From positions 1 through 64,000 of the forward strand of contig NZ_LWBP01000145.1 in assembly GCF_002078015.1 (NCBI RefSeq): a stretch of 64,000 nt of DNA. Direction: 5' to 3'. The stretch comes from Niastella populi. GTDB taxonomy: Bacteria > Bacteroidota > Bacteroidia > Chitinophagales > Chitinophagaceae. Shown one piece after another: positions 1 through 64,000 of this stretch. Both the position numbers and the translations under genes were made by a program. The notes under the pieces are model-generated. The model saw only the letters and a program-made list of their open reading frames with translations. It was not told the origin of the DNA and searched no databases. Positions within the stretch are counted from its first letter, which is position 1. Each line of letters begins with the position of its first letter.

Positions 1-778
1 AATCAAAATCATTTTTTTTAAGTTTTCTTTTTCGACCGTTAATAGTTAAGGCCATTTCTTCTTTGTCTTCAGGCATGGCTACTTTGGTACTTTCCAAATC
101 AAAGGCCGGGGATAATATAATATCGTTATCTTCATTGGTAAGCAGTGCAAAATTTTTCAAGTGCATATCAGCATTGCCAATTAAAAAGCAGAACAATGTA
201 GTTTCAAAGAAAGTGATGGCATCAATGCCAGGGCGTGATGAAAATTTCAGGATTTGTTTTCCCACTTTTTCCATAGAGCTCCGGTATTTATCTTCTGTTA
301 GGGTTTCCGTTAGTTGGCACATATCTTCCATCGCTAATTTGCTGTCATTAGTTCGGTCAAACCGCTTTGTGAGATATGCCAATTCTCCTGATCTTAACCG
401 TATTAAGCTGTGATCAACTGAAGGGATACCAAACACATTGCTAAGATGCATGGTCACGTCTTCATTTTCCGGTAAATGAGGGAACTCCTCTGTAGGTGGT
501 TTCAATATGAACCTGCCCCAAAGACCAACGATGGTAAACCTTGAATGCTTGGGGTCGCCAGGTATTTTTTCCAGTGTTATTGATAATTTGGGTTATACAC
601 CGGTTGCTGCAATGCTTTTGATTACAATTTGCTTTGCCAACTCCTGCATTTGCGCATTATCATAATCCAGGAGGGGTGGGGCAGAAGTGCCAAAGAATTT
701 ACGGCAGCATTTTTCATGGAACTCATCAGTGTCTTTAGCTAAAGGCTGATAACAATATAAACATCGTTTATTACTCAT
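1..778 (-). pseudogene. hipA: HipA-type kinase (C-terminal part), interrupted by an in-frame stop; runs off the window start
   Basis: This is the kinase part of a HipA-like serine/threonine kinase toxin, in the split form common in Bacteroidota. The N-terminus has a small Cys-containing segment (CLYCYQPL...FHEKCCRKFFGTS). Reading leftwards, the frame meets TAA at 593-595, exactly where the family motif GVQPKLS needs a Gln: the sequence reads GV-stop-PKLS, so one C-to-T change (CAA to TAA) explains it. After the stop the same frame stays open to the window edge and keeps kinase features, including the catalytic-loop-like GNADMHLKNF and NGRKRKL. Its start overlaps the stop of the N-terminal HipA piece (TAATG). 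No HTH partner gene (hipB) is seen beside it. A sequencing error is possible, but the neighbouring piece is also damaged, so I read the locus as inactivated. Confidence 0.85.
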
Positions 779-1111
779 TATTCTTCTTTCGTTTCAATGA
801 CTTCAATACTTACCGCGCCTAAGCAATCCTTACAAGCAACCAATAATAAACCCATCCTTTCCCGGCTGTCCAGTTTCCAATTTTTAAGTGTTATGTTTAA
901 TAACCATCCTTCAGGAATCAAACCGTCAAAAAAGGGAATCATGGTATTACTTTTATACGGCTCGGGCCTAAGCGGCAGTGTAAGACTAACAGGACTGGCA
1001 TTTTGATTGTAAATAATGAGGGGTATATTGGAACCCGTATCCTTCCTCATCCTGCCAAATGATCCCTGCTTCCCGATTTTGAAAAAAAACTTTTCCTGAG
1101 CGACTCGACAA
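779..1111 (-). pseudogene. HipA N-terminal domain remnant, frameshifted
   Basis: This encodes the HipA N-subdomain that precedes the kinase. Two frames are needed to read it. Upstream, from about 1111 (possible TTG start) to about 1003, one frame gives REAGIIWQDEEGYGFQYTPHY. From about 1003 down to 781 another frame gives NASPVSLTLPLRPEP and PFFDGLIPEGWLL, which are the hallmark motifs of the domain. The switch falls at a short A-run (plus-strand 1001-1004), consistent with an indel of one or two bases. The ATG at 1048-1050 starts only the second frame and would cut off the conserved first half. With the nonsense codon in the adjacent kinase, this makes two independent lesions in one toxin locus. 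Confidence 0.8.
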
Positions 1112-1202
1112 TCTGCCGGCGGACTCCACTCCTTTGCCCTTGACTTTCAGGGGCTTTTTGTTGCCCGAAAACTAATTAAAAGAGCGAATCCCCGGTACTC
1201 AT

Positions 1203-1210
1203 TATATTTG
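1203..1210 (+). promoter_or_regulatory. Possible Bacteroidota -7 box
   Basis: TATATTTG matches the Bacteroidota -7 consensus TAnnTTTG and lies 20 bases before the ATG at 1231. No good -33 TTTG is seen at the usual spacing, so this is tentative. Confidence 0.35.
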
Positions 1211-1230
1211 TAACACTTTTGGCAAACAAT

Positions 1231-1590
1231 ATGACATACGAAGAACTGGTAAAAAAACATCCTGGCTCCCTGGTGGAGAAGATCGTTACGGAAGTAGTGA
1301 GCAAAGATGCCGTTGACGTTTACTTTGAAGATGAGGGCGACGAACAGTGGGCGGTAATCAAAGTGCATATTTATGAAGAGGACAAAGAAATGGCCATCCG
1401 GCTGCTATCTGATAGCAGATGGGTATTGCAGTTCGGATACTATGATGACGAGGATGAATTCATTGAGCTGCTTCAGCCGCTTACTCAACCCGAAATCGAC
1501 CTGATTCCAAAAGGGCTTCAAAAGGTTATGCTCAAGGTCGTAGCCAGTGAAGAAGGCTTGCGGCTTCCGGGAAATTTTTTGTCCAAATAG
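1231..1590 (+). CDS. Small acidic protein of unknown function
   Basis: An open frame of 119 residues, rich in Asp and Glu, beginning MTYEELVKKHPGS. I chose the ATG at 1231; a TTG at 1219 would add four residues but sits closer to the candidate -7 box. No signal peptide or membrane segment is visible, so a cytoplasmic protein is likely. The middle (VYFEDEGDEQWAVIKVHIYEED) alternates acidic and beta-prone residues, which suggests a small alpha/beta fold. I do not recognise a family. The gene stands alone, between the decayed hipA locus and a convergent FKBP gene. Confidence 0.65.
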   Translation: MTYEELVKKHPGSLVEKIVTEVVSKDAVDVYFEDEGDEQWAVIKVHIYEEDKEMAIRLLSDSRWVLQFGYYDDEDEFIELLQPLTQPEIDLIPKGLQKVMLKVVASEEGLRLPGNFLSK

Positions 1591-1778
1591 GATTTTATTT
1601 TTATTCCGCTCAGTAAACGTATTCACTTACATAATAACAGCCGGACGGATAAAAGTATGCCGGTCCTGCCTGGAATTAATCGATCCGGGGGAGTTTCGTT
1701 TATTTTTTGAAACATCCCCTTTTTTGGGATGAAGCCGTCAGCTGGAAGATTGTTCCGGAGTTGTTGCACTCCCCTGGC

Positions 1779-2237
1779 TTATTGCACTTCCAGTAATTCC
1801 ACATCAAAAACAAGTATGGAATTGCCCGGAATACCCCTGTAATCATCACATCCATAACCCAGGTAAGGCGGAATGATCAATTTTATCTTTCCTCCCTGGT
1901 TGATAAGTGGAATACCTATTTGCCAGCCCGCAATTACGCCCGACAATGGAAAACTTGCTGTTCCCCCGTCGAAGGTAGTGTTGTTGGTGAATTTACCTGT
2001 ATATGTTGCTTTCACAGTTGAACTTACTGTGGGGGTTGCTCCACTGCCCGCCTCAATGATCTGGTAATACATTCCACTGGCATGTTTGGTAGCCGTAATG
2101 CCATTGGCACTTATATAACTCTGCATTTTGGCATCATCTTCTGCTGCGGTTGTACATCCACCACCTTTGTCCTTATTACTACATCCCGTGAGCGCGAGGG
2201 CTAATATCATACTAAAAACAAGATTGATCGAACGCAT
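1779..2237 (-). CDS. FKBP-type peptidyl-prolyl isomerase lipoprotein
   Basis: A 152-residue secreted prolyl isomerase. A lipoprotein signal ends in LTGC (Cys about residue 19), so the mature protein should be membrane-anchored and periplasm-facing. The C-terminal part is an FKBP domain: KATYTGKF, then NTTFDGG, then VIAGWQIGIPLINQGGKIKL, IPPYLGYG and SILVFDVELLEV follow the FKBP order. The usual F-D-S of the active site reads TFDGG. The family isomerises Xaa-Pro bonds during protein folding outside the cytoplasm. It is followed by a stretch with a small CATCCC/GGGATG hairpin near 1713-1731. Confidence 0.88.
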   Translation of the reverse strand: MRSINLVFSMILALALTGCSNKDKGGGCTTAAEDDAKMQSYISANGITATKHASGMYYQIIEAGSGATPTVSSTVKATYTGKFTNNTTFDGGTASFPLSGVIAGWQIGIPLINQGGKIKLIIPPYLGYGCDDYRGIPGNSILVFDVELLEVQ

Positions 2238-2446
2238 GCATCTTTAAGTTTAGGGACAAATATATACACAACTCCACATTATATTTCAACAATAAGTCAA
2301 TGATTGCCTTTTTATTGAATGAGCCCGGTGGCCGGCCGTTCTTTTGAAAACGCATTAAGGTTCAATTGCTTAACCAATAAATTACATAAGCCATCGCTAT
2401 ATTGGCTGTGAAGTAAAAATTGTCAGCCATTCATGATCATTTTATC

Positions 2447-3535
2447 CTATTGCTGTGAGAAAAAGTAAATGGCAAGGATAAGCGCCAGCGCCAGTACTAT
2501 TACAATACTTACTTTTACAGGCGATACCGGCTTTTTGCCATAGATTTTTCCTGTTTGTCCGTTTATAAGAAAGTGATACGATTTGTTCTTGTATTTATAA
2601 GAGCAAACCCATAACGGCAACATAATATGTTTGTAGGTTTGACCTTCATACGTGGTATCCACTTCCAGGTCGCGATAGGTATCTATGCGGCAAAGGTTCG
2701 CACATTCGTCATAGATCACCCGTTCCATAAAGTCCTCGGCTTTTGCATATCCATCCTGTACTGCAATGTCATATACATCGGCCTTGAATCCAGATATGTA
2801 CCGGGCGTCGAAGTTCACCAGTTCTTCGAGGTTATAAGGATAAATACTTTCGTATTCGTTTTGTGTTAATTCTGTAGCGCCGCCAATAAGAATGTCGTCG
2901 AAGGCTTGTTCGTAGTTCCCTTCACGATAGATCCATTCCGTTCTTTGTTCCTGCCTGGTGGTTTTGTTGCCATTGGCATCCGTATCACTTACGGTAACAT
3001 AATAATGCCGGCCGCCATAACCGCTCCAGCGGCTATAGGTTTGCGCATCGTAGGTCCAGAAGGGAACATAAATGCCATGCAGTGCATCCTGCCGCGCAAA
3101 CTCTTTGAGGTCGCGGGGCGCCCACCAGCCGTTACCCAGCCAGGTTTTAAAAATTTTGATCGATGATTGCTGATCGACTTTAAAAGGAATAATACCAGCG
3201 GGCTGAACGATGCGGGTTTTATAAGCTACCGGGTTCACTACCTCGAAGTTGCAGAAGCTGCAGACAAAAGTGGGTGTATCGGAAACAAAAACGGTTTGCG
3301 AACCACAGCGATCGCACTTATGTACTTTTTGCTCAATAACAACCGTGGGGTCGCCGGCTTCAGACATTTGCTGGCGCAGGCTGTTTTCCTTAACGCGGTC
3401 GGCGCCATTATCGATAGCTACTTTTACCCCGCAGTATTCACACTCCAGTTGCTGATGCTGTGGGTTGAAATATAATTGTGCTTTGCATCCCGGGCAAGGG
3501 AATAGCAACAGGGAATCTTGTTGTACTTGTTCCAT
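2447..3535 (-). CDS. Membrane-anchored double zinc-ribbon protein (YdjG-like)
   Basis: A 362-residue protein with two treble-Cys zinc ribbons near the N-terminus (CPGC...CEYC about residues 14-36, and CDRC...CSFC about 74-94), a middle region rich in aromatic residues (WTYDAQTYSRWSGYGG) and one C-terminal membrane helix (about 342-359). The ribbons resemble TFIIB/PriA-type zinc ribbons, which is why such proteins are often labelled helicase-like, but no helicase motifs are present. It lies 21 bp downstream of the SPFH gene on the same strand, so the two probably form an operon. The pairing resembles Bacillus ydjG with ydjI, which help anchor PspA at damaged membranes. No PspA gene is next to them here, so the parallel is an inference. 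Confidence 0.75.
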   Translation of the reverse strand: MEQVQQDSLLLFPCPGCKAQLYFNPQHQQLECEYCGVKVAIDNGADRVKENSLRQQMSEAGDPTVVIEQKVHKCDRCGSQTVFVSDTPTFVCSFCNFEVVNPVAYKTRIVQPAGIIPFKVDQQSSIKIFKTWLGNGWWAPRDLKEFARQDALHGIYVPFWTYDAQTYSRWSGYGGRHYYVTVSDTDANGNKTTRQEQRTEWIYREGNYEQAFDDILIGGATELTQNEYESIYPYNLEELVNFDARYISGFKADVYDIAVQDGYAKAEDFMERVIYDECANLCRIDTYRDLEVDTTYEGQTYKHIMLPLWVCSYKYKNKSYHFLINGQTGKIYGKKPVSPVKVSIVIVLALALILAIYFFSQQ

Positions 3536-3556
3536 AAGATGGTCGTAGGGATTCGG

Positions 3557-4567
3557 TTACAGCTTGCCTAAGATCTCGGCTTTCTTTTGGTTGAATTCCT
3601 CTTCCGTGATAACACCGGCTGTTTTCAGGTCACCCAGTTGTTTCAACAGATCGATCATTTTCTGGTGATCGTTGCCGGCAGTAGCATTACCTGCGTTTTG
3701 CTGTTGTTGCGGCTGGGGTTGCGTATTTGCCTGCATCATGTTGTTGAGTAAAATACCGGTTCCCAAACCGCCCATGTTTGCTGCGCCGGGGTTATCGGCC
3801 ATTTTTTCGAGGGCGATACCAGCCTGCATCTGGTTAAACTGGTTTAGTTTGTCGCCCATCATATTCACCTGCGTAGCCTTGTCGAACATTTTTTCCACTT
3901 CTTCAGGCAGGCTCACATTCTCTATATAGAACTGCCCCAGTTCAATACCCCAGGCGTCGAAATCAGTTTGGAAGATGGGTTTTAGTCTATTGCCTATTTC
4001 GGTGAAGTTGGCTGCGAGGTCGAGTACCGAAACACCTGCTTCAGCGAGGCCTTCAGCCAGTTTGCTGGTAATGGCATTACGGCATTGCTCACTGATGGCG
4101 TCTACAGACACCCAGGGGTTGGTGCCGGCAAATTCCTTTATGAACTTTTTGGCATCCTTTACCCTGATGGTATACGTACCGAATGATCTTACACGCACCT
4201 GTTTAAATTCAGGGTCGCGCATGATAATGGGGTTAGAAGTTCCCCATTTCAGATTGGTGAACAGTTTCGTATTGACATAGAAGATATCTACTTTAAACGG
4301 CGATTCGAATAAATACTTCCATGATTTCAGCTGCGTTGTGATCGGCATGTTCTGGGTAGTAAGTTCATGCCGGCCAGGTTTGTATTCATCGCCAAACTCG
4401 CCCTCATTCATCAAAACCACAACCTGTGATTCCCGCACAGTTAACTGGGCGCCGTTCATGATCTGGTTGCCTTTATCGGGAAATTTATAAATAACGGTAT
4501 TGTTGGTGTCATCAACCCAGTCAATAACTTCGATGAACTGGTTCCTGATAAAATCGAATAATCCCAT
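3557..4567 (-). CDS. SPFH-domain protein with C-terminal SHOCT motif (YdjI/virion-core-like)
   Basis: A 336-residue protein. Residues about 20-240 form an SPFH/Band-7 domain (start MGLFDFIRNQFIEVIDW; later VRVRSFGTYTIRV, VSVLDLAANF, WGIELGQFYIENVSLPEEVEKMF). A linker rich in Asn and Gln (about 285-305) leads to a short C-terminal SHOCT-like helix pair (DLLKQLGDLKTAGVITEEEF). No membrane helix is obvious, so attachment to the membrane probably depends on partners. It is first of a two-gene unit with the zinc-ribbon protein downstream. In Bacillus the YdjI relative recruits the phage-shock protein PspA; here the role is inferred from this family resemblance only. Confidence 0.82.
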   Translation of the reverse strand: MGLFDFIRNQFIEVIDWVDDTNNTVIYKFPDKGNQIMNGAQLTVRESQVVVLMNEGEFGDEYKPGRHELTTQNMPITTQLKSWKYLFESPFKVDIFYVNTKLFTNLKWGTSNPIIMRDPEFKQVRVRSFGTYTIRVKDAKKFIKEFAGTNPWVSVDAISEQCRNAITSKLAEGLAEAGVSVLDLAANFTEIGNRLKPIFQTDFDAWGIELGQFYIENVSLPEEVEKMFDKATQVNMMGDKLNQFNQMQAGIALEKMADNPGAANMGGLGTGILLNNMMQANTQPQPQQQQNAGNATAGNDHQKMIDLLKQLGDLKTAGVITEEEFNQKKAEILGKL

Positions 4568-5091
4568 ATACTGTTGATTTTAGGAGTTGGTCGAAATTGG
4601 TTGTTTATTTATTCACTCAATTAGTAGTGAAACCTGGAAGAAAATTACGCTAATCTGTTTAAGAATTACAATACAGGCGAAAATTAAATGGAAGTATTTG
4701 ATAATGTGAGTAATTTTTGATCTTTGCCAGCCTTTCTACCCTAAACTCTGGCCAAAACGGGGGCATTTACTATTGCGTGCAATTTGCTAAACAGGATATC
4801 TTTAACACTTAAGATAAAAACCTGTCCGAATGAGAAAAGTTATACAACGAAAAAGTAATACGACGTAATTGCTTCAATGAAAATATAGCCATAGGTATAT
4901 AGCTGTTACGTAACGTTCCCTCCCCAACAAAATGTACAGCGGGTACCTGCCACTGCAAGTCGGGCGCTAATGAAATCCTTCTTCATGATGCCATTCGGGC
5001 AAGCTGTTTCCTGGTAAAATACCATGAACAGGCACTGTATGCACATTCCCCAACACGAGCTTTCATTTAACCATTAAAAATCGAGTGTATT
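4568..5091. other. Intergenic region between divergent genes
   Basis: A 524-bp gap that must hold the promoters of the leftward SPFH gene and the rightward protease gene. I see a perfect 10-bp palindrome, GTTACGTAAC, at 4905-4914, about 178 bp before the protease start, but nothing I can assign. No RNA gene or convincing reading frame was found. Confidence 0.4.
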
Positions 5092-7902
5092 ATGAAAAAA
5101 CTGTCATTATTGCTATCCGGCCTGCTGCTGCTTGGCATGGCCGGCTATAGCCAGGTAAAACCGGTACTACTGGGCCGGGCTACCGATGTGCTATCGGATC
5201 TTCGCAAACAAATTAACACAACACCTCAACAGCGTGTTACGGGTCGTTTGATGTTGCGTGTTACCGCTGCATATTCACTGCCCGGAAAGGTCAACTTCCG
5301 CCAATCTTCAGCTGCCGGTAACGAATACCTTGTTGGAGAAATAGAAAATGTGCCCGGTTCTTCTTTTTTTATTCGTATTGAAGGCGGGAGGGCAGAAGGC
5401 AATATTATTTTACGCCGAACAAAGAGGGCATTTGTTTATTCTTCAGACAATGACGGCAATATTTACATTACTGAAACGGATATACAGAAGGTGTTGTGTA
5501 TCGATTATGAAAAAGCGCCTTCAGCCGCTAAAGTAAGTGCTGCAGCAGCGCTAACCGCCGGTCAGTTATACAGCCTGCAAAGCTTTCCCAACGCCAATGG
5601 TTGTGTGCTGCTCGATTTCGACGGACAATATGTTTCAGGAACCGGTTGGAATGGCGGCAACCCCATCAATGCGGCGCCGGCAACTTTATCAGATGCAGAA
5701 CGGTACGAAGTGTGGCAACTGGTAAGCGAAGATTTCAGTCCGTTCAAACTCAATATCACTACCAGTGAAGCTGTGTACAACAGCTATCCGGCAAACAGGC
5801 GTATGCGTTGCATTTTTACTCCCACCAATACCGCTGCGCCTGGTGCTGGTGGTGTAGCTTACCTGAATTCATTTACCTGGGGCAATGAAACGCCCTGCTG
5901 GGTTTTTAACGGCGGTATTAAAGGCGCCGGTGATGCGGCCTCGCATGAAGTAGGGCATACCTTCGGACTGAGTCATGACGGCAGAACAAACCCCGTTGAG
6001 GAATATTACATAGGCCAGGGCAACTGGGCGCCGATCATGGGCGCCGGTTATTACGAGCCTGTTGTACAATGGAGCAAGGGCGATTATGCCAACTCAAGCC
6101 AAACGCAGGACGACCTGGCTATCATCGGTAACAATGCCAATGGGGTAGGGTTCCGTGCTGACGACCATGGTAACACGAGATCAGCCGCATCAACGGTTTC
6201 CATCAGCAGTACGGGAAGCGCATTTATTGCCGGTAATATCGAAACTACCAGCGATGCCGACTTTTTTACCTTTACAACAACTGGCGGCGCGGTTTCTTTG
6301 AACATCGCTCCGGCAACAAAACATCCCAACCTCGATGTGCTGGCTATTTTGTACGATAACGCCGGAAATGTGCTCGCCACATCGAATCCTGATGGTTTAA
6401 ATGCGACATTGAGCGCAACGCTTTCTGCCGGTACGTATTTTATCTCCGTTACAGGTATCGGGTCCGGCGATCCGGCCACTACCGGTTATACGAACTATGG
6501 CTCGCTGGGGTATTATGCCATCAATGGTTCAGTTGCCGGTGGAACCGCCAATGCGGTAACTACTTTTTATAAGGATTGTAATTATACCGGAAGTTATTCC
6601 ATAAGCCTGGCACCCGGGGCATATACCGTTGCTGACCTTGTGGCCAGTGGCATTATTGATAAGGACATTTCTTCCTTTACCGTTAACAACGGTTACGAAG
6701 TGTTGCTGTATAAGAACAATGCATTACAGGGCAGCTACACCAGCTTTACAGCCAATACGGCCTGTTTGGTAAGTTTTGGATTGAACGATTCAACTTCATC
6801 GCTGCGCATCAGGTCGCTTACGAACCAGGCGCCAACGGTTAGCTTCCTGAAACCGCTGGCAGGCGCTCAATACCTGGCACCAGCTACTGTTGCCATTACC
6901 GTAAACGCAGCCGACTACGACGGAACTATCAGCAAAGTGGAGTTCTACAACGGCGGTACAAAACTGGGTGAAGCTACAACCGCGCCATTTGCCTACAACT
7001 GGACCAACGTGGCAACCGGTTCTTATGTTATTACTGCTGTTGCAACCGATGACCGCGGCTCGCAGTCTTCTGCACAGGTAGCGGTAACAGTTACCAATAC
7101 GCCTGTTGCAACCGTTTATAGGAATTGCAGTTTCGGCGGCACCGCTGTTGGCTTACTGCCCGGTAGTTATACATTAGGCCAGTTACAAAGCGTGGGTATC
7201 CTCAATGATGATATTTCTTCCTTACGCGTAACAAATGGGTACCAGGTTGAATTATTTGCCGACAACAACTTTGCCGGAACTTCTGTTGTCATTACGGCCG
7301 ATAATAGCTGCCTGGTGGCAAACAATTTCAATGATCTTACTTCTTCCCTTAAGATCAGTGCCATAGGCGCTATATCAGCAGCTACAGTATATAAAGATTG
7401 CAATTATGGCGGCTATGCAATAGCGCTTGCCCCCGGAAATTATACACTAAGCCAGTTACAGGCGTCAGGTATTCTGAACGAGGATATTTCATCATTGAAG
7501 GTGAACAGCGGTTACCAGATCCAGTTATTTGCCAATGATAATTTTACGGGTAATTCGCAATCGTTCAGCACTGACAACCCATGCCTGGTTACCCATGGCT
7601 TCAATGACGTTACAACATCCCTCAAAGTGTTTGCGGTAGCGCCGGTGAAACCACAGCCTGGGTTAATCACTGGTATTTCCGGTTTGCAGGTATATCCAAA
7701 TCCCGTACTTAACGAGCTAAGGTTCCGTAGCGAACAGGACCTTACCGGTGCGCTGATAAAAGTGTACGACTTTTCAGGAAGAGAAGTATTGCAGGCGAAG
7801 AATGTGAACAACAGCCTGAATGTTTCTAAACTGACTTCAGGTTTGTATATAGTAACAGCGGTGAAGAACGGTAAAACGATTACCGGAAGATTCATTAAGT
7901 AA
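5092..7902 (+). CDS. T9SS-secreted metzincin-type protease with PPC, Ig-like and three beta-gamma crystallin domains
   Basis: A 936-residue secreted protein. Residues 1-21 are a signal peptide ending in YSQ. A zinc protease core carries HEVGHTFGLSHD at 285-296 (metzincin HExxHxxGxxHD; His285, His289 and His295 bind zinc, Glu286 is catalytic) and a downstream Met-turn candidate at PIMGAG (Met316). About 360-478 looks like a pre-peptidase C-terminal (PPC) domain and about 580-668 an Ig-like domain. Three beta-gamma crystallin domains (about 491-573, 674-755, 763-848) carry N/D-N/D-x-x-S/T-S calcium motifs such as NDSTSS (565), NDDISS (705), NDLTSS (747) and NDVTTS (838). The last 70 residues (VYPNPVLNELRF...) are a type IX sorting domain. 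It is transcribed alone and ends before a hairpin terminator. The substrate is unknown. Confidence 0.9.
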   Translation: MKKLSLLLSGLLLLGMAGYSQVKPVLLGRATDVLSDLRKQINTTPQQRVTGRLMLRVTAAYSLPGKVNFRQSSAAGNEYLVGEIENVPGSSFFIRIEGGRAEGNIILRRTKRAFVYSSDNDGNIYITETDIQKVLCIDYEKAPSAAKVSAAAALTAGQLYSLQSFPNANGCVLLDFDGQYVSGTGWNGGNPINAAPATLSDAERYEVWQLVSEDFSPFKLNITTSEAVYNSYPANRRMRCIFTPTNTAAPGAGGVAYLNSFTWGNETPCWVFNGGIKGAGDAASHEVGHTFGLSHDGRTNPVEEYYIGQGNWAPIMGAGYYEPVVQWSKGDYANSSQTQDDLAIIGNNANGVGFRADDHGNTRSAASTVSISSTGSAFIAGNIETTSDADFFTFTTTGGAVSLNIAPATKHPNLDVLAILYDNAGNVLATSNPDGLNATLSATLSAGTYFISVTGIGSGDPATTGYTNYGSLGYYAINGSVAGGTANAVTTFYKDCNYTGSYSISLAPGAYTVADLVASGIIDKDISSFTVNNGYEVLLYKNNALQGSYTSFTANTACLVSFGLNDSTSSLRIRSLTNQAPTVSFLKPLAGAQYLAPATVAITVNAADYDGTISKVEFYNGGTKLGEATTAPFAYNWTNVATGSYVITAVATDDRGSQSSAQVAVTVTNTPVATVYRNCSFGGTAVGLLPGSYTLGQLQSVGILNDDISSLRVTNGYQVELFADNNFAGTSVVITADNSCLVANNFNDLTSSLKISAIGAISAATVYKDCNYGGYAIALAPGNYTLSQLQASGILNEDISSLKVNSGYQIQLFANDNFTGNSQSFSTDNPCLVTHGFNDVTTSLKVFAVAPVKPQPGLITGISGLQVYPNPVLNELRFRSEQDLTGALIKVYDFSGREVLQAKNVNNSLNVSKLTSGLYIVTAVKNGKTITGRFIK

Positions 7903-7921
7903 GAGACAAATTATAAATTTT

Positions 7922-7972
7922 AGTCCCGGTTCGGGTAAGCGCAGTTTTACCGGAACCGGGATTATTATTATA
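7922..7972 (+). terminator. Hairpin terminator after the protease gene
   Basis: TCCCGGTTC (7924-7932) pairs with GAACCGGGA (7953-7961) around a partly paired loop and is followed by a run of ATTATTAT. It lies 20 bp after the stop codon. Confidence 0.65.
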
Positions 7973-8021
7973 TTTAACTGCTCTTTTTATCAAGCGTCTT
8001 TATGAGTAAAAATAATAATGC

Positions 8022-8498
8022 GTGACCATCTACAAAGCCAATACAAAAAGCGAGTGGTACTACATTTTTGCATATGTGGCAGTGATGTCAGTTGCAGCGT
8101 TTGTTACGGGAAAGCCAATGATTGCCGTGTATGCGAGTGGCATTTTTATACCGCTGATCGTTATTTACAATCTTTTTTTATCAAGATTAAGTGAGGTGCA
8201 GGTAGATAAAGAGAAGGGCAGGCTCATTTTTATTTACCGCAACTATATCAGGAAGAAAAAAGAACTGGTATTCGGGATCTCAAACATAGAGTTTACCTAT
8301 AAGCATGGCGATACCTATAAGAAAAATGAAGATAAAAACATTTGCACCTTATATAATGAAGGCAAAAAAATAGTGAAAATGCGCCATGGCGATGACGGCT
8401 GGACGAGCGATCAGATCTTCGATCTTATACATGAACTGAAAGACCTCGGCGTAAAACGAAAGTTCACCGGCTACATGATGAAAGATGCGGAGGTGTAA
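8022..8498 (+). CDS. Hypothetical membrane protein with two N-terminal helices and a PH-like tail
   Basis: A 158-residue protein starting at GTG 8022, because an in-frame TAA lies directly upstream. Two hydrophobic helices (about residues 12-28 and 34-52) are followed by a charged cytoplasmic-looking part (EVQVDKEKGRLIFIYRNYIRKKKELVF...) whose strand pattern resembles bacterial PH-like domains. No catalytic motif is visible and I do not recognise a named family. It is a single gene between the protease terminator and a hydrolase relic. Confidence 0.6.
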   Translation: MTIYKANTKSEWYYIFAYVAVMSVAAFVTGKPMIAVYASGIFIPLIVIYNLFLSRLSEVQVDKEKGRLIFIYRNYIRKKKELVFGISNIEFTYKHGDTYKKNEDKNICTLYNEGKKIVKMRHGDDGWTSDQIFDLIHELKDLGVKRKFTGYMMKDAEV

Positions 8499-8533
8499 GT
8501 AGGTTCGAAACAAACAGTTACTTAAAGCATTGC

Positions 8534-8716
8534 AAATTGCCGGTAGTGATCTTTCATGGTAACCACCACGAAGTGATTGATTATTGCTCATTTCTGAAAC
8601 TGCGATCCCATTTCAAACGGCAGGATGCCCGTATTACCCTGGAGGGGCAGTCACACAATGGAATAACCGATATTCCCGTTTACCGCACGGAGTTACAGCG
8701 GAGCCTGGCGAGGTAA
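8534..8716 (+). pseudogene. Relic of an alpha/beta-hydrolase C-terminus
   Basis: About 60 codons ending in TAA at 8714-8716 read KLPVVIFHGNHHEVIDYCSF..., then RITLEGQSHNGITD and ELQRSL. This order (P-V-V-I-F-H-G-x-x-D/H-E-V-I, then LKL..F, then L-x-G-x-x-H-N-x-I) matches the C-terminal end of alpha/beta hydrolases of the dienelactone/serine-esterase type, including the catalytic-His region (HNGI). The acidic residue usually found after HG (GxxDEVI) is replaced by His. No start codon or upstream nucleophile part is present, and the preceding codons merge into the end of the previous gene in another frame. It is best read as a truncated leftover. Confidence 0.5.
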
Positions 8717-8813
8717 TGACAGGATAAATGCCGTTCTGGCAGAAGGAAAAAGTGCTTATAACCTTGCATAAACCAATCCTTTTCCGACATTTGCCCCAGA
8801 AATCCCCTAAACT

Positions 8814-9965
8814 ATGAACAAACTGGTAGTGTTCCTTACCCTTATTACCGTGCTATCTGGTTGCCAGAACCCCATTGGAACCGAAACTGCTTTAGTAAAT
8901 GGCCAGATGAACCCAATAGATACCATGCAGGCCGATGCGCTTATAGAAACCCACATTTCGGAACCACCGCAAATTGAATATCCCGGGTTTTCGATCTCCC
9001 GCACTGATTTTATGCTGATGTCCTATATTTCTTTTTCTGAAAATGAAATCATAAAGTACGACCGGAAAAGCAATATTCATGAAGAATGGCTTTTTGATAG
9101 CGTGGTAAAAACCGATACCGCCGAATACCTCGTATACCAGATCGGGCACGATGTTGCCGATGAAGGCAGCGAGAACCAGCGTTTCGTTACCGCTCAATGG
9201 GTTTACCTCGATACCGCCAAAGGTGTGCTGTATGAATACGATGTGCCCAATGAATGTCTTGATAAATGGACCTATGAAAATGACCGGCAGCTATTCTACC
9301 CCGTATATGAACTGTCGCCTAAAACCACTGCCCTGGTAGTTCCATTGAGCGCCATTGGCGAACGCAGGGGATTACTCGATAGTATCTTCAATGAGATTGC
9401 CAAAGCAGACGGTATTTATGCAACGGAGGGCATCCCCAAAACGCATACCATGTACGATTCTTCCGGTTATTATAAATTGCTGAAAAGCAGTAAGCTGGAA
9501 ACCGCCTTCAGACAATACTTCGACCGGGAGTTCTATGTTTACGGCACCGAAGGTTTTACGAAAACCAAAGTAAAGGATATTGTATATGGGCTCGACCAAT
9601 GCATGAGCAATATTTTTGCATTTTGTTTCGACAGGAAAACCCTGAAGTCCATTGGCCATCCTGTTTTTTGTTCCGACAAATTGATTGACCTTAATTATGG
9701 AAAAGATTACAGTATAATAGAAAAAACTATCCAGGACTACGATGCCCGGCACCCGGGCGACTATTCAGACAGTATAAAAACCAAAACATTTGCCCATGTG
9801 GGTGAGTTTTATTTTACCTACAACGATGACTTTCTGTGGGCACAGAAAAATAACAAATCAAAATGTAAGTTCCCGTCCCGCGCCATTTATTGGGCAGATA
9901 CCAAAGGTTCGGTAGATCATTTTTGGGCCGATGGGCTCGACCTGTTTGGAATACCCTGCGACTGA
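8814..9965 (+). CDS. Hypothetical lipoprotein
   Basis: A 383-residue protein with a lipoprotein signal (LITVLSGC, lipid Cys at residue 17). The rest is a soluble, acidic domain rich in Tyr, Asp and Lys with no repeats or recognised catalytic motif. Four Cys residues in the mature part may form disulfides. It probably faces the periplasm or the cell surface. It ends 13 bp before the 3' end of a convergent DUF1080 gene, so transcription of the two collides. I cannot name a family. Confidence 0.65.
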   Translation: MNKLVVFLTLITVLSGCQNPIGTETALVNGQMNPIDTMQADALIETHISEPPQIEYPGFSISRTDFMLMSYISFSENEIIKYDRKSNIHEEWLFDSVVKTDTAEYLVYQIGHDVADEGSENQRFVTAQWVYLDTAKGVLYEYDVPNECLDKWTYENDRQLFYPVYELSPKTTALVVPLSAIGERRGLLDSIFNEIAKADGIYATEGIPKTHTMYDSSGYYKLLKSSKLETAFRQYFDREFYVYGTEGFTKTKVKDIVYGLDQCMSNIFAFCFDRKTLKSIGHPVFCSDKLIDLNYGKDYSIIEKTIQDYDARHPGDYSDSIKTKTFAHVGEFYFTYNDDFLWAQKNNKSKCKFPSRAIYWADTKGSVDHFWADGLDLFGIPCD

Positions 9966-9978
9966 TGTATTCCGGCTA

Positions 9979-10659
9979 TCACAACCGGGTGATCACAATT
10001 TTCCGGAACTCAACTTCTGAACCTTCGGCCTGTAAAGCGATCTGTCCCTGCGAGGCGGTGCAATCGGTACCGTCATTCACCAGATCGTTATTCACCCATA
10101 CTTTAATGTTATCTTCTTTGCATTCAATGACCATGGTATTCCATTGCCCCAATGGTTTTTCAGAGTTGTCGGTAAGGTTCTTTACGCGGCGTTGTTTCCC
10201 TTCGGAAACACCCCATTCATTTTTGGGTCCACGCCGTTTTTCCATATCAGGCACGGTAATATCTTCCTGAATGCACCAGAAGTCACCGGCATTCTCATGC
10301 ATCATTTGCACTTCCAGTGACTTCGGGAACATCTTATACAGCGCCCTTGGCGTTGATGCATGTACAAGCACGCCGCAATTGCCGGGTTTGCCCGGAAAAC
10401 GATATTCTACCTGCAGCCGGTAATTCTTATATACCGAATCGGTAAGCAAATGTCCCTTGGGATTTCCGAGGCTTACCAGCATACCGTCTCTTACAACAAA
10501 AGGATTTTTAGCAGAAGGGTTATTGTCCATGTCAGGAACATCGGCATGCCAGCCGCTGAGGTCTTTGCCATTGAACAGGGAGTAAGATACGTTTTGTGAG
10601 AAGGCGGTGCCGTGATTAAGCGCAATAACAATGATCGATAAGAGGAACGTTTTTTTCAT
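9979..10659 (-). CDS. DUF1080 (3-keto-disaccharide hydrolase-like) secreted protein
   Basis: A 226-residue protein with a signal peptide (MKKTFLLSIIVIAL...AFSQ). The remainder is a single DUF1080 domain: SLFNGKDLSGWHAD at the start, NCGVLVHAST, MFPKSLEVQMMHENAGDFW, GQWNTMVIECKEDNIKVWVNNDLVN and ALQAEGSEVEFRKIVI at the end. Members adopt a concanavalin-like sandwich, and some hydrolyse 3-keto-glycosides; the substrate of this copy cannot be told. It stands alone and is probably periplasmic. Confidence 0.88.
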   Translation of the reverse strand: MKKTFLLSIIVIALNHGTAFSQNVSYSLFNGKDLSGWHADVPDMDNNPSAKNPFVVRDGMLVSLGNPKGHLLTDSVYKNYRLQVEYRFPGKPGNCGVLVHASTPRALYKMFPKSLEVQMMHENAGDFWCIQEDITVPDMEKRRGPKNEWGVSEGKQRRVKNLTDNSEKPLGQWNTMVIECKEDNIKVWVNNDLVNDGTDCTASQGQIALQAEGSEVEFRKIVITRL

Positions 10660-11037
10660 AATGCAAGGTGTAAAGTTGGTGCGGGATAAATTTACTGAAA
10701 TGCTTTCATCCCGCGCAACTCAGGGGCCAGCTGCCGCGGATAATTTGAAATTTCACAATTTTAAACGGTCTTTTTTTCAATTGCGCTGCCACCAGGCATT
10801 TCCGGCCGGGGCCGTCTTTCTTTTTACCGGCTGTAAGGGAAACGATGGCTGACTGGTTGTGGTTTCTGTGCTTTAAATCGCACGGCAAATGCAGACCAAG
10901 CCCAGACCAAACCCAGACAAACCCCAGGCATTTTCTGCGTTTTGTATGTGTTTAATGTACGTTAAGTATTAAAATATTTTGCATTGTATGCCATTAATCT
11001 ATATTGTATTACGAATCTTCACCATTAAATCAACTTT
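10660..11037. other. Intergenic region with a short direct-repeat run
   Basis: A 378-bp gap between divergent genes. At about 10892-10929 there are four imperfect copies of an 11-bp unit resembling CCCAGACCAAA. It should hold promoters for both neighbours, but I could not place them firmly. No gene is seen. Confidence 0.4.
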
Positions 11038-11673
11038 ATGGCAACTTATTTTGATGGCATAAACGGCAGCTTCAAAGGCAAAGTAGGTACAGTGATCGGC
11101 TCCTCCTGGAAAGGGATTCCTTATATGAAATCGCTGTACCATAAGCGTACAATTCCGCCACATGAAATGGAGCAGCAAAACCGTAACAAATTCGGCATGG
11201 CGCATCGTTGGCTGCAGCCTGTAATAGAATTTGTGCGGGCGGGTTATAAGGGCTACAGTTCAACCGTGGAAGGTTTTCTTGCCGCCAAATCATGTATTTT
11301 AAAAAATGCATTTGTGGTTGATGGTAAGAACATGGTTATAGATCCGGCGTTGGTGCAGGTAAGTTTTGGCGATCTGCCCTTGCCGGCAAATATAACGGCG
11401 GTAAAGACCGCGCCTGATGAATTGCAGATACTTTGGGATGCGGTTGACAAAAGGTATGAAGAGGCCTATGATCAGATAATGATGCTGGCATATGATATAG
11501 AAAATGGCGAAGCAAATTATAATATCACCGGCCAGTTCAAATACAGCGGGTCAGATACACTGCATATACGGTCTGCCATCCCTGAACGAACTTATCATAT
11601 TTATGCGGCATTCGTTGCTGCAGACAGAAGCAGGCAGTCGGCAAGCGTATACCTGGGAACGATCAATAATTAA
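11038..11673 (+). CDS. DUF6266 family protein
   Basis: A 211-residue protein with the DUF6266 layout: N-terminal GSFKGKVGTVIGSSWKGIPYMKS, a middle stretch IEFVRAGYKGYS, and a C-terminal beta-rich half (ILWDAVD...). Members are typical of Bacteroidota and their function is unknown; some regard them as resembling phage structural or head-decoration proteins, but nothing phage-like surrounds this copy. No signal peptide is visible. It stands alone and ends before a 16-bp-arm hairpin. Confidence 0.82.
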   Translation: MATYFDGINGSFKGKVGTVIGSSWKGIPYMKSLYHKRTIPPHEMEQQNRNKFGMAHRWLQPVIEFVRAGYKGYSSTVEGFLAAKSCILKNAFVVDGKNMVIDPALVQVSFGDLPLPANITAVKTAPDELQILWDAVDKRYEEAYDQIMMLAYDIENGEANYNITGQFKYSGSDTLHIRSAIPERTYHIYAAFVAADRSRQSASVYLGTINN

Positions 11674-11691
11674 ACATCATTCTACCTAATT

Positions 11692-11724
11692 AGGTGTGTC
11701 ACACTTTCAAAGTGTGGCACACCT
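11692..11724 (+). repeat. GTGTGGCACAC-type palindrome, terminator-like
   Basis: AGGTGTGTCACACTTT and AAAGTGTGGCACACCT form 16-bp arms with one G-T wobble and a single-base loop. It lies 18 bp after the stop of the DUF6266 gene. A close relative lies at 49036-49068, also just after a gene. Confidence 0.7.
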
Positions 11725-12079
11725 TTAAGCATTTTCTATACAAAGGTTAATACATGCTTAACATGCATTGTTGCCTGTGTGTCAGGCTGTTTTACAGGCA
11801 CTGGGTTATAACAGTGCATTTGGCAATATTTTTTAGCGGTTTTCGTTTATAGGATAACTTTTTCCATATTTATACCACGATGAATTATTTGACAGAAAGG
11901 TTGCCTGAAAAAGTAATTTTTTTGTATGTGGTATTGTTTTTGTTTTAGGTGTGTTAATGACATTTAATTTGTAATATTGCGTCACACTAATATCATTTTC
12001 ACTCCGATTGCAGGAAGTATCCGAATTGCCAGATGGACATTAATTGTTAACCCTGCAAAAAAGATCCAATCCAATTTTT
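11725..12079. other. Intergenic leader region
   Basis: About 355 bp without a gene, between the palindrome and the next signal-peptide gene. It is AT-rich with T-runs near 11920-11945. I see no RNA gene or riboswitch and cannot place the promoter with confidence. Confidence 0.35.
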
Positions 12080-12862
12080 ATGCGAAAGATTATGTTTTTA
12101 GTTGCTGCTTTTTCATGCTCGGCAGCCTTTGCTCAACCCAAGTCTTATTCAACGAACAATGCGCACTCGCACAATGACTACCAGCAGTCGGCTCCGCTCT
12201 TCTCGGCCTACAATCTGCAGTTTGGTAGTGTTGAAGCCGATGTGATGCTGGCAAATGATGAATTACTGGTAGCCCATACCGAGCGGGATATTCCCCAGCA
12301 CCGGACGTTGGAAGAGTTATACCTGAAACCTATTCAGGGATATATTCAAACCAATAAAGGCTATCCTTATGCCGATACTTCACGCTCGCTGGTATTGATG
12401 GTAGATATTAAATCTGAAGCAATTCCTGCGTTGAACAAAATAATAGATCTTTTACAGAAGTATCCTGAACTTACCCGTTCACCCAAATTTAAAGTATTGA
12501 TCAGCGGTAACAAACCTTACCCTAATACCTATATCTCATATCCTTCATTTGTAGTGTTCGATGGCTTGTTAAGCAACCGCTACTCAAAGGAAGCGTTATC
12601 GCGCATAGCCATGCTGAGCGATAACTTTATCAACTATTCAAAATGGAAAGGAAATGGTCCTATTCCTGAAAAAGACCTGGAAAGACTGCAAAAGAACATC
12701 AATAAAGCACATAGCCTGGGAAAGCTGGTACGTTTATGGAATGTGCCTGATTTCGATGATGCCTGGACCGAAGTTCTTAAATTGGGTGTTGATTATATCG
12801 ACTCCGATAGTATCAAGGCCCTCGCTGCTTTCCTGAAAAAGCAACAACAATTAAAAGGTTAA
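12080..12862 (+). CDS. Secreted PI-PLC/glycerophosphodiesterase-like protein
   Basis: A 260-residue exported protein. I chose ATG 12080 because it begins a clean signal peptide (MRKIMFLVAAFSCSAAFAQ). The mature part starts with AHSHNDY, the motif of the Bacteroidota 'phosphatidylinositol-specific phospholipase C/GDPD family', followed by SVEADVML (metal-binding Glu and Asp in a TIM barrel), LLVAHTE and LMVDIKSEA. The end (LWNVPDFDDAWTEVLKLGVDYIDSD) is the last barrel strand region. Such enzymes cleave phosphodiesters of lipid head groups; the actual substrate is unknown. It is monocistronic with a strong hairpin 38 bp after the stop. Confidence 0.8.
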   Translation: MRKIMFLVAAFSCSAAFAQPKSYSTNNAHSHNDYQQSAPLFSAYNLQFGSVEADVMLANDELLVAHTERDIPQHRTLEELYLKPIQGYIQTNKGYPYADTSRSLVLMVDIKSEAIPALNKIIDLLQKYPELTRSPKFKVLISGNKPYPNTYISYPSFVVFDGLLSNRYSKEALSRIAMLSDNFINYSKWKGNGPIPEKDLERLQKNINKAHSLGKLVRLWNVPDFDDAWTEVLKLGVDYIDSDSIKALAAFLKKQQQLKG

Positions 12863-12899
12863 TCAGCTCCTAAGCGCTCGAATAAAAAGATTGGAACCT

Positions 12900-12941
12900 G
12901 GAGGAATGTTATCGAAAGATGCATTCCTCCATTTTATTTTA
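12900..12941 (+). terminator. Hairpin terminator
   Basis: GGAGGAATG (12900-12908) and CATTCCTCC (12922-12930) form a 9-bp stem followed by ATTTTATTTT. It lies between convergent genes. Confidence 0.75.
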
Positions 12942-13004
12942 AAGAAGCCGGGCCGGAGGCCTATCTTAACATTCAGGGTGGCGTTCTAAATGGCTCCCGT
13001 TATT

Positions 13005-14819
13005 TTACCTGAACTCATAACCCAATCCTGTTACCTGGGTAAGCAGGGTAGCGGGCGCATCGGTGGCCGTGCACCTTCCTTCCATTACGGGTGCAATAGG
13101 AGAGTGCACCGCCAGGTATTCTTCAATGACCTTATGCATGGTGTGCCCCAGCAGTTTAGGTTGTTTAACGCCCTGCACGCGGCAAATGGTGGTATCGGGG
13201 TCGCCCTCGCGTTCACAGGCAATAAAACTGTATTCCCTGTTCAGGTCAATGGGCTGGCCGGCCACTTTGATATAGTTCACTCTTTTGCCCGCATCGTTAC
13301 CCAATGTAAAATTTACCTCCATGCCTTTGAACCGCACCACCCAGCCGCCAAGCCGTTTCGCAGGGTCTTGGGCAAAGGCATTTTCCAGTTCCGTTTCCAT
13401 CCATTGCCATAATTGTTTGCCCGAAATAGAACCTTTTTTCGCTTCGCTATCAACCGGCAACATGCTCCATAAATAATCCACGGTAATGTGGGCCATGCCT
13501 GTGGCGGGGTCGGGTACCAGGGGCGGACAAAACCGGAAACCATTGCTCAGCGCAATATCGGGTTTGAACTTCCACATGATGGCATCGGTGATGAAATTAT
13601 CCATAGGCGATTCAATTACATAATACCTTACCAGTGGCAGTTTTGTTTTTCCTATTACCCGGTCCAGTTCTTTTTTATAAGGCTCTTTTGCCGTAGAAAT
13701 AAGGCGTTTCATTTCTTCATCCGCTTTGTATTTCTCAGGATCGACATCGAGCAGTTGATATACCTGGTCTTTGATAACGCCGTTTTCCATTACGATATCC
13801 AGTTTGGCAATAAAGGAACCAAAGGCGCCCGGTTCGGTCACTTTTGCATATTTTCCCTGCACTGGTTTTCTCAGCCGTTCGTGGGTATCGGCGCCAAGAA
13901 TATAATCAACTCCCTTTATCTGCTCCATATTCGACAGGCCAAATTGCTGCGCGAGGCCCATATGTGTAAGCAGGAATACCAACTGGCATTTTTCATACTC
14001 CTTCAGGATCTTAATGTATTTAGCTACATTGTTTTCAGGCGGTGTGAATTTGATGCCGTCGCAATAGGCGGGCGATTGCCGTTTTGGCGTAAGCGGATCA
14101 TTGTAACCGATGAACCCTGTTTTGATGCCGGCAATATGTTTTACGAAGTAAGGTGGAAAGATGAGATCACCCTTCATTTCATCATTGGTATCGTGATACA
14201 TATTGGCGCACACTTTCAACGCGTTATAACCAAACATGTCCTGCATCATCATTTCCTTGCCATAAACCACTTCCCAGTTGCCCGGCAGCATTATGTCGTA
14301 ACCAATATTGTTCATCAATGGTACAATGGCCCTGCCTTCGCTCAGGGCGGCGATACCACTGCCCTGAAAACAATCACCGCCATCGATGACGAGCGTATTC
14401 ACCGCATTTTGTTTGCGCAATGTATTGATCATCGTTTTCAGGCTGGCCAGTCCGCCCCGTTTTTTAAAGACCGGTTTCCCGTTCTCGATAAAGAATTCAT
14501 CGTGTGCCATCACCTGCGAATGAATGTCGGCAGTATGTAATAAGGTAAGCATGGGCGCTTTGCCATTTTGCACGGCCTTGTTGCGTTGCATGCTGTTGGC
14601 TTTATACGTAGCGTCTTCATCGTGTAATGCGGCAGCGGCGAGCGGCGTGGTTATCAGTCCACCCCCGATACCCAGGCCCAGGCCAAGCCGGCCTGCTTTT
14701 TTTATGAATTCACGGCGGCCGTTTTCGGAGACTTCTATATGCAGTTCTTTTTCTGCACGGCTGATCTCATTATCATGGCAAACCGCGCAGCTGCATTGGT
14801 GTGAGTGAGTGGCAGACAT
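13005..14819 (-). CDS. Tat-exported SoxB/5'-nucleotidase-like metallophosphoesterase
   Basis: A 604-residue protein. A twin-arginine signal (GRREFIKKAG, residues 34-43, then a Gly/Leu-rich stretch) follows an unusual N-terminal segment with Cys9, Cys11 and Cys14. The metallophosphoesterase half carries TADIHSQ (Asp98, His100), GGDCFQGSG (Asp149) and GNWEVVYG (Asn181). In ordinary 5'-nucleotidases the last motif is GNHE; here the catalytic His is Trp, as in SoxB-type enzymes (GHWEFTYG). The C-terminal half is a 5'-nucleotidase C-domain (SNGFRF, about residue 430 on). A substrate cannot be named: nucleotide or thiosulfonate hydrolysis are both possible. No sox genes lie nearby. It is convergent with the phospholipase-like gene. 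Confidence 0.82.
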   Translation of the reverse strand: MSATHSHQCSCAVCHDNEISRAEKELHIEVSENGRREFIKKAGRLGLGLGIGGGLITTPLAAAALHDEDATYKANSMQRNKAVQNGKAPMLTLLHTADIHSQVMAHDEFFIENGKPVFKKRGGLASLKTMINTLRKQNAVNTLVIDGGDCFQGSGIAALSEGRAIVPLMNNIGYDIMLPGNWEVVYGKEMMMQDMFGYNALKVCANMYHDTNDEMKGDLIFPPYFVKHIAGIKTGFIGYNDPLTPKRQSPAYCDGIKFTPPENNVAKYIKILKEYEKCQLVFLLTHMGLAQQFGLSNMEQIKGVDYILGADTHERLRKPVQGKYAKVTEPGAFGSFIAKLDIVMENGVIKDQVYQLLDVDPEKYKADEEMKRLISTAKEPYKKELDRVIGKTKLPLVRYYVIESPMDNFITDAIMWKFKPDIALSNGFRFCPPLVPDPATGMAHITVDYLWSMLPVDSEAKKGSISGKQLWQWMETELENAFAQDPAKRLGGWVVRFKGMEVNFTLGNDAGKRVNYIKVAGQPIDLNREYSFIACEREGDPDTTICRVQGVKQPKLLGHTMHKVIEEYLAVHSPIAPVMEGRCTATDAPATLLTQVTGLGYEFR

Positions 14820-15033
14820 AGCAATCGTTATTTTAAGTAATGGCTGGTATTGAATTGAAACATGCTAAATTACCTTGTTTATGGCTAAAATTCGCCATGC
14901 GTGTGGGTGAAACACAATAAGTCGTGAATTACCCCCTTAATTGTCCCTTTCGCCCATCAGGCGTTGTGTAAACCTGGCGTAAGTTTGTGTTGTCAATCGA
15001 GCATATCTTATTAACTAATAAAAAAACAAAAAA

Positions 15034-15459
15034 ATGTCAACAACTAATGTAACAAGACTCACAGTAGAAAGCACAATTAATGCGCCTGTTGAAAAAGTTT
15101 GGAAATTCTGGTCATTGCCTGAGCATATAACAAAATGGTGTTCTCCTTCTCCCGACTGGCATGCACCCAGAGCTGAAAATGATTTAACCAAAGGCGGTAA
15201 ATTCAATACCCGCATGGAAGCAAAGGATGGCAGCTTTGGTTTTGATTTTGAAGGCGTGTATGACGAAGTAAAAACAAATGAACTGATTGAATATACAATG
15301 AGCGATGGCCGCAGGGTGGAGATCAAATTTGCAGGCAAAGGCAACGAAACCAAAGTAACCGAAACATTCGATCCTGAGAACGAGAATCCTCTTGAAATGC
15401 AACAGGCTGGCTGGCAGGCTATTTTGGACAATTTCAAAAAGTATACCGAGGAAAACTAA
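15034..15459 (+). CDS. SRPBCC/AHSA1-type START-like protein
   Basis: A 141-residue cytoplasmic protein of the SRPBCC superfamily: TVESTINAPVEKVWKFWSLPEHITKW at the N-terminus, GGKFNTRMEAKDG and FEGVYDEVKTNELIEY in the middle, TKVTETFDPENE and GWQAILDNFKKY in the closing helix. The fold binds hydrophobic ligands or co-chaperone partners (AHSA1 stimulates Hsp90); no specific ligand can be inferred. It is a single gene with a textbook terminator after it. Confidence 0.9.
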   Translation: MSTTNVTRLTVESTINAPVEKVWKFWSLPEHITKWCSPSPDWHAPRAENDLTKGGKFNTRMEAKDGSFGFDFEGVYDEVKTNELIEYTMSDGRRVEIKFAGKGNETKVTETFDPENENPLEMQQAGWQAILDNFKKYTEEN

Positions 15460-15485
15460 GCTGAACTTTTTTGGATATTACCAGG

Positions 15486-15511
15486 CCCCGTTTAAAAAAA
15501 CGGGGTTTTTA
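15486..15511 (+). terminator. Rho-independent terminator
   Basis: CCCCGTTT, a four-A loop, then AAACGGGG and five T residues. It lies 26 bp after the SRPBCC stop. Confidence 0.9.
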
Positions 15512-15578
15512 ATTGAAAATACAACATGTATTTTTTAATGCTGAATCATAACAAAATAAGTTACGCATCATCCTTTTA

Positions 15579-15595
15579 AAGTACGTTCCGTACTT
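15579..15595. promoter_or_regulatory. 17-bp palindrome, candidate operator of the mutagenesis cassette
   Basis: AAGTACGTTCCGTACTT has perfect 7-bp arms and a 3-bp centre. It lies 158 bp before the polymerase ATG and downstream of the previous terminator, so it belongs to the polymerase promoter region. It could be a damage-response operator, but LexA sites differ among Bacteroidota and this is inference. Confidence 0.4.
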
Positions 15596-15753
15596 CGACC
15601 ACTGTATTGCAAGCCTTGTTTCTAAAGCTTTTGCTTCGAAACAATTTATTGTATTGAAGATTGTTATGATCTTTCGGGTACTAATGCCTTTAGTTGTTGT
15701 ATGCTAAAAAAGTTAGTAATAGTGCTAGCTTTGATGTAAAGCAACGGGGCATT

Positions 15754-18141
15754 ATGTACTTAAACTGCAGAACATATTTTAGTGTACGATACGGAACTTA
15801 TTCAACGGAAGAACTGGTGAACACCGCTGCTGAACATGGTTTACATGTGCTGGCATTAACGAACATCAATTGTACCTGCGATAGCTGGGACTTTGTGAAT
15901 TTCTGCCGGCAGAAAGAAATAAAACCGGTAGTGGGGGTAGAAATAAGAAATGAAGATACCCTGCTTTATATTTTAATAGCCAGGAACAACAAGGGTTTTG
16001 CGGGTGTCAACGAGTTTTTATCATTCCATCTTCAACAAAAGGCAAACTTTCCCTACGATGCGGCCGCTTATTTTCAGGGCAGTCCTGATGTGTACATTAT
16101 TTATCCCTTTGATAGAAAGGCTCCCGGTGATCTGTTGCCGGGCGAGTATATCGGCATACTGGCCGCTGAGTTAAATAAATTGTTTGGTACCGACTGGAAG
16201 AGTTACGACCACAAATTTGTCGTGCGCCAGCCGGTGACCTTTCAAAACAAACAGTATTACAACCTGCACCGGCTGCTGCGGGCAATTGATAAGAATACTT
16301 TATTGTCGAAACTGCCTGTTGAAACACAGGCTTTGCCCGATGAAATATTTGTTTCCCCGGCTACCCTGCTCGAACAGTTCAGGCAATTTCCTGCTATTGT
16401 AACGAACACCTACAAACTGCTTGACGATTGCCGCATTGAAATGGATTTCAAGGTTGATAAAAATAAAAAATGCTTTAGTGCCACCGTTGAAGATGACAGG
16501 GTGTTGCTGGAAAAGCTGGCTTCAGAAGGATTGATTGCGCGCTATGGCCGCCAAAATAAAGCGGCACAGGAACGGCTGCAAAAGGAATTGAAGATCATCA
16601 ATGATCTTGGGTTCAATTCCTATTTTTTGATCAACTGGGATATTATCAGGTATGCCCAGTCGCGCGGGTTTTATTATGTAGGGCGGGGGAGCGGCGCCAA
16701 TTCCATTGTAGCTTATTGTTTGCGCATTACCGATGTAGACCCTATAGAACTGAACCTTTATTTCGAACGTTTCCTGAACCCGGAAAGAACTTCTCCTCCT
16801 GATTTCGATATAGATTTCAGCTGGACCGACCGCGACGATATCATGGATTATATCTTTAAAAGATATGGAAAGAAGCATGTGGCGCTTTTAGGTTCGTATG
16901 CTACGTTTCAGCATGATGCCATCATCATGGAACTGGGAAAGGTGTTTGGGCTGCCCATCGACGAAATAAAGAACCTGCAGCGAACGGCCAGCCCTACAGA
17001 TAAAATACAACGTATCATTTTGCAATATGGCGCGCTCATGAAGAATTTTCCCAACAACATCTCCATTCATCCCTGCGGTATGCTGGTGACGGAAAAACCC
17101 ATCAATGAATATGCCGCCCTGTTTATGCCGCCTAAGGGATTTGCCACCACGCAGATGGATATGTTTGTGGCAGAGAACATAGGTATAAACAAGTTCGATA
17201 TCCTCAGCCAGCGCGGGCTGGGCCATATAAAAGAAAGCCTGCGGTTAATAAAGGCCAATAAAGGCATAGATGTGAATATTCACGACTTCCATAATTTCAG
17301 GCACAATACAGCCATCAAAAAACAAATACGGGAGGCGGAGACCATCGGTTGTTTTTATATAGAATCACCGGCCATGCGGCAATTGTTGAAAAAGCTCCGG
17401 TGCGATGATTATGTAACGCTGGTGGCTGCCAGTTCCATCATCAGGCCGGGTGTGGCGCAATCGGGTATGATGCGCGAGTATATCACCCGCTTCCATAACC
17501 GCGATAAAGTGGTTTACCTGCACCCGCTTTTTGAAGAACATTTAAGTGAAACGTTTGGGGTAATGGTGTTCCAGGAAGATGTTATAAAGATAGCGCATTA
17601 CTTTGCCGCACTGTCGTTGGGCGAAGCCGATATTCTGCGGCGGGCCATGAGCGGCAAGTACCGTTCGAACAACAAGTTCAGGCAAATAAAAGAAAAGTAC
17701 CTCACGAACTGCCGCCACCTGGGATATACCGATGAACTGGCAAATGAAGTATGGCGGCAGATGGAAAGTTTTGCCGGTTACAGTTTTAACAAGGCGCACT
17801 CGGCCAGTTTTGCGGTGGAGAGTTATATGAGCCTGTATCTGAAAACTTTCTTCCCTAAAGAATTCATGGTGGCAGTGATCAATAATTTCGGCGGCTTTTA
17901 TTCAACCGAACTGTATTTTCTTGAACTGATGAAGGCCGGCGGTATTATACATGCACCCTGTGTCAATAACAGTGATATCTATACTTCCATAAAAGGTGAT
18001 GAAGTGTATGCCGGTTTTATTCATATAAAAGCCTTGCAGGATAAAGCGATGCAGTTGATCGTTGAAGAGAGGAAGACCGGCGGGGCGTACCTGCATTTAG
18101 GATTTTATAGAACGCACCGATATTGGCCTCGAGCAGCTTAA
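15754..18141 (+). CDS. dnaE2: DnaE-type (error-prone) DNA polymerase III alpha subunit, N-terminal 795 residues before a frameshift
   Basis: This is the main part of a C-family polymerase of the short DnaE2 kind. I start at ATG 15754 (MYLNCRTYFSVRYGTYS), the usual family start; the frame extends upstream only through TTG. The PHP domain (about 1-200) lacks the usual metal ligands (RTYFSVRYG instead of HSxYSxxDG; LTNINCTCD), so proofreading activity is unlikely. The catalytic palm has PDFDIDF (Asp350, Asp352, Asp354), with GRGSGANSIVAYCL before it. The frame ends prematurely at 18139-18141: homology continues in the +1 frame from 18101 (DFIERTDIGLEQLN). Comparison with the family pattern suggests a 2-bp deletion after the codon at 18097-18099. 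The C-terminal ~200 residues are thus separated. DinB follows. Confidence 0.85.
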   Translation: MYLNCRTYFSVRYGTYSTEELVNTAAEHGLHVLALTNINCTCDSWDFVNFCRQKEIKPVVGVEIRNEDTLLYILIARNNKGFAGVNEFLSFHLQQKANFPYDAAAYFQGSPDVYIIYPFDRKAPGDLLPGEYIGILAAELNKLFGTDWKSYDHKFVVRQPVTFQNKQYYNLHRLLRAIDKNTLLSKLPVETQALPDEIFVSPATLLEQFRQFPAIVTNTYKLLDDCRIEMDFKVDKNKKCFSATVEDDRVLLEKLASEGLIARYGRQNKAAQERLQKELKIINDLGFNSYFLINWDIIRYAQSRGFYYVGRGSGANSIVAYCLRITDVDPIELNLYFERFLNPERTSPPDFDIDFSWTDRDDIMDYIFKRYGKKHVALLGSYATFQHDAIIMELGKVFGLPIDEIKNLQRTASPTDKIQRIILQYGALMKNFPNNISIHPCGMLVTEKPINEYAALFMPPKGFATTQMDMFVAENIGINKFDILSQRGLGHIKESLRLIKANKGIDVNIHDFHNFRHNTAIKKQIREAETIGCFYIESPAMRQLLKKLRCDDYVTLVAASSIIRPGVAQSGMMREYITRFHNRDKVVYLHPLFEEHLSETFGVMVFQEDVIKIAHYFAALSLGEADILRRAMSGKYRSNNKFRQIKEKYLTNCRHLGYTDELANEVWRQMESFAGYSFNKAHSASFAVESYMSLYLKTFFPKEFMVAVINNFGGFYSTELYFLELMKAGGIIHAPCVNNSDIYTSIKGDEVYAGFIHIKALQDKAMQLIVEERKTGGAYLHLGFYRTHRYWPRAA

Positions 18142-18148
18142 TATACTG

Positions 18149-18703
18149 GTGAGTGTGGGCGCGTTCCGGTTTACCGGCAAAACAAAAAAGCAATTGTTGT
18201 GGGAAGCCAACTTCCTGCAAAAAAAGAATAAGGCGCATATCCCGGTCAGTGATTCATTATTTGAAGAAAAACCGGTGGAGTTCACCCTGCCGAAGCTAAC
18301 TGACAATGCCATCGATGACCTGTACGATCAAAAAGAGATCCTGGGTTTTACGTTGACCAATCCGTTTGCCATGGTTGATGAAGAACCGGCCGGTTATATA
18401 CCTGCCCGGGAAATAGGCAGTCATTTGCATAAAATAGTTACCGTGCTGGTTTATTATATCGCTACCAAACATGTGCAAACAAAAAATAACGATCTCATGT
18501 TCTTCGGAACATTTATCGATCATAACCTCGATTGGGTCGATACCGTTCATTTTCCCGATACGGCCCGCGCATATCCATTGCATAGCGGCGGGTTTTATAA
18601 AATAACCGGCCGGGTGGTCGATGATTTCGGCGTGTACAGTATAGAAGCCCGCAAAACGGAGAAGGTTGGTTTTAAGAAACGCAGTTACGATACCATTAAA
18701 TAG
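18149..18703 (+). CDS. Detached C-terminal part of the DnaE-type polymerase
   Basis: This 184-residue frame (first usable start GTG 18149) is the rest of the polymerase, not an independent gene. It begins SVGAFRFTGKTKKQLLWEA, the usual continuation after LEQLNIL in short DnaE proteins, and ends with the DnaE C-terminal domain (FFGTFIDHNLDWVDTVHFPDTARAYP...). Joined to the upstream frame at about 18100, the total of roughly 995 residues matches the family length. If the frameshift is real the polymerase would lack this region; if it is a sequence error, one intact gene spans 15754-18703. The dinB start lies 6 bp after its stop. Confidence 0.75.
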   Translation: MSVGAFRFTGKTKKQLLWEANFLQKKNKAHIPVSDSLFEEKPVEFTLPKLTDNAIDDLYDQKEILGFTLTNPFAMVDEEPAGYIPAREIGSHLHKIVTVLVYYIATKHVQTKNNDLMFFGTFIDHNLDWVDTVHFPDTARAYPLHSGGFYKITGRVVDDFGVYSIEARKTEKVGFKKRSYDTIK

Positions 18704-18709
18704 CAAACC

Positions 18710-19867
18710 ATGTTATTATCGAAGGACAGACATATCGCTCATTTTGACCTGGATGCATTTTTTGTATCGGTAGAGGAATTGCGCAATCCAAAGCTGAAAG
18801 GAAAACCATTGCTGGTAGGCGGGGGCAGCGACCGCGGGGTTGTGGCTGCCTGCAGTTATGCGGCGCGAAAATACGGTGTGCATAGCGCCATGCCGATGCG
18901 GGTGGCCCGCCGGCTTTGTCCCGATGCCATTGTTATCAAAAGCGATTTTGAGTCATACAGCAAATATTCCCGGCTGGTCACCGATGTGATCAGGGATACG
19001 GTGCCGCTTTTTGAAAAAGCAAGTATCGATGAGTTTTATATCGATCTCACCGGAATGGATAAGTTCTTCGGGTGTTTGCAATTCACCGACCAGCTAAAGA
19101 AAAAGATCAGTAAGGAAAGCGGTTTGCCCATTTCCTGGGGGCTGGCCTCCAATAAACTCATAAGCAAAGTGGCCACCAATGAGGTAAAGCCGAACGGGCA
19201 ACTGGAAATACCTTTTGGGAATGAAAAGAATTTCCTGGCCCCGCTCAGTATTATAAAAATTCCGGGCATTGGCAGGGAAACCGGTTACAAACTGTTGAAA
19301 ATGGGAGTAGAAACGGTGAAGGTGCTCAGCGAGATCCCCATTGAAATGATGGAGAACCTGATGGGTAAACCGGGGATCGATCTGTGGCGGAAGGCAAACG
19401 GTATCGATGAAACACCGGTGGTGCCCTACCATGAGCAGAAATCCATTTCAACCGAAACAACATTTCAAAGCGATACCATCGATACCGGTTTTCTGCATAG
19501 CCAGCTGGTGCGGATGACAGAGGAAATTGCTTTTCAGCTTCGGCAGCAGAACAAACTCACGGGCTGCATTACCGTAAAAATACGGTATTCTAATTTTGAG
19601 ACTTTTACCAAACAGGTAACTATCTCTTACACCAATGCCGACCATGTTTTATTGAAAACGGCGAAAGAACTTTTCAACAAGCTATATGAACGGCGTTTAC
19701 TCGTAAGGTTATTGGGCATCCGGTTCACTCATTTAATTCCGGGCAATTACCAGATCAGTTTATTCGACGATACACAGGAAATGATCAATCTGTACCAGGC
19801 GATCGACAGTGTGAAAAAGCGATTTGGTGAGAAAACACTGATCAGGGCTGTTGGAGTGGGGGCATAA
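18710..19867 (+). CDS. dinB: Y-family DNA polymerase IV
   Basis: A 385-residue translesion polymerase. The palm shows HFDLDAFFVSVEE (catalytic Asp near residue 12-14) and the second acidic pair in SIDEFYIDLTG. YAARKYGVHSAMP is the finger region, IPGIGRETGYKLL the thumb helix-hairpin-helix, and the last third is the little-finger domain. The end (QISLFDDTQE) resembles a clamp-binding QxSLF motif, so binding to the beta clamp is likely. It is probably cotranscribed with the polymerase gene 6 bp upstream, as part of an SOS-type mutagenesis unit. No imuA-like gene is present. Confidence 0.93.
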   Translation: MLLSKDRHIAHFDLDAFFVSVEELRNPKLKGKPLLVGGGSDRGVVAACSYAARKYGVHSAMPMRVARRLCPDAIVIKSDFESYSKYSRLVTDVIRDTVPLFEKASIDEFYIDLTGMDKFFGCLQFTDQLKKKISKESGLPISWGLASNKLISKVATNEVKPNGQLEIPFGNEKNFLAPLSIIKIPGIGRETGYKLLKMGVETVKVLSEIPIEMMENLMGKPGIDLWRKANGIDETPVVPYHEQKSISTETTFQSDTIDTGFLHSQLVRMTEEIAFQLRQQNKLTGCITVKIRYSNFETFTKQVTISYTNADHVLLKTAKELFNKLYERRLLVRLLGIRFTHLIPGNYQISLFDDTQEMINLYQAIDSVKKRFGEKTLIRAVGVGA

Positions 19868-19886
19868 CCGTAATGGCCGGTTAATG

Positions 19887-19907
19887 GTTTGTCGTTTATA
19901 GTTTGTT
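19887..19907 (+). repeat. Heptamer array (GTTTGTN type) after dinB
   Basis: GTTTGTC, GTTTATA and GTTTGTT follow one another, starting 19 bp after the dinB stop. The same family occurs after exbB at 59689-59716. Confidence 0.6.
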
Positions 19908-20163
19908 GTTCTTTTTCTCCCGGCTTCCGGCCGGTGGCTTGCTCACTTTAGTATATGCGTGCTTTTTTAAGTGCAAATACTTATAAAAAAATAGAAAACT
20001 ATTCATTTTTGAGGTTTCTGAAATTTTCTTTTGTCGAACTGTTCACTCCGGTGTATTAATAATAAAGGGATGCACTCATCTTTTTTGAGTGAGATTCCCT
20101 GAAACCTAAAACCTAATTAACGATTGTGTAGCGAGATTTTCAGAAAAAAAGAATGAAGTAACT

Positions 20164-20556
20164 ATGAAAAAAGAACTCCCCATCACCGTAGCAGTTGTAG
20201 ATGACAACGCCCTTATTCGTGAAAGTGTGAAATTCCGACTTAAATCATTGGGTTACAATGTAGTTATGGAAGCCGAAAACGGTCAGGAATTCCTTGACAA
20301 GTTGCATGTGGGTAAAATGCCGGATATCTGTGTGCTCGATATAAACATGCCGGTTATGGATGGTCTGGAAACCACGGTGCATTTGAAAAAGGACTGGCCG
20401 GCAATGAAGATCATTTTCTTTTCCATGGAGGACAGCAGCCTTTATATCAACAAAGGGATTCAGCTGGGAGCAGACGGTTTTGTCGCAAAAGACGCACCCT
20501 TTACAGATTTAAATAATATGTTGTTGTCGATCATAAACCGGGGGCAGGTAGCCTAA
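20164..20556 (+). CDS. Stand-alone response-regulator receiver domain
   Basis: A 130-residue CheY-like receiver with no output domain. The acidic pocket is Asp13/Asp14 (VVDDN), the phosphorylation site is Asp59 (VLDINMPVMDG), and Ser87 (FFSMED) and Lys109 (AKDA) complete the switch residues. Sequence style is that of NarL/FixJ-type regulators, which normally continue into a LuxR-type HTH; here the frame stops right after the receiver (NRGQVA). It therefore probably acts by protein contact or in a phosphorelay. No histidine kinase lies in the window. It is followed by a strong terminator. Confidence 0.92.
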   Translation: MKKELPITVAVVDDNALIRESVKFRLKSLGYNVVMEAENGQEFLDKLHVGKMPDICVLDINMPVMDGLETTVHLKKDWPAMKIIFFSMEDSSLYINKGIQLGADGFVAKDAPFTDLNNMLLSIINRGQVA

Positions 20557-20613
20557 AAACTGATAAAAAACTCAATAAAAAGACGCGCCTTCCATTAAAC
20601 CAAATAAAAAACA

Positions 20614-20640
20614 GCCCCGACGGGAACGTCGGGGCTTGTT
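20614..20640 (+). terminator. Rho-independent terminator
   Basis: GCCCCGAC, a 6-base loop, GTCGGGGC and a T-rich tail (TTGTTTATTTT), 58 bp after the receiver gene. Confidence 0.85.
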
Positions 20641-20710
20641 TATTTTCTGGTGTATTTTATAGTTGTTAATGCTGTAATTATTCCGGGGCTGCCCTACAGG
20701 GGCCTTTATT

Positions 20711-20745
20711 GGCTTTTAGCTTTAGACTTTTAGCTATAGGCTTTC
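20711..20745. repeat. Heptamer array (GGCTTTT/AGCTTTA type)
   Basis: Five 7-bp units: GGCTTTT, AGCTTTA, GACTTTT, AGCTATA, GGCTTTC. The array ends 2 bp from the stop codon of the leftward lipoprotein gene, on its 3' side. Confidence 0.65.
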
Positions 20746-20747
20746 CC

Positions 20748-21209
20748 CTAATATCTTCCATCCTTTTTATCCATCGAACGGCCTACGCCATAACCAACAC
20801 CGCCACCCACTACACCACCGATCACCGCACCCAAAGCCCGGTTGTTTTTTACCAGAATCGCACCGGCTGCAGCACCGGCCCCGGCGCCAATGGCTGTTCC
20901 TTTAGCCGCTTTACTCCAGCCCTTTTTCTTTTTGACAGGTGTAGCAACGGCTGGCGTTGTTTTGTTTACCGTATAATGTTTGTGCACAACGACCGGCCTG
21001 GTTGTTTTGGCGGCAGTTGTCGTTTTAGTCGTATTCTCCAGTTGTTGCTGCTGTTTCCACTCTTTGAACTCTGTATATTCAGTTTGTGAAATGGAAGCAG
21101 GCGTTACGGGAACGCTTTCCGAGGCCAGCCTTGTGTCGCTCTTACAGGCGCTCATCAACAATGCTGCGCTAATTACAATTGCTGTGGTTGAGTAAAATAT
21201 CCTTTTCAT
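20748..21209 (-). CDS. Glycine-zipper lipoprotein
   Basis: A 153-residue lipoprotein: signal ending LMSAC (lipid Cys about residue 22), a low-complexity Gln/Thr/Lys linker, a basic patch (VKKKKGWSKAAKG) and a C-terminal glycine zipper (AIGAGAGAAAGAILVKNN, then VIGGVVGGGVGYGVG). This resembles YMGG-like Gly-zipper proteins that insert hairpins in the outer membrane. Function is unknown. The stop codon abuts a heptamer array. It stands alone. Confidence 0.8.
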   Translation of the reverse strand: MKRIFYSTTAIVISAALLMSACKSDTRLASESVPVTPASISQTEYTEFKEWKQQQQLENTTKTTTAAKTTRPVVVHKHYTVNKTTPAVATPVKKKKGWSKAAKGTAIGAGAGAAAGAILVKNNRALGAVIGGVVGGGVGYGVGRSMDKKDGRY

Positions 21210-21992
21210 AATTCTGTGTTTTTAGGTTTATCAATTAATTTCTTCGGCACAGAATAGATAGTTGAAAAAGCGTGCCATAAAAAATGGCATTTGTTAAAAG
21301 CCCTGAGAGAACGTGATTGCCGTCCTCATTGTCAATGAAATAGCAACGGCTTCATATTAACATAAAGAAATTTTAAAGGCAGCCCATGTAATAGCCTGTT
21401 AAAGGATTCAAAAGCATTATAATTTTTAGATTGTTGAGTAAACAATGCTGCCTGTTACCGACTACCGGAATAAAGCCGGTTATAACGCCGGGTACCTTTT
21501 CACAGCCTGACCCGATTTTTCGGGATTTGCCATTTGCCCCTTCACGCTTGTCGCCGGTTATTGTTCAACGATAGTCAATTGCATGGGTTGCGGCTCCGGG
21601 AACGTTTGCGTAAAAAATATGTATCCACATTATTCTTTTTAACTCACTTCTTTTTTAACTTTCCATTAGTTACATACCCATCTCCCAAATTTTCTACAAT
21701 TACCCGTAACAGAATCATCCGACCCGTTTACCTGATCCCGTTATGCTAATAGCGATTGCCTGCTTATTGCTTTTCAGAACTACTCCCCTGAATAAGCCTG
21801 CGATCTGCTGAGTTAGCTTCATCAATGCTGAACGCTTAAAGCTTAAGGCTGAACGCCAATACCCGAAATTCGGGTAGCGTCTGCTGTTTCATCTTCGCAG
21901 AATATGCGAAGCGTTACCGCCTGCGCATTAGCGAACTGGCATTGTGCGTTTTGCGTTCCGTGTATTATTATTTATTATCTAAAGCTTGTTTT
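21210..21992. other. Long intergenic region with small hairpins and a heptamer array
   Basis: 783 bp without a convincing gene. It holds CCCGA/TCGGG at 21511-21524, the palindrome ACCCGAAATTCGGGT at 21861-21875, and the heptamers GCTGAAC, GCTTAAA, GCTTAAG, GCTGAAC at 21827-21854. The promoters of the divergent neighbours should lie here. Nothing resembling a structured RNA could be defended. Confidence 0.45.
21827..21854. repeat. Heptamer array (GCTGAAC type)
   Basis: Four 7-bp units, GCTGAAC, GCTTAAA, GCTTAAG, GCTGAAC. The sequence style is that of the 61-bp repeats at 28.5 kb. Confidence 0.6.
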
Positions 21993-24437
21993 ATGAAAAA
22001 AATGTTATTCTCATTGCTTGCCCTGTTTACTGTTTACCTGGGCGCGTATGCTCAGGACCTGTACGTTTCTCCATCCGGAAGCGCATCCAATTCCGGTACA
22101 TCTATCACAGCGCCAACCACACTGGCGAATGCACTGGCCACCGTTGCCGCCGGAGGTACTATTTATATGCGTGGCGGCACATATAACTTAACCTCAACTG
22201 TTGTAATTACCGAATCGAATAGCGGAACAGCGTCGGCTACTAAAAAATTATTTGCTTATGGAAGCGAAGTGCCGGTTATCAGTTTTGCCGGAATGGCCAT
22301 TTCCTCTTCTAATCGTGGTATAGTGCTGGATGGCAGCTACTGGCATGTAAGGGGGCTTATCATCGAAAGCGCCGGCGACAATGGCCTGCTGCTGTCGGGC
22401 GATAACAATACCATTGAAAGATGCATTTTCAGAAGGAATGCCGATTCGGGTTTACAGTTAAGCCGCTACAATACTTCCTACAACTCTATCAGTCAGTGGC
22501 CCAGCAATAACCTCATTTTGAATTGCGAGGCACATGATAACAAAGATCCCGATAATGAAGATGCGGATGGTTTTGCCGCCAAGTTAACCAGCGGCAATGG
22601 CAATGTGTTCCGGAATTGTGTATCGCACCATAACATCGATGATGGCTGGGACCTGTATACAAAATCCGATACAGGCCCGATCGGTGCGGTAACCCTCGAG
22701 CATTGTATTGCGCATTCAAACGGCCGGCTCACCGATGGTTCTACTTCAGGAAACGGCGACAAGAACGGTTTTAAACTGGGGGGTGAAGATATTTCAGTGA
22801 ACCATATTGTAAGAAGATGTGTGGCCTTTAATAATGGCAAACATGGGTTTACCTATAACAGGAACCTTGGTACCATTGAAATGACCAATAATACCGGGTA
22901 CAATAACGCCGAGCGGAATTTCAATTTCGATGGCGGTACCAGTGTATTCAAAAATAACCTGTCGTACCTCAGCGGATCGAACGATCGTATAATTGGTACG
23001 GCAACGGCGCCCAACTCATTCCAGGGCGCTGCCGGCGGTTTTACTGTAAATGCGGCTGATTTCGTTTCATTGTCACCAGGCGCCAATGCAGCCCCAACCG
23101 CAGGCGGGTTCCTGAACCTTGCTTCGGGCAGCGACCTCATCAATGCGGGCGTTACTTCAACGGGCATCTCATATAACGGTTCCGCACCTGACCTGGGAGC
23201 TATTGAGTCGGGCAGCACTTCTACGAACTATTCATTGACCACCAACGTTTCACCTTCCGGCGGCGGTACAGTGAGCCGCAGTCCCAATGCAACAACCTAT
23301 GCATCGGGCACTGTAGTCACCATCACCGCTTCACCTGCCAGTGGTTATACCTTTACCGGCTGGAGCGGTGATGTTACCGGAACTTCAACTTCGGTAACTG
23401 TTACCATGACGGCCAACAGAACGGTTACAGCAAATTTCACCAATGGCACCGGAACAAGTTATACGTTAACCACTACGGTTAGTCCGGCCGCAGGCGGCAG
23501 CATTACCCGCAGTCCGAACGCATCCTCCTATACGGCCGGCACGGTTGTTACATTGACCGCAACACCTGCTTCGGGTTACAGCTTCACCGGCTGGAGCGGC
23601 GGCGCCAGCGGCACAAACGCCACCACTACAGTTACCATGAACGCCAATACCAGTGTTACTGCCAGCTTTACTACCAGTGGCGGCGGCGGTACCACCCTGC
23701 GCATCGATGATAAGTCGGGTACTGGCATCGGTTATTGCAGCGCCAACGGGTCGAGACAAAATTCCTATACCGGCGCTGATGGCGGATATTATATCAACCT
23801 GAGCAATTCGAGCGGACAGGGCATTACCTGGGCTGTAAGCGCCGGTGCAGCAGGCACCTATAATCTTCGCTGGCGATATTCCAATGCCGGTTCGCAAAGC
23901 GCCACAACGGCAAGGGTACTTGTCAACGGCGTACAGGTAAATGCAAGCGTAGCCTTCCCCAAAACCGCCACCTGGAGCACCTGGACCACCACTGCACAAA
24001 TACCCGTTACCCTGGTGGCAGGCGCCAACAAGATCAGGCTTGAAACAACCGTGTCCTCAGAGTTTGCGATGATCGACTGGATAGAGATCAGTGGTACCAA
24101 TCCAACGGAAGCCTCGTGCAGTGCGGCAACCGGTTCGCGTATGGCGACAGAAACGCCCGTAACGCAGGTCGACATGTTGCATTCAGCGCCGCAGGTGCTG
24201 CCAAACCCCACAACCGGCGTCTCTACCTTGCGATTTGGCGTTAGCGGTTGGGAAAAGGTGATGGTGAACCTGTATTCGGCAGATGGCCGCCTGATAAGAA
24301 CCATAGCCAATAAGGTATTTTCACCCGGCAATTATACACTGCCTGTTGATTATGCCGGCTTACAGAAAGGGATCTACTTCATTACGATCAATAACGGCGG
24401 CAGGCGTACCGTTCTTCAAAATATGTTTGTACGTTAA
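21993..24437 (+). CDS. T9SS-secreted pectate lyase, PL9-like, with repeat and carbohydrate-binding domains
   Basis: An 814-residue protein; ATG 21993 opens a good signal peptide (MKKMLFSLLALF...AYAQ). Residues about 22-400 are a right-handed beta-helix of polysaccharide-lyase family 9 type: the stretches EDADGFAAKL, NIDDGWDLYTKSDTGPIG and NGFKLGG match the conserved core of Pel9 enzymes, with Asp residues placed for calcium binding. Two beta-repeat domains with YTFTGWSGD and YSFTGWSGG (List-Bact type) follow at about 410-560. A CBM35/CBM6-like domain (RIDDKSGTG...MIDWIEISG) comes next, and a C-terminal sorting domain (VLPNPTTGVSTLRF) ends it. It should cleave de-esterified pectin by beta-elimination outside the cell. 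No Sus genes are adjacent. Confidence 0.88.
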   Translation: MKKMLFSLLALFTVYLGAYAQDLYVSPSGSASNSGTSITAPTTLANALATVAAGGTIYMRGGTYNLTSTVVITESNSGTASATKKLFAYGSEVPVISFAGMAISSSNRGIVLDGSYWHVRGLIIESAGDNGLLLSGDNNTIERCIFRRNADSGLQLSRYNTSYNSISQWPSNNLILNCEAHDNKDPDNEDADGFAAKLTSGNGNVFRNCVSHHNIDDGWDLYTKSDTGPIGAVTLEHCIAHSNGRLTDGSTSGNGDKNGFKLGGEDISVNHIVRRCVAFNNGKHGFTYNRNLGTIEMTNNTGYNNAERNFNFDGGTSVFKNNLSYLSGSNDRIIGTATAPNSFQGAAGGFTVNAADFVSLSPGANAAPTAGGFLNLASGSDLINAGVTSTGISYNGSAPDLGAIESGSTSTNYSLTTNVSPSGGGTVSRSPNATTYASGTVVTITASPASGYTFTGWSGDVTGTSTSVTVTMTANRTVTANFTNGTGTSYTLTTTVSPAAGGSITRSPNASSYTAGTVVTLTATPASGYSFTGWSGGASGTNATTTVTMNANTSVTASFTTSGGGGTTLRIDDKSGTGIGYCSANGSRQNSYTGADGGYYINLSNSSGQGITWAVSAGAAGTYNLRWRYSNAGSQSATTARVLVNGVQVNASVAFPKTATWSTWTTTAQIPVTLVAGANKIRLETTVSSEFAMIDWIEISGTNPTEASCSAATGSRMATETPVTQVDMLHSAPQVLPNPTTGVSTLRFGVSGWEKVMVNLYSADGRLIRTIANKVFSPGNYTLPVDYAGLQKGIYFITINNGGRRTVLQNMFVR

Positions 24438-24456
24438 TTATAAGCCCGACATAACA

Positions 24457-24490
24457 AAGCCCCGCGGCTCAGCCGGGGGCTTTTGTTTTT
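24457..24490. terminator. Rho-independent terminator between convergent genes
   Basis: AAGCCCC, then GGCT-CA-GCC and GGGGCTT form a long stem followed by TTTGTTTTT. Confidence 0.85.
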
Positions 24491-24513
24491 GGTAACATAA
24501 ATGTCCAAAAATA

Positions 24514-25008
24514 TTAAGCTATCGTGGTTGGAATGTATTCGGTTTGTTCGGCTGGGGTGAGCGGAAACAGGTACCAGCAAATGCCTAGTAAAAAGCAGGC
24601 ATACTCTTCATTGCTGTATTTGGTAGCCGACAGCGAAGTGAAGGAGGGCGCTTCCGTCATATCGCAAACGGCAAATGGGGCTGATACGCTATTTTCAAAG
24701 ATCACAAGTTCCGAGCCGTTCTGAATGGTATAATTGTATCTTTTTCCTTCCATTTCAATAATGCCTGTTCCATGTACTTTGTCAATTGCCAGGCGGCCGA
24801 TCTCTACACCGTATTCATTCTTTAAAATGGTTTTGTTATGCCATAAACCGGTTTTACCGATAAAAAAGAGCCGATGGTTTTCTTCACTACTGATACGTAC
24901 TGTTTGCTGATCGAGGTTAAACTTTATTACCAGTTTGGTATTTCCATCTTCTGTCAGTTCATATTTTCTGATATAAGCAGAAGGCTGGTTAACATACACC
25001 CATTTCAT
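24514..25008 (-). CDS. Hypothetical protein, possible tubby/LURP-like fold
   Basis: A 164-residue soluble protein without a signal peptide. The first 110 residues are strongly beta-patterned with recurring turn motifs (FFIGKTGLWHNKTILKNEYGVEIGRL, then GIIEMEGKRYNYTI), which is reminiscent of tubby-C-terminal/LURP-one-related folds. The remaining third contains hydrophobic CFLLGICWYLFPLT, which may be buried or membrane-touching. I do not recognise a named family and the fold suggestion is weak. It stands alone, convergent with the pectate lyase. Confidence 0.55.
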   Translation of the reverse strand: MKWVYVNQPSAYIRKYELTEDGNTKLVIKFNLDQQTVRISSEENHRLFFIGKTGLWHNKTILKNEYGVEIGRLAIDKVHGTGIIEMEGKRYNYTIQNGSELVIFENSVSAPFAVCDMTEAPSFTSLSATKYSNEEYACFLLGICWYLFPLTPAEQTEYIPTTIA

Positions 25009-25260
25009 AATGCGGCAATTAGTGGGTTAAGAAATTATTAGGGAAATCTCGTTTTACGCCACCAAAAATATACCTGTTCGCTATAGGAAAATGCGGTGTT
25101 GATGTTTTATTTTTCTAATGTGGAAAAAACGTGAAAGATGTTGATAAAAGTCAAGCCTTTTCCACAGTGATTACGACCTTATATTAAGTTTAGGTTATCG
25201 AATTGTTACCAGTTGCTTTTTTTCAAAAATTATTCGTAAGTGTATTGTTGTTCTATAGCG

Positions 25261-25983
25261 CTACTGTTGTATTACCGATCCTGAACCGGAAATATGTTTT
25301 GAAACCGTTGGCGAGCCTTTATAAAAAATAGTACCGCTGCCCGAGATATTTGCCTGCAGGGTTTGCGTGGCGAATAAACTGATATTACCTGAGCCCCTGA
25401 TGCTGGCGTCTGCATCTTTTACCATAATACCTGTTATATTCATCAGGCCGCTGCCGCTGATACTTACATTGGCTTCATTGGCGCTTCCACTGCTAACGTT
25501 GATATGTCCCGACCCGTCGATAGCGGCATTTACTTCTGAAGTGGTGACGTTTTTCACCTTAATGCTGCCCGAGCCCTCCACGCGCAAATGCAAATTGGCC
25601 GGGGTAATGGGGTTCGATGTTTCGATGTAACCCGAACCATCTACATTAAACGAACGTACGTCGGGACCGCTCACAAATATTGAAATGCCATCATTTGTCC
25701 TGAGCCGGGTATCGGAATGACGCAGGCGGATGGTCAGGTTGTTATTGATAACCGTGGTTTCAATTTCATCGAGGATGTTCTCCTGCGCATGCAGCTCCAC
25801 CTTAAACACGGAATCCTGGGTGAAATAGGTGTCGGCCGGAACTTTAAGAACGAGTCCATCAAAAGAAGCTGTATTGCGGCTTTCGATAACGACGGGGCCT
25901 TTACCTGTTACTTTTTTGCATGATGTGGACGACGAAACAACGAATAACAGCATTACGCAAAGTGCTAAAGGGAAATTTTTCAT
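25261..25983 (-). CDS. Head-GIN (DUF2807) lipoprotein
   Basis: A 240-residue protein; ATG 25983 opens a signal (MKNFPLALCVMLLF...STSC, lipid Cys). The body is a DUF2807 'head GIN' domain: a right-handed beta-helix built from short repeats with Gly-Ser-Gly turns, visible here as DGSGYI, EGSGSI, DGSGHI, SGSGLM, RGSGNI, SGSGTI and SGSGSV at intervals of about 20 residues. Family members are surface or periplasmic adhesin-like proteins of unknown role. It lies 52 bp downstream of a TonB-dependent receptor on the same strand, so the two are probably cotranscribed. Confidence 0.88.
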   Translation of the reverse strand: MKNFPLALCVMLLFVVSSSTSCKKVTGKGPVVIESRNTASFDGLVLKVPADTYFTQDSVFKVELHAQENILDEIETTVINNNLTIRLRHSDTRLRTNDGISIFVSGPDVRSFNVDGSGYIETSNPITPANLHLRVEGSGSIKVKNVTTSEVNAAIDGSGHINVSSGSANEANVSISGSGLMNITGIMVKDADASIRGSGNISLFATQTLQANISGSGTIFYKGSPTVSKHISGSGSVIQQ

Positions 25984-26035
25984 GGTGAAATGTTTGAAAA
26001 TAATAAATGAATGTCGCCGGCAGGGCAGGGCTTGT

Positions 26036-28369
26036 TTACCACTCAACTTTGTAGTTCAGTACGGGTATAATGCCGTTCTGATAGTTGGTGATGGTTGTGT
26101 TTTTCAAAAGATCGTAATCCTGGTTAAAGATGTTTTTACGGTTGATCACATTTTGAATATCGAGCGACAGGGTACTGGTCAACCGCTGCCGGTTCCATTT
26201 TATGCTGAACCGGCAATCGGGGCGGAAATAGGCCGCATTCTGTAAACTATAGGCTTCTTTTTCTTTATAAATAGTATATCCTTCCTGTTGCGATGCGGGC
26301 AGATCGATAGGCGTTGTTCTGTAGCCGCCTGAATAAATGACCTTGAAATTTATTCCCAGCACGCGTTTTTGTCCGGCAAGCGGAAATTCTTTTCCTGCTA
26401 CCGCATTGAAAAGGTAATTTCCATTGAAACGGGTGTTCCTTTCCACGCCATCTGCAGCGGTATATTTCGATTGATACAGGGAGCTGTTCACTGTATAATA
26501 GAAATTGTGATCGAGGTATTTCTCCAGGGTAAGTTCAATACCGTAATTTCTGCCTTTGCCATTATTGGTAAGCGGATCGGTTACGAATTCGTTCTGGATG
26601 TTGAGGGTGGAAAATGTTTTATTGGCGTTTACGGTTACCGGTACGTTATACAATTGCTGATAGTATATTTCAGCTTTTGCCCGTAAGCGATGACCCACCA
26701 GCCGGCTATAGGATAATACGAAATGATGCGCTTTGGTAAGATCAATAAATTTGTTGGGGTTGGTGTTACCGGCGTCTTTGGCAAAGTAAACGCCGAGTGC
26801 CTGCAACTGGCTGTGTAAACCATAACCAAAGGCAAGTGAACTTTTATTGTCGGGGTCCCATTTAACCGAAGCTCTAGGCTCTGCACTACCGGTGTTATTA
26901 TATAAAAGCGCGAGGTAATGCATGCCAAGGTTGAACGTAAGGTTATTGTACGGTTTGTATTGCCATTGAATATATGCCTGTACGGTTTGCGTATTGCCCG
27001 AAGTGTTTATGGTTTCGAGCAGCGGTGCATTCTGGTTTTCTTTGGAAAGTTTGTAATACTTAAAGAAAATGAAATTCACATAGGCGCCGGCACGGAATGC
27101 ATTACTGGCATTTACCTTATGGTTGAGGGTAGAAGATACCAGGATCTTTTTGGTGATGTAATTGTCTTTGTAATTGTCTACAACAAGTTTGCTGTTCTCG
27201 GCATACAGCTCATTGAACTTATTGGCGGTGTAGGAAAAGGCAAGCGCCGATTTCAGTGTGGTTTGATCATCGACGGGAATAGTATGCGTGATGCCGGTAG
27301 CGCCGGTATTAGCTACAAATTTACCGGCGTACCGGTCATCCTGCATTTCCCATTTAGAACTATCGGTTTCAATGTTTTGATTTTGCGAGCTAAGCCCGCC
27401 GAAACCAAACACAGTAAAAGTTCCTTTGTTTTTAGTTGGTATATATATGTTGTACGAAAGATCCTGAAAATTGGTTGTGCCTTCAGCGAGGTCAAGTCCC
27501 ATCTTGTTAAGCAGCGATAAAGTTGAATACCTGTAATTCACCAGCCATGAGCCTTTATGCGATGCCGATAGCGGCCCCTCGGCAGCAGCGTTCAGGCCCA
27601 ATACACCTGCCTGCAGCGCATACTCCCGTTTTTCATTATTACCTTTCCTGAGTTTGAGATCGAATACGCCGCTTAATGCATTTCCATATTCGGCGGCAAA
27701 TGCGCCGGTTAGAAAATCGCTGTTGGCCAGGAGTTGAGAACTTAGGATGCTGATACCGCCGCCGCTGCTGCCTGCTTCACTGAAGTGATTGGGGTTAGGA
27801 ATATCAACGCCTTCCATGCGCCATAACAACCCGGTTGGCGCATTTCCCCTGATCACAATTTCATTACCGCCGTCATCGGCGCTGGCCACGCCGGCAAAAC
27901 CGGTAACCATTCGCAACGGATCATTCACCGCTGCCGCATATCGTTGAGTTTCTTCAACCGTAAATGCACGGGCGCTTACAACGCTCATATCGTTGAGTGG
28001 CCTGTTCTTTTTGCTTCCGGCGGTAATTACGACCGCTTTTTCTGTTTTAACCCTGGTTTCCATTGCAATAGTGAGCACTACTTCCTTACCGGTATTAACT
28101 ATAATGTTACTGGCAACGGCATCGTTATAATTGATGTGTGAGATCACAAGCGTATAGGTGCCCGCAGCCATATTGGGTATTCTGAAATTACCCATGGAAT
28201 CGGCAACTATTTTTTTATCGGTGCCGGTAATGATCACTGTTGCGCCGGCTACCGGTGTTTGAAGCAACTGGTCGGTAACCGTGCCTCTGATGGTTTGCGT
28301 TAACTGCCCCATAGCCGTGAGGCCATATAGCATACCTGCTATAAGCAAAGTGAACAATTTGTTGCTCAT
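26036..28369 (-). CDS. TonB-dependent receptor with CarboxypepD_reg-like domain
   Basis: A 777-residue outer-membrane receptor. ATG 28369 opens the signal peptide (MSNKLFTLLIAGMLYGLTAMGQ). Residues about 25-105 form a CarboxypepD_reg-like domain (IRGTVTDQLLQTPVAGATVIITG), about 120-230 the plug (VSARAFTVEETQRYAAAVNDPLRMVTGF...IVIRGNAPTGLLWRMEGVDI), and the rest a beta-barrel ending in NYKVEW with a C-terminal aromatic residue. It lacks an STN domain, so it should not signal to an anti-sigma factor. Cargo is unknown. The head-GIN gene follows; upstream lies a block of 61-bp repeats. Confidence 0.92.
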   Translation of the reverse strand: MSNKLFTLLIAGMLYGLTAMGQLTQTIRGTVTDQLLQTPVAGATVIITGTDKKIVADSMGNFRIPNMAAGTYTLVISHINYNDAVASNIIVNTGKEVVLTIAMETRVKTEKAVVITAGSKKNRPLNDMSVVSARAFTVEETQRYAAAVNDPLRMVTGFAGVASADDGGNEIVIRGNAPTGLLWRMEGVDIPNPNHFSEAGSSGGGISILSSQLLANSDFLTGAFAAEYGNALSGVFDLKLRKGNNEKREYALQAGVLGLNAAAEGPLSASHKGSWLVNYRYSTLSLLNKMGLDLAEGTTNFQDLSYNIYIPTKNKGTFTVFGFGGLSSQNQNIETDSSKWEMQDDRYAGKFVANTGATGITHTIPVDDQTTLKSALAFSYTANKFNELYAENSKLVVDNYKDNYITKKILVSSTLNHKVNASNAFRAGAYVNFIFFKYYKLSKENQNAPLLETINTSGNTQTVQAYIQWQYKPYNNLTFNLGMHYLALLYNNTGSAEPRASVKWDPDNKSSLAFGYGLHSQLQALGVYFAKDAGNTNPNKFIDLTKAHHFVLSYSRLVGHRLRAKAEIYYQQLYNVPVTVNANKTFSTLNIQNEFVTDPLTNNGKGRNYGIELTLEKYLDHNFYYTVNSSLYQSKYTAADGVERNTRFNGNYLFNAVAGKEFPLAGQKRVLGINFKVIYSGGYRTTPIDLPASQQEGYTIYKEKEAYSLQNAAYFRPDCRFSIKWNRQRLTSTLSLDIQNVINRKNIFNQDYDLLKNTTITNYQNGIIPVLNYKVEW

Positions 28370-28453
28370 GGGTTGGTTGTTTGGTATTGTGACAACTAAG
28401 TAAAATGTTACCCCTATAGTAGTTTTTAGAATTTTTTTATAGAAGTGTGAAAT

Positions 28454-28862
28454 GAGGATGTAGCTACAAGCTACAAGCTGCAAGCTGCAAGCAAATACAG
28501 AGAACAGCCGAAAGGCGAATACAGCTGCACGCTACAAGCTGCAAGCCGCAAGCAAATGCAGGGAACAGCCTAAAGGCGAATACAGCTGCACGCTACAAGC
28601 TGCAAGCCGCAAGCAAATACAGGGAACAGCCGAAAGGCGAATACAGCTGCACGCTGCAAGCTGCAAGCCACAAGCAAATACAGGGAACAGCCTAAAGCCT
28701 AAAGCAAATACAAATACAGTTGCAAGCGAATACAGCCGAACGCTGAAAGGCGAAAGCGAATACAGAATACAGCTGCAAGCTACACGCTGCAAGCTCCAAG
28801 CGAATACAAAATACAGCTGAGCCGAAATCGAATACAAGTTAAAGCCTAAAGCGAATACTGTA
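28454..28862. repeat. 61-bp tandem repeats made largely of heptamers
   Basis: Three near-identical units with a period of exactly 61 bp (the motif GGCGAATACAG recurs near 28514, 28575 and 28636), followed by more degenerate units. Inside a unit the sequence steps by seven: GCTACAA, GCTGCAA, GCCGCAA, GCAAATA. An inverted copy of the block lies at about 56481-56750. Long frames that cross this block have no protein character. Confidence 0.85.
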
Positions 28863-28888
28863 TTCACTTCGATATTGGAAATTCATTA

Positions 28889-28997
28889 TTCAAAATTCTT
28901 CTGTTATTCTGTATTCCCTTTTTCATTTCTCATTTTTCATTCTTCATTTATCATTTCCCTGTTTTCATTTCGATATTCTACATTGAACATTCAATAT
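28889..28997. repeat. Heptamer arrays (TCATTTN and ATTCAAN types)
   Basis: TCATTTC, TCATTTT, TCATTCT, TCATTTA, TCATTTC run in series, then ATTCTAC, ATTGAAC, ATTCAAT, ATTCATC. The array ends about 10 bp from the stop codon of the leftward gene at 29007. Confidence 0.7.
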
Positions 28998-29006
28998 TCA
29001 TCTGTT

Positions 29007-30131
29007 TTAAAGGAAACTAATCCCTGCCGTCCAGCCAACCCAGCCGGTGACATTGCTATGCCAGAGCTCGAATGAGTTATAACTATCATCGGGTACCAGG
29101 AATTTGTATCCTTTAACAGCTTCGGGCTGATCTGAATAATAAACGTTGAACGCCGGGCCGGCAAAAAGCGCGATTCCCTTTGCCAGTTTGAAGTTGGCCA
29201 GTACCTGAAACCTGCTCAACTGGTTTATATAATTCCAGTTACCGAGGTACAGGTATTGTGTAGTAAGTTCGGGGTTAACGGTGAACCATTTGGCCATCTT
29301 CATTTCATGCCCGATGCCATAACCGTAGGAAAAGATCTTATCGTCATTCCCTGCATTGACGCCCACCATAAGAATATTGTACAGTTTGGCATTACCCGAT
29401 TTGATGGCAAGGTTAACGTTCAGTACTTCGTTGGTGCTTACAGCTATCTTGTGATATCCTTTGCGAACGATGTTCAGCAAACCGATGCTATATCCGCTGG
29501 AGGTATCGGCAATATTGATAAGGCCCAGCTGAAATCCTTTTAAGTGTTTGGTGTAGTTGACTATGCCTGCTATCTGAGCGCCGTTGGTAGTTTTGTTATT
29601 GATGTTGGCTATACCTGCCAGTTGTAAACCTTTTACCGATTGCCCGGTGTAGTTGCAAATGCCGGCATATTGTGCGCCTGTAACGCTTCCTGAAACCTGG
29701 TTGTACAAACCGGCCAGTTGTAAACCACGCACATTCCCTTTCACATAGTTCATGAGGCCGCCGTATTGAGCGCCTGTGAGGTTGCTTTTATCACTGTTGA
29801 ACATCCCTGCCATTTGTAAACCGTTCACATTGCCCCTGGTGATATTGAAAAGCCCTGCATACTGAACGCCCTGCATGCGTTTCGTGTTTATATTGAACAG
29901 GTGACCGAGCTCAACGCCATTTATGCCGCCGGTCATTCCGCCGAATAAGTTCAATGAAAAGTAGCTGGTAGTAATGGAATCTTTTTTACCCTGCGTACTG
30001 ATGCCGGGTATAACTCCGATGCGTACAGGTGTATTTATATTTGGTGGTAGACTGTTATTTGATTGCGCAGATACAACACTTTTCAACACAAGGCAGGCCC
30101 CAAGGCATACTGCAATTTTCCCATTTATCAT
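29007..30131 (-). CDS. Surface protein with eight 16-residue repeats and a barrel-like C-terminus
   Basis: A 374-residue protein with a signal peptide ending VSAQ. Residues about 72-199 are eight successive 16-residue repeats of pattern G-x-Q-x-x-G-x-x-N-x-x-x-x-x-x-x (for example GLQLAGLYNQVSGSVT and GLQMAGMFNSDKSNLT). About 220-374 is beta-rich with alternating aromatic residues and ends GWVGWTAGISFL, an outer-membrane-barrel-like terminus with a large hydrophobic last residue. The repeats resemble those of LA_2272-type surface repeat proteins. It is a shortened paralog of the neighbouring STN protein, 70 bp downstream of it, and probably in the same operon as the sigma/FecR pair. Confidence 0.78.
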   Translation of the reverse strand: MINGKIAVCLGACLVLKSVVSAQSNNSLPPNINTPVRIGVIPGISTQGKKDSITTSYFSLNLFGGMTGGINGVELGHLFNINTKRMQGVQYAGLFNITRGNVNGLQMAGMFNSDKSNLTGAQYGGLMNYVKGNVRGLQLAGLYNQVSGSVTGAQYAGICNYTGQSVKGLQLAGIANINNKTTNGAQIAGIVNYTKHLKGFQLGLINIADTSSGYSIGLLNIVRKGYHKIAVSTNEVLNVNLAIKSGNAKLYNILMVGVNAGNDDKIFSYGYGIGHEMKMAKWFTVNPELTTQYLYLGNWNYINQLSRFQVLANFKLAKGIALFAGPAFNVYYSDQPEAVKGYKFLVPDDSYNSFELWHSNVTGWVGWTAGISFL

Positions 30132-30201
30132 AGAAATATAATTTGCAGTATGACACCTGAGCGAAATTGTTCCCCTATGTTATATGAATAAAAACTGTGT
30201 T

Positions 30202-32274
30202 TTAGAAAATGCTGATGCCAACATTCCAGCCTATCCATCCTTTGACGTCATTGTCCCACAATTCAAAAGTGTGATAACCCGGTGCAGGTATATCGATGTT
30301 GTTGGCAGGCCCGGCTTTTGTTTGTTTTTGATAATATGCATTGAAAGAAGGGCCGCCGAAAATGGAGAAGTACCTGCCTATTTTGAAATTGAATTGTAAA
30401 TGGAACTTACCCAAAGTGTTTGAGTTTGATTCATCATCGTCTTTTTCTTCGCCGTCATCGATAAAAAGATGCTGGGCTGTAAACTCGGGATTGATACTGA
30501 ACCATTTTGCGATGGAAAATTCATGGCCCAATCCGTAACCGAATGAAAAAATTTGTGATGTATCTGAATCCCAGTCGTTCGATGAGGTTCTTCCATAGCC
30601 GGCGAGCAGGATGCTGTATAGTTTGCTGTTGCCGGTTTTGAAAGCGACGTTGTATTTCAATACTTCATTCGTAGAGAAGGCTAATTTATGATAGCCTTTG
30701 AAAACGATATTGATGATGCCAATACTGTAACCGGCCGAGGTGTCGCATACATTGATAAGGCCGATCTGCACACCCCGTAATTTTTTGGCGTAATTGAACA
30801 TGGTTCCAATTTGTGCACCGCTCATTTCGCGATTGGCAAAATTGCCGATAGCCGAGAGCTGCGCACCGGACACTTTTTTGTGGGCGAAGTTTACAATAGT
30901 AGCTGCCTGCAAACCGAATACACTGTCGTAGCAAACATTATGGATATTACTGAGCTGCAGCCCGATAAGTTTGCCTTTTACGAAGTTGGAAATGTTACTG
31001 GCCTGTATACCGGTAAACGATCCGGATACGTGATTGTGAATAGCGCTTAACTGAACGCCGGTAAAATCGCCTTTTACATAACTGGCTATACCTGATGCCT
31101 GCAAACCGGCAACATTACCATGAACATGATTATATATTCCGCTCGCTTGTACCCCGGTAACGGAACCTTTTATAAAGTTGGAGATGCCGGCTGCCTGAAA
31201 ACCGTTTACATCGTGTAATACGTGGTTGTGAACACCGGTGAGTTGAGCGCCTTCCACACCGCCGCCGGTTATATTTAACAAGCCGGCCGCCTGCAAATAT
31301 TTTACATCTTTTTTATTGATATTGAATGCGCCGGCCAGTTCAACACCATTTACCCCGGCGGTATAACCGCCGACGATATTGGCTGAGAAATTGTTGACCA
31401 CCTGTGCGCTTAATTTGCCATGTGTGCTTAAACCGGGTGTTAACGAAACCTGGAAAGTACGGTCGGCAAAGAATTTCTTCAGGTTAATACTTTGAATATT
31501 TTGTTTGGCCGATAACAGGCGTTTGCCCCAGCGGGTTTTTTCTACCTGGTTTACTTCTTCTTTTGCAATGGAAGCGGTTGTAAACGTATCGGTGGGTGGT
31601 TTAACGATGATGGTGTCGGGTAATTCATCTTCAACCGGGCTAATGGTTACCACAGGTTCGCTGGCGATGACGGGGGTCATAACAATGGTTACCTGCTGGT
31701 CGAATTTGGGTTGAATAAGAACGGTGGTATCTTCAAACATTTCCCGGCTTATGGTAAGCGTTGCTGTGCTGTACCGGCTTTTCAGTTTTATTTTGAAATA
31801 GCCTTTGTCGTCAGACATGGTTGAAACCAGCCGTTTTTTTTCATAAATGGTCACATTGCCCACCTTTTCACCGGTTTCACCATTCAGAACGATTCCGGAA
31901 ACCGTATACAGTTTTTCGGGAGTGGGGGTGGGGTTGGCCACCAGCACAGGGGCGGTTACAGGCGCTTTTCGTAATATTATGTAATTGTTATTTTGTTGCC
32001 ATTTGTACCGGCTGCCGCAAAGCTGATCGAGTATTTGTTTTACTGATCTGTTGTACGCCGAAAATGAGATAAGGCTGTCGCGGGCTATAATACTGCTGTT
32101 ATAGGAGAAATAAAAATTTCCTTTGTTGCTGATCACTTTTAATACATCTGACAAACGTTGGTTATTTGCTTCAATAGTGATCCTTCTATCGAGCACGCCT
32201 TGTGCAAATGAATTCGTACTTATAAGACAAAATAATGCTATGATCGAAGGAAGGGCTCCCCGTAGTTTTGTCAT
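30202..32274 (-). CDS. STN-domain outer-membrane protein with twelve 16-residue repeats, non-TonB receptor candidate
   Basis: A 690-residue protein. ATG 32274 opens a signal peptide (IIALFCLISTNSFAQ) and lies 22 bp after the fecR stop; an upstream ATG would overlap fecR slightly. Domains: STN about 33-103 (ITIEANNQRLSDVLKVISNK), CarboxypepD_reg-like about 121-202 (YTVSGIVLNGETGEKV), a Thr/Pro linker, twelve 16-residue repeats about 310-501 (such as GVQASGIYNHVHGNVA), and a beta-rich C-terminal domain ending GWIGWNVGISIF. Alternate repeats tend to carry NHV and NF, hinting at a 32-residue super-period. In known systems the STN domain contacts FecR from a TonB-dependent transporter; here no plug or 22-strand barrel is present. 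It therefore looks like a signalling receptor of a different build. Confidence 0.82.
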   Translation of the reverse strand: MTKLRGALPSIIALFCLISTNSFAQGVLDRRITIEANNQRLSDVLKVISNKGNFYFSYNSSIIARDSLISFSAYNRSVKQILDQLCGSRYKWQQNNNYIILRKAPVTAPVLVANPTPTPEKLYTVSGIVLNGETGEKVGNVTIYEKKRLVSTMSDDKGYFKIKLKSRYSTATLTISREMFEDTTVLIQPKFDQQVTIVMTPVIASEPVVTISPVEDELPDTIIVKPPTDTFTTASIAKEEVNQVEKTRWGKRLLSAKQNIQSINLKKFFADRTFQVSLTPGLSTHGKLSAQVVNNFSANIVGGYTAGVNGVELAGAFNINKKDVKYLQAAGLLNITGGGVEGAQLTGVHNHVLHDVNGFQAAGISNFIKGSVTGVQASGIYNHVHGNVAGLQASGIASYVKGDFTGVQLSAIHNHVSGSFTGIQASNISNFVKGKLIGLQLSNIHNVCYDSVFGLQAATIVNFAHKKVSGAQLSAIGNFANREMSGAQIGTMFNYAKKLRGVQIGLINVCDTSAGYSIGIINIVFKGYHKLAFSTNEVLKYNVAFKTGNSKLYSILLAGYGRTSSNDWDSDTSQIFSFGYGLGHEFSIAKWFSINPEFTAQHLFIDDGEEKDDDESNSNTLGKFHLQFNFKIGRYFSIFGGPSFNAYYQKQTKAGPANNIDIPAPGYHTFELWDNDVKGWIGWNVGISIF

Positions 32275-32296
32275 GGTTATTAATTCTGCGTGCAAG

Positions 32297-33286
32297 TTAA
32301 CGTAGAATGATCTTTCCTTTTTCTTTGATTACAGAGGTATTAAAAGTTGAGCTAATGATATTCAGAATTTTGTCGAGCGGTTGATTGTCGAAAACAACGG
32401 TATAGGGTTCATTGCGAACCGCCTCGTTTTCGATAACGATCTGCACATCGTATGCTTCATTTAGTTTATCTATCAGCTTCCACAAAGGGGTTGAATCGCA
32501 TACAAATTTTTTACTGCGGTAGTAATTATACAACTGGTCGGTGTTGCTTTGTTTCTGCAGGATGTCTTCCGATAAACCGGTAATGGCCTTCTGGCCCGCT
32601 TTCAGCATTACAGTGTGTTTTCCGGTGGCTACTTTTACAATGCCGGTTTCAACTATCACTTCGGTGGTATCGCCCCGGCTTCTTACGTTGAATGAAGTGC
32701 CTACCACTGTGATGGTCACATTGCCGGTATGTACTTCAAAGGGTTTTTGTTTATTGGGTACTACTTTAAAGAATGCTTCCCCGTTCAATTGCAATACTCT
32801 TTTACCGCTGCTGAATTTTTCGGGAAAAGACACCTGTGAATATTTGTTTAAGGTAACCACTGATCCATCGGGCAGGGAGTCGGCCTTTACCATGTTGGTG
32901 GCCTGGATGGTAGCCATGCGCACTACCGTACCCGGATTGTTATGGAAAAGTACATAGGTGAAAATAGCAATGCCTATGACCAGGCCGGCGATAACGGCTG
33001 CCCGCGTCATGGGGCTGTTCATTGACCATACCCTGGGTTTGGGGTGTTCGAATGAACGCTGTTGAACCCGGTTTTGAAATCGCTGCCAGGCCAGGTGTTC
33101 GTCTACCTGTGTGGTGCCGGCCAGTTGAACGCTTTCTTCCCATATCAGCCTGAAGTGCTCGAAGTAGTGCCTGTTCGCTGCATCTGATGCAAGCCACTGT
33201 TCTACCTGAAGCAATTCCTCTTCCGTAGCCTCACCGGTAAGGTGTTTTACCAGCAGATCGTCCATATGTTGTGTATAGCTTTTCAA
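32297..33286 (-). CDS. FecR-family anti-sigma factor
   Basis: A 329-residue inner-membrane regulator. The cytoplasmic N-terminus (residues 1-95, HLTGEATEEELLQVEQWLA) binds sigma; a single membrane helix lies at about 96-114; the periplasmic part has the FecR domain (LPDGSVVTLNKYSQVSFPE, LNGEAFFKVVPNKQKPFEVHT, VVGTSFNVRS) and a C-terminal DUF4974-type domain (DSTPLWKLIDKLNEAYDVQIV) that normally docks to an STN domain. It follows the sigma gene by 34 bp and precedes the STN protein by 22 bp, so all three are likely one signalling operon. Confidence 0.95.
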   Translation of the reverse strand: MKSYTQHMDDLLVKHLTGEATEEELLQVEQWLASDAANRHYFEHFRLIWEESVQLAGTTQVDEHLAWQRFQNRVQQRSFEHPKPRVWSMNSPMTRAAVIAGLVIGIAIFTYVLFHNNPGTVVRMATIQATNMVKADSLPDGSVVTLNKYSQVSFPEKFSSGKRVLQLNGEAFFKVVPNKQKPFEVHTGNVTITVVGTSFNVRSRGDTTEVIVETGIVKVATGKHTVMLKAGQKAITGLSEDILQKQSNTDQLYNYYRSKKFVCDSTPLWKLIDKLNEAYDVQIVIENEAVRNEPYTVVFDNQPLDKILNIISSTFNTSVIKEKGKIILR

Positions 33287-33320
33287 TAAGGGTAATTTTT
33301 AATAAGTGACATATATATAA

Positions 33321-33872
33321 TTATATGTAGAAAAAGGCTAACATGAATATTGGTAAATAATCGATCAGCTTTACGCGTAATTGTTTCAACGCCTTGCCCA
33401 TCTGGTTCTCTACCGTTTTTACAGATATCCCCAACTGATTGGCGATCTCCTGGTACTTCAACCCGTCGAACCGGCTCATCTGAAAGATGGTACGGCATTG
33501 CTGGGGGAGGGCATTCATGGCATCGCGCAGCTTTTCTTCCAGCTCTTTCACCAGTATTTTCCGGGATGCGCCCTGATCGTTATGGTTATTGGTTTGCTGC
33601 ATAACATGCACCTGGTACCGGGCTTTTATTTTCTGATGCTTCAGATGGTTCAGGCTTTCATGGTAGACCGCTTTGTATAAATATGCTTTGAGCGATGTTT
33701 GAATATTGTCGGGGACCTTCTTCTCCCATATTTTGTAAAAAACGTTCTGCACCGTTTCCTCGGCAATGGATTCATTCTTCAGTATAGTGAAAGCATAGGC
33801 ATACAGGCTTTTAAAATGTTCTTTGAAAAGCTGTTCAAATTCCAGTTCGCTGTCGGCCGACAGCGGCTTCAT
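33321..33872 (-). CDS. ECF RNA polymerase sigma factor
   Basis: A 183-residue sigma-70 family protein of the Bacteroidota FecI-like group. I start at ATG 33872 (MKPLSADSELEFEQLF); the longer frame relies on TTG. Sigma region 2 is FKEHFKSLYAYAFTILKNESIAEETVQNVFYKIWEK, and region 4 is ALPQQCRTIFQMSRFDGLKYQEIANQLGISVKTVENQMGKALKQLR with its HTH. It should direct transcription of its target genes when FecR releases it, and probably its own operon. A 14-bp palindrome lies about 115 bp upstream. Confidence 0.94.
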   Translation of the reverse strand: MKPLSADSELEFEQLFKEHFKSLYAYAFTILKNESIAEETVQNVFYKIWEKKVPDNIQTSLKAYLYKAVYHESLNHLKHQKIKARYQVHVMQQTNNHNDQGASRKILVKELEEKLRDAMNALPQQCRTIFQMSRFDGLKYQEIANQLGISVKTVENQMGKALKQLRVKLIDYLPIFMLAFFYI

Positions 33873-34285
33873 GGTGATGGTTGTATTCGGAATTGCCACT
33901 TTAATGTGTTGATAATCCGCTCCAAATATAATTGCTTCCAATAAGTTTTATCATAAGAGACAACTGAAAGTTATCATACCCCTACGAAACTTTAAAGTTT
34001 TGTTATAACCTGAAGATAAAAACATATACGTTAAAGATAACATGTGTTAATGACGACCGTATTTTTTCATGTCATTTTGTGGAAAAAACAAACGTCCAAT
34101 GCTTGTTTTAACCTTTTTTTGGTATTATTATTGAGCCCAGATGCAGTTGCTTTTAGAATGTACCATACCCCTCACACCGTAGTATACATAATTTAATCCA
34201 ACCGTCCCTCTGAAGCCATTTGTCGTTTCTGTTAGCTAAACGTGTACCTAAAACTTTTCATATGTTGGGATTTCTGCTCGTTTCC
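33873..34285. other. Divergent promoter region
   Basis: About 410 bp between the leftward sigma gene and the rightward coiled-coil gene. It contains the palindrome at 33987-34000 and AT-rich stretches. No gene is seen. I could not place a -7 box convincingly. Confidence 0.35.
33987..34000. promoter_or_regulatory. 14-bp palindrome upstream of the sigma operon
   Basis: AAACTTTAAAGTTT is a perfect inverted repeat. Its position between divergent genes allows an operator role; its AT-rich make-up makes chance plausible. Confidence 0.25.
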
Positions 34286-35827
34286 ATGTACGAGTTAAAA
34301 CAGTTTCTGCAAATAGTGCTGTGGATCGCTATTCCCGGGACTATCATTGCATTTATGGTAACCACATTCTTTCACTATAAGCGCAAAAAGAAAAGTGCTG
34401 AGGGCGGCGAACCTGCTTATATGGAGAATGGAGGTTTTCATACGGTTGTGGCAACAGAATCTAATGGTGGTAACCAGCCGGTGCCCGACTGGCTTGCAAG
34501 CGGCAGCAATCCCGACAATCAGCCCCTGATAAAGAAGTACGAGCAGGAAGTACGCCGGTACCGTGAGAACTACGCAACGCTCGAACAGGACTTTCGTGAA
34601 CTGGAAGGCAAATACTCCGATCTTCTCAATAAAGCATATAGCACCGAAAAGCAGAATGACGATTCCAGCGCCCGCGTACAACTTGAAATAAACGGATATA
34701 AACTGAAGGTTTCGCAATTGCAACAGGCGCTTGAAACGGCGCAGGCCAATGCCAAACTGAACAGTGGCGATCAGCAGGTGCCCGAAGCGCTGGCCGCAAG
34801 CCAGCTGCAGGTACAAACGTTGCAGGACACCGTTGCTCAGCTACAGGAAAAATTACGCACCCAGCAGGAATTGAAAGACAGGAATGCTGCAGAATTGACC
34901 CGCCTCGAGAATTTGCTGAAGAACATGGAATACTCGGCAAAATCATCTCAATCGGAATCGGAGGAACTGCAGCGTTATTTTGCCAAACAGGTCGATGAGC
35001 TGGGTTTGCAATACAAGAATGAGAAGAACGAACTGGCAGCGCAGGTACAACAACTGCAAATGACATTGCACCAGTTAAAAGAGGAAAATGCCGCATTGCA
35101 GCAGAAGGCACAGGCCAACAGCGAGCACAAATATGGCAATTACGAGCAACAGATAAAAGAGATGCAATTGTTGCTTACAAAAGCGGAAGAAGAAAAAACG
35201 GCACTGAAGAACAAGATCACTGATCAAACATACCTGCAGGATGTATTACAGGAAAAGAAACTGCAGATCGAATTCCTTCAAAACCAGCTGGAGCAACGCA
35301 TTAAAACCTTCCGTGAAATAGAGAAGGAAGCGGCTGATAAGACGATACAGGTGCAGCAAACGCAAACGCAGAAAGAGAATTTCGAGCGCGAGATGCACGC
35401 ATTGCGGGAAGAACTGCAGCAACAACGGGAAGAAGTGAGCGCATGGCAACAGGCTGTTGAGCGCAGCCGCGAAGAGAACAGGCAGCACCAGGATAACCTG
35501 CGTTCAAAGACCGGGCATATAGAGAATCTCGAGCGCAACCTGCACGAGGTACAACAGCAGCAGGCTGTATTGCAGCTGGTGCTCGATGATAAGCAGAATA
35601 TGATCACTTCGCTGCAGGAATCATTGAGCCGTGAACAGGCAAAAACAAAAGATCTGGAAGGCAAACTGATCACCAACAATCAGTTGCTGTCAAAGATCTA
35701 TGGCGATCTGTCGAAATCGCTGAGCAATCCACCGGCAGCACAACAGCAGAACGGGACCAAATTAAACGGGTCGAACGGGCATGTGGTGAACGGCAATGGA
35801 TTTAACCTGGCCGGCCAGAACCATTAG
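34286..35827 (+). CDS. Membrane-anchored coiled-coil protein
   Basis: A 513-residue protein starting at ATG 34286 (MYELKQFLQIVLWIAIPG); upstream in-frame starts (ATG 34262, TTG 34220) cannot be excluded. One N-terminal membrane helix (about residues 5-27) is followed by a basic patch (YKRKKK) and then by almost 400 residues of coiled coil rich in Gln, Glu, Leu and Lys (from about 100 to 480). A low-complexity Asn/Gly tail ends it. The basic patch after the helix predicts a cytoplasmic coiled coil. Possible roles are scaffolding or envelope organisation; no named family is recognised. Confidence 0.75.
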   Translation: MYELKQFLQIVLWIAIPGTIIAFMVTTFFHYKRKKKSAEGGEPAYMENGGFHTVVATESNGGNQPVPDWLASGSNPDNQPLIKKYEQEVRRYRENYATLEQDFRELEGKYSDLLNKAYSTEKQNDDSSARVQLEINGYKLKVSQLQQALETAQANAKLNSGDQQVPEALAASQLQVQTLQDTVAQLQEKLRTQQELKDRNAAELTRLENLLKNMEYSAKSSQSESEELQRYFAKQVDELGLQYKNEKNELAAQVQQLQMTLHQLKEENAALQQKAQANSEHKYGNYEQQIKEMQLLLTKAEEEKTALKNKITDQTYLQDVLQEKKLQIEFLQNQLEQRIKTFREIEKEAADKTIQVQQTQTQKENFEREMHALREELQQQREEVSAWQQAVERSREENRQHQDNLRSKTGHIENLERNLHEVQQQQAVLQLVLDDKQNMITSLQESLSREQAKTKDLEGKLITNNQLLSKIYGDLSKSLSNPPAAQQQNGTKLNGSNGHVVNGNGFNLAGQNH

Positions 35828-36248
35828 ATGGAACCTTCGTCAGCCTGGCGTAGGCGTTGTTTCCGGTTACCGGGTGCCGGTTTCGGAAACACCTTGAATG
35901 GGCTATTTACATATAGGTTTTATGGATTTTTATCAGTAGCGCCGAAACTAGCTGCTTTTATTTTTTTTCGGGAAATGAGAAGTTTGAAATGAAGAAGTAC
36001 AAATGAGAAAGTGAATTCAGCTTCCGGTATATGCAGATCGGGCGCAATTGGATGGGCATGATACATTTTTTTGTAAAATACCGGTGCCACGCTTAAGGCA
36101 AATCCTGCTATTACTTCGAATGCTCCATTAGCACATTAGCACATTAGCTAATTAGCACATTATTCCTACTTATCCCCAACTTTGGTCGGAATTATCACAT
36201 TATCGCCTTGGCAAATTAGCACATTGTCTGTTTTCGTAACTTGCGGCC
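35828..36248. other. Intergenic region with octamer arrays
   Basis: 421 bp between the coiled-coil gene and thyA. The right third is repetitive (36127-36225, listed separately). The left part shows no gene or recognisable RNA. Confidence 0.4.
36127..36225. repeat. Octamer array (ATTAGCAC type), two blocks
   Basis: ATTAGCAC, ATTAGCAC, ATTAGCTA, ATTAGCAC run without gaps from 36127, and ATTATCAC, ATTATCGC, CTTGGCAA, ATTAGCAC from 36191. The same 8-bp family occurs at 40319, 46275, 51953 and 61499. Confidence 0.8.
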
Positions 36249-37079
36249 ATGGAGCAATACCTGTCACTTTTAAAGCATATCAAGGAAAACGGTGTATATA
36301 AATCAGACCGCACCGGAACGGGCACTACCAGTTGTTTTGGCTACCAGATGCGTTTTGATCTGCAGCAGGGATTTCCGTTGGTGACCACCAAGAAATTGCA
36401 TCTTAAAAGCATTATTCACGAATTATTATGGTTCCTGAAAGGGGAAACCAATATCAAATACCTGAAAGATAACGGGGTTAGCATTTGGGACGAATGGGCC
36501 AATGAGCAGGGCGAGCTGGGACCCATTTACGGCAAACAATGGCGTAGCTGGGCAACAGGCGGGGGGGCAAAAACCATCGACCAGATCAGTGACGTCATAA
36601 AGCAGATAAAGACCAACCCCGACAGCCGCCGCATGATCGTAAGCGCCTGGAATGTGGCCGAGCTGCCCGAGATGGCGCTGATGCCCTGTCACGTGTTGTT
36701 TCAGTTTTATGTATCTCCTCCTCCGCCAGCTGGCGGAGCTGCCGGGAGACGGCCGCGTTTGTCGTGCCAGTTGTACCAGCGTTCGGCCGATGTATTTTTG
36801 GGTGTTCCGTTCAATATTGCTTCTTACGCTTTGCTCACCATGATGATCGCCCAGGTGTGCGATCTGGAGCCGGGTGATTTTATACATACGTTTGGCGATG
36901 TGCATATTTACAGCAATCATATGGACCAGGTGAACCTGCAGTTGAGCCGCGAGCCGTTTCCATTGCCTGCCATGCAGCTGAACCCCGCGGTAAAAGACAT
37001 CTTTGATTTTAAGTTTGAAGATTTCACCCTGCAGAACTATCAGTGTCACCCGGCGATCAAGGCGCCGGTGGCGGTGTAG
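36249..37079 (+). CDS. thyA: Thymidylate synthase with an in-frame insert
   Basis: A 276-residue ThyA, which makes dTMP from dUMP using methylene-tetrahydrofolate. The folate/nucleotide motifs are intact: [18 protein letters not shown] at the start, catalytic Cys147 in [12 protein letters not shown], the [23 protein letters not shown] core and [12 protein letters not shown]. Residues 156-170 ([15 protein letters not shown]) replace the short turn (about four residues, such as ADGK) found between two strands in other ThyA proteins. That net gain of about 11 residues is encoded by a palindrome-centred insert. The turn is on the surface, so activity may survive. It heads a thyA, S23-like, folA, methyltransferase group. 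A heptamer array starts 6 bp after its stop. Confidence 0.95.
36714..36749. repeat. Palindromic insert inside thyA
   Basis: CTCCGCCAGCTGGCGGAG (36721-36738) is a perfect 18-bp palindrome, extended outwards by imperfect TCTCC/GGAGA arms. It lies exactly where the protein gains extra residues. A related CCGCCA-AC-TGGCGG lies at 60204-60217 after exbD. Confidence 0.8.
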
Positions 37080-37085
37080 GATGTT

Positions 37086-37148
37086 GAATGTCGAATGTCG
37101 AATATCGAATGTCGAATATCGAATGTAGAATGTCGAATGTAGAATGTC
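37086..37148. repeat. Nine-unit heptamer array (GAATGTC type)
   Basis: Nine ungapped 7-bp units (GAATGTC, GAATATC or GAATGTA), exactly 63 bp, starting 6 bp after the thyA stop and ending 67 bp before the next start. Confidence 0.9.
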
Positions 37149-37215
37149 GAAATAAATACAAGTATTAATGAGGAATGATGAATGAGAAATGGTAATAATA
37201 AAATCCCTCATTAAT

Positions 37216-37593
37216 ATGGAAAATAACATTAAGAAGTTTGATCTCGAAGACAGATTGGTGGCATTTGCCTGTATGGTACTGGAAGTTTGTGATATGCTAC
37301 CGGGTACAAGAGCAGGAAATAATCTTGAACATCAGTTATCGAAAAGTGGAACTGCGCCGGGTTTAATGTACGGCGAGGCTCAGGCGGCGGAATCCGGAAC
37401 CGATTTTTTGCATAAAATGAAGATGGCACTGAAGGAATTGCGGGAAACAAGGATCAATCTTCGTATAATAAAAGACAAACCGTTAATTAAACACACGAAA
37501 GTTGATAATGCCTTTGAAGAAGTAGATCAATTAATAAGGATTTTTGTTAAAAGCATTGACACAGCCAGATCAAAAAGCATCCTTAAGAGGTAA
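37216..37593 (+). CDS. Four-helix-bundle protein of the S23/Avd type
   Basis: A 125-residue all-helical protein from ATG 37216. It follows the four-helix pattern of S23 proteins: FDLEDRLVAFACMVLEVCDMLP, then NNLEHQLSKSGTAPGLMYGEAQAAESGTDFLHKMKMALKELRETRINLRII, and a last helix VDNAFEEVDQLIRIFVKSI. S23 proteins were first seen in rRNA intervening sequences and the related Avd proteins in diversity-generating retroelements; neither an rRNA nor a reverse transcriptase is here. The gene is wedged between thyA and folA with heptamer arrays on both sides, which suggests insertion of a repeat-flanked cassette. Confidence 0.85.
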   Translation: MENNIKKFDLEDRLVAFACMVLEVCDMLPGTRAGNNLEHQLSKSGTAPGLMYGEAQAAESGTDFLHKMKMALKELRETRINLRIIKDKPLIKHTKVDNAFEEVDQLIRIFVKSIDTARSKSILKR

Positions 37594-37602
37594 ACTTCGG
37601 AG

Positions 37603-37636
37603 TTCATTATTCAACATTCAATATTCAATATTTCTT
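37603..37636. repeat. Heptamer array (TTCAATA type) abutting the folA start
   Basis: TTCATTA, TTCAACA, TTCAATA, TTCAATA and a last TTTCTTA whose final A is the first base of the folA ATG. It begins 9 bp after the upstream stop. Confidence 0.8.
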
Positions 37637-38143
37637 ATGCTTTTAAGCCAGGTGGTCGCAGCGGCCGAAAACAATGCAATCGGGAAGAACAATCAGTTGT
37701 TATGGACGTTGCCTAATGATATGAAGTTCTTCAAAAATACTACCTGGGGTATGCCCGTGATCATGGGCCGCAAAACCTATGAGTCGCTGGGTAAACCGCT
37801 TACCGGCCGCACCAATATCGTCATCACCCGGCAAACCGGCTGGCAGCCAGACGGCGTTCGGGTGGTACATGACATCAAAGAAGCCATGGCTGCCGCCGCC
37901 GAAGCCGATGCGAAAGAAGCGTTTATCATTGGCGGCGGTGAAATATATAAACAAACGCTGCCCATTACCAACCGGGTGTATCTTACCCGCGTACATACTT
38001 CCGTCGATGGCGATACTTTTTTCCCCGATATGAATATAGCCGACTGGGAACTGCTGTCCCAACTCGATTTTACCGCCGATGCAAAACATGCGTATGATTA
38101 TAGTTTTCAGGTGTGGCAAAGGCGAATGTTGAATACCGAATAA
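37637..38143 (+). CDS. folA: Dihydrofolate reductase
   Basis: A 168-residue DHFR from ATG 37637 (MLLSQVVAAAENNAIGKNNQLLWTLPNDMKFF). It reduces dihydrofolate with NADPH, recycling the folate that ThyA oxidises, so the thyA-folA grouping makes metabolic sense. Conserved features are LLWTLPNDMKFFKNTT (catalytic acidic Asp), VIMGRKTYESLGKPLTGRTNIVITR and FIIGGGEIYKQ. The start is directly preceded by a heptamer array, and the stop codon (38141-38143) falls inside another, so the last few residues (MLNTE) are array-encoded. Confidence 0.96.
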   Translation: MLLSQVVAAAENNAIGKNNQLLWTLPNDMKFFKNTTWGMPVIMGRKTYESLGKPLTGRTNIVITRQTGWQPDGVRVVHDIKEAMAAAAEADAKEAFIIGGGEIYKQTLPITNRVYLTRVHTSVDGDTFFPDMNIADWELLSQLDFTADAKHAYDYSFQVWQRRMLNTE

Positions 38144-38224
38144 CGAATGCAGCATGTTGAAGTTTTAAATGCATTCGTTTTATTTCGAAATTCAGTATTC
38201 ATCATTCGATATTCAATATTTTTG
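38124..38224. repeat. Heptamer arrays spanning the folA stop and the next start
   Basis: GAATGTT, GAATACC, GAATAAC, GAATGCA at 38124-38151 include the folA TAA. A second block, ATTCAGT, ATTCATC, ATTCGAT, ATTCAAT, runs at 38190-38217 and ends 10 bp before the next ATG. Confidence 0.85.
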
Positions 38225-38227
38225 GCC

Positions 38228-39025
38228 ATGTTTTCCTCCTGGCAGCTCATAAAAAAATATTCCTCCTATTATTTCACCGCGCTGAATGGCAGGGGCCATG
38301 GCATTCATTCGCCATTCGTTTACGACTTCGTACGAAAGGTGCTCGTAGACAGGCGGAACTTTTATGCCTACAACCAGGTAGAAGCATTGCGCCGCAAACT
38401 GCTGCAGGATGAAACCATTCTCGAAGTAGAAGATTTTGGTGCGGGTTCCACCATCAGCAAAACCAATCAGCGGTCAGTGGCTTCCATTGCCCGCCATGCC
38501 GCCAAATCGAGAAAATGGGCGCAGCTTTTATTTCGTATTGTAAATTATTATCAACCCAAACATATTCTGGAGCTGGGTACCTCGCTGGGTGTATCAACGG
38601 CGTATATGGCCCTGGCCAATCCGCAGGCGAAGGTGATTACGGCAGAAGGAAGCCGCGCCATAGCCGCGCAGGCGAAAAAGAATTTTCAATCTCTTCAGTT
38701 ATCCTCCATACAACAGGTAACCGGCAATTTCGATGATACCCTGCCCGGTATACTGGGCGCTTTACCGCAACTCGATCTGGCATTTATCGATGGCAATCAC
38801 CGGTACGAACCCACGGTGCGGTATTTCAACCAGCTGTTGCCCCATTTGAACGATGCCAGCCTGGTGATCTTTGACGACATTCACTGGAGCGCCGAAATGG
38901 AAAAAGCCTGGGAAGAGGTAAAGGAAAACCCGGCAGTAACGCTTTCCATCGATCTGTTTTTTGTTGGACTGGTGTTTTTCAGCGATCAGTTCAAGGTAAA
39001 ACAGCATTTTACGGTTCGGTTCTGA
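38228..39025 (+). CDS. Class I SAM-dependent methyltransferase
   Basis: A 265-residue cytoplasmic protein from ATG 38228. After a helical N-terminus (GIHSPFVYDFVRKVL) it shows a Rossmann methyltransferase core: ILELGTSLGVSTAYMA (SAM-binding glycine motif), KVITAEGS, then LDLAFIDGNHRYEPTVRYF and LVIFDDIHWSAEMEKAW, which resemble O-methyltransferase family 3/24 enzymes acting on small molecules. The substrate cannot be told. It is the last gene of the thyA group, separated from folA by heptamer arrays. Confidence 0.85.
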   Translation: MFSSWQLIKKYSSYYFTALNGRGHGIHSPFVYDFVRKVLVDRRNFYAYNQVEALRRKLLQDETILEVEDFGAGSTISKTNQRSVASIARHAAKSRKWAQLLFRIVNYYQPKHILELGTSLGVSTAYMALANPQAKVITAEGSRAIAAQAKKNFQSLQLSSIQQVTGNFDDTLPGILGALPQLDLAFIDGNHRYEPTVRYFNQLLPHLNDASLVIFDDIHWSAEMEKAWEEVKENPAVTLSIDLFFVGLVFFSDQFKVKQHFTVRF

Positions 39026-39217
39026 AAGCGGTCTTCAAAATAGTTGGCATCAGGAATTGAAGGGCTGCCCCCATCGTACCGGAAACCACCGGGGCGCATC
39101 CCCATTTACCCCTGCTATTAATTTTCGGTAAGAATGCAATAAAAAATACTATTCCGGCGTAGCGCCATTCATAACTTAAATTTTCCTTACCTTGAATCAC
39201 ATAACTACTACCTGATT

Positions 39218-40330
39218 ATGACGATTGGAGTTTTAAAAGAACCATCCGAAGAAAGCCGCGTATCATTTTTGCCCGAAGCCGTAACTGCCCTCACCAAAAA
39301 AGGCGTTACTGTACAAATTGAATCGGGCGCCGGCGAAAGATCCTTTTATAACGATGAAGACTACGTTAAAGCCGGTGCGGTAATAAAAACCCGGCAGGAA
39401 GTTATTCAATCATCCGACATACTGGTAGCTATTCACCCGTTCGCAGAGGCGGCAAGCCTGAGTGCAAAGATCCTGATAGGGGTATACCAGCCTTTGTTCA
39501 ATGTGGCGGTGATGCAGCAATGGGCAAAGCAGGGAATTACTTCATTCAGTCTCGATATGCTGCCACGTACAACGCGGGCGCAAAGTATGGATGTGTTGAG
39601 CTCACAGGCCAATATCGCCGGTTATAAAGCGGTATTGCTGGCGGCCAACACCTATAGCCGCTATTTTCCCATGTTCATGACGGCGGCCGGTAGTATTGCT
39701 CCGGCCAAAGTATTGATCCTGGGCGCCGGGGTAGCCGGTTTGCAGGCTATTGCAACCGCCCGCCGTTTGGGTGCGGTGGTTGAAGTGTTCGATACCAGGC
39801 CCGCCGTAAAAGAAGAAGTAATGAGTTTGGGCGCCAAATTCATTGAAGTGGAAGGCGCCGCCGATGCATCGAAAGCAGGCGGGTATGCGGTTGAACAGTC
39901 GGCCGATTATCAGCAACGCCAGCAGCAAAGAATTGCCGAAAGCATTGCCAAAGCCGACATCGTTATTACCACCGCGCAAATACCCGGTAAAAAAGCGCCT
40001 GTACTTATTACAGAAGAAATGCTGACCTCTATGCGCAAAGGATCGGTGATCATTGATATTGCGGCAGCTACCGGTGGCAATACGCCCGTTACGAAAAACA
40101 ATCAAACGGTAATATATAAAGGCGTGCATATTGTAGGCAACAGCAACCTGCAGGCCACCATGCCTTCCGATGCCAGTAAACTGTATGGCAAAAACCTGCT
40201 TAACTTTTTACAACTGATCATCGATAAGGAAGGAAAGATCAATCTCAACTGGGACGATGACCTGGTGAAAGGTTGCTGCATTACCAATAATGGCGAGGTG
40301 GTGCACGACCGGGTTAAAGCAATTAGCTAA
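39218..40330 (+). CDS. pntAA: NAD(P) transhydrogenase subunit alpha, part 1
   Basis: A 370-residue NAD(H)-binding subunit (domain I) of the proton-translocating transhydrogenase. It begins MTIGVLKEPSEESRVSFLPEAV like the alanine dehydrogenase/PntA family, carries the dinucleotide fold VLILGAGVAGLQAIATARRLGAVVEVFDTR, and closes with VDIAAATGGN-type and NLQATMPSDASKLYGKN motifs. With the two following genes it forms the split three-subunit enzyme that couples the proton gradient to NADPH formation. The TAA stop (40328-40330) lies inside an octamer array. Confidence 0.95.
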   Translation: MTIGVLKEPSEESRVSFLPEAVTALTKKGVTVQIESGAGERSFYNDEDYVKAGAVIKTRQEVIQSSDILVAIHPFAEAASLSAKILIGVYQPLFNVAVMQQWAKQGITSFSLDMLPRTTRAQSMDVLSSQANIAGYKAVLLAANTYSRYFPMFMTAAGSIAPAKVLILGAGVAGLQAIATARRLGAVVEVFDTRPAVKEEVMSLGAKFIEVEGAADASKAGGYAVEQSADYQQRQQQRIAESIAKADIVITTAQIPGKKAPVLITEEMLTSMRKGSVIIDIAAATGGNTPVTKNNQTVIYKGVHIVGNSNLQATMPSDASKLYGKNLLNFLQLIIDKEGKINLNWDDDLVKGCCITNNGEVVHDRVKAIS

Positions 40331-40350
40331 TTTGCTAATGTGCTAATGGG
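40319..40350. repeat. Octamer array containing the pntAA stop codon
   Basis: GCAATTAG, CTAATTTG, CTAATGTG, CTAATGGG; the second unit supplies the TAA stop of the gene. Confidence 0.8.
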
Positions 40351-40406
40351 GGAATACATTTTTTCCCGGCATTCTGAACGCTAAGTAGCTTTTCCTGCGT
40401 TGCATA

Positions 40407-40446
40407 CCGGCGATAAATGCCGGCATCCCGACCGAAGCATCGGGAC
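40407..40446. repeat. Two adjacent hairpins between pntAA and pntAB
   Basis: CCGGC/GCCGG (40408-40423) is followed directly by TCCCGA/TCGGGA (40426-40445). There is no T-run, so a terminator is unlikely; they may shape mRNA processing within the operon or be an unrelated palindromic repeat. Confidence 0.5.
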
Positions 40447-40486
40447 AGCTCTTTACTCAGCCAATAAATTATTACAAACTAACTAT

Positions 40487-40819
40487 ATGGAAGCAATTCT
40501 TACCTGGATAGCCGATAATCAGCAAATGATCTACATCGTTATATTGATGATCTTCGTTGGTATCGAGGTTATCGGTCATGTACCCAGCGTGCTGCATACG
40601 CCACTGATGAGCGGCGCCAATGCCATCCATGGTGTGGTTATCATTGGGGCCATCATTGTTATGGGCAAGGCCGAACAGCATAATTACGTGGCGCTCGTCC
40701 TCGGTTTTCTGGCGGTGGTTTTAGGAACATTGAATGTGGTGGGCGGCTTTGTGGTAACCGACCGCATGTTGGAAATGTTCAAAGGAAAAGGTAAAAAGCA
40801 AAATCCAGGTTCTAAGTAA
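40487..40819 (+). CDS. pntAB: NAD(P) transhydrogenase subunit alpha, part 2
   Basis: A 110-residue membrane subunit from ATG 40487. Three hydrophobic helices are visible (MIYIVILMIFVGIEVIG, HGVVIIGAIIVMG, VALVLGFLAVVLGTLNVVGGF), the usual number for PntAB, and the segment LHTPLMSGANAIHG is strongly conserved in the proton channel. It contributes to the membrane domain with PntB, 14 bp downstream. Confidence 0.93.
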   Translation: MEAILTWIADNQQMIYIVILMIFVGIEVIGHVPSVLHTPLMSGANAIHGVVIIGAIIVMGKAEQHNYVALVLGFLAVVLGTLNVVGGFVVTDRMLEMFKGKGKKQNPGSK

Positions 40820-40833
40820 AAACAAAACGATTT

Positions 40834-42261
40834 ATGGAATTAAGTATACTAACCCTCTGCTACCTCGTAGGTTCGGTTACGTTCATTATAGGATTGAAGA
40901 TGTTGTCGAACCCGTCAACCGCCCGCAACGGTAACCTGCTGGCGGCTGCCGGTATGGGCATTGCTATTATAGGAACCATCTTCCTGTATGAAGAAGATGG
41001 CAAAAGACTGGGCAACTATCCCTGGATCTTCGGGGGCATTCTTATTGGCGGGGTAATAGGAACGCTGGCCGCAAGGAGAGTAAAAATGACGGCCATGCCC
41101 GAAATGGTGAGTATGTTCAATGGGATGGGTGGCGCCTGTGCGGCCCTTATTTCGGCCGTTGAGTTCGATCACCTTTACAAAAATTACAAAGGCGATGATT
41201 TGTTTGGGCTGTCTGAATATGTAGCAGCCGGTCATTACCTTACTATCATTGCAGGCGCAATTATTGGTACCGTATCTTTTGCCGGCAGCATGATCGCCTG
41301 GGGAAAATTGAGCGGTAAAATAAAGGATATGTCGTTCCGCGGCCAGCATATCGTAAATCTGCTCATGCTGGCGCTGGTGTTGGTGGCGGCGGTAATGTCG
41401 TATCAATACCAAACAACCTATGCCCATCTTCTTTTTTATGCAACCGTTGCGTTATCGCTTGTATACGGGATTATGTTTGTAATGCCTATCGGCGGGGCCG
41501 ATATGCCGGTGGTTATTTCATTACTGAACTCGTTTACCGGCGTGGCGGCAGCCTGCGGCGGTTTCCTGTACAACAACAAAGTGATGTTAACGGGTGGTAT
41601 TCTGGTAGGTGCTGCCGGTACCCTGCTGACCATTCTTATGTGTAAGGCCATGAACCGTTCGCTGAAGAATGTATTGATCGGTTCGTTTGGCGGCGGCGCC
41701 GCTGCCAGCGGAGCTAAAAAAGACCAGGGCGCTTATAAAGAAATTACCCTGAGCGATACTGCGGTTGTCATGAGCTATGCCAATAAAGTAATGATCGTTC
41801 CCGGGTATGGCCTCGCGGTTGCGCAGGCGCAACATGCCTGTCACGAACTGGAAAAATTACTCGAAAGCAAAGGCGTTGAAGTGAAGTATGCCATTCATCC
41901 TGTGGCGGGGCGTATGCCCGGCCATATGAACGTTTTGCTGGCCGAAGCCGATGTCAGCTATGACAAACTGCTCGAAATGGAACACGCGAATGACGAGTTC
42001 CCGACAACCGATGTGGTACTGATCCTCGGAGCGAACGACGTAGTGAACCCGGCTGCCAAAACTGATCCTTCTTCTCCTATATACGGAATGCCCATTCTCG
42101 ATGTGGAGCTGGCAAAAAATGTGATCGTGAACAAACGCAGTATGAAACCGGGTTATGCCGGTATCGAGAACGACCTTTTCTTTCAACCCAAAACTTCTAT
42201 GCTTTTCGGCGATGCCAAAAAGGTGTTGCAGGACCTGATAGGGGAGATCAAGAATTTATAA
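40834..42261 (+). CDS. pntB: NAD(P) transhydrogenase subunit beta
   Basis: A 475-residue subunit. The N-terminal two thirds hold about eight membrane helices (starting LSILTLCYLVGSVTFIIGLKML, including GADMPVVISLLNSFTGVAAACGGF), and the C-terminal NADP(H)-binding domain III begins around residue 300 with KVMIVPGYGLAVAQAQHACHELEKLLE and ends with AGIENDLFF. KYAIHPVAGRMPGHMNVLLAEA is the conserved NADP loop. A small membrane-protein gene begins 1 bp after its stop and is probably cotranscribed. Confidence 0.95.
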   Translation: MELSILTLCYLVGSVTFIIGLKMLSNPSTARNGNLLAAAGMGIAIIGTIFLYEEDGKRLGNYPWIFGGILIGGVIGTLAARRVKMTAMPEMVSMFNGMGGACAALISAVEFDHLYKNYKGDDLFGLSEYVAAGHYLTIIAGAIIGTVSFAGSMIAWGKLSGKIKDMSFRGQHIVNLLMLALVLVAAVMSYQYQTTYAHLLFYATVALSLVYGIMFVMPIGGADMPVVISLLNSFTGVAAACGGFLYNNKVMLTGGILVGAAGTLLTILMCKAMNRSLKNVLIGSFGGGAAASGAKKDQGAYKEITLSDTAVVMSYANKVMIVPGYGLAVAQAQHACHELEKLLESKGVEVKYAIHPVAGRMPGHMNVLLAEADVSYDKLLEMEHANDEFPTTDVVLILGANDVVNPAAKTDPSSPIYGMPILDVELAKNVIVNKRSMKPGYAGIENDLFFQPKTSMLFGDAKKVLQDLIGEIKNL

Positions 42262-42262
42262 T

Positions 42263-42754
42263 ATGGGTAGCGGGACCGCTGTTTTCGTCAAACCCTGGAA
42301 TACGCCATTCCGGTTTATGCTGGTAACGATGATCGTATGTCTTCTTGAGTCGTTGCTTGCCCTTTGGTTCAACATGAAGAACTACGGCGTTTCAACCGCT
42401 GCTTTTTTATGGATGTTTTTATGGCCATCGGTTCTTCTGGTTGAAGTAGTATTTTATCGGGTGGTTCGAAGAAGAATAAAAGAACGAAAATTCGTTTGGG
42501 CGCACCTCATCCTTTCCCTGTTTTCCTTTGCAGTACTGCCATTACTTTATATTGGCGCATTGTTTTTTTCTTACCTGGTAATTCCCTCGAGCCCTGTAAT
42601 GCAAAGCCTGTTTCGGGTTCAGATGTATAGTTACTGGGCGGGCGTTATAATTGGTCATATCTTTTTTGTCATAGTTATAGTTCAATGCTTTTCTGCCCAA
42701 AAACCGCAGCAGCCAAACGACGATAACGACCTGTTGAGCGAAATTGCCATGTAA
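42263..42754 (+). CDS. Four-helix membrane protein of unknown function
   Basis: A 163-residue protein with four hydrophobic segments (about 18-36, 46-66, 80-108 and 122-143) and a short acidic tail (DDNDLLSEIAM). The start is one base after the pntB stop, so translation is probably coupled to the transhydrogenase operon. No catalytic residues or known family can be seen. A role tied to the transhydrogenase is only suggested by position. Confidence 0.65.
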   Translation: MGSGTAVFVKPWNTPFRFMLVTMIVCLLESLLALWFNMKNYGVSTAAFLWMFLWPSVLLVEVVFYRVVRRRIKERKFVWAHLILSLFSFAVLPLLYIGALFFSYLVIPSSPVMQSLFRVQMYSYWAGVIIGHIFFVIVIVQCFSAQKPQQPNDDNDLLSEIAM

Positions 42755-42913
42755 AAAACACTAAATGCACCCCATCTTCCGTTATAAGCATTGCATAGCA
42801 GGGGATTTGCCGTGTTTGTGTGTTATTGTGTTTGTAAATAATTGGATGCCATAGTGTTGCGGGTGCAGTAAATCTCCAGTATTTTAGCCGAAAATAATTG
42901 ACAACCGTACTAT

Positions 42914-43525
42914 ATGATCACAAAAAGTGCCTGTTTAGTAGCCGCTATCCTTGTAATTTCCTGCCATCTCAGTAAAGCGCAGGACGAAGGAAATACATTG
43001 TCTAAAGTAGATGATTCCGCCATAGCGAAGCCAAAGAGCAATCTCACCTACGAGTATCAATACCTGAACGACGATCATACCGAAGGCATTGAAAAGTCAT
43101 TCCTGTTCGGCAAGCTGAAAACCGAGATCCACTTTAAAGAAAAAGGTAAGTTCCAGGCTGCCAAATCATACGATACAAAGACCGGCCGTTTATTAAAGAC
43201 CGATACCATTGTGAATTTCAACAGGCTGGTAGGCACCACAACTACTTATTATGCCAATGGTAAACCCAAGGAAATGGAGCACCGCGATACCAGCGGCGTT
43301 GTTGACCAGTACAGCGCTTTTTTCCAGGGCGGAAATAAACGAATCGTGATTCATTACAAGAACGGTAAAAGGAACGGGTTGCTGACGGAATATAACCCTA
43401 ATGGCACCCTGAAAGAAACCGGTACATATGTAAACGATAAACGCGAGGGCGTTTTCAAGTTCTACGATGTGCGCGGCCAGTTGATCACCACCAGGAAATT
43501 CAGAGCCGACAAAGTTGTAAAATAG
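42914..43525 (+). CDS. Secreted YwqK-like (MORN-variant repeat) protein
   Basis: A 203-residue exported protein (signal MITKSACLVAAILVISCHLSKAQ). The C-terminal half contains MORN-variant repeats: YANGKPKEMEHRD, YKNGKRNGLLTEYNPNGTLKETGTY and VNDKREGVFKFYDVRGQL. Proteins of this kind are often labelled 'YwqK-family antitoxin', but with a signal peptide and no toxin beside it, an envelope role is more likely. It stands alone and ends before a strong terminator. Confidence 0.8.
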   Translation: MITKSACLVAAILVISCHLSKAQDEGNTLSKVDDSAIAKPKSNLTYEYQYLNDDHTEGIEKSFLFGKLKTEIHFKEKGKFQAAKSYDTKTGRLLKTDTIVNFNRLVGTTTTYYANGKPKEMEHRDTSGVVDQYSAFFQGGNKRIVIHYKNGKRNGLLTEYNPNGTLKETGTYVNDKREGVFKFYDVRGQLITTRKFRADKVVK

Positions 43526-43552
43526 TTGCTGTAACGAAAATGATCCATAGCT

Positions 43553-43578
43553 AAAGTCCCGCCCCGTGGCGGGACTTT
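43553..43578 (+). terminator. Rho-independent terminator
   Basis: AAAGTCCCGCC, loop CCGT, GGCGGGACTTT; perfect 11-bp stem, 28 bp after the stop. Confidence 0.85.
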
Positions 43579-43652
43579 GCGTTAATGTAATTCTAATGCC
43601 CTGCCTGGCTTCGCCAGAACTTCATTAACGCATTATTTCATAGTTTTGCAGG

Positions 43653-45083
43653 GTGCAGCTCCCCCAACAATTACTTGGCTCCTTAGCCGGTGTCGCAGGC
43701 TTCGATAAAGAAGCGTTCGTGCAAACACATGAAAGCGGCCGGCAGGTTACGTCGGTTCGGGTTAATCCGGGCAAAATTCCAATGGTGAATAGTGATGGGT
43801 CAATGGTCAAGGGCATTCCCCCGGGGCTTCAGCAGCACTTTTCCATAACATCCTCAGCAAAGATACCGTGGTGCACTTACGGCCTTTATTTATCAGAGCG
43901 GCCGGCATTTATTTTCGACCCGTTGATCCATGCAGGAGCGTACTATGTACAGGAGGCATCGAGTATGTTCCTTGAACAGGCGCTTATGCAAACATCAGAT
44001 ACCAGCCAGCCATTGCGGGTGCTCGATCTTTGTGCTGCGCCCGGCGGTAAATCAACCCTGCTGCAATCACTTATCAGTGCCGATAGTTTACTGGTGAGCA
44101 ATGAAGTGATAAAATCAAGGGCCGCCATACTGGAAGAGAATTCGGTAAAATGGGGTGGGGCCAATGTCGTTGTTACCAATGCCGATCCGGTGGCATTTGC
44201 AAAGCTGGAAAACTTTTTCGATGTGATCGTTATCGATGCGCCGTGCTCGGGTTCCGGTTTGTTCAGGCGCGAACCGGAAGCCATTGCCGAGTGGAGCGAA
44301 CACAATGTACAACTCTGCTATCAGCGCCAGCAGCGCATTCTGGCCGATGTGTTTCCCGCCTTAAAAGAGGGCGGCGTGCTTATTTATTCTACCTGTTCCT
44401 ATTCGAAAGAAGAGGATGAAAATATTGGCGACTGGTTAATGGATGCGTTTACTGTTCACAGTTTGCCTTTGAAAACAGAAGCTGCGTGGGGCATTGTTGA
44501 AACGCGGTCAGACAAACATAAAACATATGGCTATCGCTTCTTCCCCGATAAAGTAAAAGGAGAAGGCTTTTTTATCAGTTGTTTTCGCAAACAGGAAGGA
44601 ACCGGTAATACAGTTCGTATGCCTAAACGACCGGCACTGCAAAAAGCATCGAAGAACGAATCGGCTATCTTACAACCCTGGCTGCAAACCGGTAGCGGCA
44701 TGCAGTTGTGGAAACAAAAGGAAGACCTGTTTGCCTTTCCGCAGCAACTCGAAAAAGAATTGCTCACCATTGTAGATAATGTATATGTGCGCCGCGCCGG
44801 CACTACCATTGGTAAAATTGCCGGTAACGACCTGGTGCCCGATCACGCACTTGCGGTAAGCACGCTGGTAAACGGTTCAATTGTTGCAGTAACGTTAAAA
44901 AGGGAAGAAGCCATACAATATTTGCGCAGGGATGATGTTACCATTACAACCGGTCAAAAAGGCTGGACCCTGGTTCAGTTCGAGCACTACAACCTTGGCT
45001 GGATAAAGGTTTTGCAGAACAGGATAAATAATTACTATCCCCAGGGATGGCGCATCCTGAAAAGAGCTCCCGATATTCCGTGA
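43653..45083 (+). CDS. RsmF/RsmB-type rRNA 5-methylcytosine methyltransferase
   Basis: A 476-residue enzyme of the NOL1/NOP2/sun family. It starts at GTG 43653, and the family's N-terminal pattern begins within a few residues (LGSLAGVAGFDKEAF...VTSVRVNPGK). SAM binding is VLDLCAAPGGKSTLL; the two catalytic cysteines are in DAPCSGSGLFRR and IYSTCSYSKEEDE. The C-terminal RsmF-like RNA-binding extension (about 310-476) ends NYYPQGWRILK. It methylates a cytosine in 16S rRNA (m5C), probably the RsmF position judging by the C-terminal extension. A TAGTTTTG box at 43641 lies very close to the start, so the leader may be extremely short. Confidence 0.88.
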   Translation: MQLPQQLLGSLAGVAGFDKEAFVQTHESGRQVTSVRVNPGKIPMVNSDGSMVKGIPPGLQQHFSITSSAKIPWCTYGLYLSERPAFIFDPLIHAGAYYVQEASSMFLEQALMQTSDTSQPLRVLDLCAAPGGKSTLLQSLISADSLLVSNEVIKSRAAILEENSVKWGGANVVVTNADPVAFAKLENFFDVIVIDAPCSGSGLFRREPEAIAEWSEHNVQLCYQRQQRILADVFPALKEGGVLIYSTCSYSKEEDENIGDWLMDAFTVHSLPLKTEAAWGIVETRSDKHKTYGYRFFPDKVKGEGFFISCFRKQEGTGNTVRMPKRPALQKASKNESAILQPWLQTGSGMQLWKQKEDLFAFPQQLEKELLTIVDNVYVRRAGTTIGKIAGNDLVPDHALAVSTLVNGSIVAVTLKREEAIQYLRRDDVTITTGQKGWTLVQFEHYNLGWIKVLQNRINNYYPQGWRILKRAPDIP

Positions 45084-45178
45084 ACACCAGTAACTGCCCG
45101 CGGAGCGATAGTTATCCCCGTTGGCGCTAATTAAAATATATATTGCATCTTTGCAACCGAATACGAAATGCATAACCT

Positions 45179-46219
45179 ATGCTGAAGTTCAAAGGAGTTT
45201 TAATCATCGCGTTTCTATTGCTAACTCAGTTTGTGTGGTCACAATCTGATATGACAGTGCAGGGTACTTCTCCTGACCTTTACCTGTTGCATACGGTTCA
45301 ACCCAAAGAAACATGGTATGCTATAGGCCGTATTTACAACACGCCGGCAAAAGAGATCGCCGCCCTCAGCGGTGCCACCATGGATAAGCTGAACATTGGT
45401 CAGGAATTGAAAGTGCCGTTGTCGGCCAACAACTTTACACAGGATGGAAAAAAGGGCACAGATGAGGTTTTCGTTCCCGTTTATCATATTGTAGGGGAAA
45501 AAGAATGGATGTACCGCATTAGCCAGAATCACAATAAGATCCCTGTTGAAACGCTTGAAAAATGGAACGGTATTACCAATGATCAGCTGATGGCCGGCAT
45601 GAAGCTGATAGTAGGTTATCTGAAGGTAAAAACTACACAGTCGCCGCTGGCTGCCACCGGGGTAAAGAAAATAATAACGCCGGTTGCCGCATCGGGTGGC
45701 ACCGTTACCAAACCTGTTACCGAGCAGTCTGTTGTAAAAACAGATAAGCCGGCAGAAACCAAACCAACGGAAACAAAAGCGGTTGAGGCTAAAAAGGAAG
45801 AACTGAAGAAAGAGGAACCGCAGAAAGAAGAAAATAAAATGGGCACACCGCCACCCGCTTCAGAAACGGCAAAACCCACCACGCCGGTTGGAAATGAAAG
45901 CAGCTATACCGGTTATAAAGGCGGTTATTTCCGTTCGGGTTACAATGGCAACGGTAAATCAACAGCGGGTAATGCCGGTATTTTCAGAAGTACCAGTGGC
46001 TGGAAAGACGGTAAATATTATGCCCTCATGAATAATGTACCGGTGGGTACTATTGTAAAGATCACTTATAGTTCTACCAATAAATCAGTTTTTGCCAAAG
46101 TGCTGGGACAACTGCCCGATATGCGTGAAAGCGTTGGCCTTACTGTTCGCCTCAGCGATGCAGCAGCGGCCGAGTTGGGTGCTGAAATGGGTAAGTTCTA
46201 TGTAGATGTGACATACTGA
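45179..46219 (+). CDS. LysM-domain protein with RlpA-like C-terminus
   Basis: A 346-residue exported protein (signal ...FVWSQ). Two LysM modules lie at about 37-82 (LHTVQPKETWYAIGRIYNTPAKEIAALSG) and 100-148 (YHIVGEKEWMYRISQNHNKIPVETLEKWNG), giving peptidoglycan binding. A low-complexity Lys/Glu/Pro linker (about 160-245) leads to a C-terminal double-psi beta-barrel resembling RlpA (KYYALMNNVPVGTIVKITY, FAKVLGQLPDMRESVGLTVRLSDAAAAEL). The catalytic Asp of lytic RlpA could not be identified. It is probably a periplasmic cell-wall protein. Confidence 0.85.
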   Translation: MLKFKGVLIIAFLLLTQFVWSQSDMTVQGTSPDLYLLHTVQPKETWYAIGRIYNTPAKEIAALSGATMDKLNIGQELKVPLSANNFTQDGKKGTDEVFVPVYHIVGEKEWMYRISQNHNKIPVETLEKWNGITNDQLMAGMKLIVGYLKVKTTQSPLAATGVKKIITPVAASGGTVTKPVTEQSVVKTDKPAETKPTETKAVEAKKEELKKEEPQKEENKMGTPPPASETAKPTTPVGNESSYTGYKGGYFRSGYNGNGKSTAGNAGIFRSTSGWKDGKYYALMNNVPVGTIVKITYSSTNKSVFAKVLGQLPDMRESVGLTVRLSDAAAAELGAEMGKFYVDVTY

Positions 46220-46274
46220 GTTGAGTTCACAGGCTTTTGTTATAATTGGTGCATTTGCGGCTTGGGTCGCAAAT

Positions 46275-46314
46275 GCTAATGTGATAATTCGATAATGTGA
46301 TAATTCTATAATGG
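46275..46314. repeat. Octamer array (GATAATTC type)
   Basis: GCTAATGT, GATAATTC, GATAATGT, GATAATTC, TATAATGG, 55 bp after the LysM gene. It is followed by a GCGGCAG/CTGCCGC hairpin (46326-46348). Confidence 0.75.
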
Positions 46315-46425
46315 AATACAGGATCGCGGCAGGCGCTCGCGCTGCCGCTTAAACCGTGACGGCACCTGATCGCTTACGTTAGGCGCAACAGCATTCAGGA
46401 CGCTGCATGCCGAATTCCCTTCTAC

Positions 46426-46488
46426 ATTCACCATTGAACATTCAACATTCGATATTGTATTTCCTTTTTCATTTCTCCTTTTTCATTT
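46426..46488. repeat. Heptamer array containing the fmt stop codon
   Basis: ATTCACC, ATTGAAC, ATTCAAC, ATTCGAT, ATTGTAT, then TTCCTTT, TTCATTT, CTCCTTT, TTCATTT without gaps. The fmt stop (complement of TCA at 46469-46471) lies inside a TTCATTT unit. Confidence 0.8.
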
Positions 46489-47488
46489 CCCCATATTTAA
46501 ACCCTCTCAAAAACTCTTCCACCGTCATTTTCTTTTTTCCCTCCAGTTGCAGTTCGGTGATTTGAATATATCCATCGGCGCCGGCATATTTCAGATAGGT
46601 TTTATTATCCGTTTCAATGCTGCCGGGGTTTTTGGGTGATGGATGGTTTTCTTTTTTTGCTTTGTAGATCTTCAGGTTTTTGTCATTCAACGTTGTGAAT
46701 GCAGCGGGGTAGGGCGATAAACCTCTTATGAGGTTGTATATCGCTGCAATGGGTTGGTTCCAGTCGATCTTACAGGTTTCTGTAAATATTTTAGGAGCAT
46801 GTTTAAGATGAAGTGTTTCATTGGAAACCGTTGGAACTGTTTCCCGGTAGCTGGTAGCCGGTGCGTGAGCCAATGATTGCTGAGGGATCTCCTGTAATGA
46901 TCCGTTTGTTAATCCGGCAACGGTTTTAACTAAGAGTTTTGCGCCGATGTCTTTCATTCTGTCGTGTACTTCGCCGGCGGTTTCGTCATCGCCTATGGGA
47001 AAACTTTCCTGTAGCAGGATATTGCCGGTGTCTATTTCATGTTGCAGTTTAAAAGTGGTTACACCGGTTTCTTTTTCGCCGTTGATAACAGCCCAGTTAA
47101 TGGGCGCCGCGCCGCGGTATTGTGGCAACAGCGAGCCATGTAAGTTAATAGTACCCATGGGTGGCATGTTCCATACCACCTCGGGCAACATACGAAAAGC
47201 CACCACTATCTGCAGGTCGGCCTGTAATTCTTTTAATGTTTCCAGAAATACCGGGTCTTTAAGTTTAACAGGTTGCAGCACCGGTAACTGATGCTCAACC
47301 GCATATTTCTTTACGGCGCTTTCTGTAAGCTTCATACCCCGGCCGGCAGGTTTATCGGGTGCAGTGATCACTGAAATGATATGGCAACCTGCCTGTACCA
47401 GCGCATCGAGTGAAGCTACTGCAAACTCAGGCGTTCCCATGAAAATAATCCGTAGCTGACCGCTTATCGATGGTTTGTTTTCTTGCAT
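46469..47488 (-). CDS. fmt: Methionyl-tRNA formyltransferase
   Basis: A 339-residue enzyme that formylates initiator Met-tRNA using 10-formyl-tetrahydrofolate. Family marks: RIIFMGTPEFAVASLDAL, VITAPDKPAGRGMK, the catalytic block INLHGSLLPQYRGAAPINWAVINGEKETGVTTF and EIDTGNILLQE, plus a C-terminal tRNA-binding domain ending in EEFLRGFKYGEM. The last residues (GEMKKEK) and the stop codon are encoded by a heptamer array, so the native C-terminus may have been extended or rewritten by the repeats. Confidence 0.95.
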   Translation of the reverse strand: MQENKPSISGQLRIIFMGTPEFAVASLDALVQAGCHIISVITAPDKPAGRGMKLTESAVKKYAVEHQLPVLQPVKLKDPVFLETLKELQADLQIVVAFRMLPEVVWNMPPMGTINLHGSLLPQYRGAAPINWAVINGEKETGVTTFKLQHEIDTGNILLQESFPIGDDETAGEVHDRMKDIGAKLLVKTVAGLTNGSLQEIPQQSLAHAPATSYRETVPTVSNETLHLKHAPKIFTETCKIDWNQPIAAIYNLIRGLSPYPAAFTTLNDKNLKIYKAKKENHPSPKNPGSIETDNKTYLKYAGADGYIQITELQLEGKKKMTVEEFLRGFKYGEMKKEK

Positions 47489-47727
47489 TCGTCTTACGAT
47501 TTCTTACCAATAGGTTGGTGTTGAAAAGGGAGGAAATTCCCCACTTTTTCAGCAAATTTCATCAAAAAACTTTTATTGGCTGCCCAAAATTATTCCTGTT
47601 ACTTTGCAGCCAGGGAATTGGGCTTTTTTATCTGCTCGCTTTTGTTCACTTTTTGAGCTTTTTGAATGCAGCGATGTGGGAGGGGAGAGTTGATTTTCCT
47701 GACATTTTAAACACTAATAAAGATAGT

Positions 47728-48183
47728 ATGCAACAAGTAAAAAGCGGCGATACCGTAAAGGTACACTATCATGGCCGTTTAACAGATGGAACAACTTTCG
47801 ACTCATCAGCTGGTCGTGAGCCGCTACAATTTGAAGTGGGAAGCGGGATGGTAATTCCCGGGTTCGATAATGGTGTTATGGGTATGATAGTGGGCGACAA
47901 AAAAACCATCCAGATTCCGGTTGCTGAAGCGTATGGTCCCAAAAATCCCGATATGATCGTTGCATTCCCTGCCAGCGAATTCCCTGAAGATATGGAGCTG
48001 GAAGTTGGTATGCGTTTAAATATGACCAATTCTGAAGGACACGTAATTCCGGTGGTAGTAACCGAAATTGGTGAAGAAAATGTAATGCTCGATGCCAACC
48101 ATCCCCTGGCTGGTGAAGACCTGGTGTTCGATATCGAACTGGTTGAGATCGGTGCTGCTCCTTCGCGCATCATTATGCCGTAA
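47728..48183 (+). CDS. SlyD-like FKBP-type peptidyl-prolyl isomerase
   Basis: A 151-residue protein from ATG 47728 (MQQVKSGDTVKVHYHGRLTDGTTFDSS). The FKBP core is split by an insert-in-flap (AEAYGPKNPDMIVAFPASEFPEDMELEVGM...VTEIGEENVMLDANHPLAGEDLVFDIEL) typical of SlyD, combining isomerase and chaperone functions. The His/Cys-rich nickel-binding tail of E. coli SlyD is absent; the end is APSRIIMP. It is cytoplasmic and divergent from fmt. Confidence 0.92.
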   Translation: MQQVKSGDTVKVHYHGRLTDGTTFDSSAGREPLQFEVGSGMVIPGFDNGVMGMIVGDKKTIQIPVAEAYGPKNPDMIVAFPASEFPEDMELEVGMRLNMTNSEGHVIPVVVTEIGEENVMLDANHPLAGEDLVFDIELVEIGAAPSRIIMP

Positions 48184-48189
48184 ATTCCT

Positions 48190-48245
48190 GAATTAAGAAA
48201 TAAGAAGTAGGAAGTAAGAAGCGTCAGATTGCTTACTTCCTACTT
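48190..48245. repeat. Heptamer array (GAAGTAA type) that folds into a hairpin
   Basis: GAATTAA, GAAATAA, GAAGTAG, GAAGTAA, GAAGCGT begin 6 bp after the stop. AAGTAGGAAGTAAG (48205-48218) is then repeated in perfect inverted form at 48232-48245, giving a 14-bp stem that could act as a terminator. Confidence 0.75.
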
Positions 48246-48365
48246 TGTCGTTTATACACCCCTGTATTCCCTTGTCAACCCATCAACTTGTCAATTCACC
48301 TCGTAGTTTTCCTATCTTGACCTGCCCGTTTTTTTTATCTATTTTGGCGGCATAATTTATACCCT

Positions 48366-49031
48366 ATGATACAAACCACGAAACGCATAGTTACGTGCAC
48401 GCTATTATTCTGTTTATCTGGTATTGTTTACGCTCAGGACCAAACCGCCACTTCCACAACCGATCAACCGTTACCGGAGTCCGATACGGCAATTGCTACC
48501 CGCAATGCCCTGCGGTTTGCCGATAGTTTGGTAAAAGCCGATTTTTACACCGATTGGAACACGTACATGAACCTGACCTGTACAAGTGCTTTTAAATTCT
48601 ATGGCGGTAAAGAAGGGTTTAAGGAGAATGCGGTCGCCATCCATTACCGCGATGAACCTAAAAGCGAAGAAAAGATGCCCAAAACCAAATTGTTGCATCT
48701 GATGAACGACAACAGCGACCAATGGCAGTGTGTTGTTGAAAAAGTACGTGAAAAATGGGACGAGTCACGTGGAAAGGTAAAAGTGTATACCTACCTGGTA
48801 GGTGAGTCGAACGACAATGGCCTTAACTGGAAGTTTATCGATGCCAGTCACAATTCCCTTCCCAATATCATTTACATTCTGCCCTCCGTTTTCACAACTA
48901 TGGAAATTCCCGAAGGGAAAACCGTGTATGAAGACGAAGTAGCGGCACAGCAGGCGGCAGAGGAAGCTGTTAAGGCGAACCAGGCAACACAGGCGAAGAA
49001 AAAGGCGCCGGTTAAAAAGGCCACTAAATAG
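48366..49031 (+). CDS. Hypothetical periplasmic protein with basic Ala/Lys tail
   Basis: A 221-residue exported protein (signal ...FCLSGIVYAQ). The central domain (LRFADSLVKADFYTDWNTYMNLTCTSAFKFYGGKEGFKENAVAI...) looks like an NTF2/SnoaL-like small fold with helices then strands (KVKVYTYLVGES). The last 35 residues are Ala/Lys-rich (AAQQAAEEAVKANQATQAKKKAPVKK). The function is unknown. A palindrome and a terminator follow. Confidence 0.7.
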   Translation: MIQTTKRIVTCTLLFCLSGIVYAQDQTATSTTDQPLPESDTAIATRNALRFADSLVKADFYTDWNTYMNLTCTSAFKFYGGKEGFKENAVAIHYRDEPKSEEKMPKTKLLHLMNDNSDQWQCVVEKVREKWDESRGKVKVYTYLVGESNDNGLNWKFIDASHNSLPNIIYILPSVFTTMEIPEGKTVYEDEVAAQQAAEEAVKANQATQAKKKAPVKKATK

Positions 49032-49035
49032 TTAT

Positions 49036-49068
49036 AAGTGTGCCACACCTTCGAGGTGTGGCACACTT
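49036..49068 (+). repeat. GTGTGGCACAC-type palindrome
   Basis: AAGTGTGCCACACCT, loop TCG, AGGTGTGGCACACTT: perfect 15-bp arms, 4 bp after a stop codon. It is a relative of the palindrome at 11692-11724. Confidence 0.8.
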
Positions 49069-49103
49069 ACCTGCAGATCTCAGCATAGTTTTTCAGAAAA
49101 AAG

Positions 49104-49146
49104 AAGGGTGAGTTTCCCGCTAAGAGAAGCTCACCCTTTCTTTTTT
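49104..49146. terminator. Terminator between convergent genes
   Basis: AAGGGTGAG (49104-49112) and CTCACCCTT (49130-49138) with T-run TCTTTTTT on the right and A-run on the left, so it can work in both directions. Confidence 0.8.
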
Positions 49147-49156
49147 ATTTCAATTG

Positions 49157-49708
49157 TTATGCTTTCTTCTTCCCGTATAACCAGCCCAGCCAGATGCCCA
49201 CGAGGCCCCAGCCCACAATGCTGTCATAGAAATAAGCCATCAGGTCGAATCCCTGGTACCAGATATGATTGGTGTAAGGCACATTGAAAAAAACGATCAT
49301 GCCAACGAACAGGGCTGAAATAAGTATGGCTATAAAGTTCAGCGAATTCATGCGGCTGATGAGCGCGCAGAAAAAGCCAACGATCAGCATGTCGACGATG
49401 AGGCCACGGATCATGTTTGAACCCATGTTCATTTTCCATGACTGATGGTATTGTATCAATGCCCAGGGTTTTCCTTCCATCGTTTTCATAAGCGCTTCGT
49501 GTTGTTCGCGGCTTGCATCGGGGGGAAGCCCGGGTATGTGATATTGTCCTTCTTTATCGAGCTGCGTGCTTAAAAAGTTCATGATTGCGTCCTGCTTGTC
49601 AGTGTACTGGTAGGCGTTGCCGTGGAGGTTCAGAACAGTCCAGGAAAGAAACTGCCAAAGGAAAAGAAGAATACCGCCTACGAGGGCGCCAATGAGTAAC
49701 TTTTTCAT
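49157..49708 (-). CDS. Hypothetical membrane protein
   Basis: A 183-residue protein with an N-terminal helix (LLIGALVGGILLFLWQFLSW), a periplasmic-looking loop of about 75 residues (YQYTDKQDAIMNFLSTQL...GLPPDASREQHEALM) and three more helices (VDMLIVGFFCALI, FIAILISALFVGMIVFF, IVGWGLVGIWLGWLYG). I do not recognise a named family. It is separated from the CPBP protease gene by 57 bp on the same strand and may be cotranscribed. Confidence 0.7.
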   Translation of the reverse strand: MKKLLIGALVGGILLFLWQFLSWTVLNLHGNAYQYTDKQDAIMNFLSTQLDKEGQYHIPGLPPDASREQHEALMKTMEGKPWALIQYHQSWKMNMGSNMIRGLIVDMLIVGFFCALISRMNSLNFIAILISALFVGMIVFFNVPYTNHIWYQGFDLMAYFYDSIVGWGLVGIWLGWLYGKKKA

Positions 49709-49765
49709 AATAGCCAGCTTTAGTTTGTAAAAAGGTAGAAAGAATAATCCGATTTTACAAATATG

Positions 49766-50656
49766 TTATTGGCTGGCCTTTATCATTTTGGCGGCAACGT
49801 TTCTTTCATATGCGATGTATAAAAGCAGCAGGGCAAGTGCAAACAAACAGGTTGTAATGAATGATCCTTCCAGTCCGAACCCGCCGCCGGTAAGCCACCA
49901 GGGACCCTTTAAAGCTGGCTGCAATACACCTTTTAACGGTAAGCCACTTACGGTATAACCTAAAACCGGTCCCTGTATGAAGTTCCAGCCAAAATGAAAA
50001 AGTACCGCGAACCAGATATTGCGGGTATAGATGAAGTTGATACCAAGCAGCATACCCGCCAGCATCAAATTGGCCATGGCAACAGATGAAATGCCGGGGT
50101 TACTGCTATGGGCCAGTGCAAACATAACGGCCGAAACGGCGAGCGCAGCCCATTTGTTCATCGATTCCATCAGGTTGTTGAGGATGTAACCCCTGAAAAC
50201 AATTTCTTCGGTAAGCGCTATCAATACCATCAGCAGTAAACCTAATAAAAGATCCTGCCCTATGAAGTGCGCATCGATCCATTCTAGATTTCCGGTTGCA
50301 AATAACAGCAGGCTGGCGGCGCCCAGTATGGCGGCGCCCAAACAAAAACCGATCGATGCGTCGGCCTCGAAAGAGGTCCATTGCAGGCCGAGGCTTTTTG
50401 CCGGTTTTCGATCGATGATGCGGCGGAATGTCACCGTTAGGGCTATGGCCGCTATGGCATTTATGAGCAATGAGGTGATGGCTATATTCAGCAGCTGTTC
50501 ATTTGTTACGGTGTTTTTCGAAGCAAACGGCGATATGCCCATTATAGAACCGGTGATGAGGGATACCATAACGGAACAGGCAATAAAAGCGAACAAGAGC
50601 AGTATTGCGCGCACCCAGCCTTGCTTTATTACGGGAGAAAACCTGTAGGAGCTCAT
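49766..50656 (-). CDS. CPBP-family intramembrane metalloprotease
   Basis: A 296-residue multi-pass membrane protein with about eight helices. The three CPBP/Abi motifs are present: EEIVFRGYIL (catalytic Glu pair and Arg), FALAHSSNPG (His) and VLFHFGWN (His, Asn). Relatives process prenylated proteins or confer bacteriocin immunity; the substrate here is unknown. It is transcribed away from pepT. Confidence 0.9.
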   Translation of the reverse strand: MSSYRFSPVIKQGWVRAILLLFAFIACSVMVSLITGSIMGISPFASKNTVTNEQLLNIAITSLLINAIAAIALTVTFRRIIDRKPAKSLGLQWTSFEADASIGFCLGAAILGAASLLLFATGNLEWIDAHFIGQDLLLGLLLMVLIALTEEIVFRGYILNNLMESMNKWAALAVSAVMFALAHSSNPGISSVAMANLMLAGMLLGINFIYTRNIWFAVLFHFGWNFIQGPVLGYTVSGLPLKGVLQPALKGPWWLTGGGFGLEGSFITTCLFALALLLLYIAYERNVAAKMIKASQ

Positions 50657-50709
50657 GAGGGAATTAAGTTGATCGATATTTGAGTTATATTGCCAAAAAT
50701 ACAGCTTAC

Positions 50710-51957
50710 ATGTTTACTAAATATAGTTTTACCGTAAAGGAAAGGTTTTTACGCTACGTGCAAATTGATACGCAAAGCGATCCGCAATCAACCAGCGTTC
50801 CGTCTACCGAAAAACAAAAAGACCTTAGCCGTGTATTGGTGCAGGAATTGAAGAGTATGGGTATTTCCGATGCGCATCTCGATGATCATGGTTACGTGTA
50901 TGCTACCATTCCGGCCAATACAACAAAAGAAGTGCCTGTAATATGTTATTGCTCGCATGTTGATACCGCACCTGATTGTACCGGCGCCGGGGTAAAACCA
51001 CTGGTGCATACCAACTATGATGGCGGGAATATCGTATTACCCGATGATCCCACGCAGATTATTTCACCCGCTGATCATCCGTACCTGCTGAAAAAGAAAG
51101 GTGAGGATATCATTACGGCATCGGGCACCACCCTGCTGGGCGCCGATGATAAGGCGGGTGTTGCGGTGATCATGGATATGGCGCATTTTTTTATGACCAA
51201 CCCCGATGTAAAACATGGCGCTATCAAAATACTGTTCACACCCGATGAAGAGATCGGGCGCGGGGTTGATAAAGCCGATCTGAAAAAGCTGGGCGCGCAG
51301 TTTGCCTATACGCTCGATGCCGGTGAACGCGGTGCATATGAAGATGAAACATTTTCGGCCGATGGCGTTACCATTACCTTTCATGGGGTAAGCGCCCATC
51401 CGGGTTATGCAAAAGACAAACTGGTGAATGCGATGAAAGTGGCCGGCGCGTTCCTCGAAGCACTGCCAACAGATACATTGTCGCCCGAAACCACCGAAAA
51501 GAGAAATGGTTTTGTTCATCCGGTGCGTATAAATGGTATTGCCGAAAAGGTTACGCTCGAGTTCATCATTCGCGATTTTATCACAGCAAAGCTGGCTGAA
51601 TATGAAAACCTCTTAAAGGAAAAGCTGGCGCAGGTTTTACAACGTTTTCCCGGGGCGAAGGCCGATTTTGAAGTGCGTGAACAATATCGCAATATGAAAG
51701 AGGTGCTCGATAAATTTCCGCATGTTTCGGCTTATGCAAAGGAAGCGATAGCCCGTGCGGGTGTGCCGTTGATCGAAATGAGCGCGCGCGGCGGTACCGA
51801 TGGGTCGCGGTTGTCGTTTATGGGTTTGCCCTGTCCGAACCTCTTTACAGGTGAAATGGCCTTTCATGGCAAACATGAATATGTGAGCGTGCAGGATATG
51901 CAAAAAAGCGTGGAAACGATCGTGCACCTGGCTTGTATCTGGGAAGAAAAAGGATAA
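50710..51957 (+). CDS. pepT: Peptidase T (tripeptidase)
   Basis: A 415-residue M20-family aminotripeptidase from ATG 50710 (MFTKYSFTVKERFLRYVQIDTQSDPQS). Zinc ligands sit in CSHVDTAPD, LLGADDKAGVAVIM and TPDEEIGRGVDK; IEMSARGGTDGSRLSFMGLPCPNLFTG holds the last conserved block with Arg and Asp. It removes the N-terminal residue from tripeptides in the cytoplasm. The TAA stop (51955-51957) is inside an octamer array. Confidence 0.96.
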   Translation: MFTKYSFTVKERFLRYVQIDTQSDPQSTSVPSTEKQKDLSRVLVQELKSMGISDAHLDDHGYVYATIPANTTKEVPVICYCSHVDTAPDCTGAGVKPLVHTNYDGGNIVLPDDPTQIISPADHPYLLKKKGEDIITASGTTLLGADDKAGVAVIMDMAHFFMTNPDVKHGAIKILFTPDEEIGRGVDKADLKKLGAQFAYTLDAGERGAYEDETFSADGVTITFHGVSAHPGYAKDKLVNAMKVAGAFLEALPTDTLSPETTEKRNGFVHPVRINGIAEKVTLEFIIRDFITAKLAEYENLLKEKLAQVLQRFPGAKADFEVREQYRNMKEVLDKFPHVSAYAKEAIARAGVPLIEMSARGGTDGSRLSFMGLPCPNLFTGEMAFHGKHEYVSVQDMQKSVETIVHLACIWEEKG

Positions 51958-51992
51958 TGTGATAAATAGCTAATGTGATAATTTGATAATGC
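51953..51992. repeat. Octamer array containing the pepT stop codon
   Basis: GATAATGT, GATAAATA, GCTAATGT, GATAATTT, GATAATGC; the first unit supplies the TAA stop. Confidence 0.85.
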
Positions 51993-52100
51993 TTTAGAGT
52001 TCGCCATTCCCTATAAAACCGAAGTTCACGCGTACAGGGTGTATTCAATTGTCATATTATCTGATTACCGCATAATCAAATTTCGCATGCTCCGTTTACG

Positions 52101-53249
52101 ATGAAACCTGTTCTTATATATTGCCTGTTGTTTTTCAGTTACAAAATTCTCCATTCCCAAAACCTTGTTCCCAACGGAGGTTTTGAAGATGAGAATATCT
52201 GCACTGAATATATACAGAACTGTGCGCCGGAAGGCTGGATAGCGACTTCCCTTCATGCCAATTATTATTTCGATGCTACGCTTCTGAAGAATGCGGTGAA
52301 AGCGCATAGCGGCACTCATTATGTTGGCGTAACCGCAGGCCACCTTGGGATGCAGGGTATCCGCAATTTTATTCGTGCCCGCCTGTTGTGCGGGTTGCGC
52401 AACGGCAATCAGTACAAACTAGAAATGTTCCTGCATTCGAAAAATCCCATCCTCGACAGTATAGGTATTTATTTTTCCGGGCAGGACTATCTGTGCGAGA
52501 AAAGATATTTCAAACATATTGAACCCCAGTTGTGGTCGGGCAATGGAAGGGAGAACACCAGCGAAGACAGCCGCAACTGGAAAAAAGTAGAACTGATCTA
52601 TACCGCAAACGGAACAGAGGGATTTATAACCATCGGTTGTTATAAAAGGGTTGATTATAAAAACATGGTGCAGGATTTCAGGGGTGAGTATAATGTTTAC
52701 ATCGATGATGTTTCGCTTACGCCGGTTGACTCAACGGAGCAATTATGTTTTCAGGCCGATAGTGTAAAGAATGAAATTTATGCAGAGAACGAACGGCATA
52801 CCATTCTCGACCGGAAAATATACCGGTACCGCCGCACCCCGCCGCCGGTAATTCCGCTGCCGCCAACGGTCACAAAAAAAATTAAGATCAGGCACATCGA
52901 TACGCTGATCATCCCCGATATATTTTTCGCTACCGCCCGGTACGAGTTAAGTCCGGCGAGCTTTAATATGCTCGACAGCTTTGCCGGTAAACTGAACACC
53001 TATTTTATTGATTCCATGATAGTGGAAGGGCATACGGATAGTATTGGCAAACTGGCCTATAATGAAACGTTATCGTTTAACCGCGCCACTTCGGTTAAAG
53101 ATTACCTGGCGAATAAGGTAGAAGGGCTCAGGGAGAAGTCGGTAACAAGAGGTTTTGCCTACAGGCGGCCTGTGGCCGGTAATAAAACCCCGAAGGGACG
53201 GCAGATGAACAGGCGGGTGGAGATCATCTTGTACAGGTATGATGAGTGA
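52101..53249 (+). CDS. OmpA-family protein with an N-terminal beta-sandwich-like domain
   Basis: A 382-residue exported protein (signal ...KILHSQ). Residues about 20-215 form a beta-rich domain opening NLVPNGGFEDENICTEY, similar to the galactose-binding-like domains of Bacteroidota surface proteins. A linker with PPPVIPLPP leads to an OmpA-like peptidoglycan-binding domain (about 270-380: FATARYELSPASFNMLDSFAGKL, VEGHTDSIGKLAYNETLSFNRATSVKDYL, RGFAYRRPVAGN...RQMNRRVEI). It should bind peptidoglycan through the conserved Asp and Arg. A close paralog lies at 55241-56380 with a T9SS protein between them. Confidence 0.88.
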   Translation: MKPVLIYCLLFFSYKILHSQNLVPNGGFEDENICTEYIQNCAPEGWIATSLHANYYFDATLLKNAVKAHSGTHYVGVTAGHLGMQGIRNFIRARLLCGLRNGNQYKLEMFLHSKNPILDSIGIYFSGQDYLCEKRYFKHIEPQLWSGNGRENTSEDSRNWKKVELIYTANGTEGFITIGCYKRVDYKNMVQDFRGEYNVYIDDVSLTPVDSTEQLCFQADSVKNEIYAENERHTILDRKIYRYRRTPPPVIPLPPTVTKKIKIRHIDTLIIPDIFFATARYELSPASFNMLDSFAGKLNTYFIDSMIVEGHTDSIGKLAYNETLSFNRATSVKDYLANKVEGLREKSVTRGFAYRRPVAGNKTPKGRQMNRRVEIILYRYDE

Positions 53250-53376
53250 GTTGACGGGTTGACCGGAAGTTAAAAAGGTAATAGAGGTGATATAGTTGAT
53301 ATAGGAAGGTGCAGCGAATCGATGCGGAATCGCGAGCCCTGAATAAGGAAACCCTTTCACGTTTTACGATCTCAAT

Positions 53377-53413
53377 AAAAAAGTCATTCCCGTTGAAAGG
53401 AATGACTTTTTTT
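53377..53413. terminator. Bidirectional terminator
   Basis: AAAAAAGTCATTCC and GGAATGACTTTTTTT form a long perfect stem around an 8-base loop, between the convergent OmpA and T9SS genes. Confidence 0.88.
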
Positions 53414-53429
53414 AGTGTCGCCGATCTGT

Positions 53430-54746
53430 CTATTGTTTCAAAATTGTCTTGCTAAAGATCTCTGCGCCATTCTTAAACACTATATGGTATAAACCGTTTG
53501 TTAATCCACTCATATCTACATTTGAAATTACCGCGTTGGCCGACAAACGAATGTCCCTTATGGTTTGGCCGGTTGCGCTGATGATCTGAATATGTGCGGC
53601 TACGCCTGCTTTCGGGTGTTGGATCATCACGAAGTTTTTAACCGGGTTGGGTGATACACTAATATTGGTCGTTAGTTTAGCTTTCAGGCTAATGATGAAG
53701 CTGTATTTGAACGTGCCATCCTGTTCAACCATTTTCAGCCTGTAGTAGTTGTTATCTGCAGCAGGTTGCGCATCGGTAAAGCTGTATGATCTTAAGTTAG
53801 CCGCTTTTACATTGCCGATTACGGAGAAGTTCTTTCCATCGGTGCTTCTCTCAATAACATAACTTACGATGCCGCTTTCTTCTTCAGTATTCCAAACCAG
53901 TTTGGTGCCGAAGGTTTCTTCGCTGGCGTTAAAGCTGGTGAGCTGAACGGGGAGGGGAGCGCCAACAGGTGAAAGGGTGGCCCATGCAGCAGCTGAGTTG
54001 TCGCCGGCGGCTACGCGGAAACCATCGTAAGCAGCATCAGGTGAATCGTCTTCATCGGTTTGCCATATGCGCATTGCATTGATCTGCGAGCCATAAACAA
54101 CTTCATCAGTATTTTGCTGGTTAGCGCCGGTAGCGCCTGTTGCAATAGCTGTTGAAGGTTCGGCACCCAGCGCCGGGTTTACCCATAAGTACGCATCGTC
54201 ATTGTCAGCACCCGACACAACATCATATCTTATAACTATGAGGTAAGTCGTGTTGTATTGGAAATTGCCGGTAGTGTATTCCGGGTTTGCGGTTCCAACA
54301 GCAATACCAAACTCTATATCGTTGCTGGAGCCATTATCTTCCCTCATATAGAACCGGCAGGGGAAAGTTCCATTAGCTGTATTTTCAAATGTTATAGCAT
54401 CATCAGGACCTTCGTTTAATTGAGGTAAATTAGTTACCCGCACCAGGAAACTCATAAAAAAGGTTTTGTTACCTGAAGTGCTAACCGAAGCGGAAAAAGG
54501 TTTGCGAGGGTCGGTTCCGTCAGTAGAAGAAACCACAGCATACTGAAAACCGCTGGTATAGCCTGCGTAGGTTAATGGTGTAGTAGTAGCAATTTGTACG
54601 TCGGTTCCAGTGCCTAATTGAACCCATCCACCCTGGGTACCAAGGTCGCCATTTGTAAAACCAGAGAAATTTTCATTAATAACCAATTGAGCGTTTGCAG
54701 TAATGGCAACAGCAGTTACCATTATAAAAGAGTAGATCTTTTTCAT
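53430..54746 (-). CDS. T9SS-secreted protein of unknown function
   Basis: A 438-residue protein with signal peptide (MKKIYSFIMVTAVAITANAQ). Residues about 22-265 look like a concanavalin/LamG-like sandwich (NENFSGFTNGDLGTQGGWVQLG ... YDGFRVAAGDNSAAAW), then a segment VQLTSFNASEETFGTKLVWNTEEESGIVSYVIERSTDGKNF typical of Bacteroidota fibronectin-like linkers, and a type IX sorting domain (SVSPNPVKNFVMIQ...IFSKTILKQ). It is exported across the outer membrane and probably anchored on the surface. The role is unknown; the domain order suggests binding rather than catalysis. Confidence 0.82.
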   Translation of the reverse strand: MKKIYSFIMVTAVAITANAQLVINENFSGFTNGDLGTQGGWVQLGTGTDVQIATTTPLTYAGYTSGFQYAVVSSTDGTDPRKPFSASVSTSGNKTFFMSFLVRVTNLPQLNEGPDDAITFENTANGTFPCRFYMREDNGSSNDIEFGIAVGTANPEYTTGNFQYNTTYLIVIRYDVVSGADNDDAYLWVNPALGAEPSTAIATGATGANQQNTDEVVYGSQINAMRIWQTDEDDSPDAAYDGFRVAAGDNSAAAWATLSPVGAPLPVQLTSFNASEETFGTKLVWNTEEESGIVSYVIERSTDGKNFSVIGNVKAANLRSYSFTDAQPAADNNYYRLKMVEQDGTFKYSFIISLKAKLTTNISVSPNPVKNFVMIQHPKAGVAAHIQIISATGQTIRDIRLSANAVISNVDMSGLTNGLYHIVFKNGAEIFSKTILKQ

Positions 54747-55240
54747 TTCTTTTGATTTTGGGATGAATAAATTTTGGGGTGCCCAGAGGAATTGGAGGAA
54801 TGCTTTTCTTACGTGTATAAGAAGAAGCTTTGATCGGAGGTCTTCAAAAGGATGAATGAAAAATTTGTAAACTGGTGGAGACTTTGTTCCTGTACGCTGG
54901 AGTTTCGAAGGATTGTGGCAGATGTAAGCGCCGGGTAAATGTATAGACTATTTTTTCTATATGCAAGGGCGGGATAGTTTTATTGATATTGATCAAATAT
55001 GTACTAGGCTGATGCTGATTGGTTTACTGACGGCCATCATGAAAATGGCAATTTGTGTACTGATCTTAAAGTGGCTGTCATGAAATCTAAATGGCCATAA
55101 TGCAGATCATGTGAGCTATCAGTATAAATAAAATAACGTGTAGCTTTTTAAATAACTACAACATAATCAACGTAAACAAAACAACCTCCCGCACCGGTTT
55201 TTTTGACTAATTTAGAATCATTCCATTGTCAAACCTATCT
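54747..55240. other. Intergenic region between divergent genes
   Basis: 494 bp, AT-rich, with no convincing frame. GGCCATCATG and GGCCATAATG occur near 55031 and 55092, but I cannot assign a role. Promoters of both flanking genes should lie here. Confidence 0.35.
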
Positions 55241-56380
55241 ATGAAGCTAATAAGTCAATTCGTCCCCGCCATATCCGTGGCATTAATAACCTGCTATGCA
55301 GGGTATTCGCAGAACCTGGTGGCCAACGGTGGTTTTGAAGAGGCCAATCTTTGTACAGAATTCCATAAATATTGCGCGCCGGAAGCATGGGTGGCCACAT
55401 CGGGCCAGGCCAATTACTATTTTGGCGATATGGCCATAGCTTATGAAGGTTTCCACTATGTTGGTTTAACGGCAGGCAGTGTGAACAAACGCGGCGTGCG
55501 TAATTTTCTCATAACGCAATTGTTGTGCGGTTTGCGCAAGGGCAAACAATATATGCTTGAATTTCAGGTATGCGCCACCAATAAAGTGCTCGACAGCATC
55601 GGCGTATATTTTTCGCCTGAAGACTATTTGTACGAGCGAAGAAATTTCAGGGAAGTGCAACCGGCTTTATGGTATGTGCGCAGCGGCGCCGCTTTATCGC
55701 AGCCCCCCAATAAATGGCAAAAGGCGCGGTTTGTGTATACCGCCACCGGTAATGAAGCTTTTCTTACTATCGGGCTTTTTAAAAGAGCCGATTATACCGG
55801 TGCGCTAAAACCCGATTTCCAGGATGAATATCTTTTTTTGCTCGATAATATTTCATTGACGCCCGTTGATGTTAATGAGCGGATGTGTGCGGATGCCGAG
55901 CGCGAAAAATGGCGGATCTATAAACAGGATGACAGGCATAGCCGGCTTGAAAAAAGGATCAATAATTATTTAAAGAACCCGCCTGTTCCGCGGCCTAAGT
56001 TAAACCTTACCCGCGTTCCCCTGGTGAAGCATGTTGACACACTTGTTATTCCCGATATCTATTTTGTTTCTGCCAGTTATGAACTTTCAAAAAAAAGCAA
56101 TGAACTGCTCGATAGTTTTGTGCGCAAACTGTCAGGTTCCATGGATTCGGTAATAGTGAACGGCCATACCGATAGCGTCGGCAGTTATGAATATAACAAG
56201 GAGTTATCGCTAAGCCGGGCCGTAGCGGTAAAACAATACCTCATGACCAAAATGCCATCGCTGGGTGTAAACTTTGTTGCAAGAGGATATGCGTACCTGC
56301 AGCCGATAGCCAGTAATAGATCTCCGTCGGGGCGGAAGAAGAACAGGAGGGTGGAGATCTTTGTTTATAGAAAAGAATAG
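55241..56380 (+). CDS. OmpA-family protein, paralog of the gene at 52101
   Basis: A 379-residue exported protein from ATG 55241 (signal ...YAGYSQ). It follows its paralog closely over the whole length: NLVANGGFEEANLCTEFHKYCAPEAWVATS, YYVGLTAG-like and QLLCGLRKGKQYMLEF in the N-terminal domain, RVPLVKHVDTLVIPDIYFVSASYELSKKSNELLDSF and VNGHTDSVGSYEYNKELSLSRAVAVKQYL in the OmpA domain. The pair probably arose by duplication around the T9SS gene. It should anchor to peptidoglycan. Downstream are heptamer arrays and inverted 61-bp repeats. Confidence 0.88.
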   Translation: MKLISQFVPAISVALITCYAGYSQNLVANGGFEEANLCTEFHKYCAPEAWVATSGQANYYFGDMAIAYEGFHYVGLTAGSVNKRGVRNFLITQLLCGLRKGKQYMLEFQVCATNKVLDSIGVYFSPEDYLYERRNFREVQPALWYVRSGAALSQPPNKWQKARFVYTATGNEAFLTIGLFKRADYTGALKPDFQDEYLFLLDNISLTPVDVNERMCADAEREKWRIYKQDDRHSRLEKRINNYLKNPPVPRPKLNLTRVPLVKHVDTLVIPDIYFVSASYELSKKSNELLDSFVRKLSGSMDSVIVNGHTDSVGSYEYNKELSLSRAVAVKQYLMTKMPSLGVNFVARGYAYLQPIASNRSPSGRKKNRRVEIFVYRKE

Positions 56381-56400
56381 GTGGTAATATTGAATACAGG

Positions 56401-56480
56401 GAAATGAAGAATGAAGAATGAAAAATGAAAAAGGGAATATAGAATAACAGAAGAATATTGAATAACGAATTTCCAATATC
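56401..56480. repeat. Heptamer array (GAAATGA type)
   Basis: GAAATGA, AGAATGA, AGAATGA, AAAATGA in series, then mixed GAATA-type units to 56480. In inverted form it matches 28870-28960. Confidence 0.75.
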
Positions 56481-56750
56481 GAAGTGAATATAGTATTCGC
56501 TTTAGGCTTTAACTTGTATTCGATTTCGGCTCAGCTGTATTTTGCCTTCACTTGGAGCTTGCAGCGTGTAGCTTGCAGCTGTATTCTGTATTCGCTTACA
56601 GCTTGTAGCGTGCAGCTGTATTCGCCTTTAGGCTGTTCCCTGTATTTGCTTGCGGCTTGCAGCTTGTAGCGTGCAGCTGTATTCGCCTTAGGGCTGTTCC
56701 CTGTATTTGCTTGGAGCTTGCAGCTTGCAGCTTACAGCTTTGACCTGCTG
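56481..56750. repeat. Inverted copy of the 61-bp repeat block
   Basis: CTGTATTCGCC starts units at 56616 and 56677, again exactly 61 bp apart. The block is the reverse complement of 28454-28862, including its degenerate flank, and with 56401-56480 it forms one inverted duplicate about 28 kb from the first. Confidence 0.85.
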
Positions 56751-56756
56751 TTTTCC

Positions 56757-57737
56757 CTACAATCCCATTTTCTTCCTTATAGAATTAATGATCAGCACCG
56801 CATGCTCGCGGCTGTTTTCAATAAACCACACATGGGTATTCATGCCGCCGCAAACCACGCCGGCCAGGTAAATGTTAGGTAAATTAGTTTCCATGGTATC
56901 GGGGTCGTAGGTTGGTTGAAGCACCCCATCGTCTGACAAATGAATGCCTACCTGTTGCAGAAAATCACAATGCGGCTGATAGCCGGTCATGGCAATCACA
57001 TAATCATTTGCAATAGTAACCAACCCATCGGGTGTTTGAATATCCACTTCCTTTTCGCGGATGGCCATTAACGTAGAATTGGTATAGGCTTTTATGCTGT
57101 TTTCCTTAATACGGTTCTCAATATCGGGTTTTACCCAGTATTTAACCCGTTTGCCAATGCCTTCGTGCCGAAGGACCATACTTACTTCGGCGCCCTTGCG
57201 CCAGGTTTCGAGCGCCGCGTCAACCGCCGAGTTATTGGCGCCTACCACCAGTACCTTGTGCATGGCGTAAAAATGCGGGTCTTTATAATAGTGAACCACC
57301 TTGGGCAGGTCTTCGCCGGGAATGTTCATCATTACCGGGATATCGTAAAAACCGGTAGCGATCACCACGAAAGTGGTATGGTAGGTTTGTTTGGTGGTAA
57401 CAACCTCGTATTTGCCATTATGTGGTGTAATGCCGGTAACTTCTTCCTGCAGGTGAATGGTAAGTTTATTGCTGGTGGCCACGCGCCGGTAATATTCCAG
57501 CGCTTCGGGCCGGGTTGGTTTTATGTTATTGCTCACGAACGGAATACCGCCTATCTCCAGTTTTTCAGAAGTAGAAAAAAAGGTCATATTGATGGGGTAG
57601 TTGTACAGCGAATTCACCAGGCAGCCTTTTTCCAGTATGCAATACTGTAACCCCGCTTTTTTAGCCTCCAGGGCACAGGCCAGGCCAATAGGCCCGCCGC
57701 CAACGATTATAATGTCGAATTGATTGCTTGAGTTCAT
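56757..57737 (-). CDS. ypdA: YpdA-like FAD/NAD(P)-dependent disulfide reductase
   Basis: A 326-residue flavoprotein from ATG 57737 (MNSSNQFDIIIVGGGPIGLACALEAKKAG, FAD-binding). The second dinucleotide fold is KVLVVGANNSAVDAALETWRKGAEVSMVLRHE, and VIAMTGYQPHCDFLQQVGI with NIYLAGVVCGGMNTHVWFIENSREHA closes the FAD site. The length and the absence of a CxxC motif match YpdA, which recycles bacillithiol disulfide with NADPH. A bacillithiol role is inferred; biosynthesis genes are not in the window. It ends at a repeat block. Confidence 0.88.
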   Translation of the reverse strand: MNSSNQFDIIIVGGGPIGLACALEAKKAGLQYCILEKGCLVNSLYNYPINMTFFSTSEKLEIGGIPFVSNNIKPTRPEALEYYRRVATSNKLTIHLQEEVTGITPHNGKYEVVTTKQTYHTTFVVIATGFYDIPVMMNIPGEDLPKVVHYYKDPHFYAMHKVLVVGANNSAVDAALETWRKGAEVSMVLRHEGIGKRVKYWVKPDIENRIKENSIKAYTNSTLMAIREKEVDIQTPDGLVTIANDYVIAMTGYQPHCDFLQQVGIHLSDDGVLQPTYDPDTMETNLPNIYLAGVVCGGMNTHVWFIENSREHAVLIINSIRKKMGL

Positions 57738-57900
57738 TATAGCAAAGTTAACATGTGGAATTGTTTTATAGTTCATCAATTAACCATGCCAGGGCTTCAT
57801 GCGTTCAAATCGGGGAGCGTTGATGACTTAAAGCGGGATTTTCCCTGGGCTTATTTGGATATTTGCACATTTACCGTACTTTTCATTAAAATTTAATCTT

Positions 57901-58842
57901 ATGGAGTTCCTTACGTCCTATTGGTGGGTCATTGTTATCGTACTGATTTTGTTTGCCGGTTTAAAAACCATTAACCAGGGATTTATTGGTGTGGTTACCA
58001 TGTTTGGTAAATACCGGCGTGTATTGAGCCCTGGCCTGAATTTTTTAATACCCTTCCTGGAACAGATCAGCCGTAAGGTTAGTATCCAGAACCGTTCAGT
58101 GGAAATGGAGTTCCAGGCGGTAACGGCCGATCAGGCAAACGTGTATTTCAAAAGCATGTTGCTGTATGCGGTTCAGAATTCTCATGAAGAAACTATCAAG
58201 AAAGTAGCTTTTAAATTCCTGAGCGAGCGCGACCTCATGCAGGCGCTTACCCGCACTATCGAGGGTACCATCCGCTCATTTGTGGCCACCAAACGCCAGG
58301 CCGAGATCCTCGGTTTGCGTAAGGAAATAGTGGAGTATGTAAAAGAGCAGATCGATCATTTGCTGGAAGAATGGGGGTATCACCTGCTCGACCTGCAGAT
58401 CAACGATATTACGTTCGATAAGCAAATTATGGACAGTATGAGCAAGGTGGTGGCCAGTAACAACCTGAAGGCTGCGGCAGAAAATGAGGGTCAGGCACTG
58501 CTGATCACCAAAACAAAAGGGGCCGAAGCGGAAGGTAATGCCATTAAAATTGCGGCTGAGGCTGAACGTACGGCGGCCCAGTTACGCGGTCAGGGTGTGG
58601 CGTTGTTCCGCGAAGAAGTTGCCCGTGGTATGAGCCAGGCTGCCGAGCAAATGAAACAGGCGAACCTCGATACGAATGTGATCCTGTTCAGTATGTGGAC
58701 GGAAGCCATCAAGAATTTTGCTGAAGTGGGCAAGGGTAATATCATCTTCCTCGATGGCAGCAGTGAAAGTATGCAGCGGAACATGCAGCAAATTATGGCT
58801 ATGATGCAGATGAAGGGCGATAACAATCAAAGCCGGAATTAA
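57901..58842 (+). CDS. SPFH/stomatin-like membrane protein
   Basis: A 313-residue protein with an N-terminal membrane helix (WWVIVIVLILFAGLKTI) and a Band-7 domain (INQGFIGVVTMFGKYRRVLSPGLNFLIPFLEQISRKVSIQNRSVEM ... IDHLLEEWGYHLLDLQINDITFDKQIM), followed by a coiled coil rich in Ala and Glu (NLKAAAENEGQALLITKTKGAEAEG). Family members organise membrane microdomains or control membrane proteases. The ExbB/ExbD pair follows on the same strand, so a link to the energised envelope complex is possible. Confidence 0.9.
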   Translation: MEFLTSYWWVIVIVLILFAGLKTINQGFIGVVTMFGKYRRVLSPGLNFLIPFLEQISRKVSIQNRSVEMEFQAVTADQANVYFKSMLLYAVQNSHEETIKKVAFKFLSERDLMQALTRTIEGTIRSFVATKRQAEILGLRKEIVEYVKEQIDHLLEEWGYHLLDLQINDITFDKQIMDSMSKVVASNNLKAAAENEGQALLITKTKGAEAEGNAIKIAAEAERTAAQLRGQGVALFREEVARGMSQAAEQMKQANLDTNVILFSMWTEAIKNFAEVGKGNIIFLDGSSESMQRNMQQIMAMMQMKGDNNQSRN

Positions 58843-58969
58843 CGATTCATTAGCTGTACAATTTTGACTATCAGGGAATTCAATTAGCAAACTTTTAAGA
58901 AATATTAAATCGTTCGAGTCGTTTTAGGCACACTATTGCCTACATTTACACCACTAAAACAATATCTGG

Positions 58970-59683
58970 ATGAATTGGTTTTTTTTACAAGTTACCAATC
59001 CCGCTACCACCGCCTCCGCCGACTCTTTGCAAAAAGCTGCCACTCCGGGCACTCAGGGCGAACATGTTATGAATGTGATGGACCTGTTGGCTAATGGCGG
59101 TCCCCTCATGATTCCGCTGGGATTGTTGTTTGTACTGGCTGTGTTTTTCTTTTTTGAACGGCTTATCGCTATTAAAAAAGCAAGCCGGATCGATCCCAAC
59201 TTCATGTATATCATACGTGATAATGTGATCAGCGGCAATCTTACCGCTGCCCGGTCTATGGCCAAGAATACACAGAACCCTGTTGCCCGTATCATTGATA
59301 AGGGCTTGCAACGGGTAGGAAAAAGGATAGAGGAAATAGAGCGCAGCATGGAAAATGTAGGTAAGATAGAGGTTTATAAAATGGAGCGTAACCTGTCGGT
59401 TTTGTCGCTGGTATATGGAATAGCGCCCATGTTCGGGTTCCTCGGTACCATCTTTGGGATGTTGCAGTTGTTCTATAATATCAATGCATCGGGTGAATTT
59501 ACACCTGCACAGATTGCCGGGGGTATTTATACCAAAATGATCACTTCGGCAGCGGGGTTGATCATTGGTTTGCTGGCCTATGTGGCTTATAACTTCCTGA
59601 ATGCGCAGATCGATAAAACCGTGAACCGCATGGAAGTGGCCAGCGCCGAGTTCCTCGATATTTTACAGGAACCTACCAGATAG
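58970..59683 (+). CDS. exbB: MotA/TolQ/ExbB-type proton channel
   Basis: A 237-residue inner-membrane protein with three helices: MIPLGLLFVLAVFFFFERLIAI (about 48-68), IAPMFGFLGTIFGMLQLFYN (about 148-168) and MITSAAGLIIGLLAYVAYNFL (about 194-214). The second and third helices carry the conserved GFLGTIFGM and TSAAGLIIG motifs of ExbB/TolQ. With ExbD it uses the proton gradient to energise TonB- or Tol-type machinery at the outer membrane. exbD follows 115 bp downstream after a small heptamer array. Confidence 0.93.
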   Translation: MNWFFLQVTNPATTASADSLQKAATPGTQGEHVMNVMDLLANGGPLMIPLGLLFVLAVFFFFERLIAIKKASRIDPNFMYIIRDNVISGNLTAARSMAKNTQNPVARIIDKGLQRVGKRIEEIERSMENVGKIEVYKMERNLSVLSLVYGIAPMFGFLGTIFGMLQLFYNINASGEFTPAQIAGGIYTKMITSAAGLIIGLLAYVAYNFLNAQIDKTVNRMEVASAEFLDILQEPTR

Positions 59684-59688
59684 TTTTT

Positions 59689-59716
59689 GGTTTGTTGTTT
59701 ATGGTTTGTGGTTGTT
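59689..59716. repeat. Heptamer array (GGTTTGT type) after exbB
   Basis: GGTTTGT, TGTTTAT, GGTTTGT, GGTTGTT, starting 5 bp after the exbB stop. It resembles the array after dinB. Confidence 0.7.
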
Positions 59717-59798
59717 CGCCCCTCGGGAAGCTTAATTAAATGCATTAGCCCCTGATTTCGGACGCCATACCTTTACCTGATATTTTAAAAGAAATAAA

Positions 59799-60200
59799 AT
59801 GAATTTAAGAAGAAGATTAAAAGGTCACCAGGAGTTGCATGCAGGAGCGTTGAACGATATCCTGTTCATCCTGTTGTTCTTCTTTCTTATAGTTTCTACG
59901 CTGGCCAATCCGAATGTGATCAGGTTATCGCAGCCGAAAGCAAAAAGCGATACCAAGGCCAAACAAACGGTGATCGTGAACATTAAACCAACCGGAGAGT
60001 ATATTATCAATGGTAAACAGATCTCCATTGAGGAAATGACGGCGTTTATACAGCCGTATGTGCAGAAGGACTCAACGCAGGCAACGATTGCCATCAATGC
60101 CGATAAAACGGTACCGCTCGAGAATGTGGTGGCCGTTATGCGCGTTGCCCGCGACCTCGGCGCCCGGTCAACCTTGCTGGTAGATACGAAAGTGAAGTGA
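59799..60200 (+). CDS. exbD: ExbD/TolR-type protein
   Basis: A 133-residue bitopic membrane protein: a basic N-terminus (MNLRRRLKGHQELHAGALND), one helix (ILFILLFFFLIVSTLA) with the functional Asp20 at its mouth, and a periplasmic domain (QTVIVNIKPTGEYIINGKQISIEEM...TIAINADKTVPLENVVAVMRVARDLG) typical of ExbD/TolR. The helix start lacks the full LVDVVF pattern but keeps the Asp. It is the partner of the ExbB upstream. Confidence 0.92.
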   Translation: MNLRRRLKGHQELHAGALNDILFILLFFFLIVSTLANPNVIRLSQPKAKSDTKAKQTVIVNIKPTGEYIINGKQISIEEMTAFIQPYVQKDSTQATIAINADKTVPLENVVAVMRVARDLGARSTLLVDTKVK

Positions 60201-60236
60201 TGCCCGCCAACTGGCGGAGAAACATAAATTTCCAAA

Positions 60237-60277
60237 GGCCCACGGTGACGCATTTGTACACTGTGGGCTTTTATTTT
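60237..60277 (+). terminator. Terminator after exbD
   Basis: GCCCACGGTG (60238-60247) and CACTGTGGGC (60259-60268) with one mismatch, followed by TTTTATTTT. A small CCGCCA/TGGCGG palindrome precedes it at 60204-60217. Confidence 0.75.
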
Positions 60278-60323
60278 GGGGAAGCACTTTGCCGTGGAGA
60301 TTACAAGTAGCATCCATAATAAG

Positions 60324-61346
60324 ATGAAATTATTTAATATCATATTTGCCCTGGTGGCTTTGTCGGTACCTGGCATTGAAAAAGGATATGCGCAGCAGTC
60401 TTACAGCCTTGCCAATACCAGGTACCTCGATTCAGTAGAACAGGGAATTAGAAATTATATTTGTAATGATTCATTGGTTTACCCTGCCGGTTACAAAAAG
60501 AATTTGCTGAAAAAAGAAATACCGGTCATAGAAGTTTTAAATAGTTTTTTCGACAGCACATTTGAAGCCAACCAGGTGAATGGCAAATTAAAAAAGATCA
60601 GGTTTGGAAAAACCAGGTTTGCAAAAGTCAATAAAACAGAAACTGACATCGGATTAATTAAGGTAATTCATGTTATTATCAATGGACCCTATTTGCATGC
60701 AGATGTAAAACTTGACTGTATTGGTAACATTGTAATAAGAAAAAGCATTCTATTAAACAGTAACTCCATTGGAAGGTGTGGCTTACACGGAAACCAGATC
60801 ACCGATTTTAAGATGTTTAAAACCTTTGTAATTCCTAAACTGAAGTTTCCGATCAGCGTGAGGGATTATGCCGATATAATTGCCACAGGTTTCTTACAAA
60901 AAAACCTGGCAAAAGCTGCCGAGATCAATAAAGACTACAGGTTTAATCTACCATCGGACAAAGCAAAAAAAGACGACTGGATCAATAACATTCTATATAA
61001 TCAATACAACAGCGACAGCGCATGCTGCTACTCTTATTATCAGCCTCCTGAAGATTTTGTTGCATTGATCAGGAACGGGCAATTAGCGTTGATCAATGAT
61101 TTGCTTTATTCACCCAATTATTTATATGCCGTGAATGCCATGGAAGCAATGATTTACCTGGCAAATGAAAACAAACTGGTTATAAATGACAGCATCAGAA
61201 CTAAAATGGAATTGTTGAAACAGGAGAGATCTGTACTAACAGTGCAAAGAACCTCCGATGTTCTTGGTATTATGCAGGGGTATAATGAATTAAAAACAAC
61301 CAATCAGCAGGTGATTCAAAAATATCGAAATGGTATCCCTTTGTGA
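60324..61346 (+). CDS. Hypothetical exported protein
   Basis: A 340-residue protein from ATG 60324 (signal MKLFNIIFALVALSVPG...YAQ). The mature part is a mixed alpha/beta domain with a basic character and no recognised motif; the C-terminal third (LLYSPNYLYAVNAMEAMIYLANENKLVINDSI) is helical and could be HEAT-like. Base composition is more AT-rich than the neighbours. It follows the exbD terminator and appears to be a single gene. Confidence 0.65.
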   Translation: MKLFNIIFALVALSVPGIEKGYAQQSYSLANTRYLDSVEQGIRNYICNDSLVYPAGYKKNLLKKEIPVIEVLNSFFDSTFEANQVNGKLKKIRFGKTRFAKVNKTETDIGLIKVIHVIINGPYLHADVKLDCIGNIVIRKSILLNSNSIGRCGLHGNQITDFKMFKTFVIPKLKFPISVRDYADIIATGFLQKNLAKAAEINKDYRFNLPSDKAKKDDWINNILYNQYNSDSACCYSYYQPPEDFVALIRNGQLALINDLLYSPNYLYAVNAMEAMIYLANENKLVINDSIRTKMELLKQERSVLTVQRTSDVLGIMQGYNELKTTNQQVIQKYRNGIPL

Positions 61347-61498
61347 GATACAATCAGTCTTTTAAGCCATTAAGCATGGAGGACTACTTCGAAAAATCAG
61401 GGCAGCCAAAATTGCCATACTGAAATGCAACTGGCTAAAGTAAAGGCCGCTGCCCGGAAGTTATAGAGTGGTTGACCTGCTGAGATCCTGTTGTTGGG

Positions 61499-61538
61499 CC
61501 ATTAGCACATTAGCAAATTATCCCATTATCAAACTAGC
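61499..61538. repeat. Octamer array containing the prmC stop codon
   Basis: CCATTAGC, ACATTAGC, AAATTATC, CCATTATC, AAACTAGC. The prmC stop (complement of TTA at 61518-61520) lies inside the third unit, and the last residues (SLIMG) are array-encoded. Confidence 0.8.
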
Positions 61539-62474
61539 CTTCACCATCCTGTCCTTCCCCTGAAAATCTTTCTTCACATCTGCAGTAAACCCATAGGCTT
61601 CGAACAACGCTTTTGTTTGCGCACCAAGATCTTCATGAATTTCCACAAAGATCATTCCGCCGGGAAGTAGTTTTTCCCTGGCAAACCGGGCAATGGCGTC
61701 ATAGAACAACAACGGGTCTTCATTGGGCACAAACAGCGCAAGGTGCGGTTCCCAGGCCAGCACGTTCTGCAACATTGTGCTTTGATTATTGTGTGGAATA
61801 TAGGGCGGGTTGCTTACAATGATGTCAACGGCGGGTAACGAGGGCCAGCTGGCAGCATCTAAAAAATCGGCCTGTACAAACTGAACCGGTGCATGCAGGG
61901 TGGTGGCATTCTTTTCTGCTACCGCAAGCGCCTGTTCGCTTACATCGCAGGCATAGATGGTTGCCTGAGGCAGTTTCTTTTTAAGAGAGATGGGGATGCA
62001 GCCACTGCCTGTGCCGATGTCGAGGATATTGAAGTGGGAGGTAGGAGGCAGGAGGTAAGAGGCGTCCTTATTTTCGGGATCGCCGAACGGTGGCGTTAGC
62101 CCGTCGATTCCTGACCCTGTATTTCGTACGTCGTACTTCTTACTTCTTACTTCTTCCACAATCCACTCCACCAATTCCTCCGTTTCAGGCCTGGGAATTA
62201 ACACGCTCTCATCAACATAGAACGCCATCCCGCTAAACCAGGCTTCGTGCAAAACATATTGCACGGGTTTGTGCGTAAGCAGCTCCCGGGTATATTGTTG
62301 TAACTGCTCAAGCCGTTCGGGCAACAAAAGCGACTGTTTGTGCATAATACGATCGATCTTCCGCATGCCGGTAACATGCTCCAAAACCCAGTCCGCTATA
62401 TTGGCGGCCTCGCGGTTATCGTACAGTTCGTGCAGGGATGTGGTCAGCTGCTGTTGTGCCTCATATAAGGTCAT
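61518..62474 (-). CDS. prmC: Release-factor glutamine methyltransferase with a repeat-derived insert
   Basis: A 318-residue PrmC, which methylates the GGQ glutamine of release factors. Conserved blocks are PVQYVLHEAWF, VLIPRPETEELVEWIVEEV, the SAM site ILDIGTGSGCIPISLKKKL and the catalytic NPPYIPHN (residues 222-229). Between PRPETEELVEW and ILDIGTGSG there is an extra run of about 40 residues (109-148), where relatives have only a short link. Its DNA contains heptamer-type repeats. The stop lies inside an octamer array. The insert precedes the SAM strand on the surface, so function could be kept. It is divergent from ribD. Confidence 0.93.
   Translation of the reverse strand: MTLYEAQQQLTTSLHELYDNREAANIADWVLEHVTGMRKIDRIMHKQSLLLPERLEQLQQYTRELLTHKPVQYVLHEAWFSGMAFYVDESVLIPRPETEELVEWIVEEVRSKKYDVRNTGSGIDGLTPPFGDPENKDASYLLPPTSHFNILDIGTGSGCIPISLKKKLPQATIYACDVSEQALAVAEKNATTLHAPVQFVQADFLDAASWPSLPAVDIIVSNPPYIPHNNQSTMLQNVLAWEPHLALFVPNEDPLLFYDAIARFAREKLLPGGMIFVEIHEDLGAQTKALFEAYGFTADVKKDFQGKDRMVKASLIMG
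62031..62165. repeat. Heptamer repeats inside the prmC coding region
   Basis: On the plus strand the left end reads GGGAGGT, AGGAGGC, AGGAGGT, AAGAGGC and the right end holds TTACTTC/TTCTTAC-type units (62140-62160), the complement of the GAAGTAA family at 48190. About 60 bp of non-repeat DNA lies between. Confidence 0.75.
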
Positions 62475-62500
62475 AGCGGCAAAGATGGCGGATTTTGGAT

Positions 62501-62508
62501 TATATTTG
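62501..62508 (+). promoter_or_regulatory. Possible Bacteroidota -7 box for ribD
   Basis: TATATTTG fits TAnnTTTG and lies 25 bp before the TTG at 62534. It argues against a start at 62495. Confidence 0.4.
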
Positions 62509-62533
62509 CGGCTTTATTTCCATCGACCCACCA

Positions 62534-63592
62534 TTGAATATTCACGAAACATATATGCAGCGCTGTATACAGCTGGCCCGGTCGGCTGCCGGTTACGTAG
62601 CGCCCAATCCCATGGTGGGGGCCGTGCTGGTACATGAAAACCGCATCATAGGCGAGGGCTACCATCAGCAGTATGGCGGTCCGCATGCCGAAGTGCATTG
62701 CGTGAATTCGGTAAAGGAGGCCGACAGGCACCTGATACCGCAGTCAACGATCTATGTGTCGCTGGAGCCCTGCGCACATTTTGGTAAAACGCCGCCCTGT
62801 GCCGACCTGATCATCGAAAAAAAGATCCCGCATGTGGTCGTCGGTTGCCGCGATCCCTTTAAACAGGTCGATGGCAAAGGGGTGGAAAAACTGCAGGCTG
62901 CCGGTGTGCAGGTCACCATGAATGTGCTGGAGCAGGATTGTAAAGACCTCAATAAACGGTTTATTACTTTTCATGCAGCACATCGTCCGTATATAGTTTT
63001 AAAATGGGCGCAAACGGCCAATGGAAAAATTGGCGGTGAAACCGGTGGGGAGCGATTGCTGATCAGCAATGACTACACCAACCGCCTAGTGCATAAATGG
63101 CGCAGTGAAGAAGCGGCTATTCTGGTAGGCACCAATACGGCGTTGTTCGATGATCCTTCTTTGACCACCCGGTTGTGGAAAGGCGCCAATCCCGTGCGGC
63201 TGGTGGTTGATATGAACCTGCGGCTGCCATCGTCGTTGCAGTTGTTCAACAAACAGGTAAGCACCATCGTGTTCAACAGCCTGCAACATGAAGAACAGGA
63301 CAACCTGTTGTATTACCAGGTTACGCAGGATGTGAACCTGGTGCATCAGATCGTACATGCTTTATATCAGTTAAAAATTCAGAGTGTGCTGGTGGAAGGC
63401 GGCGCGCAGTTATTGCAGTCGTTCATCGATGAAGGCCTGTGGGATGAAATACGGGTGATCACCAATAACGAAATGGTAGTTCAGCACGGATTACCCGCAC
63501 CGCGTATGCACACCGGCCGGTTACATAAACAGGAACAGTTGTTTTCAGATACCCTCCAATATTTCATGAACCCGCAAACCCTGGTACTTTGA
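62534..63592 (+). CDS. ribD: Bifunctional riboflavin deaminase/reductase RibD
   Basis: A 352-residue enzyme of riboflavin synthesis. The deaminase half carries the zinc motifs HAEVH and LEPCAHFGKTPPCADLI; the reductase half starts near PYIVLKWAQTANGKIGG, with LVEGGAQLLQSFIDEGLWDE at the end. It deaminates and reduces the pyrimidine intermediate made from GTP. I choose TTG 62534 because it follows a -7 box and gives the usual NIHETYMQRCIQLA opening; ATG 62555 is the alternative. It overlaps the next gene by four bases. Confidence 0.92.
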   Translation: MNIHETYMQRCIQLARSAAGYVAPNPMVGAVLVHENRIIGEGYHQQYGGPHAEVHCVNSVKEADRHLIPQSTIYVSLEPCAHFGKTPPCADLIIEKKIPHVVVGCRDPFKQVDGKGVEKLQAAGVQVTMNVLEQDCKDLNKRFITFHAAHRPYIVLKWAQTANGKIGGETGGERLLISNDYTNRLVHKWRSEEAAILVGTNTALFDDPSLTTRLWKGANPVRLVVDMNLRLPSSLQLFNKQVSTIVFNSLQHEEQDNLLYYQVTQDVNLVHQIVHALYQLKIQSVLVEGGAQLLQSFIDEGLWDEIRVITNNEMVVQHGLPAPRMHTGRLHKQEQLFSDTLQYFMNPQTLVL

Positions 63593-64000
63593 GTAGTTTA
63601 TTCTTTCTCATTGCCAGTATTATACTTACTGCCTGGCTTACCATTGCATTCAAGCTCATTGCCCGTTTAGGTATCAATAACCTGCAGGCTATTGTGTATA
63701 ATTATGTGGTTTGTGTAATAACGGGAAGTATGGTGAACGGCAGCTTTCCGGTAAACAGTTCGCTGGCAAAGGAGCCGTGGCTGCCCTGGGCGCTGGTAAT
63801 GGGTTGTGGATTTATCTCCCTGTTCAACCTGGCAGCCTATACGGTGCAAAAGATCGGCGTGGCGGCGGCAACGGTAGCCTATAAGCTATCACTGGTGATC
63901 CCATTTGTATTTTCAATATACCTATATAATGAAAAGGGAACAGCATTAAAGATCGCCGGAGTGGCGCTGGCATTGCTGGCAGTATGGTTCACCACCAGGC
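63589..64000 (+). CDS. DMT/EamA-type transporter, N-terminal part, cut by the window end
   Basis: Translation from TTG 63589, overlapping the ribD stop, gives at least 137 residues of an integral membrane protein: SSLFFLIASIILTAWLTIAFKLIARLG, then IVYNYVVCVITGSMV, WLPWALVMGCGFISLFNLAAYTVQKIGVAAATVAYKLSLVIPFVFSIYLYNE and ALKIAGVALALLAVWFTTR. The pairing of short helices with a loop YNEKGTALKIAGVALALLAV is characteristic of drug/metabolite exporters. The frame is open at the window edge. Overlap with ribD implies cotranscription and coupled translation. Confidence 0.8.
   Translation, partial: MSSLFFLIASIILTAWLTIAFKLIARLGINNLQAIVYNYVVCVITGSMVNGSFPVNSSLAKEPWLPWALVMGCGFISLFNLAAYTVQKIGVAAATVAYKLSLVIPFVFSIYLYNEKGTALKIAGVALALLAVWFTTR

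Follow-up and report, generated by a model that had tools for sequence, protein, structure and literature searches.

Gene content of the locus

The window considered here, a 64,000-nucleotide stretch of the Niastella populi genome, contains adjacent genes for an ECF sigma factor, a FecR anti-sigma factor, and an STN protein, all oriented leftwards (-). The sigma factor gene (33321–33941, (-), first ATG at 33872) is assigned by TIGR02985, with a score of 168.7 bits against a cut-off of 126.4, and the FecR gene (32297–33286, (-)) encodes both a FecR domain (PF04773, E 2e-18) and FecR_C (E 9e-13). The third gene (30202–32295, (-)) encodes STN, a CarboxypepD_reg domain, a solenoid of LA_2272 repeats, and a small barrel. 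Its product is 697 residues long if counted from a TTG start, but translation more likely begins at Met8 (32274), a residue that never varies in the alignment. A short paralog at 29007–30131 (-) has the repeats and barrel and no STN. Profile matches and reading frames confirm the sigma, FecR, and STN gene set described in an earlier note on this DNA, as well as its second repeat-plus-barrel gene.

Two further genes lie in the same orientation. The first, overlooked in the earlier note together with the promoter-like element, encodes a TonB-dependent receptor (26036–28366, (-)) with CarboxypepD_reg and Plug and no STN match, and it has a 39%-identical paralog on another contig (C100). The second is a DUF2807 (GIN-domain) protein gene (25261–25998, (-)) that is linked in many relatives. 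Promoter-like elements are found on the (-) strand before three of the genes: the pattern TAGGGGTA-N13-TTGTC is exact before the sigma gene (33959–33984) and the TonB receptor gene (28391–28416), and carries two mismatches before the short paralog (30152–30177). Elsewhere in the genome, SusC/RagA-type TonB receptors with STN occur beside sigma/FecR genes.

Domain architecture of the STN protein

At its N-terminus the STN protein carries a signal peptide, as assigned by eye alone, and then the STN domain (31966–32184, (-), residues 38–110), which is assigned from its AF2 fold and the Pfam matches of relatives. Pfam STN gave no match on the window copy, and FecR_C reached 17.2 bits there, below its cut-off. 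Among 77 family proteins, the window's included and all chosen beforehand with our own STN profile, Pfam matched STN in 55, FecR_C in nine, and CarbopepD_reg_2 in 76. The CarboxypepD_reg-like domain of the window copy (31672–31902, (-), residues 132–208) scored 31.2 bits against a cut-off of 32.2.

AF2 models were built from shallow alignments of 16 and 8 rows. For residues 1–270 (8 rows) the mean pLDDT was 45.5; the CarboxypepD_reg domain and linker were left unmodelled at about 30, and residues 38–110 formed a b-a-b-b-a-b-b arrangement with block values of 60–88. In Foldseek searches this part matched the FecA signalling domain (1zzv, TMt 0.70, E 0.11), PupA (2a02, TMt 0.71, E 0.017), PupR (6ovm, TMt 0.60), and the anti-sigma factor BDI_1681 (4m0n, rmsd 2.0 over 73 columns), all with a probability of 0.97–1.00; the best-ranked match was DotD (E 7e-4). 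Residues 38–110 as modelled are thus an STN fold like those of signalling domains and the STN-like domains of anti-sigma factors.

A hidden plug was rejected as a candidate, as Plug (PF07715) matched 0/77 family proteins, with families listed at E 0.01, and the AF2 models of the STN protein contain no plug-like part. Both results bear out the earlier claim that no TonB plug is present. The SusC/RagA model TIGR04056 does match six of the 77 (best E 2.4e-11), presumably via the shared STN/CarboxypepD_reg part.

Residues 300–531 (30703–31398, (-)) are modelled as a beta-solenoid of 16-residue repeats, with block pLDDT of 57–95 and values of at least 80 from residue 341. The earlier note counted twelve repeats; the repeats themselves stand, and their number is corrected to eleven in-phase 16-mers at residues 331–506 with degenerate flanks (by eye). 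They are not a new family, since they already belong to the NCBIfam LA_2272 repeat (NF047436), for which the STN protein scored 25.1 bits and the short paralog 31.3 bits against a cut-off of 25. Repeat chains number 2–11 in 143 proteins, compared with 0–2 in 60 shuffled sequences. In the 87 of these 143 proteins where both anchors were found, anchor spacing equals 4–7 modulo 16 in 83, so repeat number varies by whole units.

The C-terminus (30205–30693, (-), residues 535–697), with strands from residue 535 to 696 in the AF2 model, looks like a small OmpX-like barrel. The match is weak: the best Foldseek matches were OmpX (TMt 0.57), NspA (0.55), and Ail (0.51), larger porins were matched as well, and the best E-value was 7.8e-3, with none at 0.001. 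About 163 residues follow the repeats, and this length, together with the OmpX-like model and its weak E-value, does not fit a 22-strand barrel.

The placement of the repeats bears directly on what they might sense. OmpX is 8-stranded and has periplasmic termini. Since the repeats lie between a periplasmic STN and an apparently 8-stranded C-terminal barrel, and any barrel with an even number of strands would have this effect, we infer that the solenoid would be in the periplasm. The earlier note proposed that a surface ligand is detected by way of the repeats; with the repeats facing outwards, this reading is in keeping with the variation of repeat number by whole units and with the word “surface” in the NCBIfam name of the repeat. 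However, a solenoid that is C-terminal to a necessarily periplasmic STN and N-terminal to an OmpX-like barrel leaves the idea that the repeats detect a surface ligand unsupported, and we regard it as unlikely.

Linkage to sigma/FecR and the shared promoter-like element

The sigma-FecR-STN trio is kept in 87/90 Chitinophagaceae loci and in 57/60 loci chosen elsewhere in the class, the latter having been selected for a long frame. In total, sigma and FecR lie directly upstream in 144/150 STN loci. Two loci with full flanks (L097 and L108) have neither gene, as rechecked in 19.5 kb; two others (L188 and L210) have FecR with sigma undetected, and two (L070 and L235) stop at a contig edge. In contrast, genes for sigma, FecR, and TonB receptors are all missing from the surroundings of 20/20 STN-less repeat-barrel homologues (for 17, the upstream sequence spans at least 1.3 kb), and linkage therefore follows the STN domain. 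This linkage and the lack of Plug matches support the earlier proposal that STN receptors without a plug form a class coupled to sigma/FecR, and the possibility raised there, of genomes where the STN protein is never linked to these genes, is not what the loci show.

The genome is rich in such genes, with 66 FecR-like and 89 sigma-like matched places, which would suit a view of the STN protein and sigma/FecR as mere neighbours that share no signalling. Against these backgrounds, the FecR and sigma of one distant locus (L179, the only one so compared) found the window's own FecR (175.7 vs 154.3 bits) and sigma (154.5 vs 126.3 bits) best. Chance adjacency was rejected on the contrast between linked STN loci and STN-less controls, and with the shared promoter-like element also against it, the view of mere neighbours is barely credible.

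Two exact matches to the element occur in the window, where 0.02 are expected. With up to three mismatches there are 10 matches vs 14.5 expected, and genome-wide the exact element occurs at 7 sites vs 8 for a reversed control. Neither of these last two counts shows an excess, and the case for the regulon depends on where the element lies and on comparison among relatives. Among relatives, a relaxed pattern was found before 74/143 sigma genes (and thus not at 69), 41/58 short paralogs, 44/79 dedicated TonB receptors, 22/74 DUF2807 genes, 12/146 FecR genes, 1/148 STN genes, and 11/800 other genes; it preceded 0/20 lone STN-less homologues. An unguided count recovered the dyad in 78/144 sigma upstream regions, whereas three block shuffles gave no more than 13. 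The short paralog's element is within chance in the window alone and is backed by relatives. From this enrichment, the paralog, which appears to own a copy of the element, and the TonB receptor look like outputs of the sigma factor. In the earlier note the paralog had been put forward as a possible partner or decoy.

The dedicated TonB receptor subfamily was found at 78/150 loci, and frame scores set it apart (79/86 frames reach at least 300 bits, none 100–300, and seven fall below 100). These receptors, and the element before 44 of the 79, are compatible with a transducer divided over two polypeptides, with ligand binding falling to an STN-less TonB receptor and the part of signalling adaptor to the STN-solenoid-barrel protein. 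Yet the other 72 loci lack such a receptor in the stretch covered (up to about 7 kb per side, some cut by contig ends), the receptor could equally be an output only, and a barrel is already part of the STN protein itself. Such a split receptor is possible, if not favoured.

The exact element also precedes lpxA in 9/9 genomes of the genus, by likeness of site; the gene start is visible in seven, and lpxA is named by NCBIfam in two. Because the right half of 5/7 sites checked also holds TAnnTTTG, a housekeeping box whose consensus is taken from PMC9723704, the case for lpxA as a sure sigma output is weakened.

The lpxA sites matter chiefly to a sensor of outer-membrane state, in which FecR would be freed when the barrel or solenoid is misassembled or meets a change in lipid or LPS. 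Its functional counterpart would be the E. coli sigmaE response. A transducer without transport parts and a close homologue of it among the outputs would accord with such a sensor, but the lpxA evidence is confined to the genus and shares the housekeeping box, and TonB receptors would be unusual products of a stress response; we consider it rather doubtful. A broader version, a pathway of outer-membrane homeostasis across Bacteroidota running from solenoid-barrel protein to STN to FecR, with the STN-less fold, TonB receptors, and lpxA (lipid A synthesis) as outputs and the STN-less copy as a titrating or replacement copy that arose repeatedly, is decidedly doubtful.

A tree was built from the final 235 residues of 107 subsampled rows (48 STN, 39 short in-locus, and 20 lone); many of its deep branches are weak. 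It requires 16 changes of STN label, of which starred branches impose at least nine. In L193 and L186, the short and the long copy from the same locus pair as sisters. A single origin of the STN fusion is thereby weakened; duplications that recurred with loss of STN, or else gene conversion, would fit.

Proposed mechanism and comparison with known systems

The domains, the lack of a plug match, the linkage, and the shared element are established by computation. They suggest, with fair confidence, a form of cell-surface signalling whose transducer is something other than a TonB-dependent transporter. The small C-terminal barrel would anchor the STN protein in the outer membrane, the 16-residue repeats would form the beta-solenoid, and the N-terminal STN would make contact, in the periplasm, with the STN-like domain at the C-terminus of the FecR encoded next to it. 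An outer-membrane change would then alter the STN-FecR contact, in that direction, leading to FecR proteolysis, and the freed sigma factor would recognise the element and transcribe from it. The genes that the switch activates are probably those of the sigma-FecR-STN operon itself, the short STN-less copy, and the nearby dedicated transporter; in some lineages the DUF2807 gene, or a site before FecR, may be a further target.

STN/FecR signalling is generally presented as a secondary task of TonB transporters. The locus represents a common, conserved Bacteroidota system that has kept the signalling parts, with a transducer seemingly devoid of transport parts, and that comes with a predicted promoter and a short output list. 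If this reading is true, STN-FecR contact could be examined without the transport cycle intervening, and the LA_2272 repeat fold gains a functional setting. In the open-licence PMC literature, as far as titles and the beginnings of abstracts go, no description of this architecture was recognised.

As in signalling of the FecA/FoxA/PupB type, adjacent genes encode an ECF sigma factor, a FecR with FecR_C, and a partner with an N-terminal STN. Unlike those systems, the partner here has no plug match, a small barrel, and CarboxypepD_reg plus a repeat solenoid, and a separate gene, preceded by the same promoter-like element, encodes a TonB receptor lacking STN. For FoxA/FoxR, the contact has been described as a sheet formed between two STN domains. 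SusC/RagA-type STN receptors share the STN and CarboxypepD_reg N-terminus and the sigma/FecR neighbours, whereas their frames run to about 1100 residues with a TonB receptor body. The LA_2272 repeat and VC2662 families (NF047436 and NF047437) have the repeat unit in common with the STN protein, but their models hold no STN, and the 20 STN-less homologues stand apart from sigma/FecR. The nearest precedent is VreA of PUMA3, which has STN but no barrel. In the VreA-VreR-VreI system of Pseudomonas aeruginosa, as in the locus described here, the STN partner is not a TonB transporter (PMC2729926). VreA is a 23-kDa protein with no barrel, no repeats, and a TolA/TonB-like C-terminal domain, whereas the C-terminus of the Niastella protein is modelled as a solenoid and barrel.

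The gene block and its linkage to sigma and FecR

The host genome is 8.6 Mb in size and belongs to a Niastella-like member of the Chitinophagaceae. Seven genes of the window run leftward in the order ECF sigma, FecR, a 697-aa STN protein (30202..32295, minus strand), its 374-aa STN-less repeat-barrel paralog (29007..30131, minus), a 776-aa TonB receptor (26036..28366, minus), a DUF2807 gene (25261..25998, minus) and a small protein with no Pfam match. All seven are kept in six of seven named relatives (Niastella and Longitalea); in the remaining one, L020, the contig spans 5.7 kb and carries only part of the block. Tandem repeats of 61 and 52 bp occupy 28462-28780, between the paralog and the promoter-like element of the TonB receptor; the paralog-receptor gap is much shorter in the L024 locus. 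Elsewhere in the window, a frame at 36249-37079 appears ThyA-like with a proline/glycine-rich insertion, both judged by eye from the translation.

The repeat-barrel part of the STN protein is present in 106 of 294 Chitinophagaceae genomes and 47 of 101 genera (E 1e-8). Loci were fetched from 90 of the 105 other genomes, leaving out the 15 with the weakest matches, and 90 of the resulting 91 (window included) were scored, L066 being set aside for a gene broken near a contig end. FecR and sigma lie directly upstream on the same strand in 87 of these 90; the exceptions are L070, at a contig edge, and L097 and L108, which lack both genes even within 19.5 kb. At the class level, 98 of 395 genomes were matched (E 1e-10), and loci from 60 of the 95 genomes of other families were selected for a long frame. 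Both genes accompany the STN gene in 57 of the 60, the remainder being L188 and L210 (FecR, no sigma detected) and L235 (at a contig edge). Across the phylum, 57 of 198 genomes were matched, and all matches listed from other classes fall in frames of ≤529 aa.

As a control, 20 STN-less repeat-barrel homologues were taken, 12 from other classes and eight from the same class. No sigma, FecR or TonB receptor occurs around any of them in stretches of 7.3-13.2 kb, with at least 1.3 kb of upstream sequence at 17 and under 0.5 kb at the other three. The tie to sigma and FecR proposed in the earlier note is thus borne out, and since STN genes show it and STN-less homologues do not, the linkage goes with the STN domain. 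Co-inheritance was compared at one locus, L179 of another family: its FecR finds the window FecR as the best of 66 matched places in this genome (175.7 vs. 154.3 bits), and its sigma finds the window sigma as the best of 89 (154.5 vs. 126.3 bits).

TonB receptor frames of 500 aa or longer number 86 near the loci. Compared with the receptor of the window, 79 of them reach ≥300 bits and seven stay below 100, while the range 100-300 is empty; the window type occurs in 78 of 150 scored loci. This receptor carries CarboxypepD_reg and Plug with no STN match, and has one comparable paralog in the genome (39%, contig C100), the next match scoring 79 bits. An STN-less repeat-barrel paralog is found in 37/90 family and 21/60 class loci, and the gene cluster holding the DUF2807 gene (two members checked with Pfam) in 58/91 and 16/60, respectively.

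Domains and topology of the STN protein

In the window protein, CarbopepD_reg_2 falls just under the Pfam cut-off and FecR_C under it. Pfam was run on this protein together with 18 of 83 family members and 58 of 59 class members, 77 in all, each selected as STN-bearing by an in-house profile. CarbopepD_reg_2 was matched in 76 of them, STN in 55 and FecR_C in nine; six matched a SusC/RagA model. Plug was listed for none of the 77, as expected from the earlier description of a plug-less receptor.

AF2 on a 16-row alignment (mean pLDDT 59.8, residues 1-298 below 50) predicts coils at residues 300-531, each 16 residues forming one 7-residue and one 4-residue strand, followed by eight long strands, counted by eye, up to residue 696. 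A second model (residues 1-270, eight rows) places an STN fold at residues 38-110. Its best Foldseek match is DotD (E 7e-4), followed by PilQ, BDI_1681, FpvA, PupA, secretin N0 domains, PupR and FecA (E 0.001-0.1, probability 0.97-1.00). For the C-terminal half the matches are OmpX, Ail and NspA, none of them reaching E 0.001. With an N-terminal periplasmic STN domain and a C-terminal barrel that looks even-stranded, albeit on this weak match, the predicted topology argues for a periplasmic solenoid and against the earlier suggestion that the repeats sense a surface ligand.

A second plug-less STN arrangement is seen in the same genome (L238, G000:C1:512000-521000, at about 3247-5825), comprising an ECF sigma, a 195-aa anti-sigma with FecR_C only and a 501-aa protein with no Pfam match besides STN. 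Relatives of the latter occur in seven of 117 family genomes, its own included.

A promoter-like element

When spaced word pairs were counted without guidance ahead of 144 sigma genes, a single group of overlapping dyads stood out, TAGGGGTA-N13-TTGTC, at 78 loci vs. ≤13 in each of three block shuffles. This group also ranked first before 79 TonB receptors (41 vs. ≤9 shuffled) and 57 paralogs (40 vs. ≤4). A relaxed pattern lies upstream of 74/143 sigma genes, 41/58 paralogs, 44/79 TonB receptors, 22/74 DUF2807 genes, 12/146 FecR genes (11 of the 12 starting 21-42 bases before the frame), 1/148 STN genes, 11/800 other frames and 0/20 lone STN-less homologues. Exact copies in the window precede sigma and the TonB receptor (0.02 expected). 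The copy before the paralog has two mismatches and does not exceed chance expectation if the window is taken by itself, because a scan allowing ≤3 mismatches gave 10 matches vs. 14.5 expected.

Exact sites are rare and not in excess across this genome (seven vs. eight in a reversed control), and sum to 65 vs. 40 in control over nine genomes of the genus. Recurring extra sites precede three kinds of gene. The first encodes another TonB receptor, which also has CarboxypepD_reg and Plug domains (plug confirmed in L278, L296 and L300); its site here is G000:C197:6749-6774, with similar sites in five more genomes by site likeness. The second is lpxA, in 9/9 genomes by site likeness, with the gene seen in seven (L281, L283, L287, L288, L290, L294 and L301); the right half of the site also contains TAnnTTTG in five of these. 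The third is a different ECF sigma gene, seen in two stretches (L286 and L295) about 116 bases downstream of the element, and a cascade is possible.

Relation to known signalling systems

In searches of an open-licence library, no description of the STN-repeat-barrel architecture was recognised. The STN protein falls outside the TonB-dependent transducers, as it has no plug match and its barrel is small. In FoxA/FoxR (PMC11637429), the signalling domain can shield the anti-sigma from proteolysis until a signal comes. By analogy, we propose that this contact with the anti-sigma also operates here, through a different messenger that may read out outer-membrane state, the neighbouring receptor or a ligand. 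We think that sigma, FecR and the STN protein work in the manner of cell-surface signalling, using a transducer that is not a transporter. An STN partner of this non-transporter kind has a precedent in VreA (PMC2729926), whose other domains differ from those of the STN protein.
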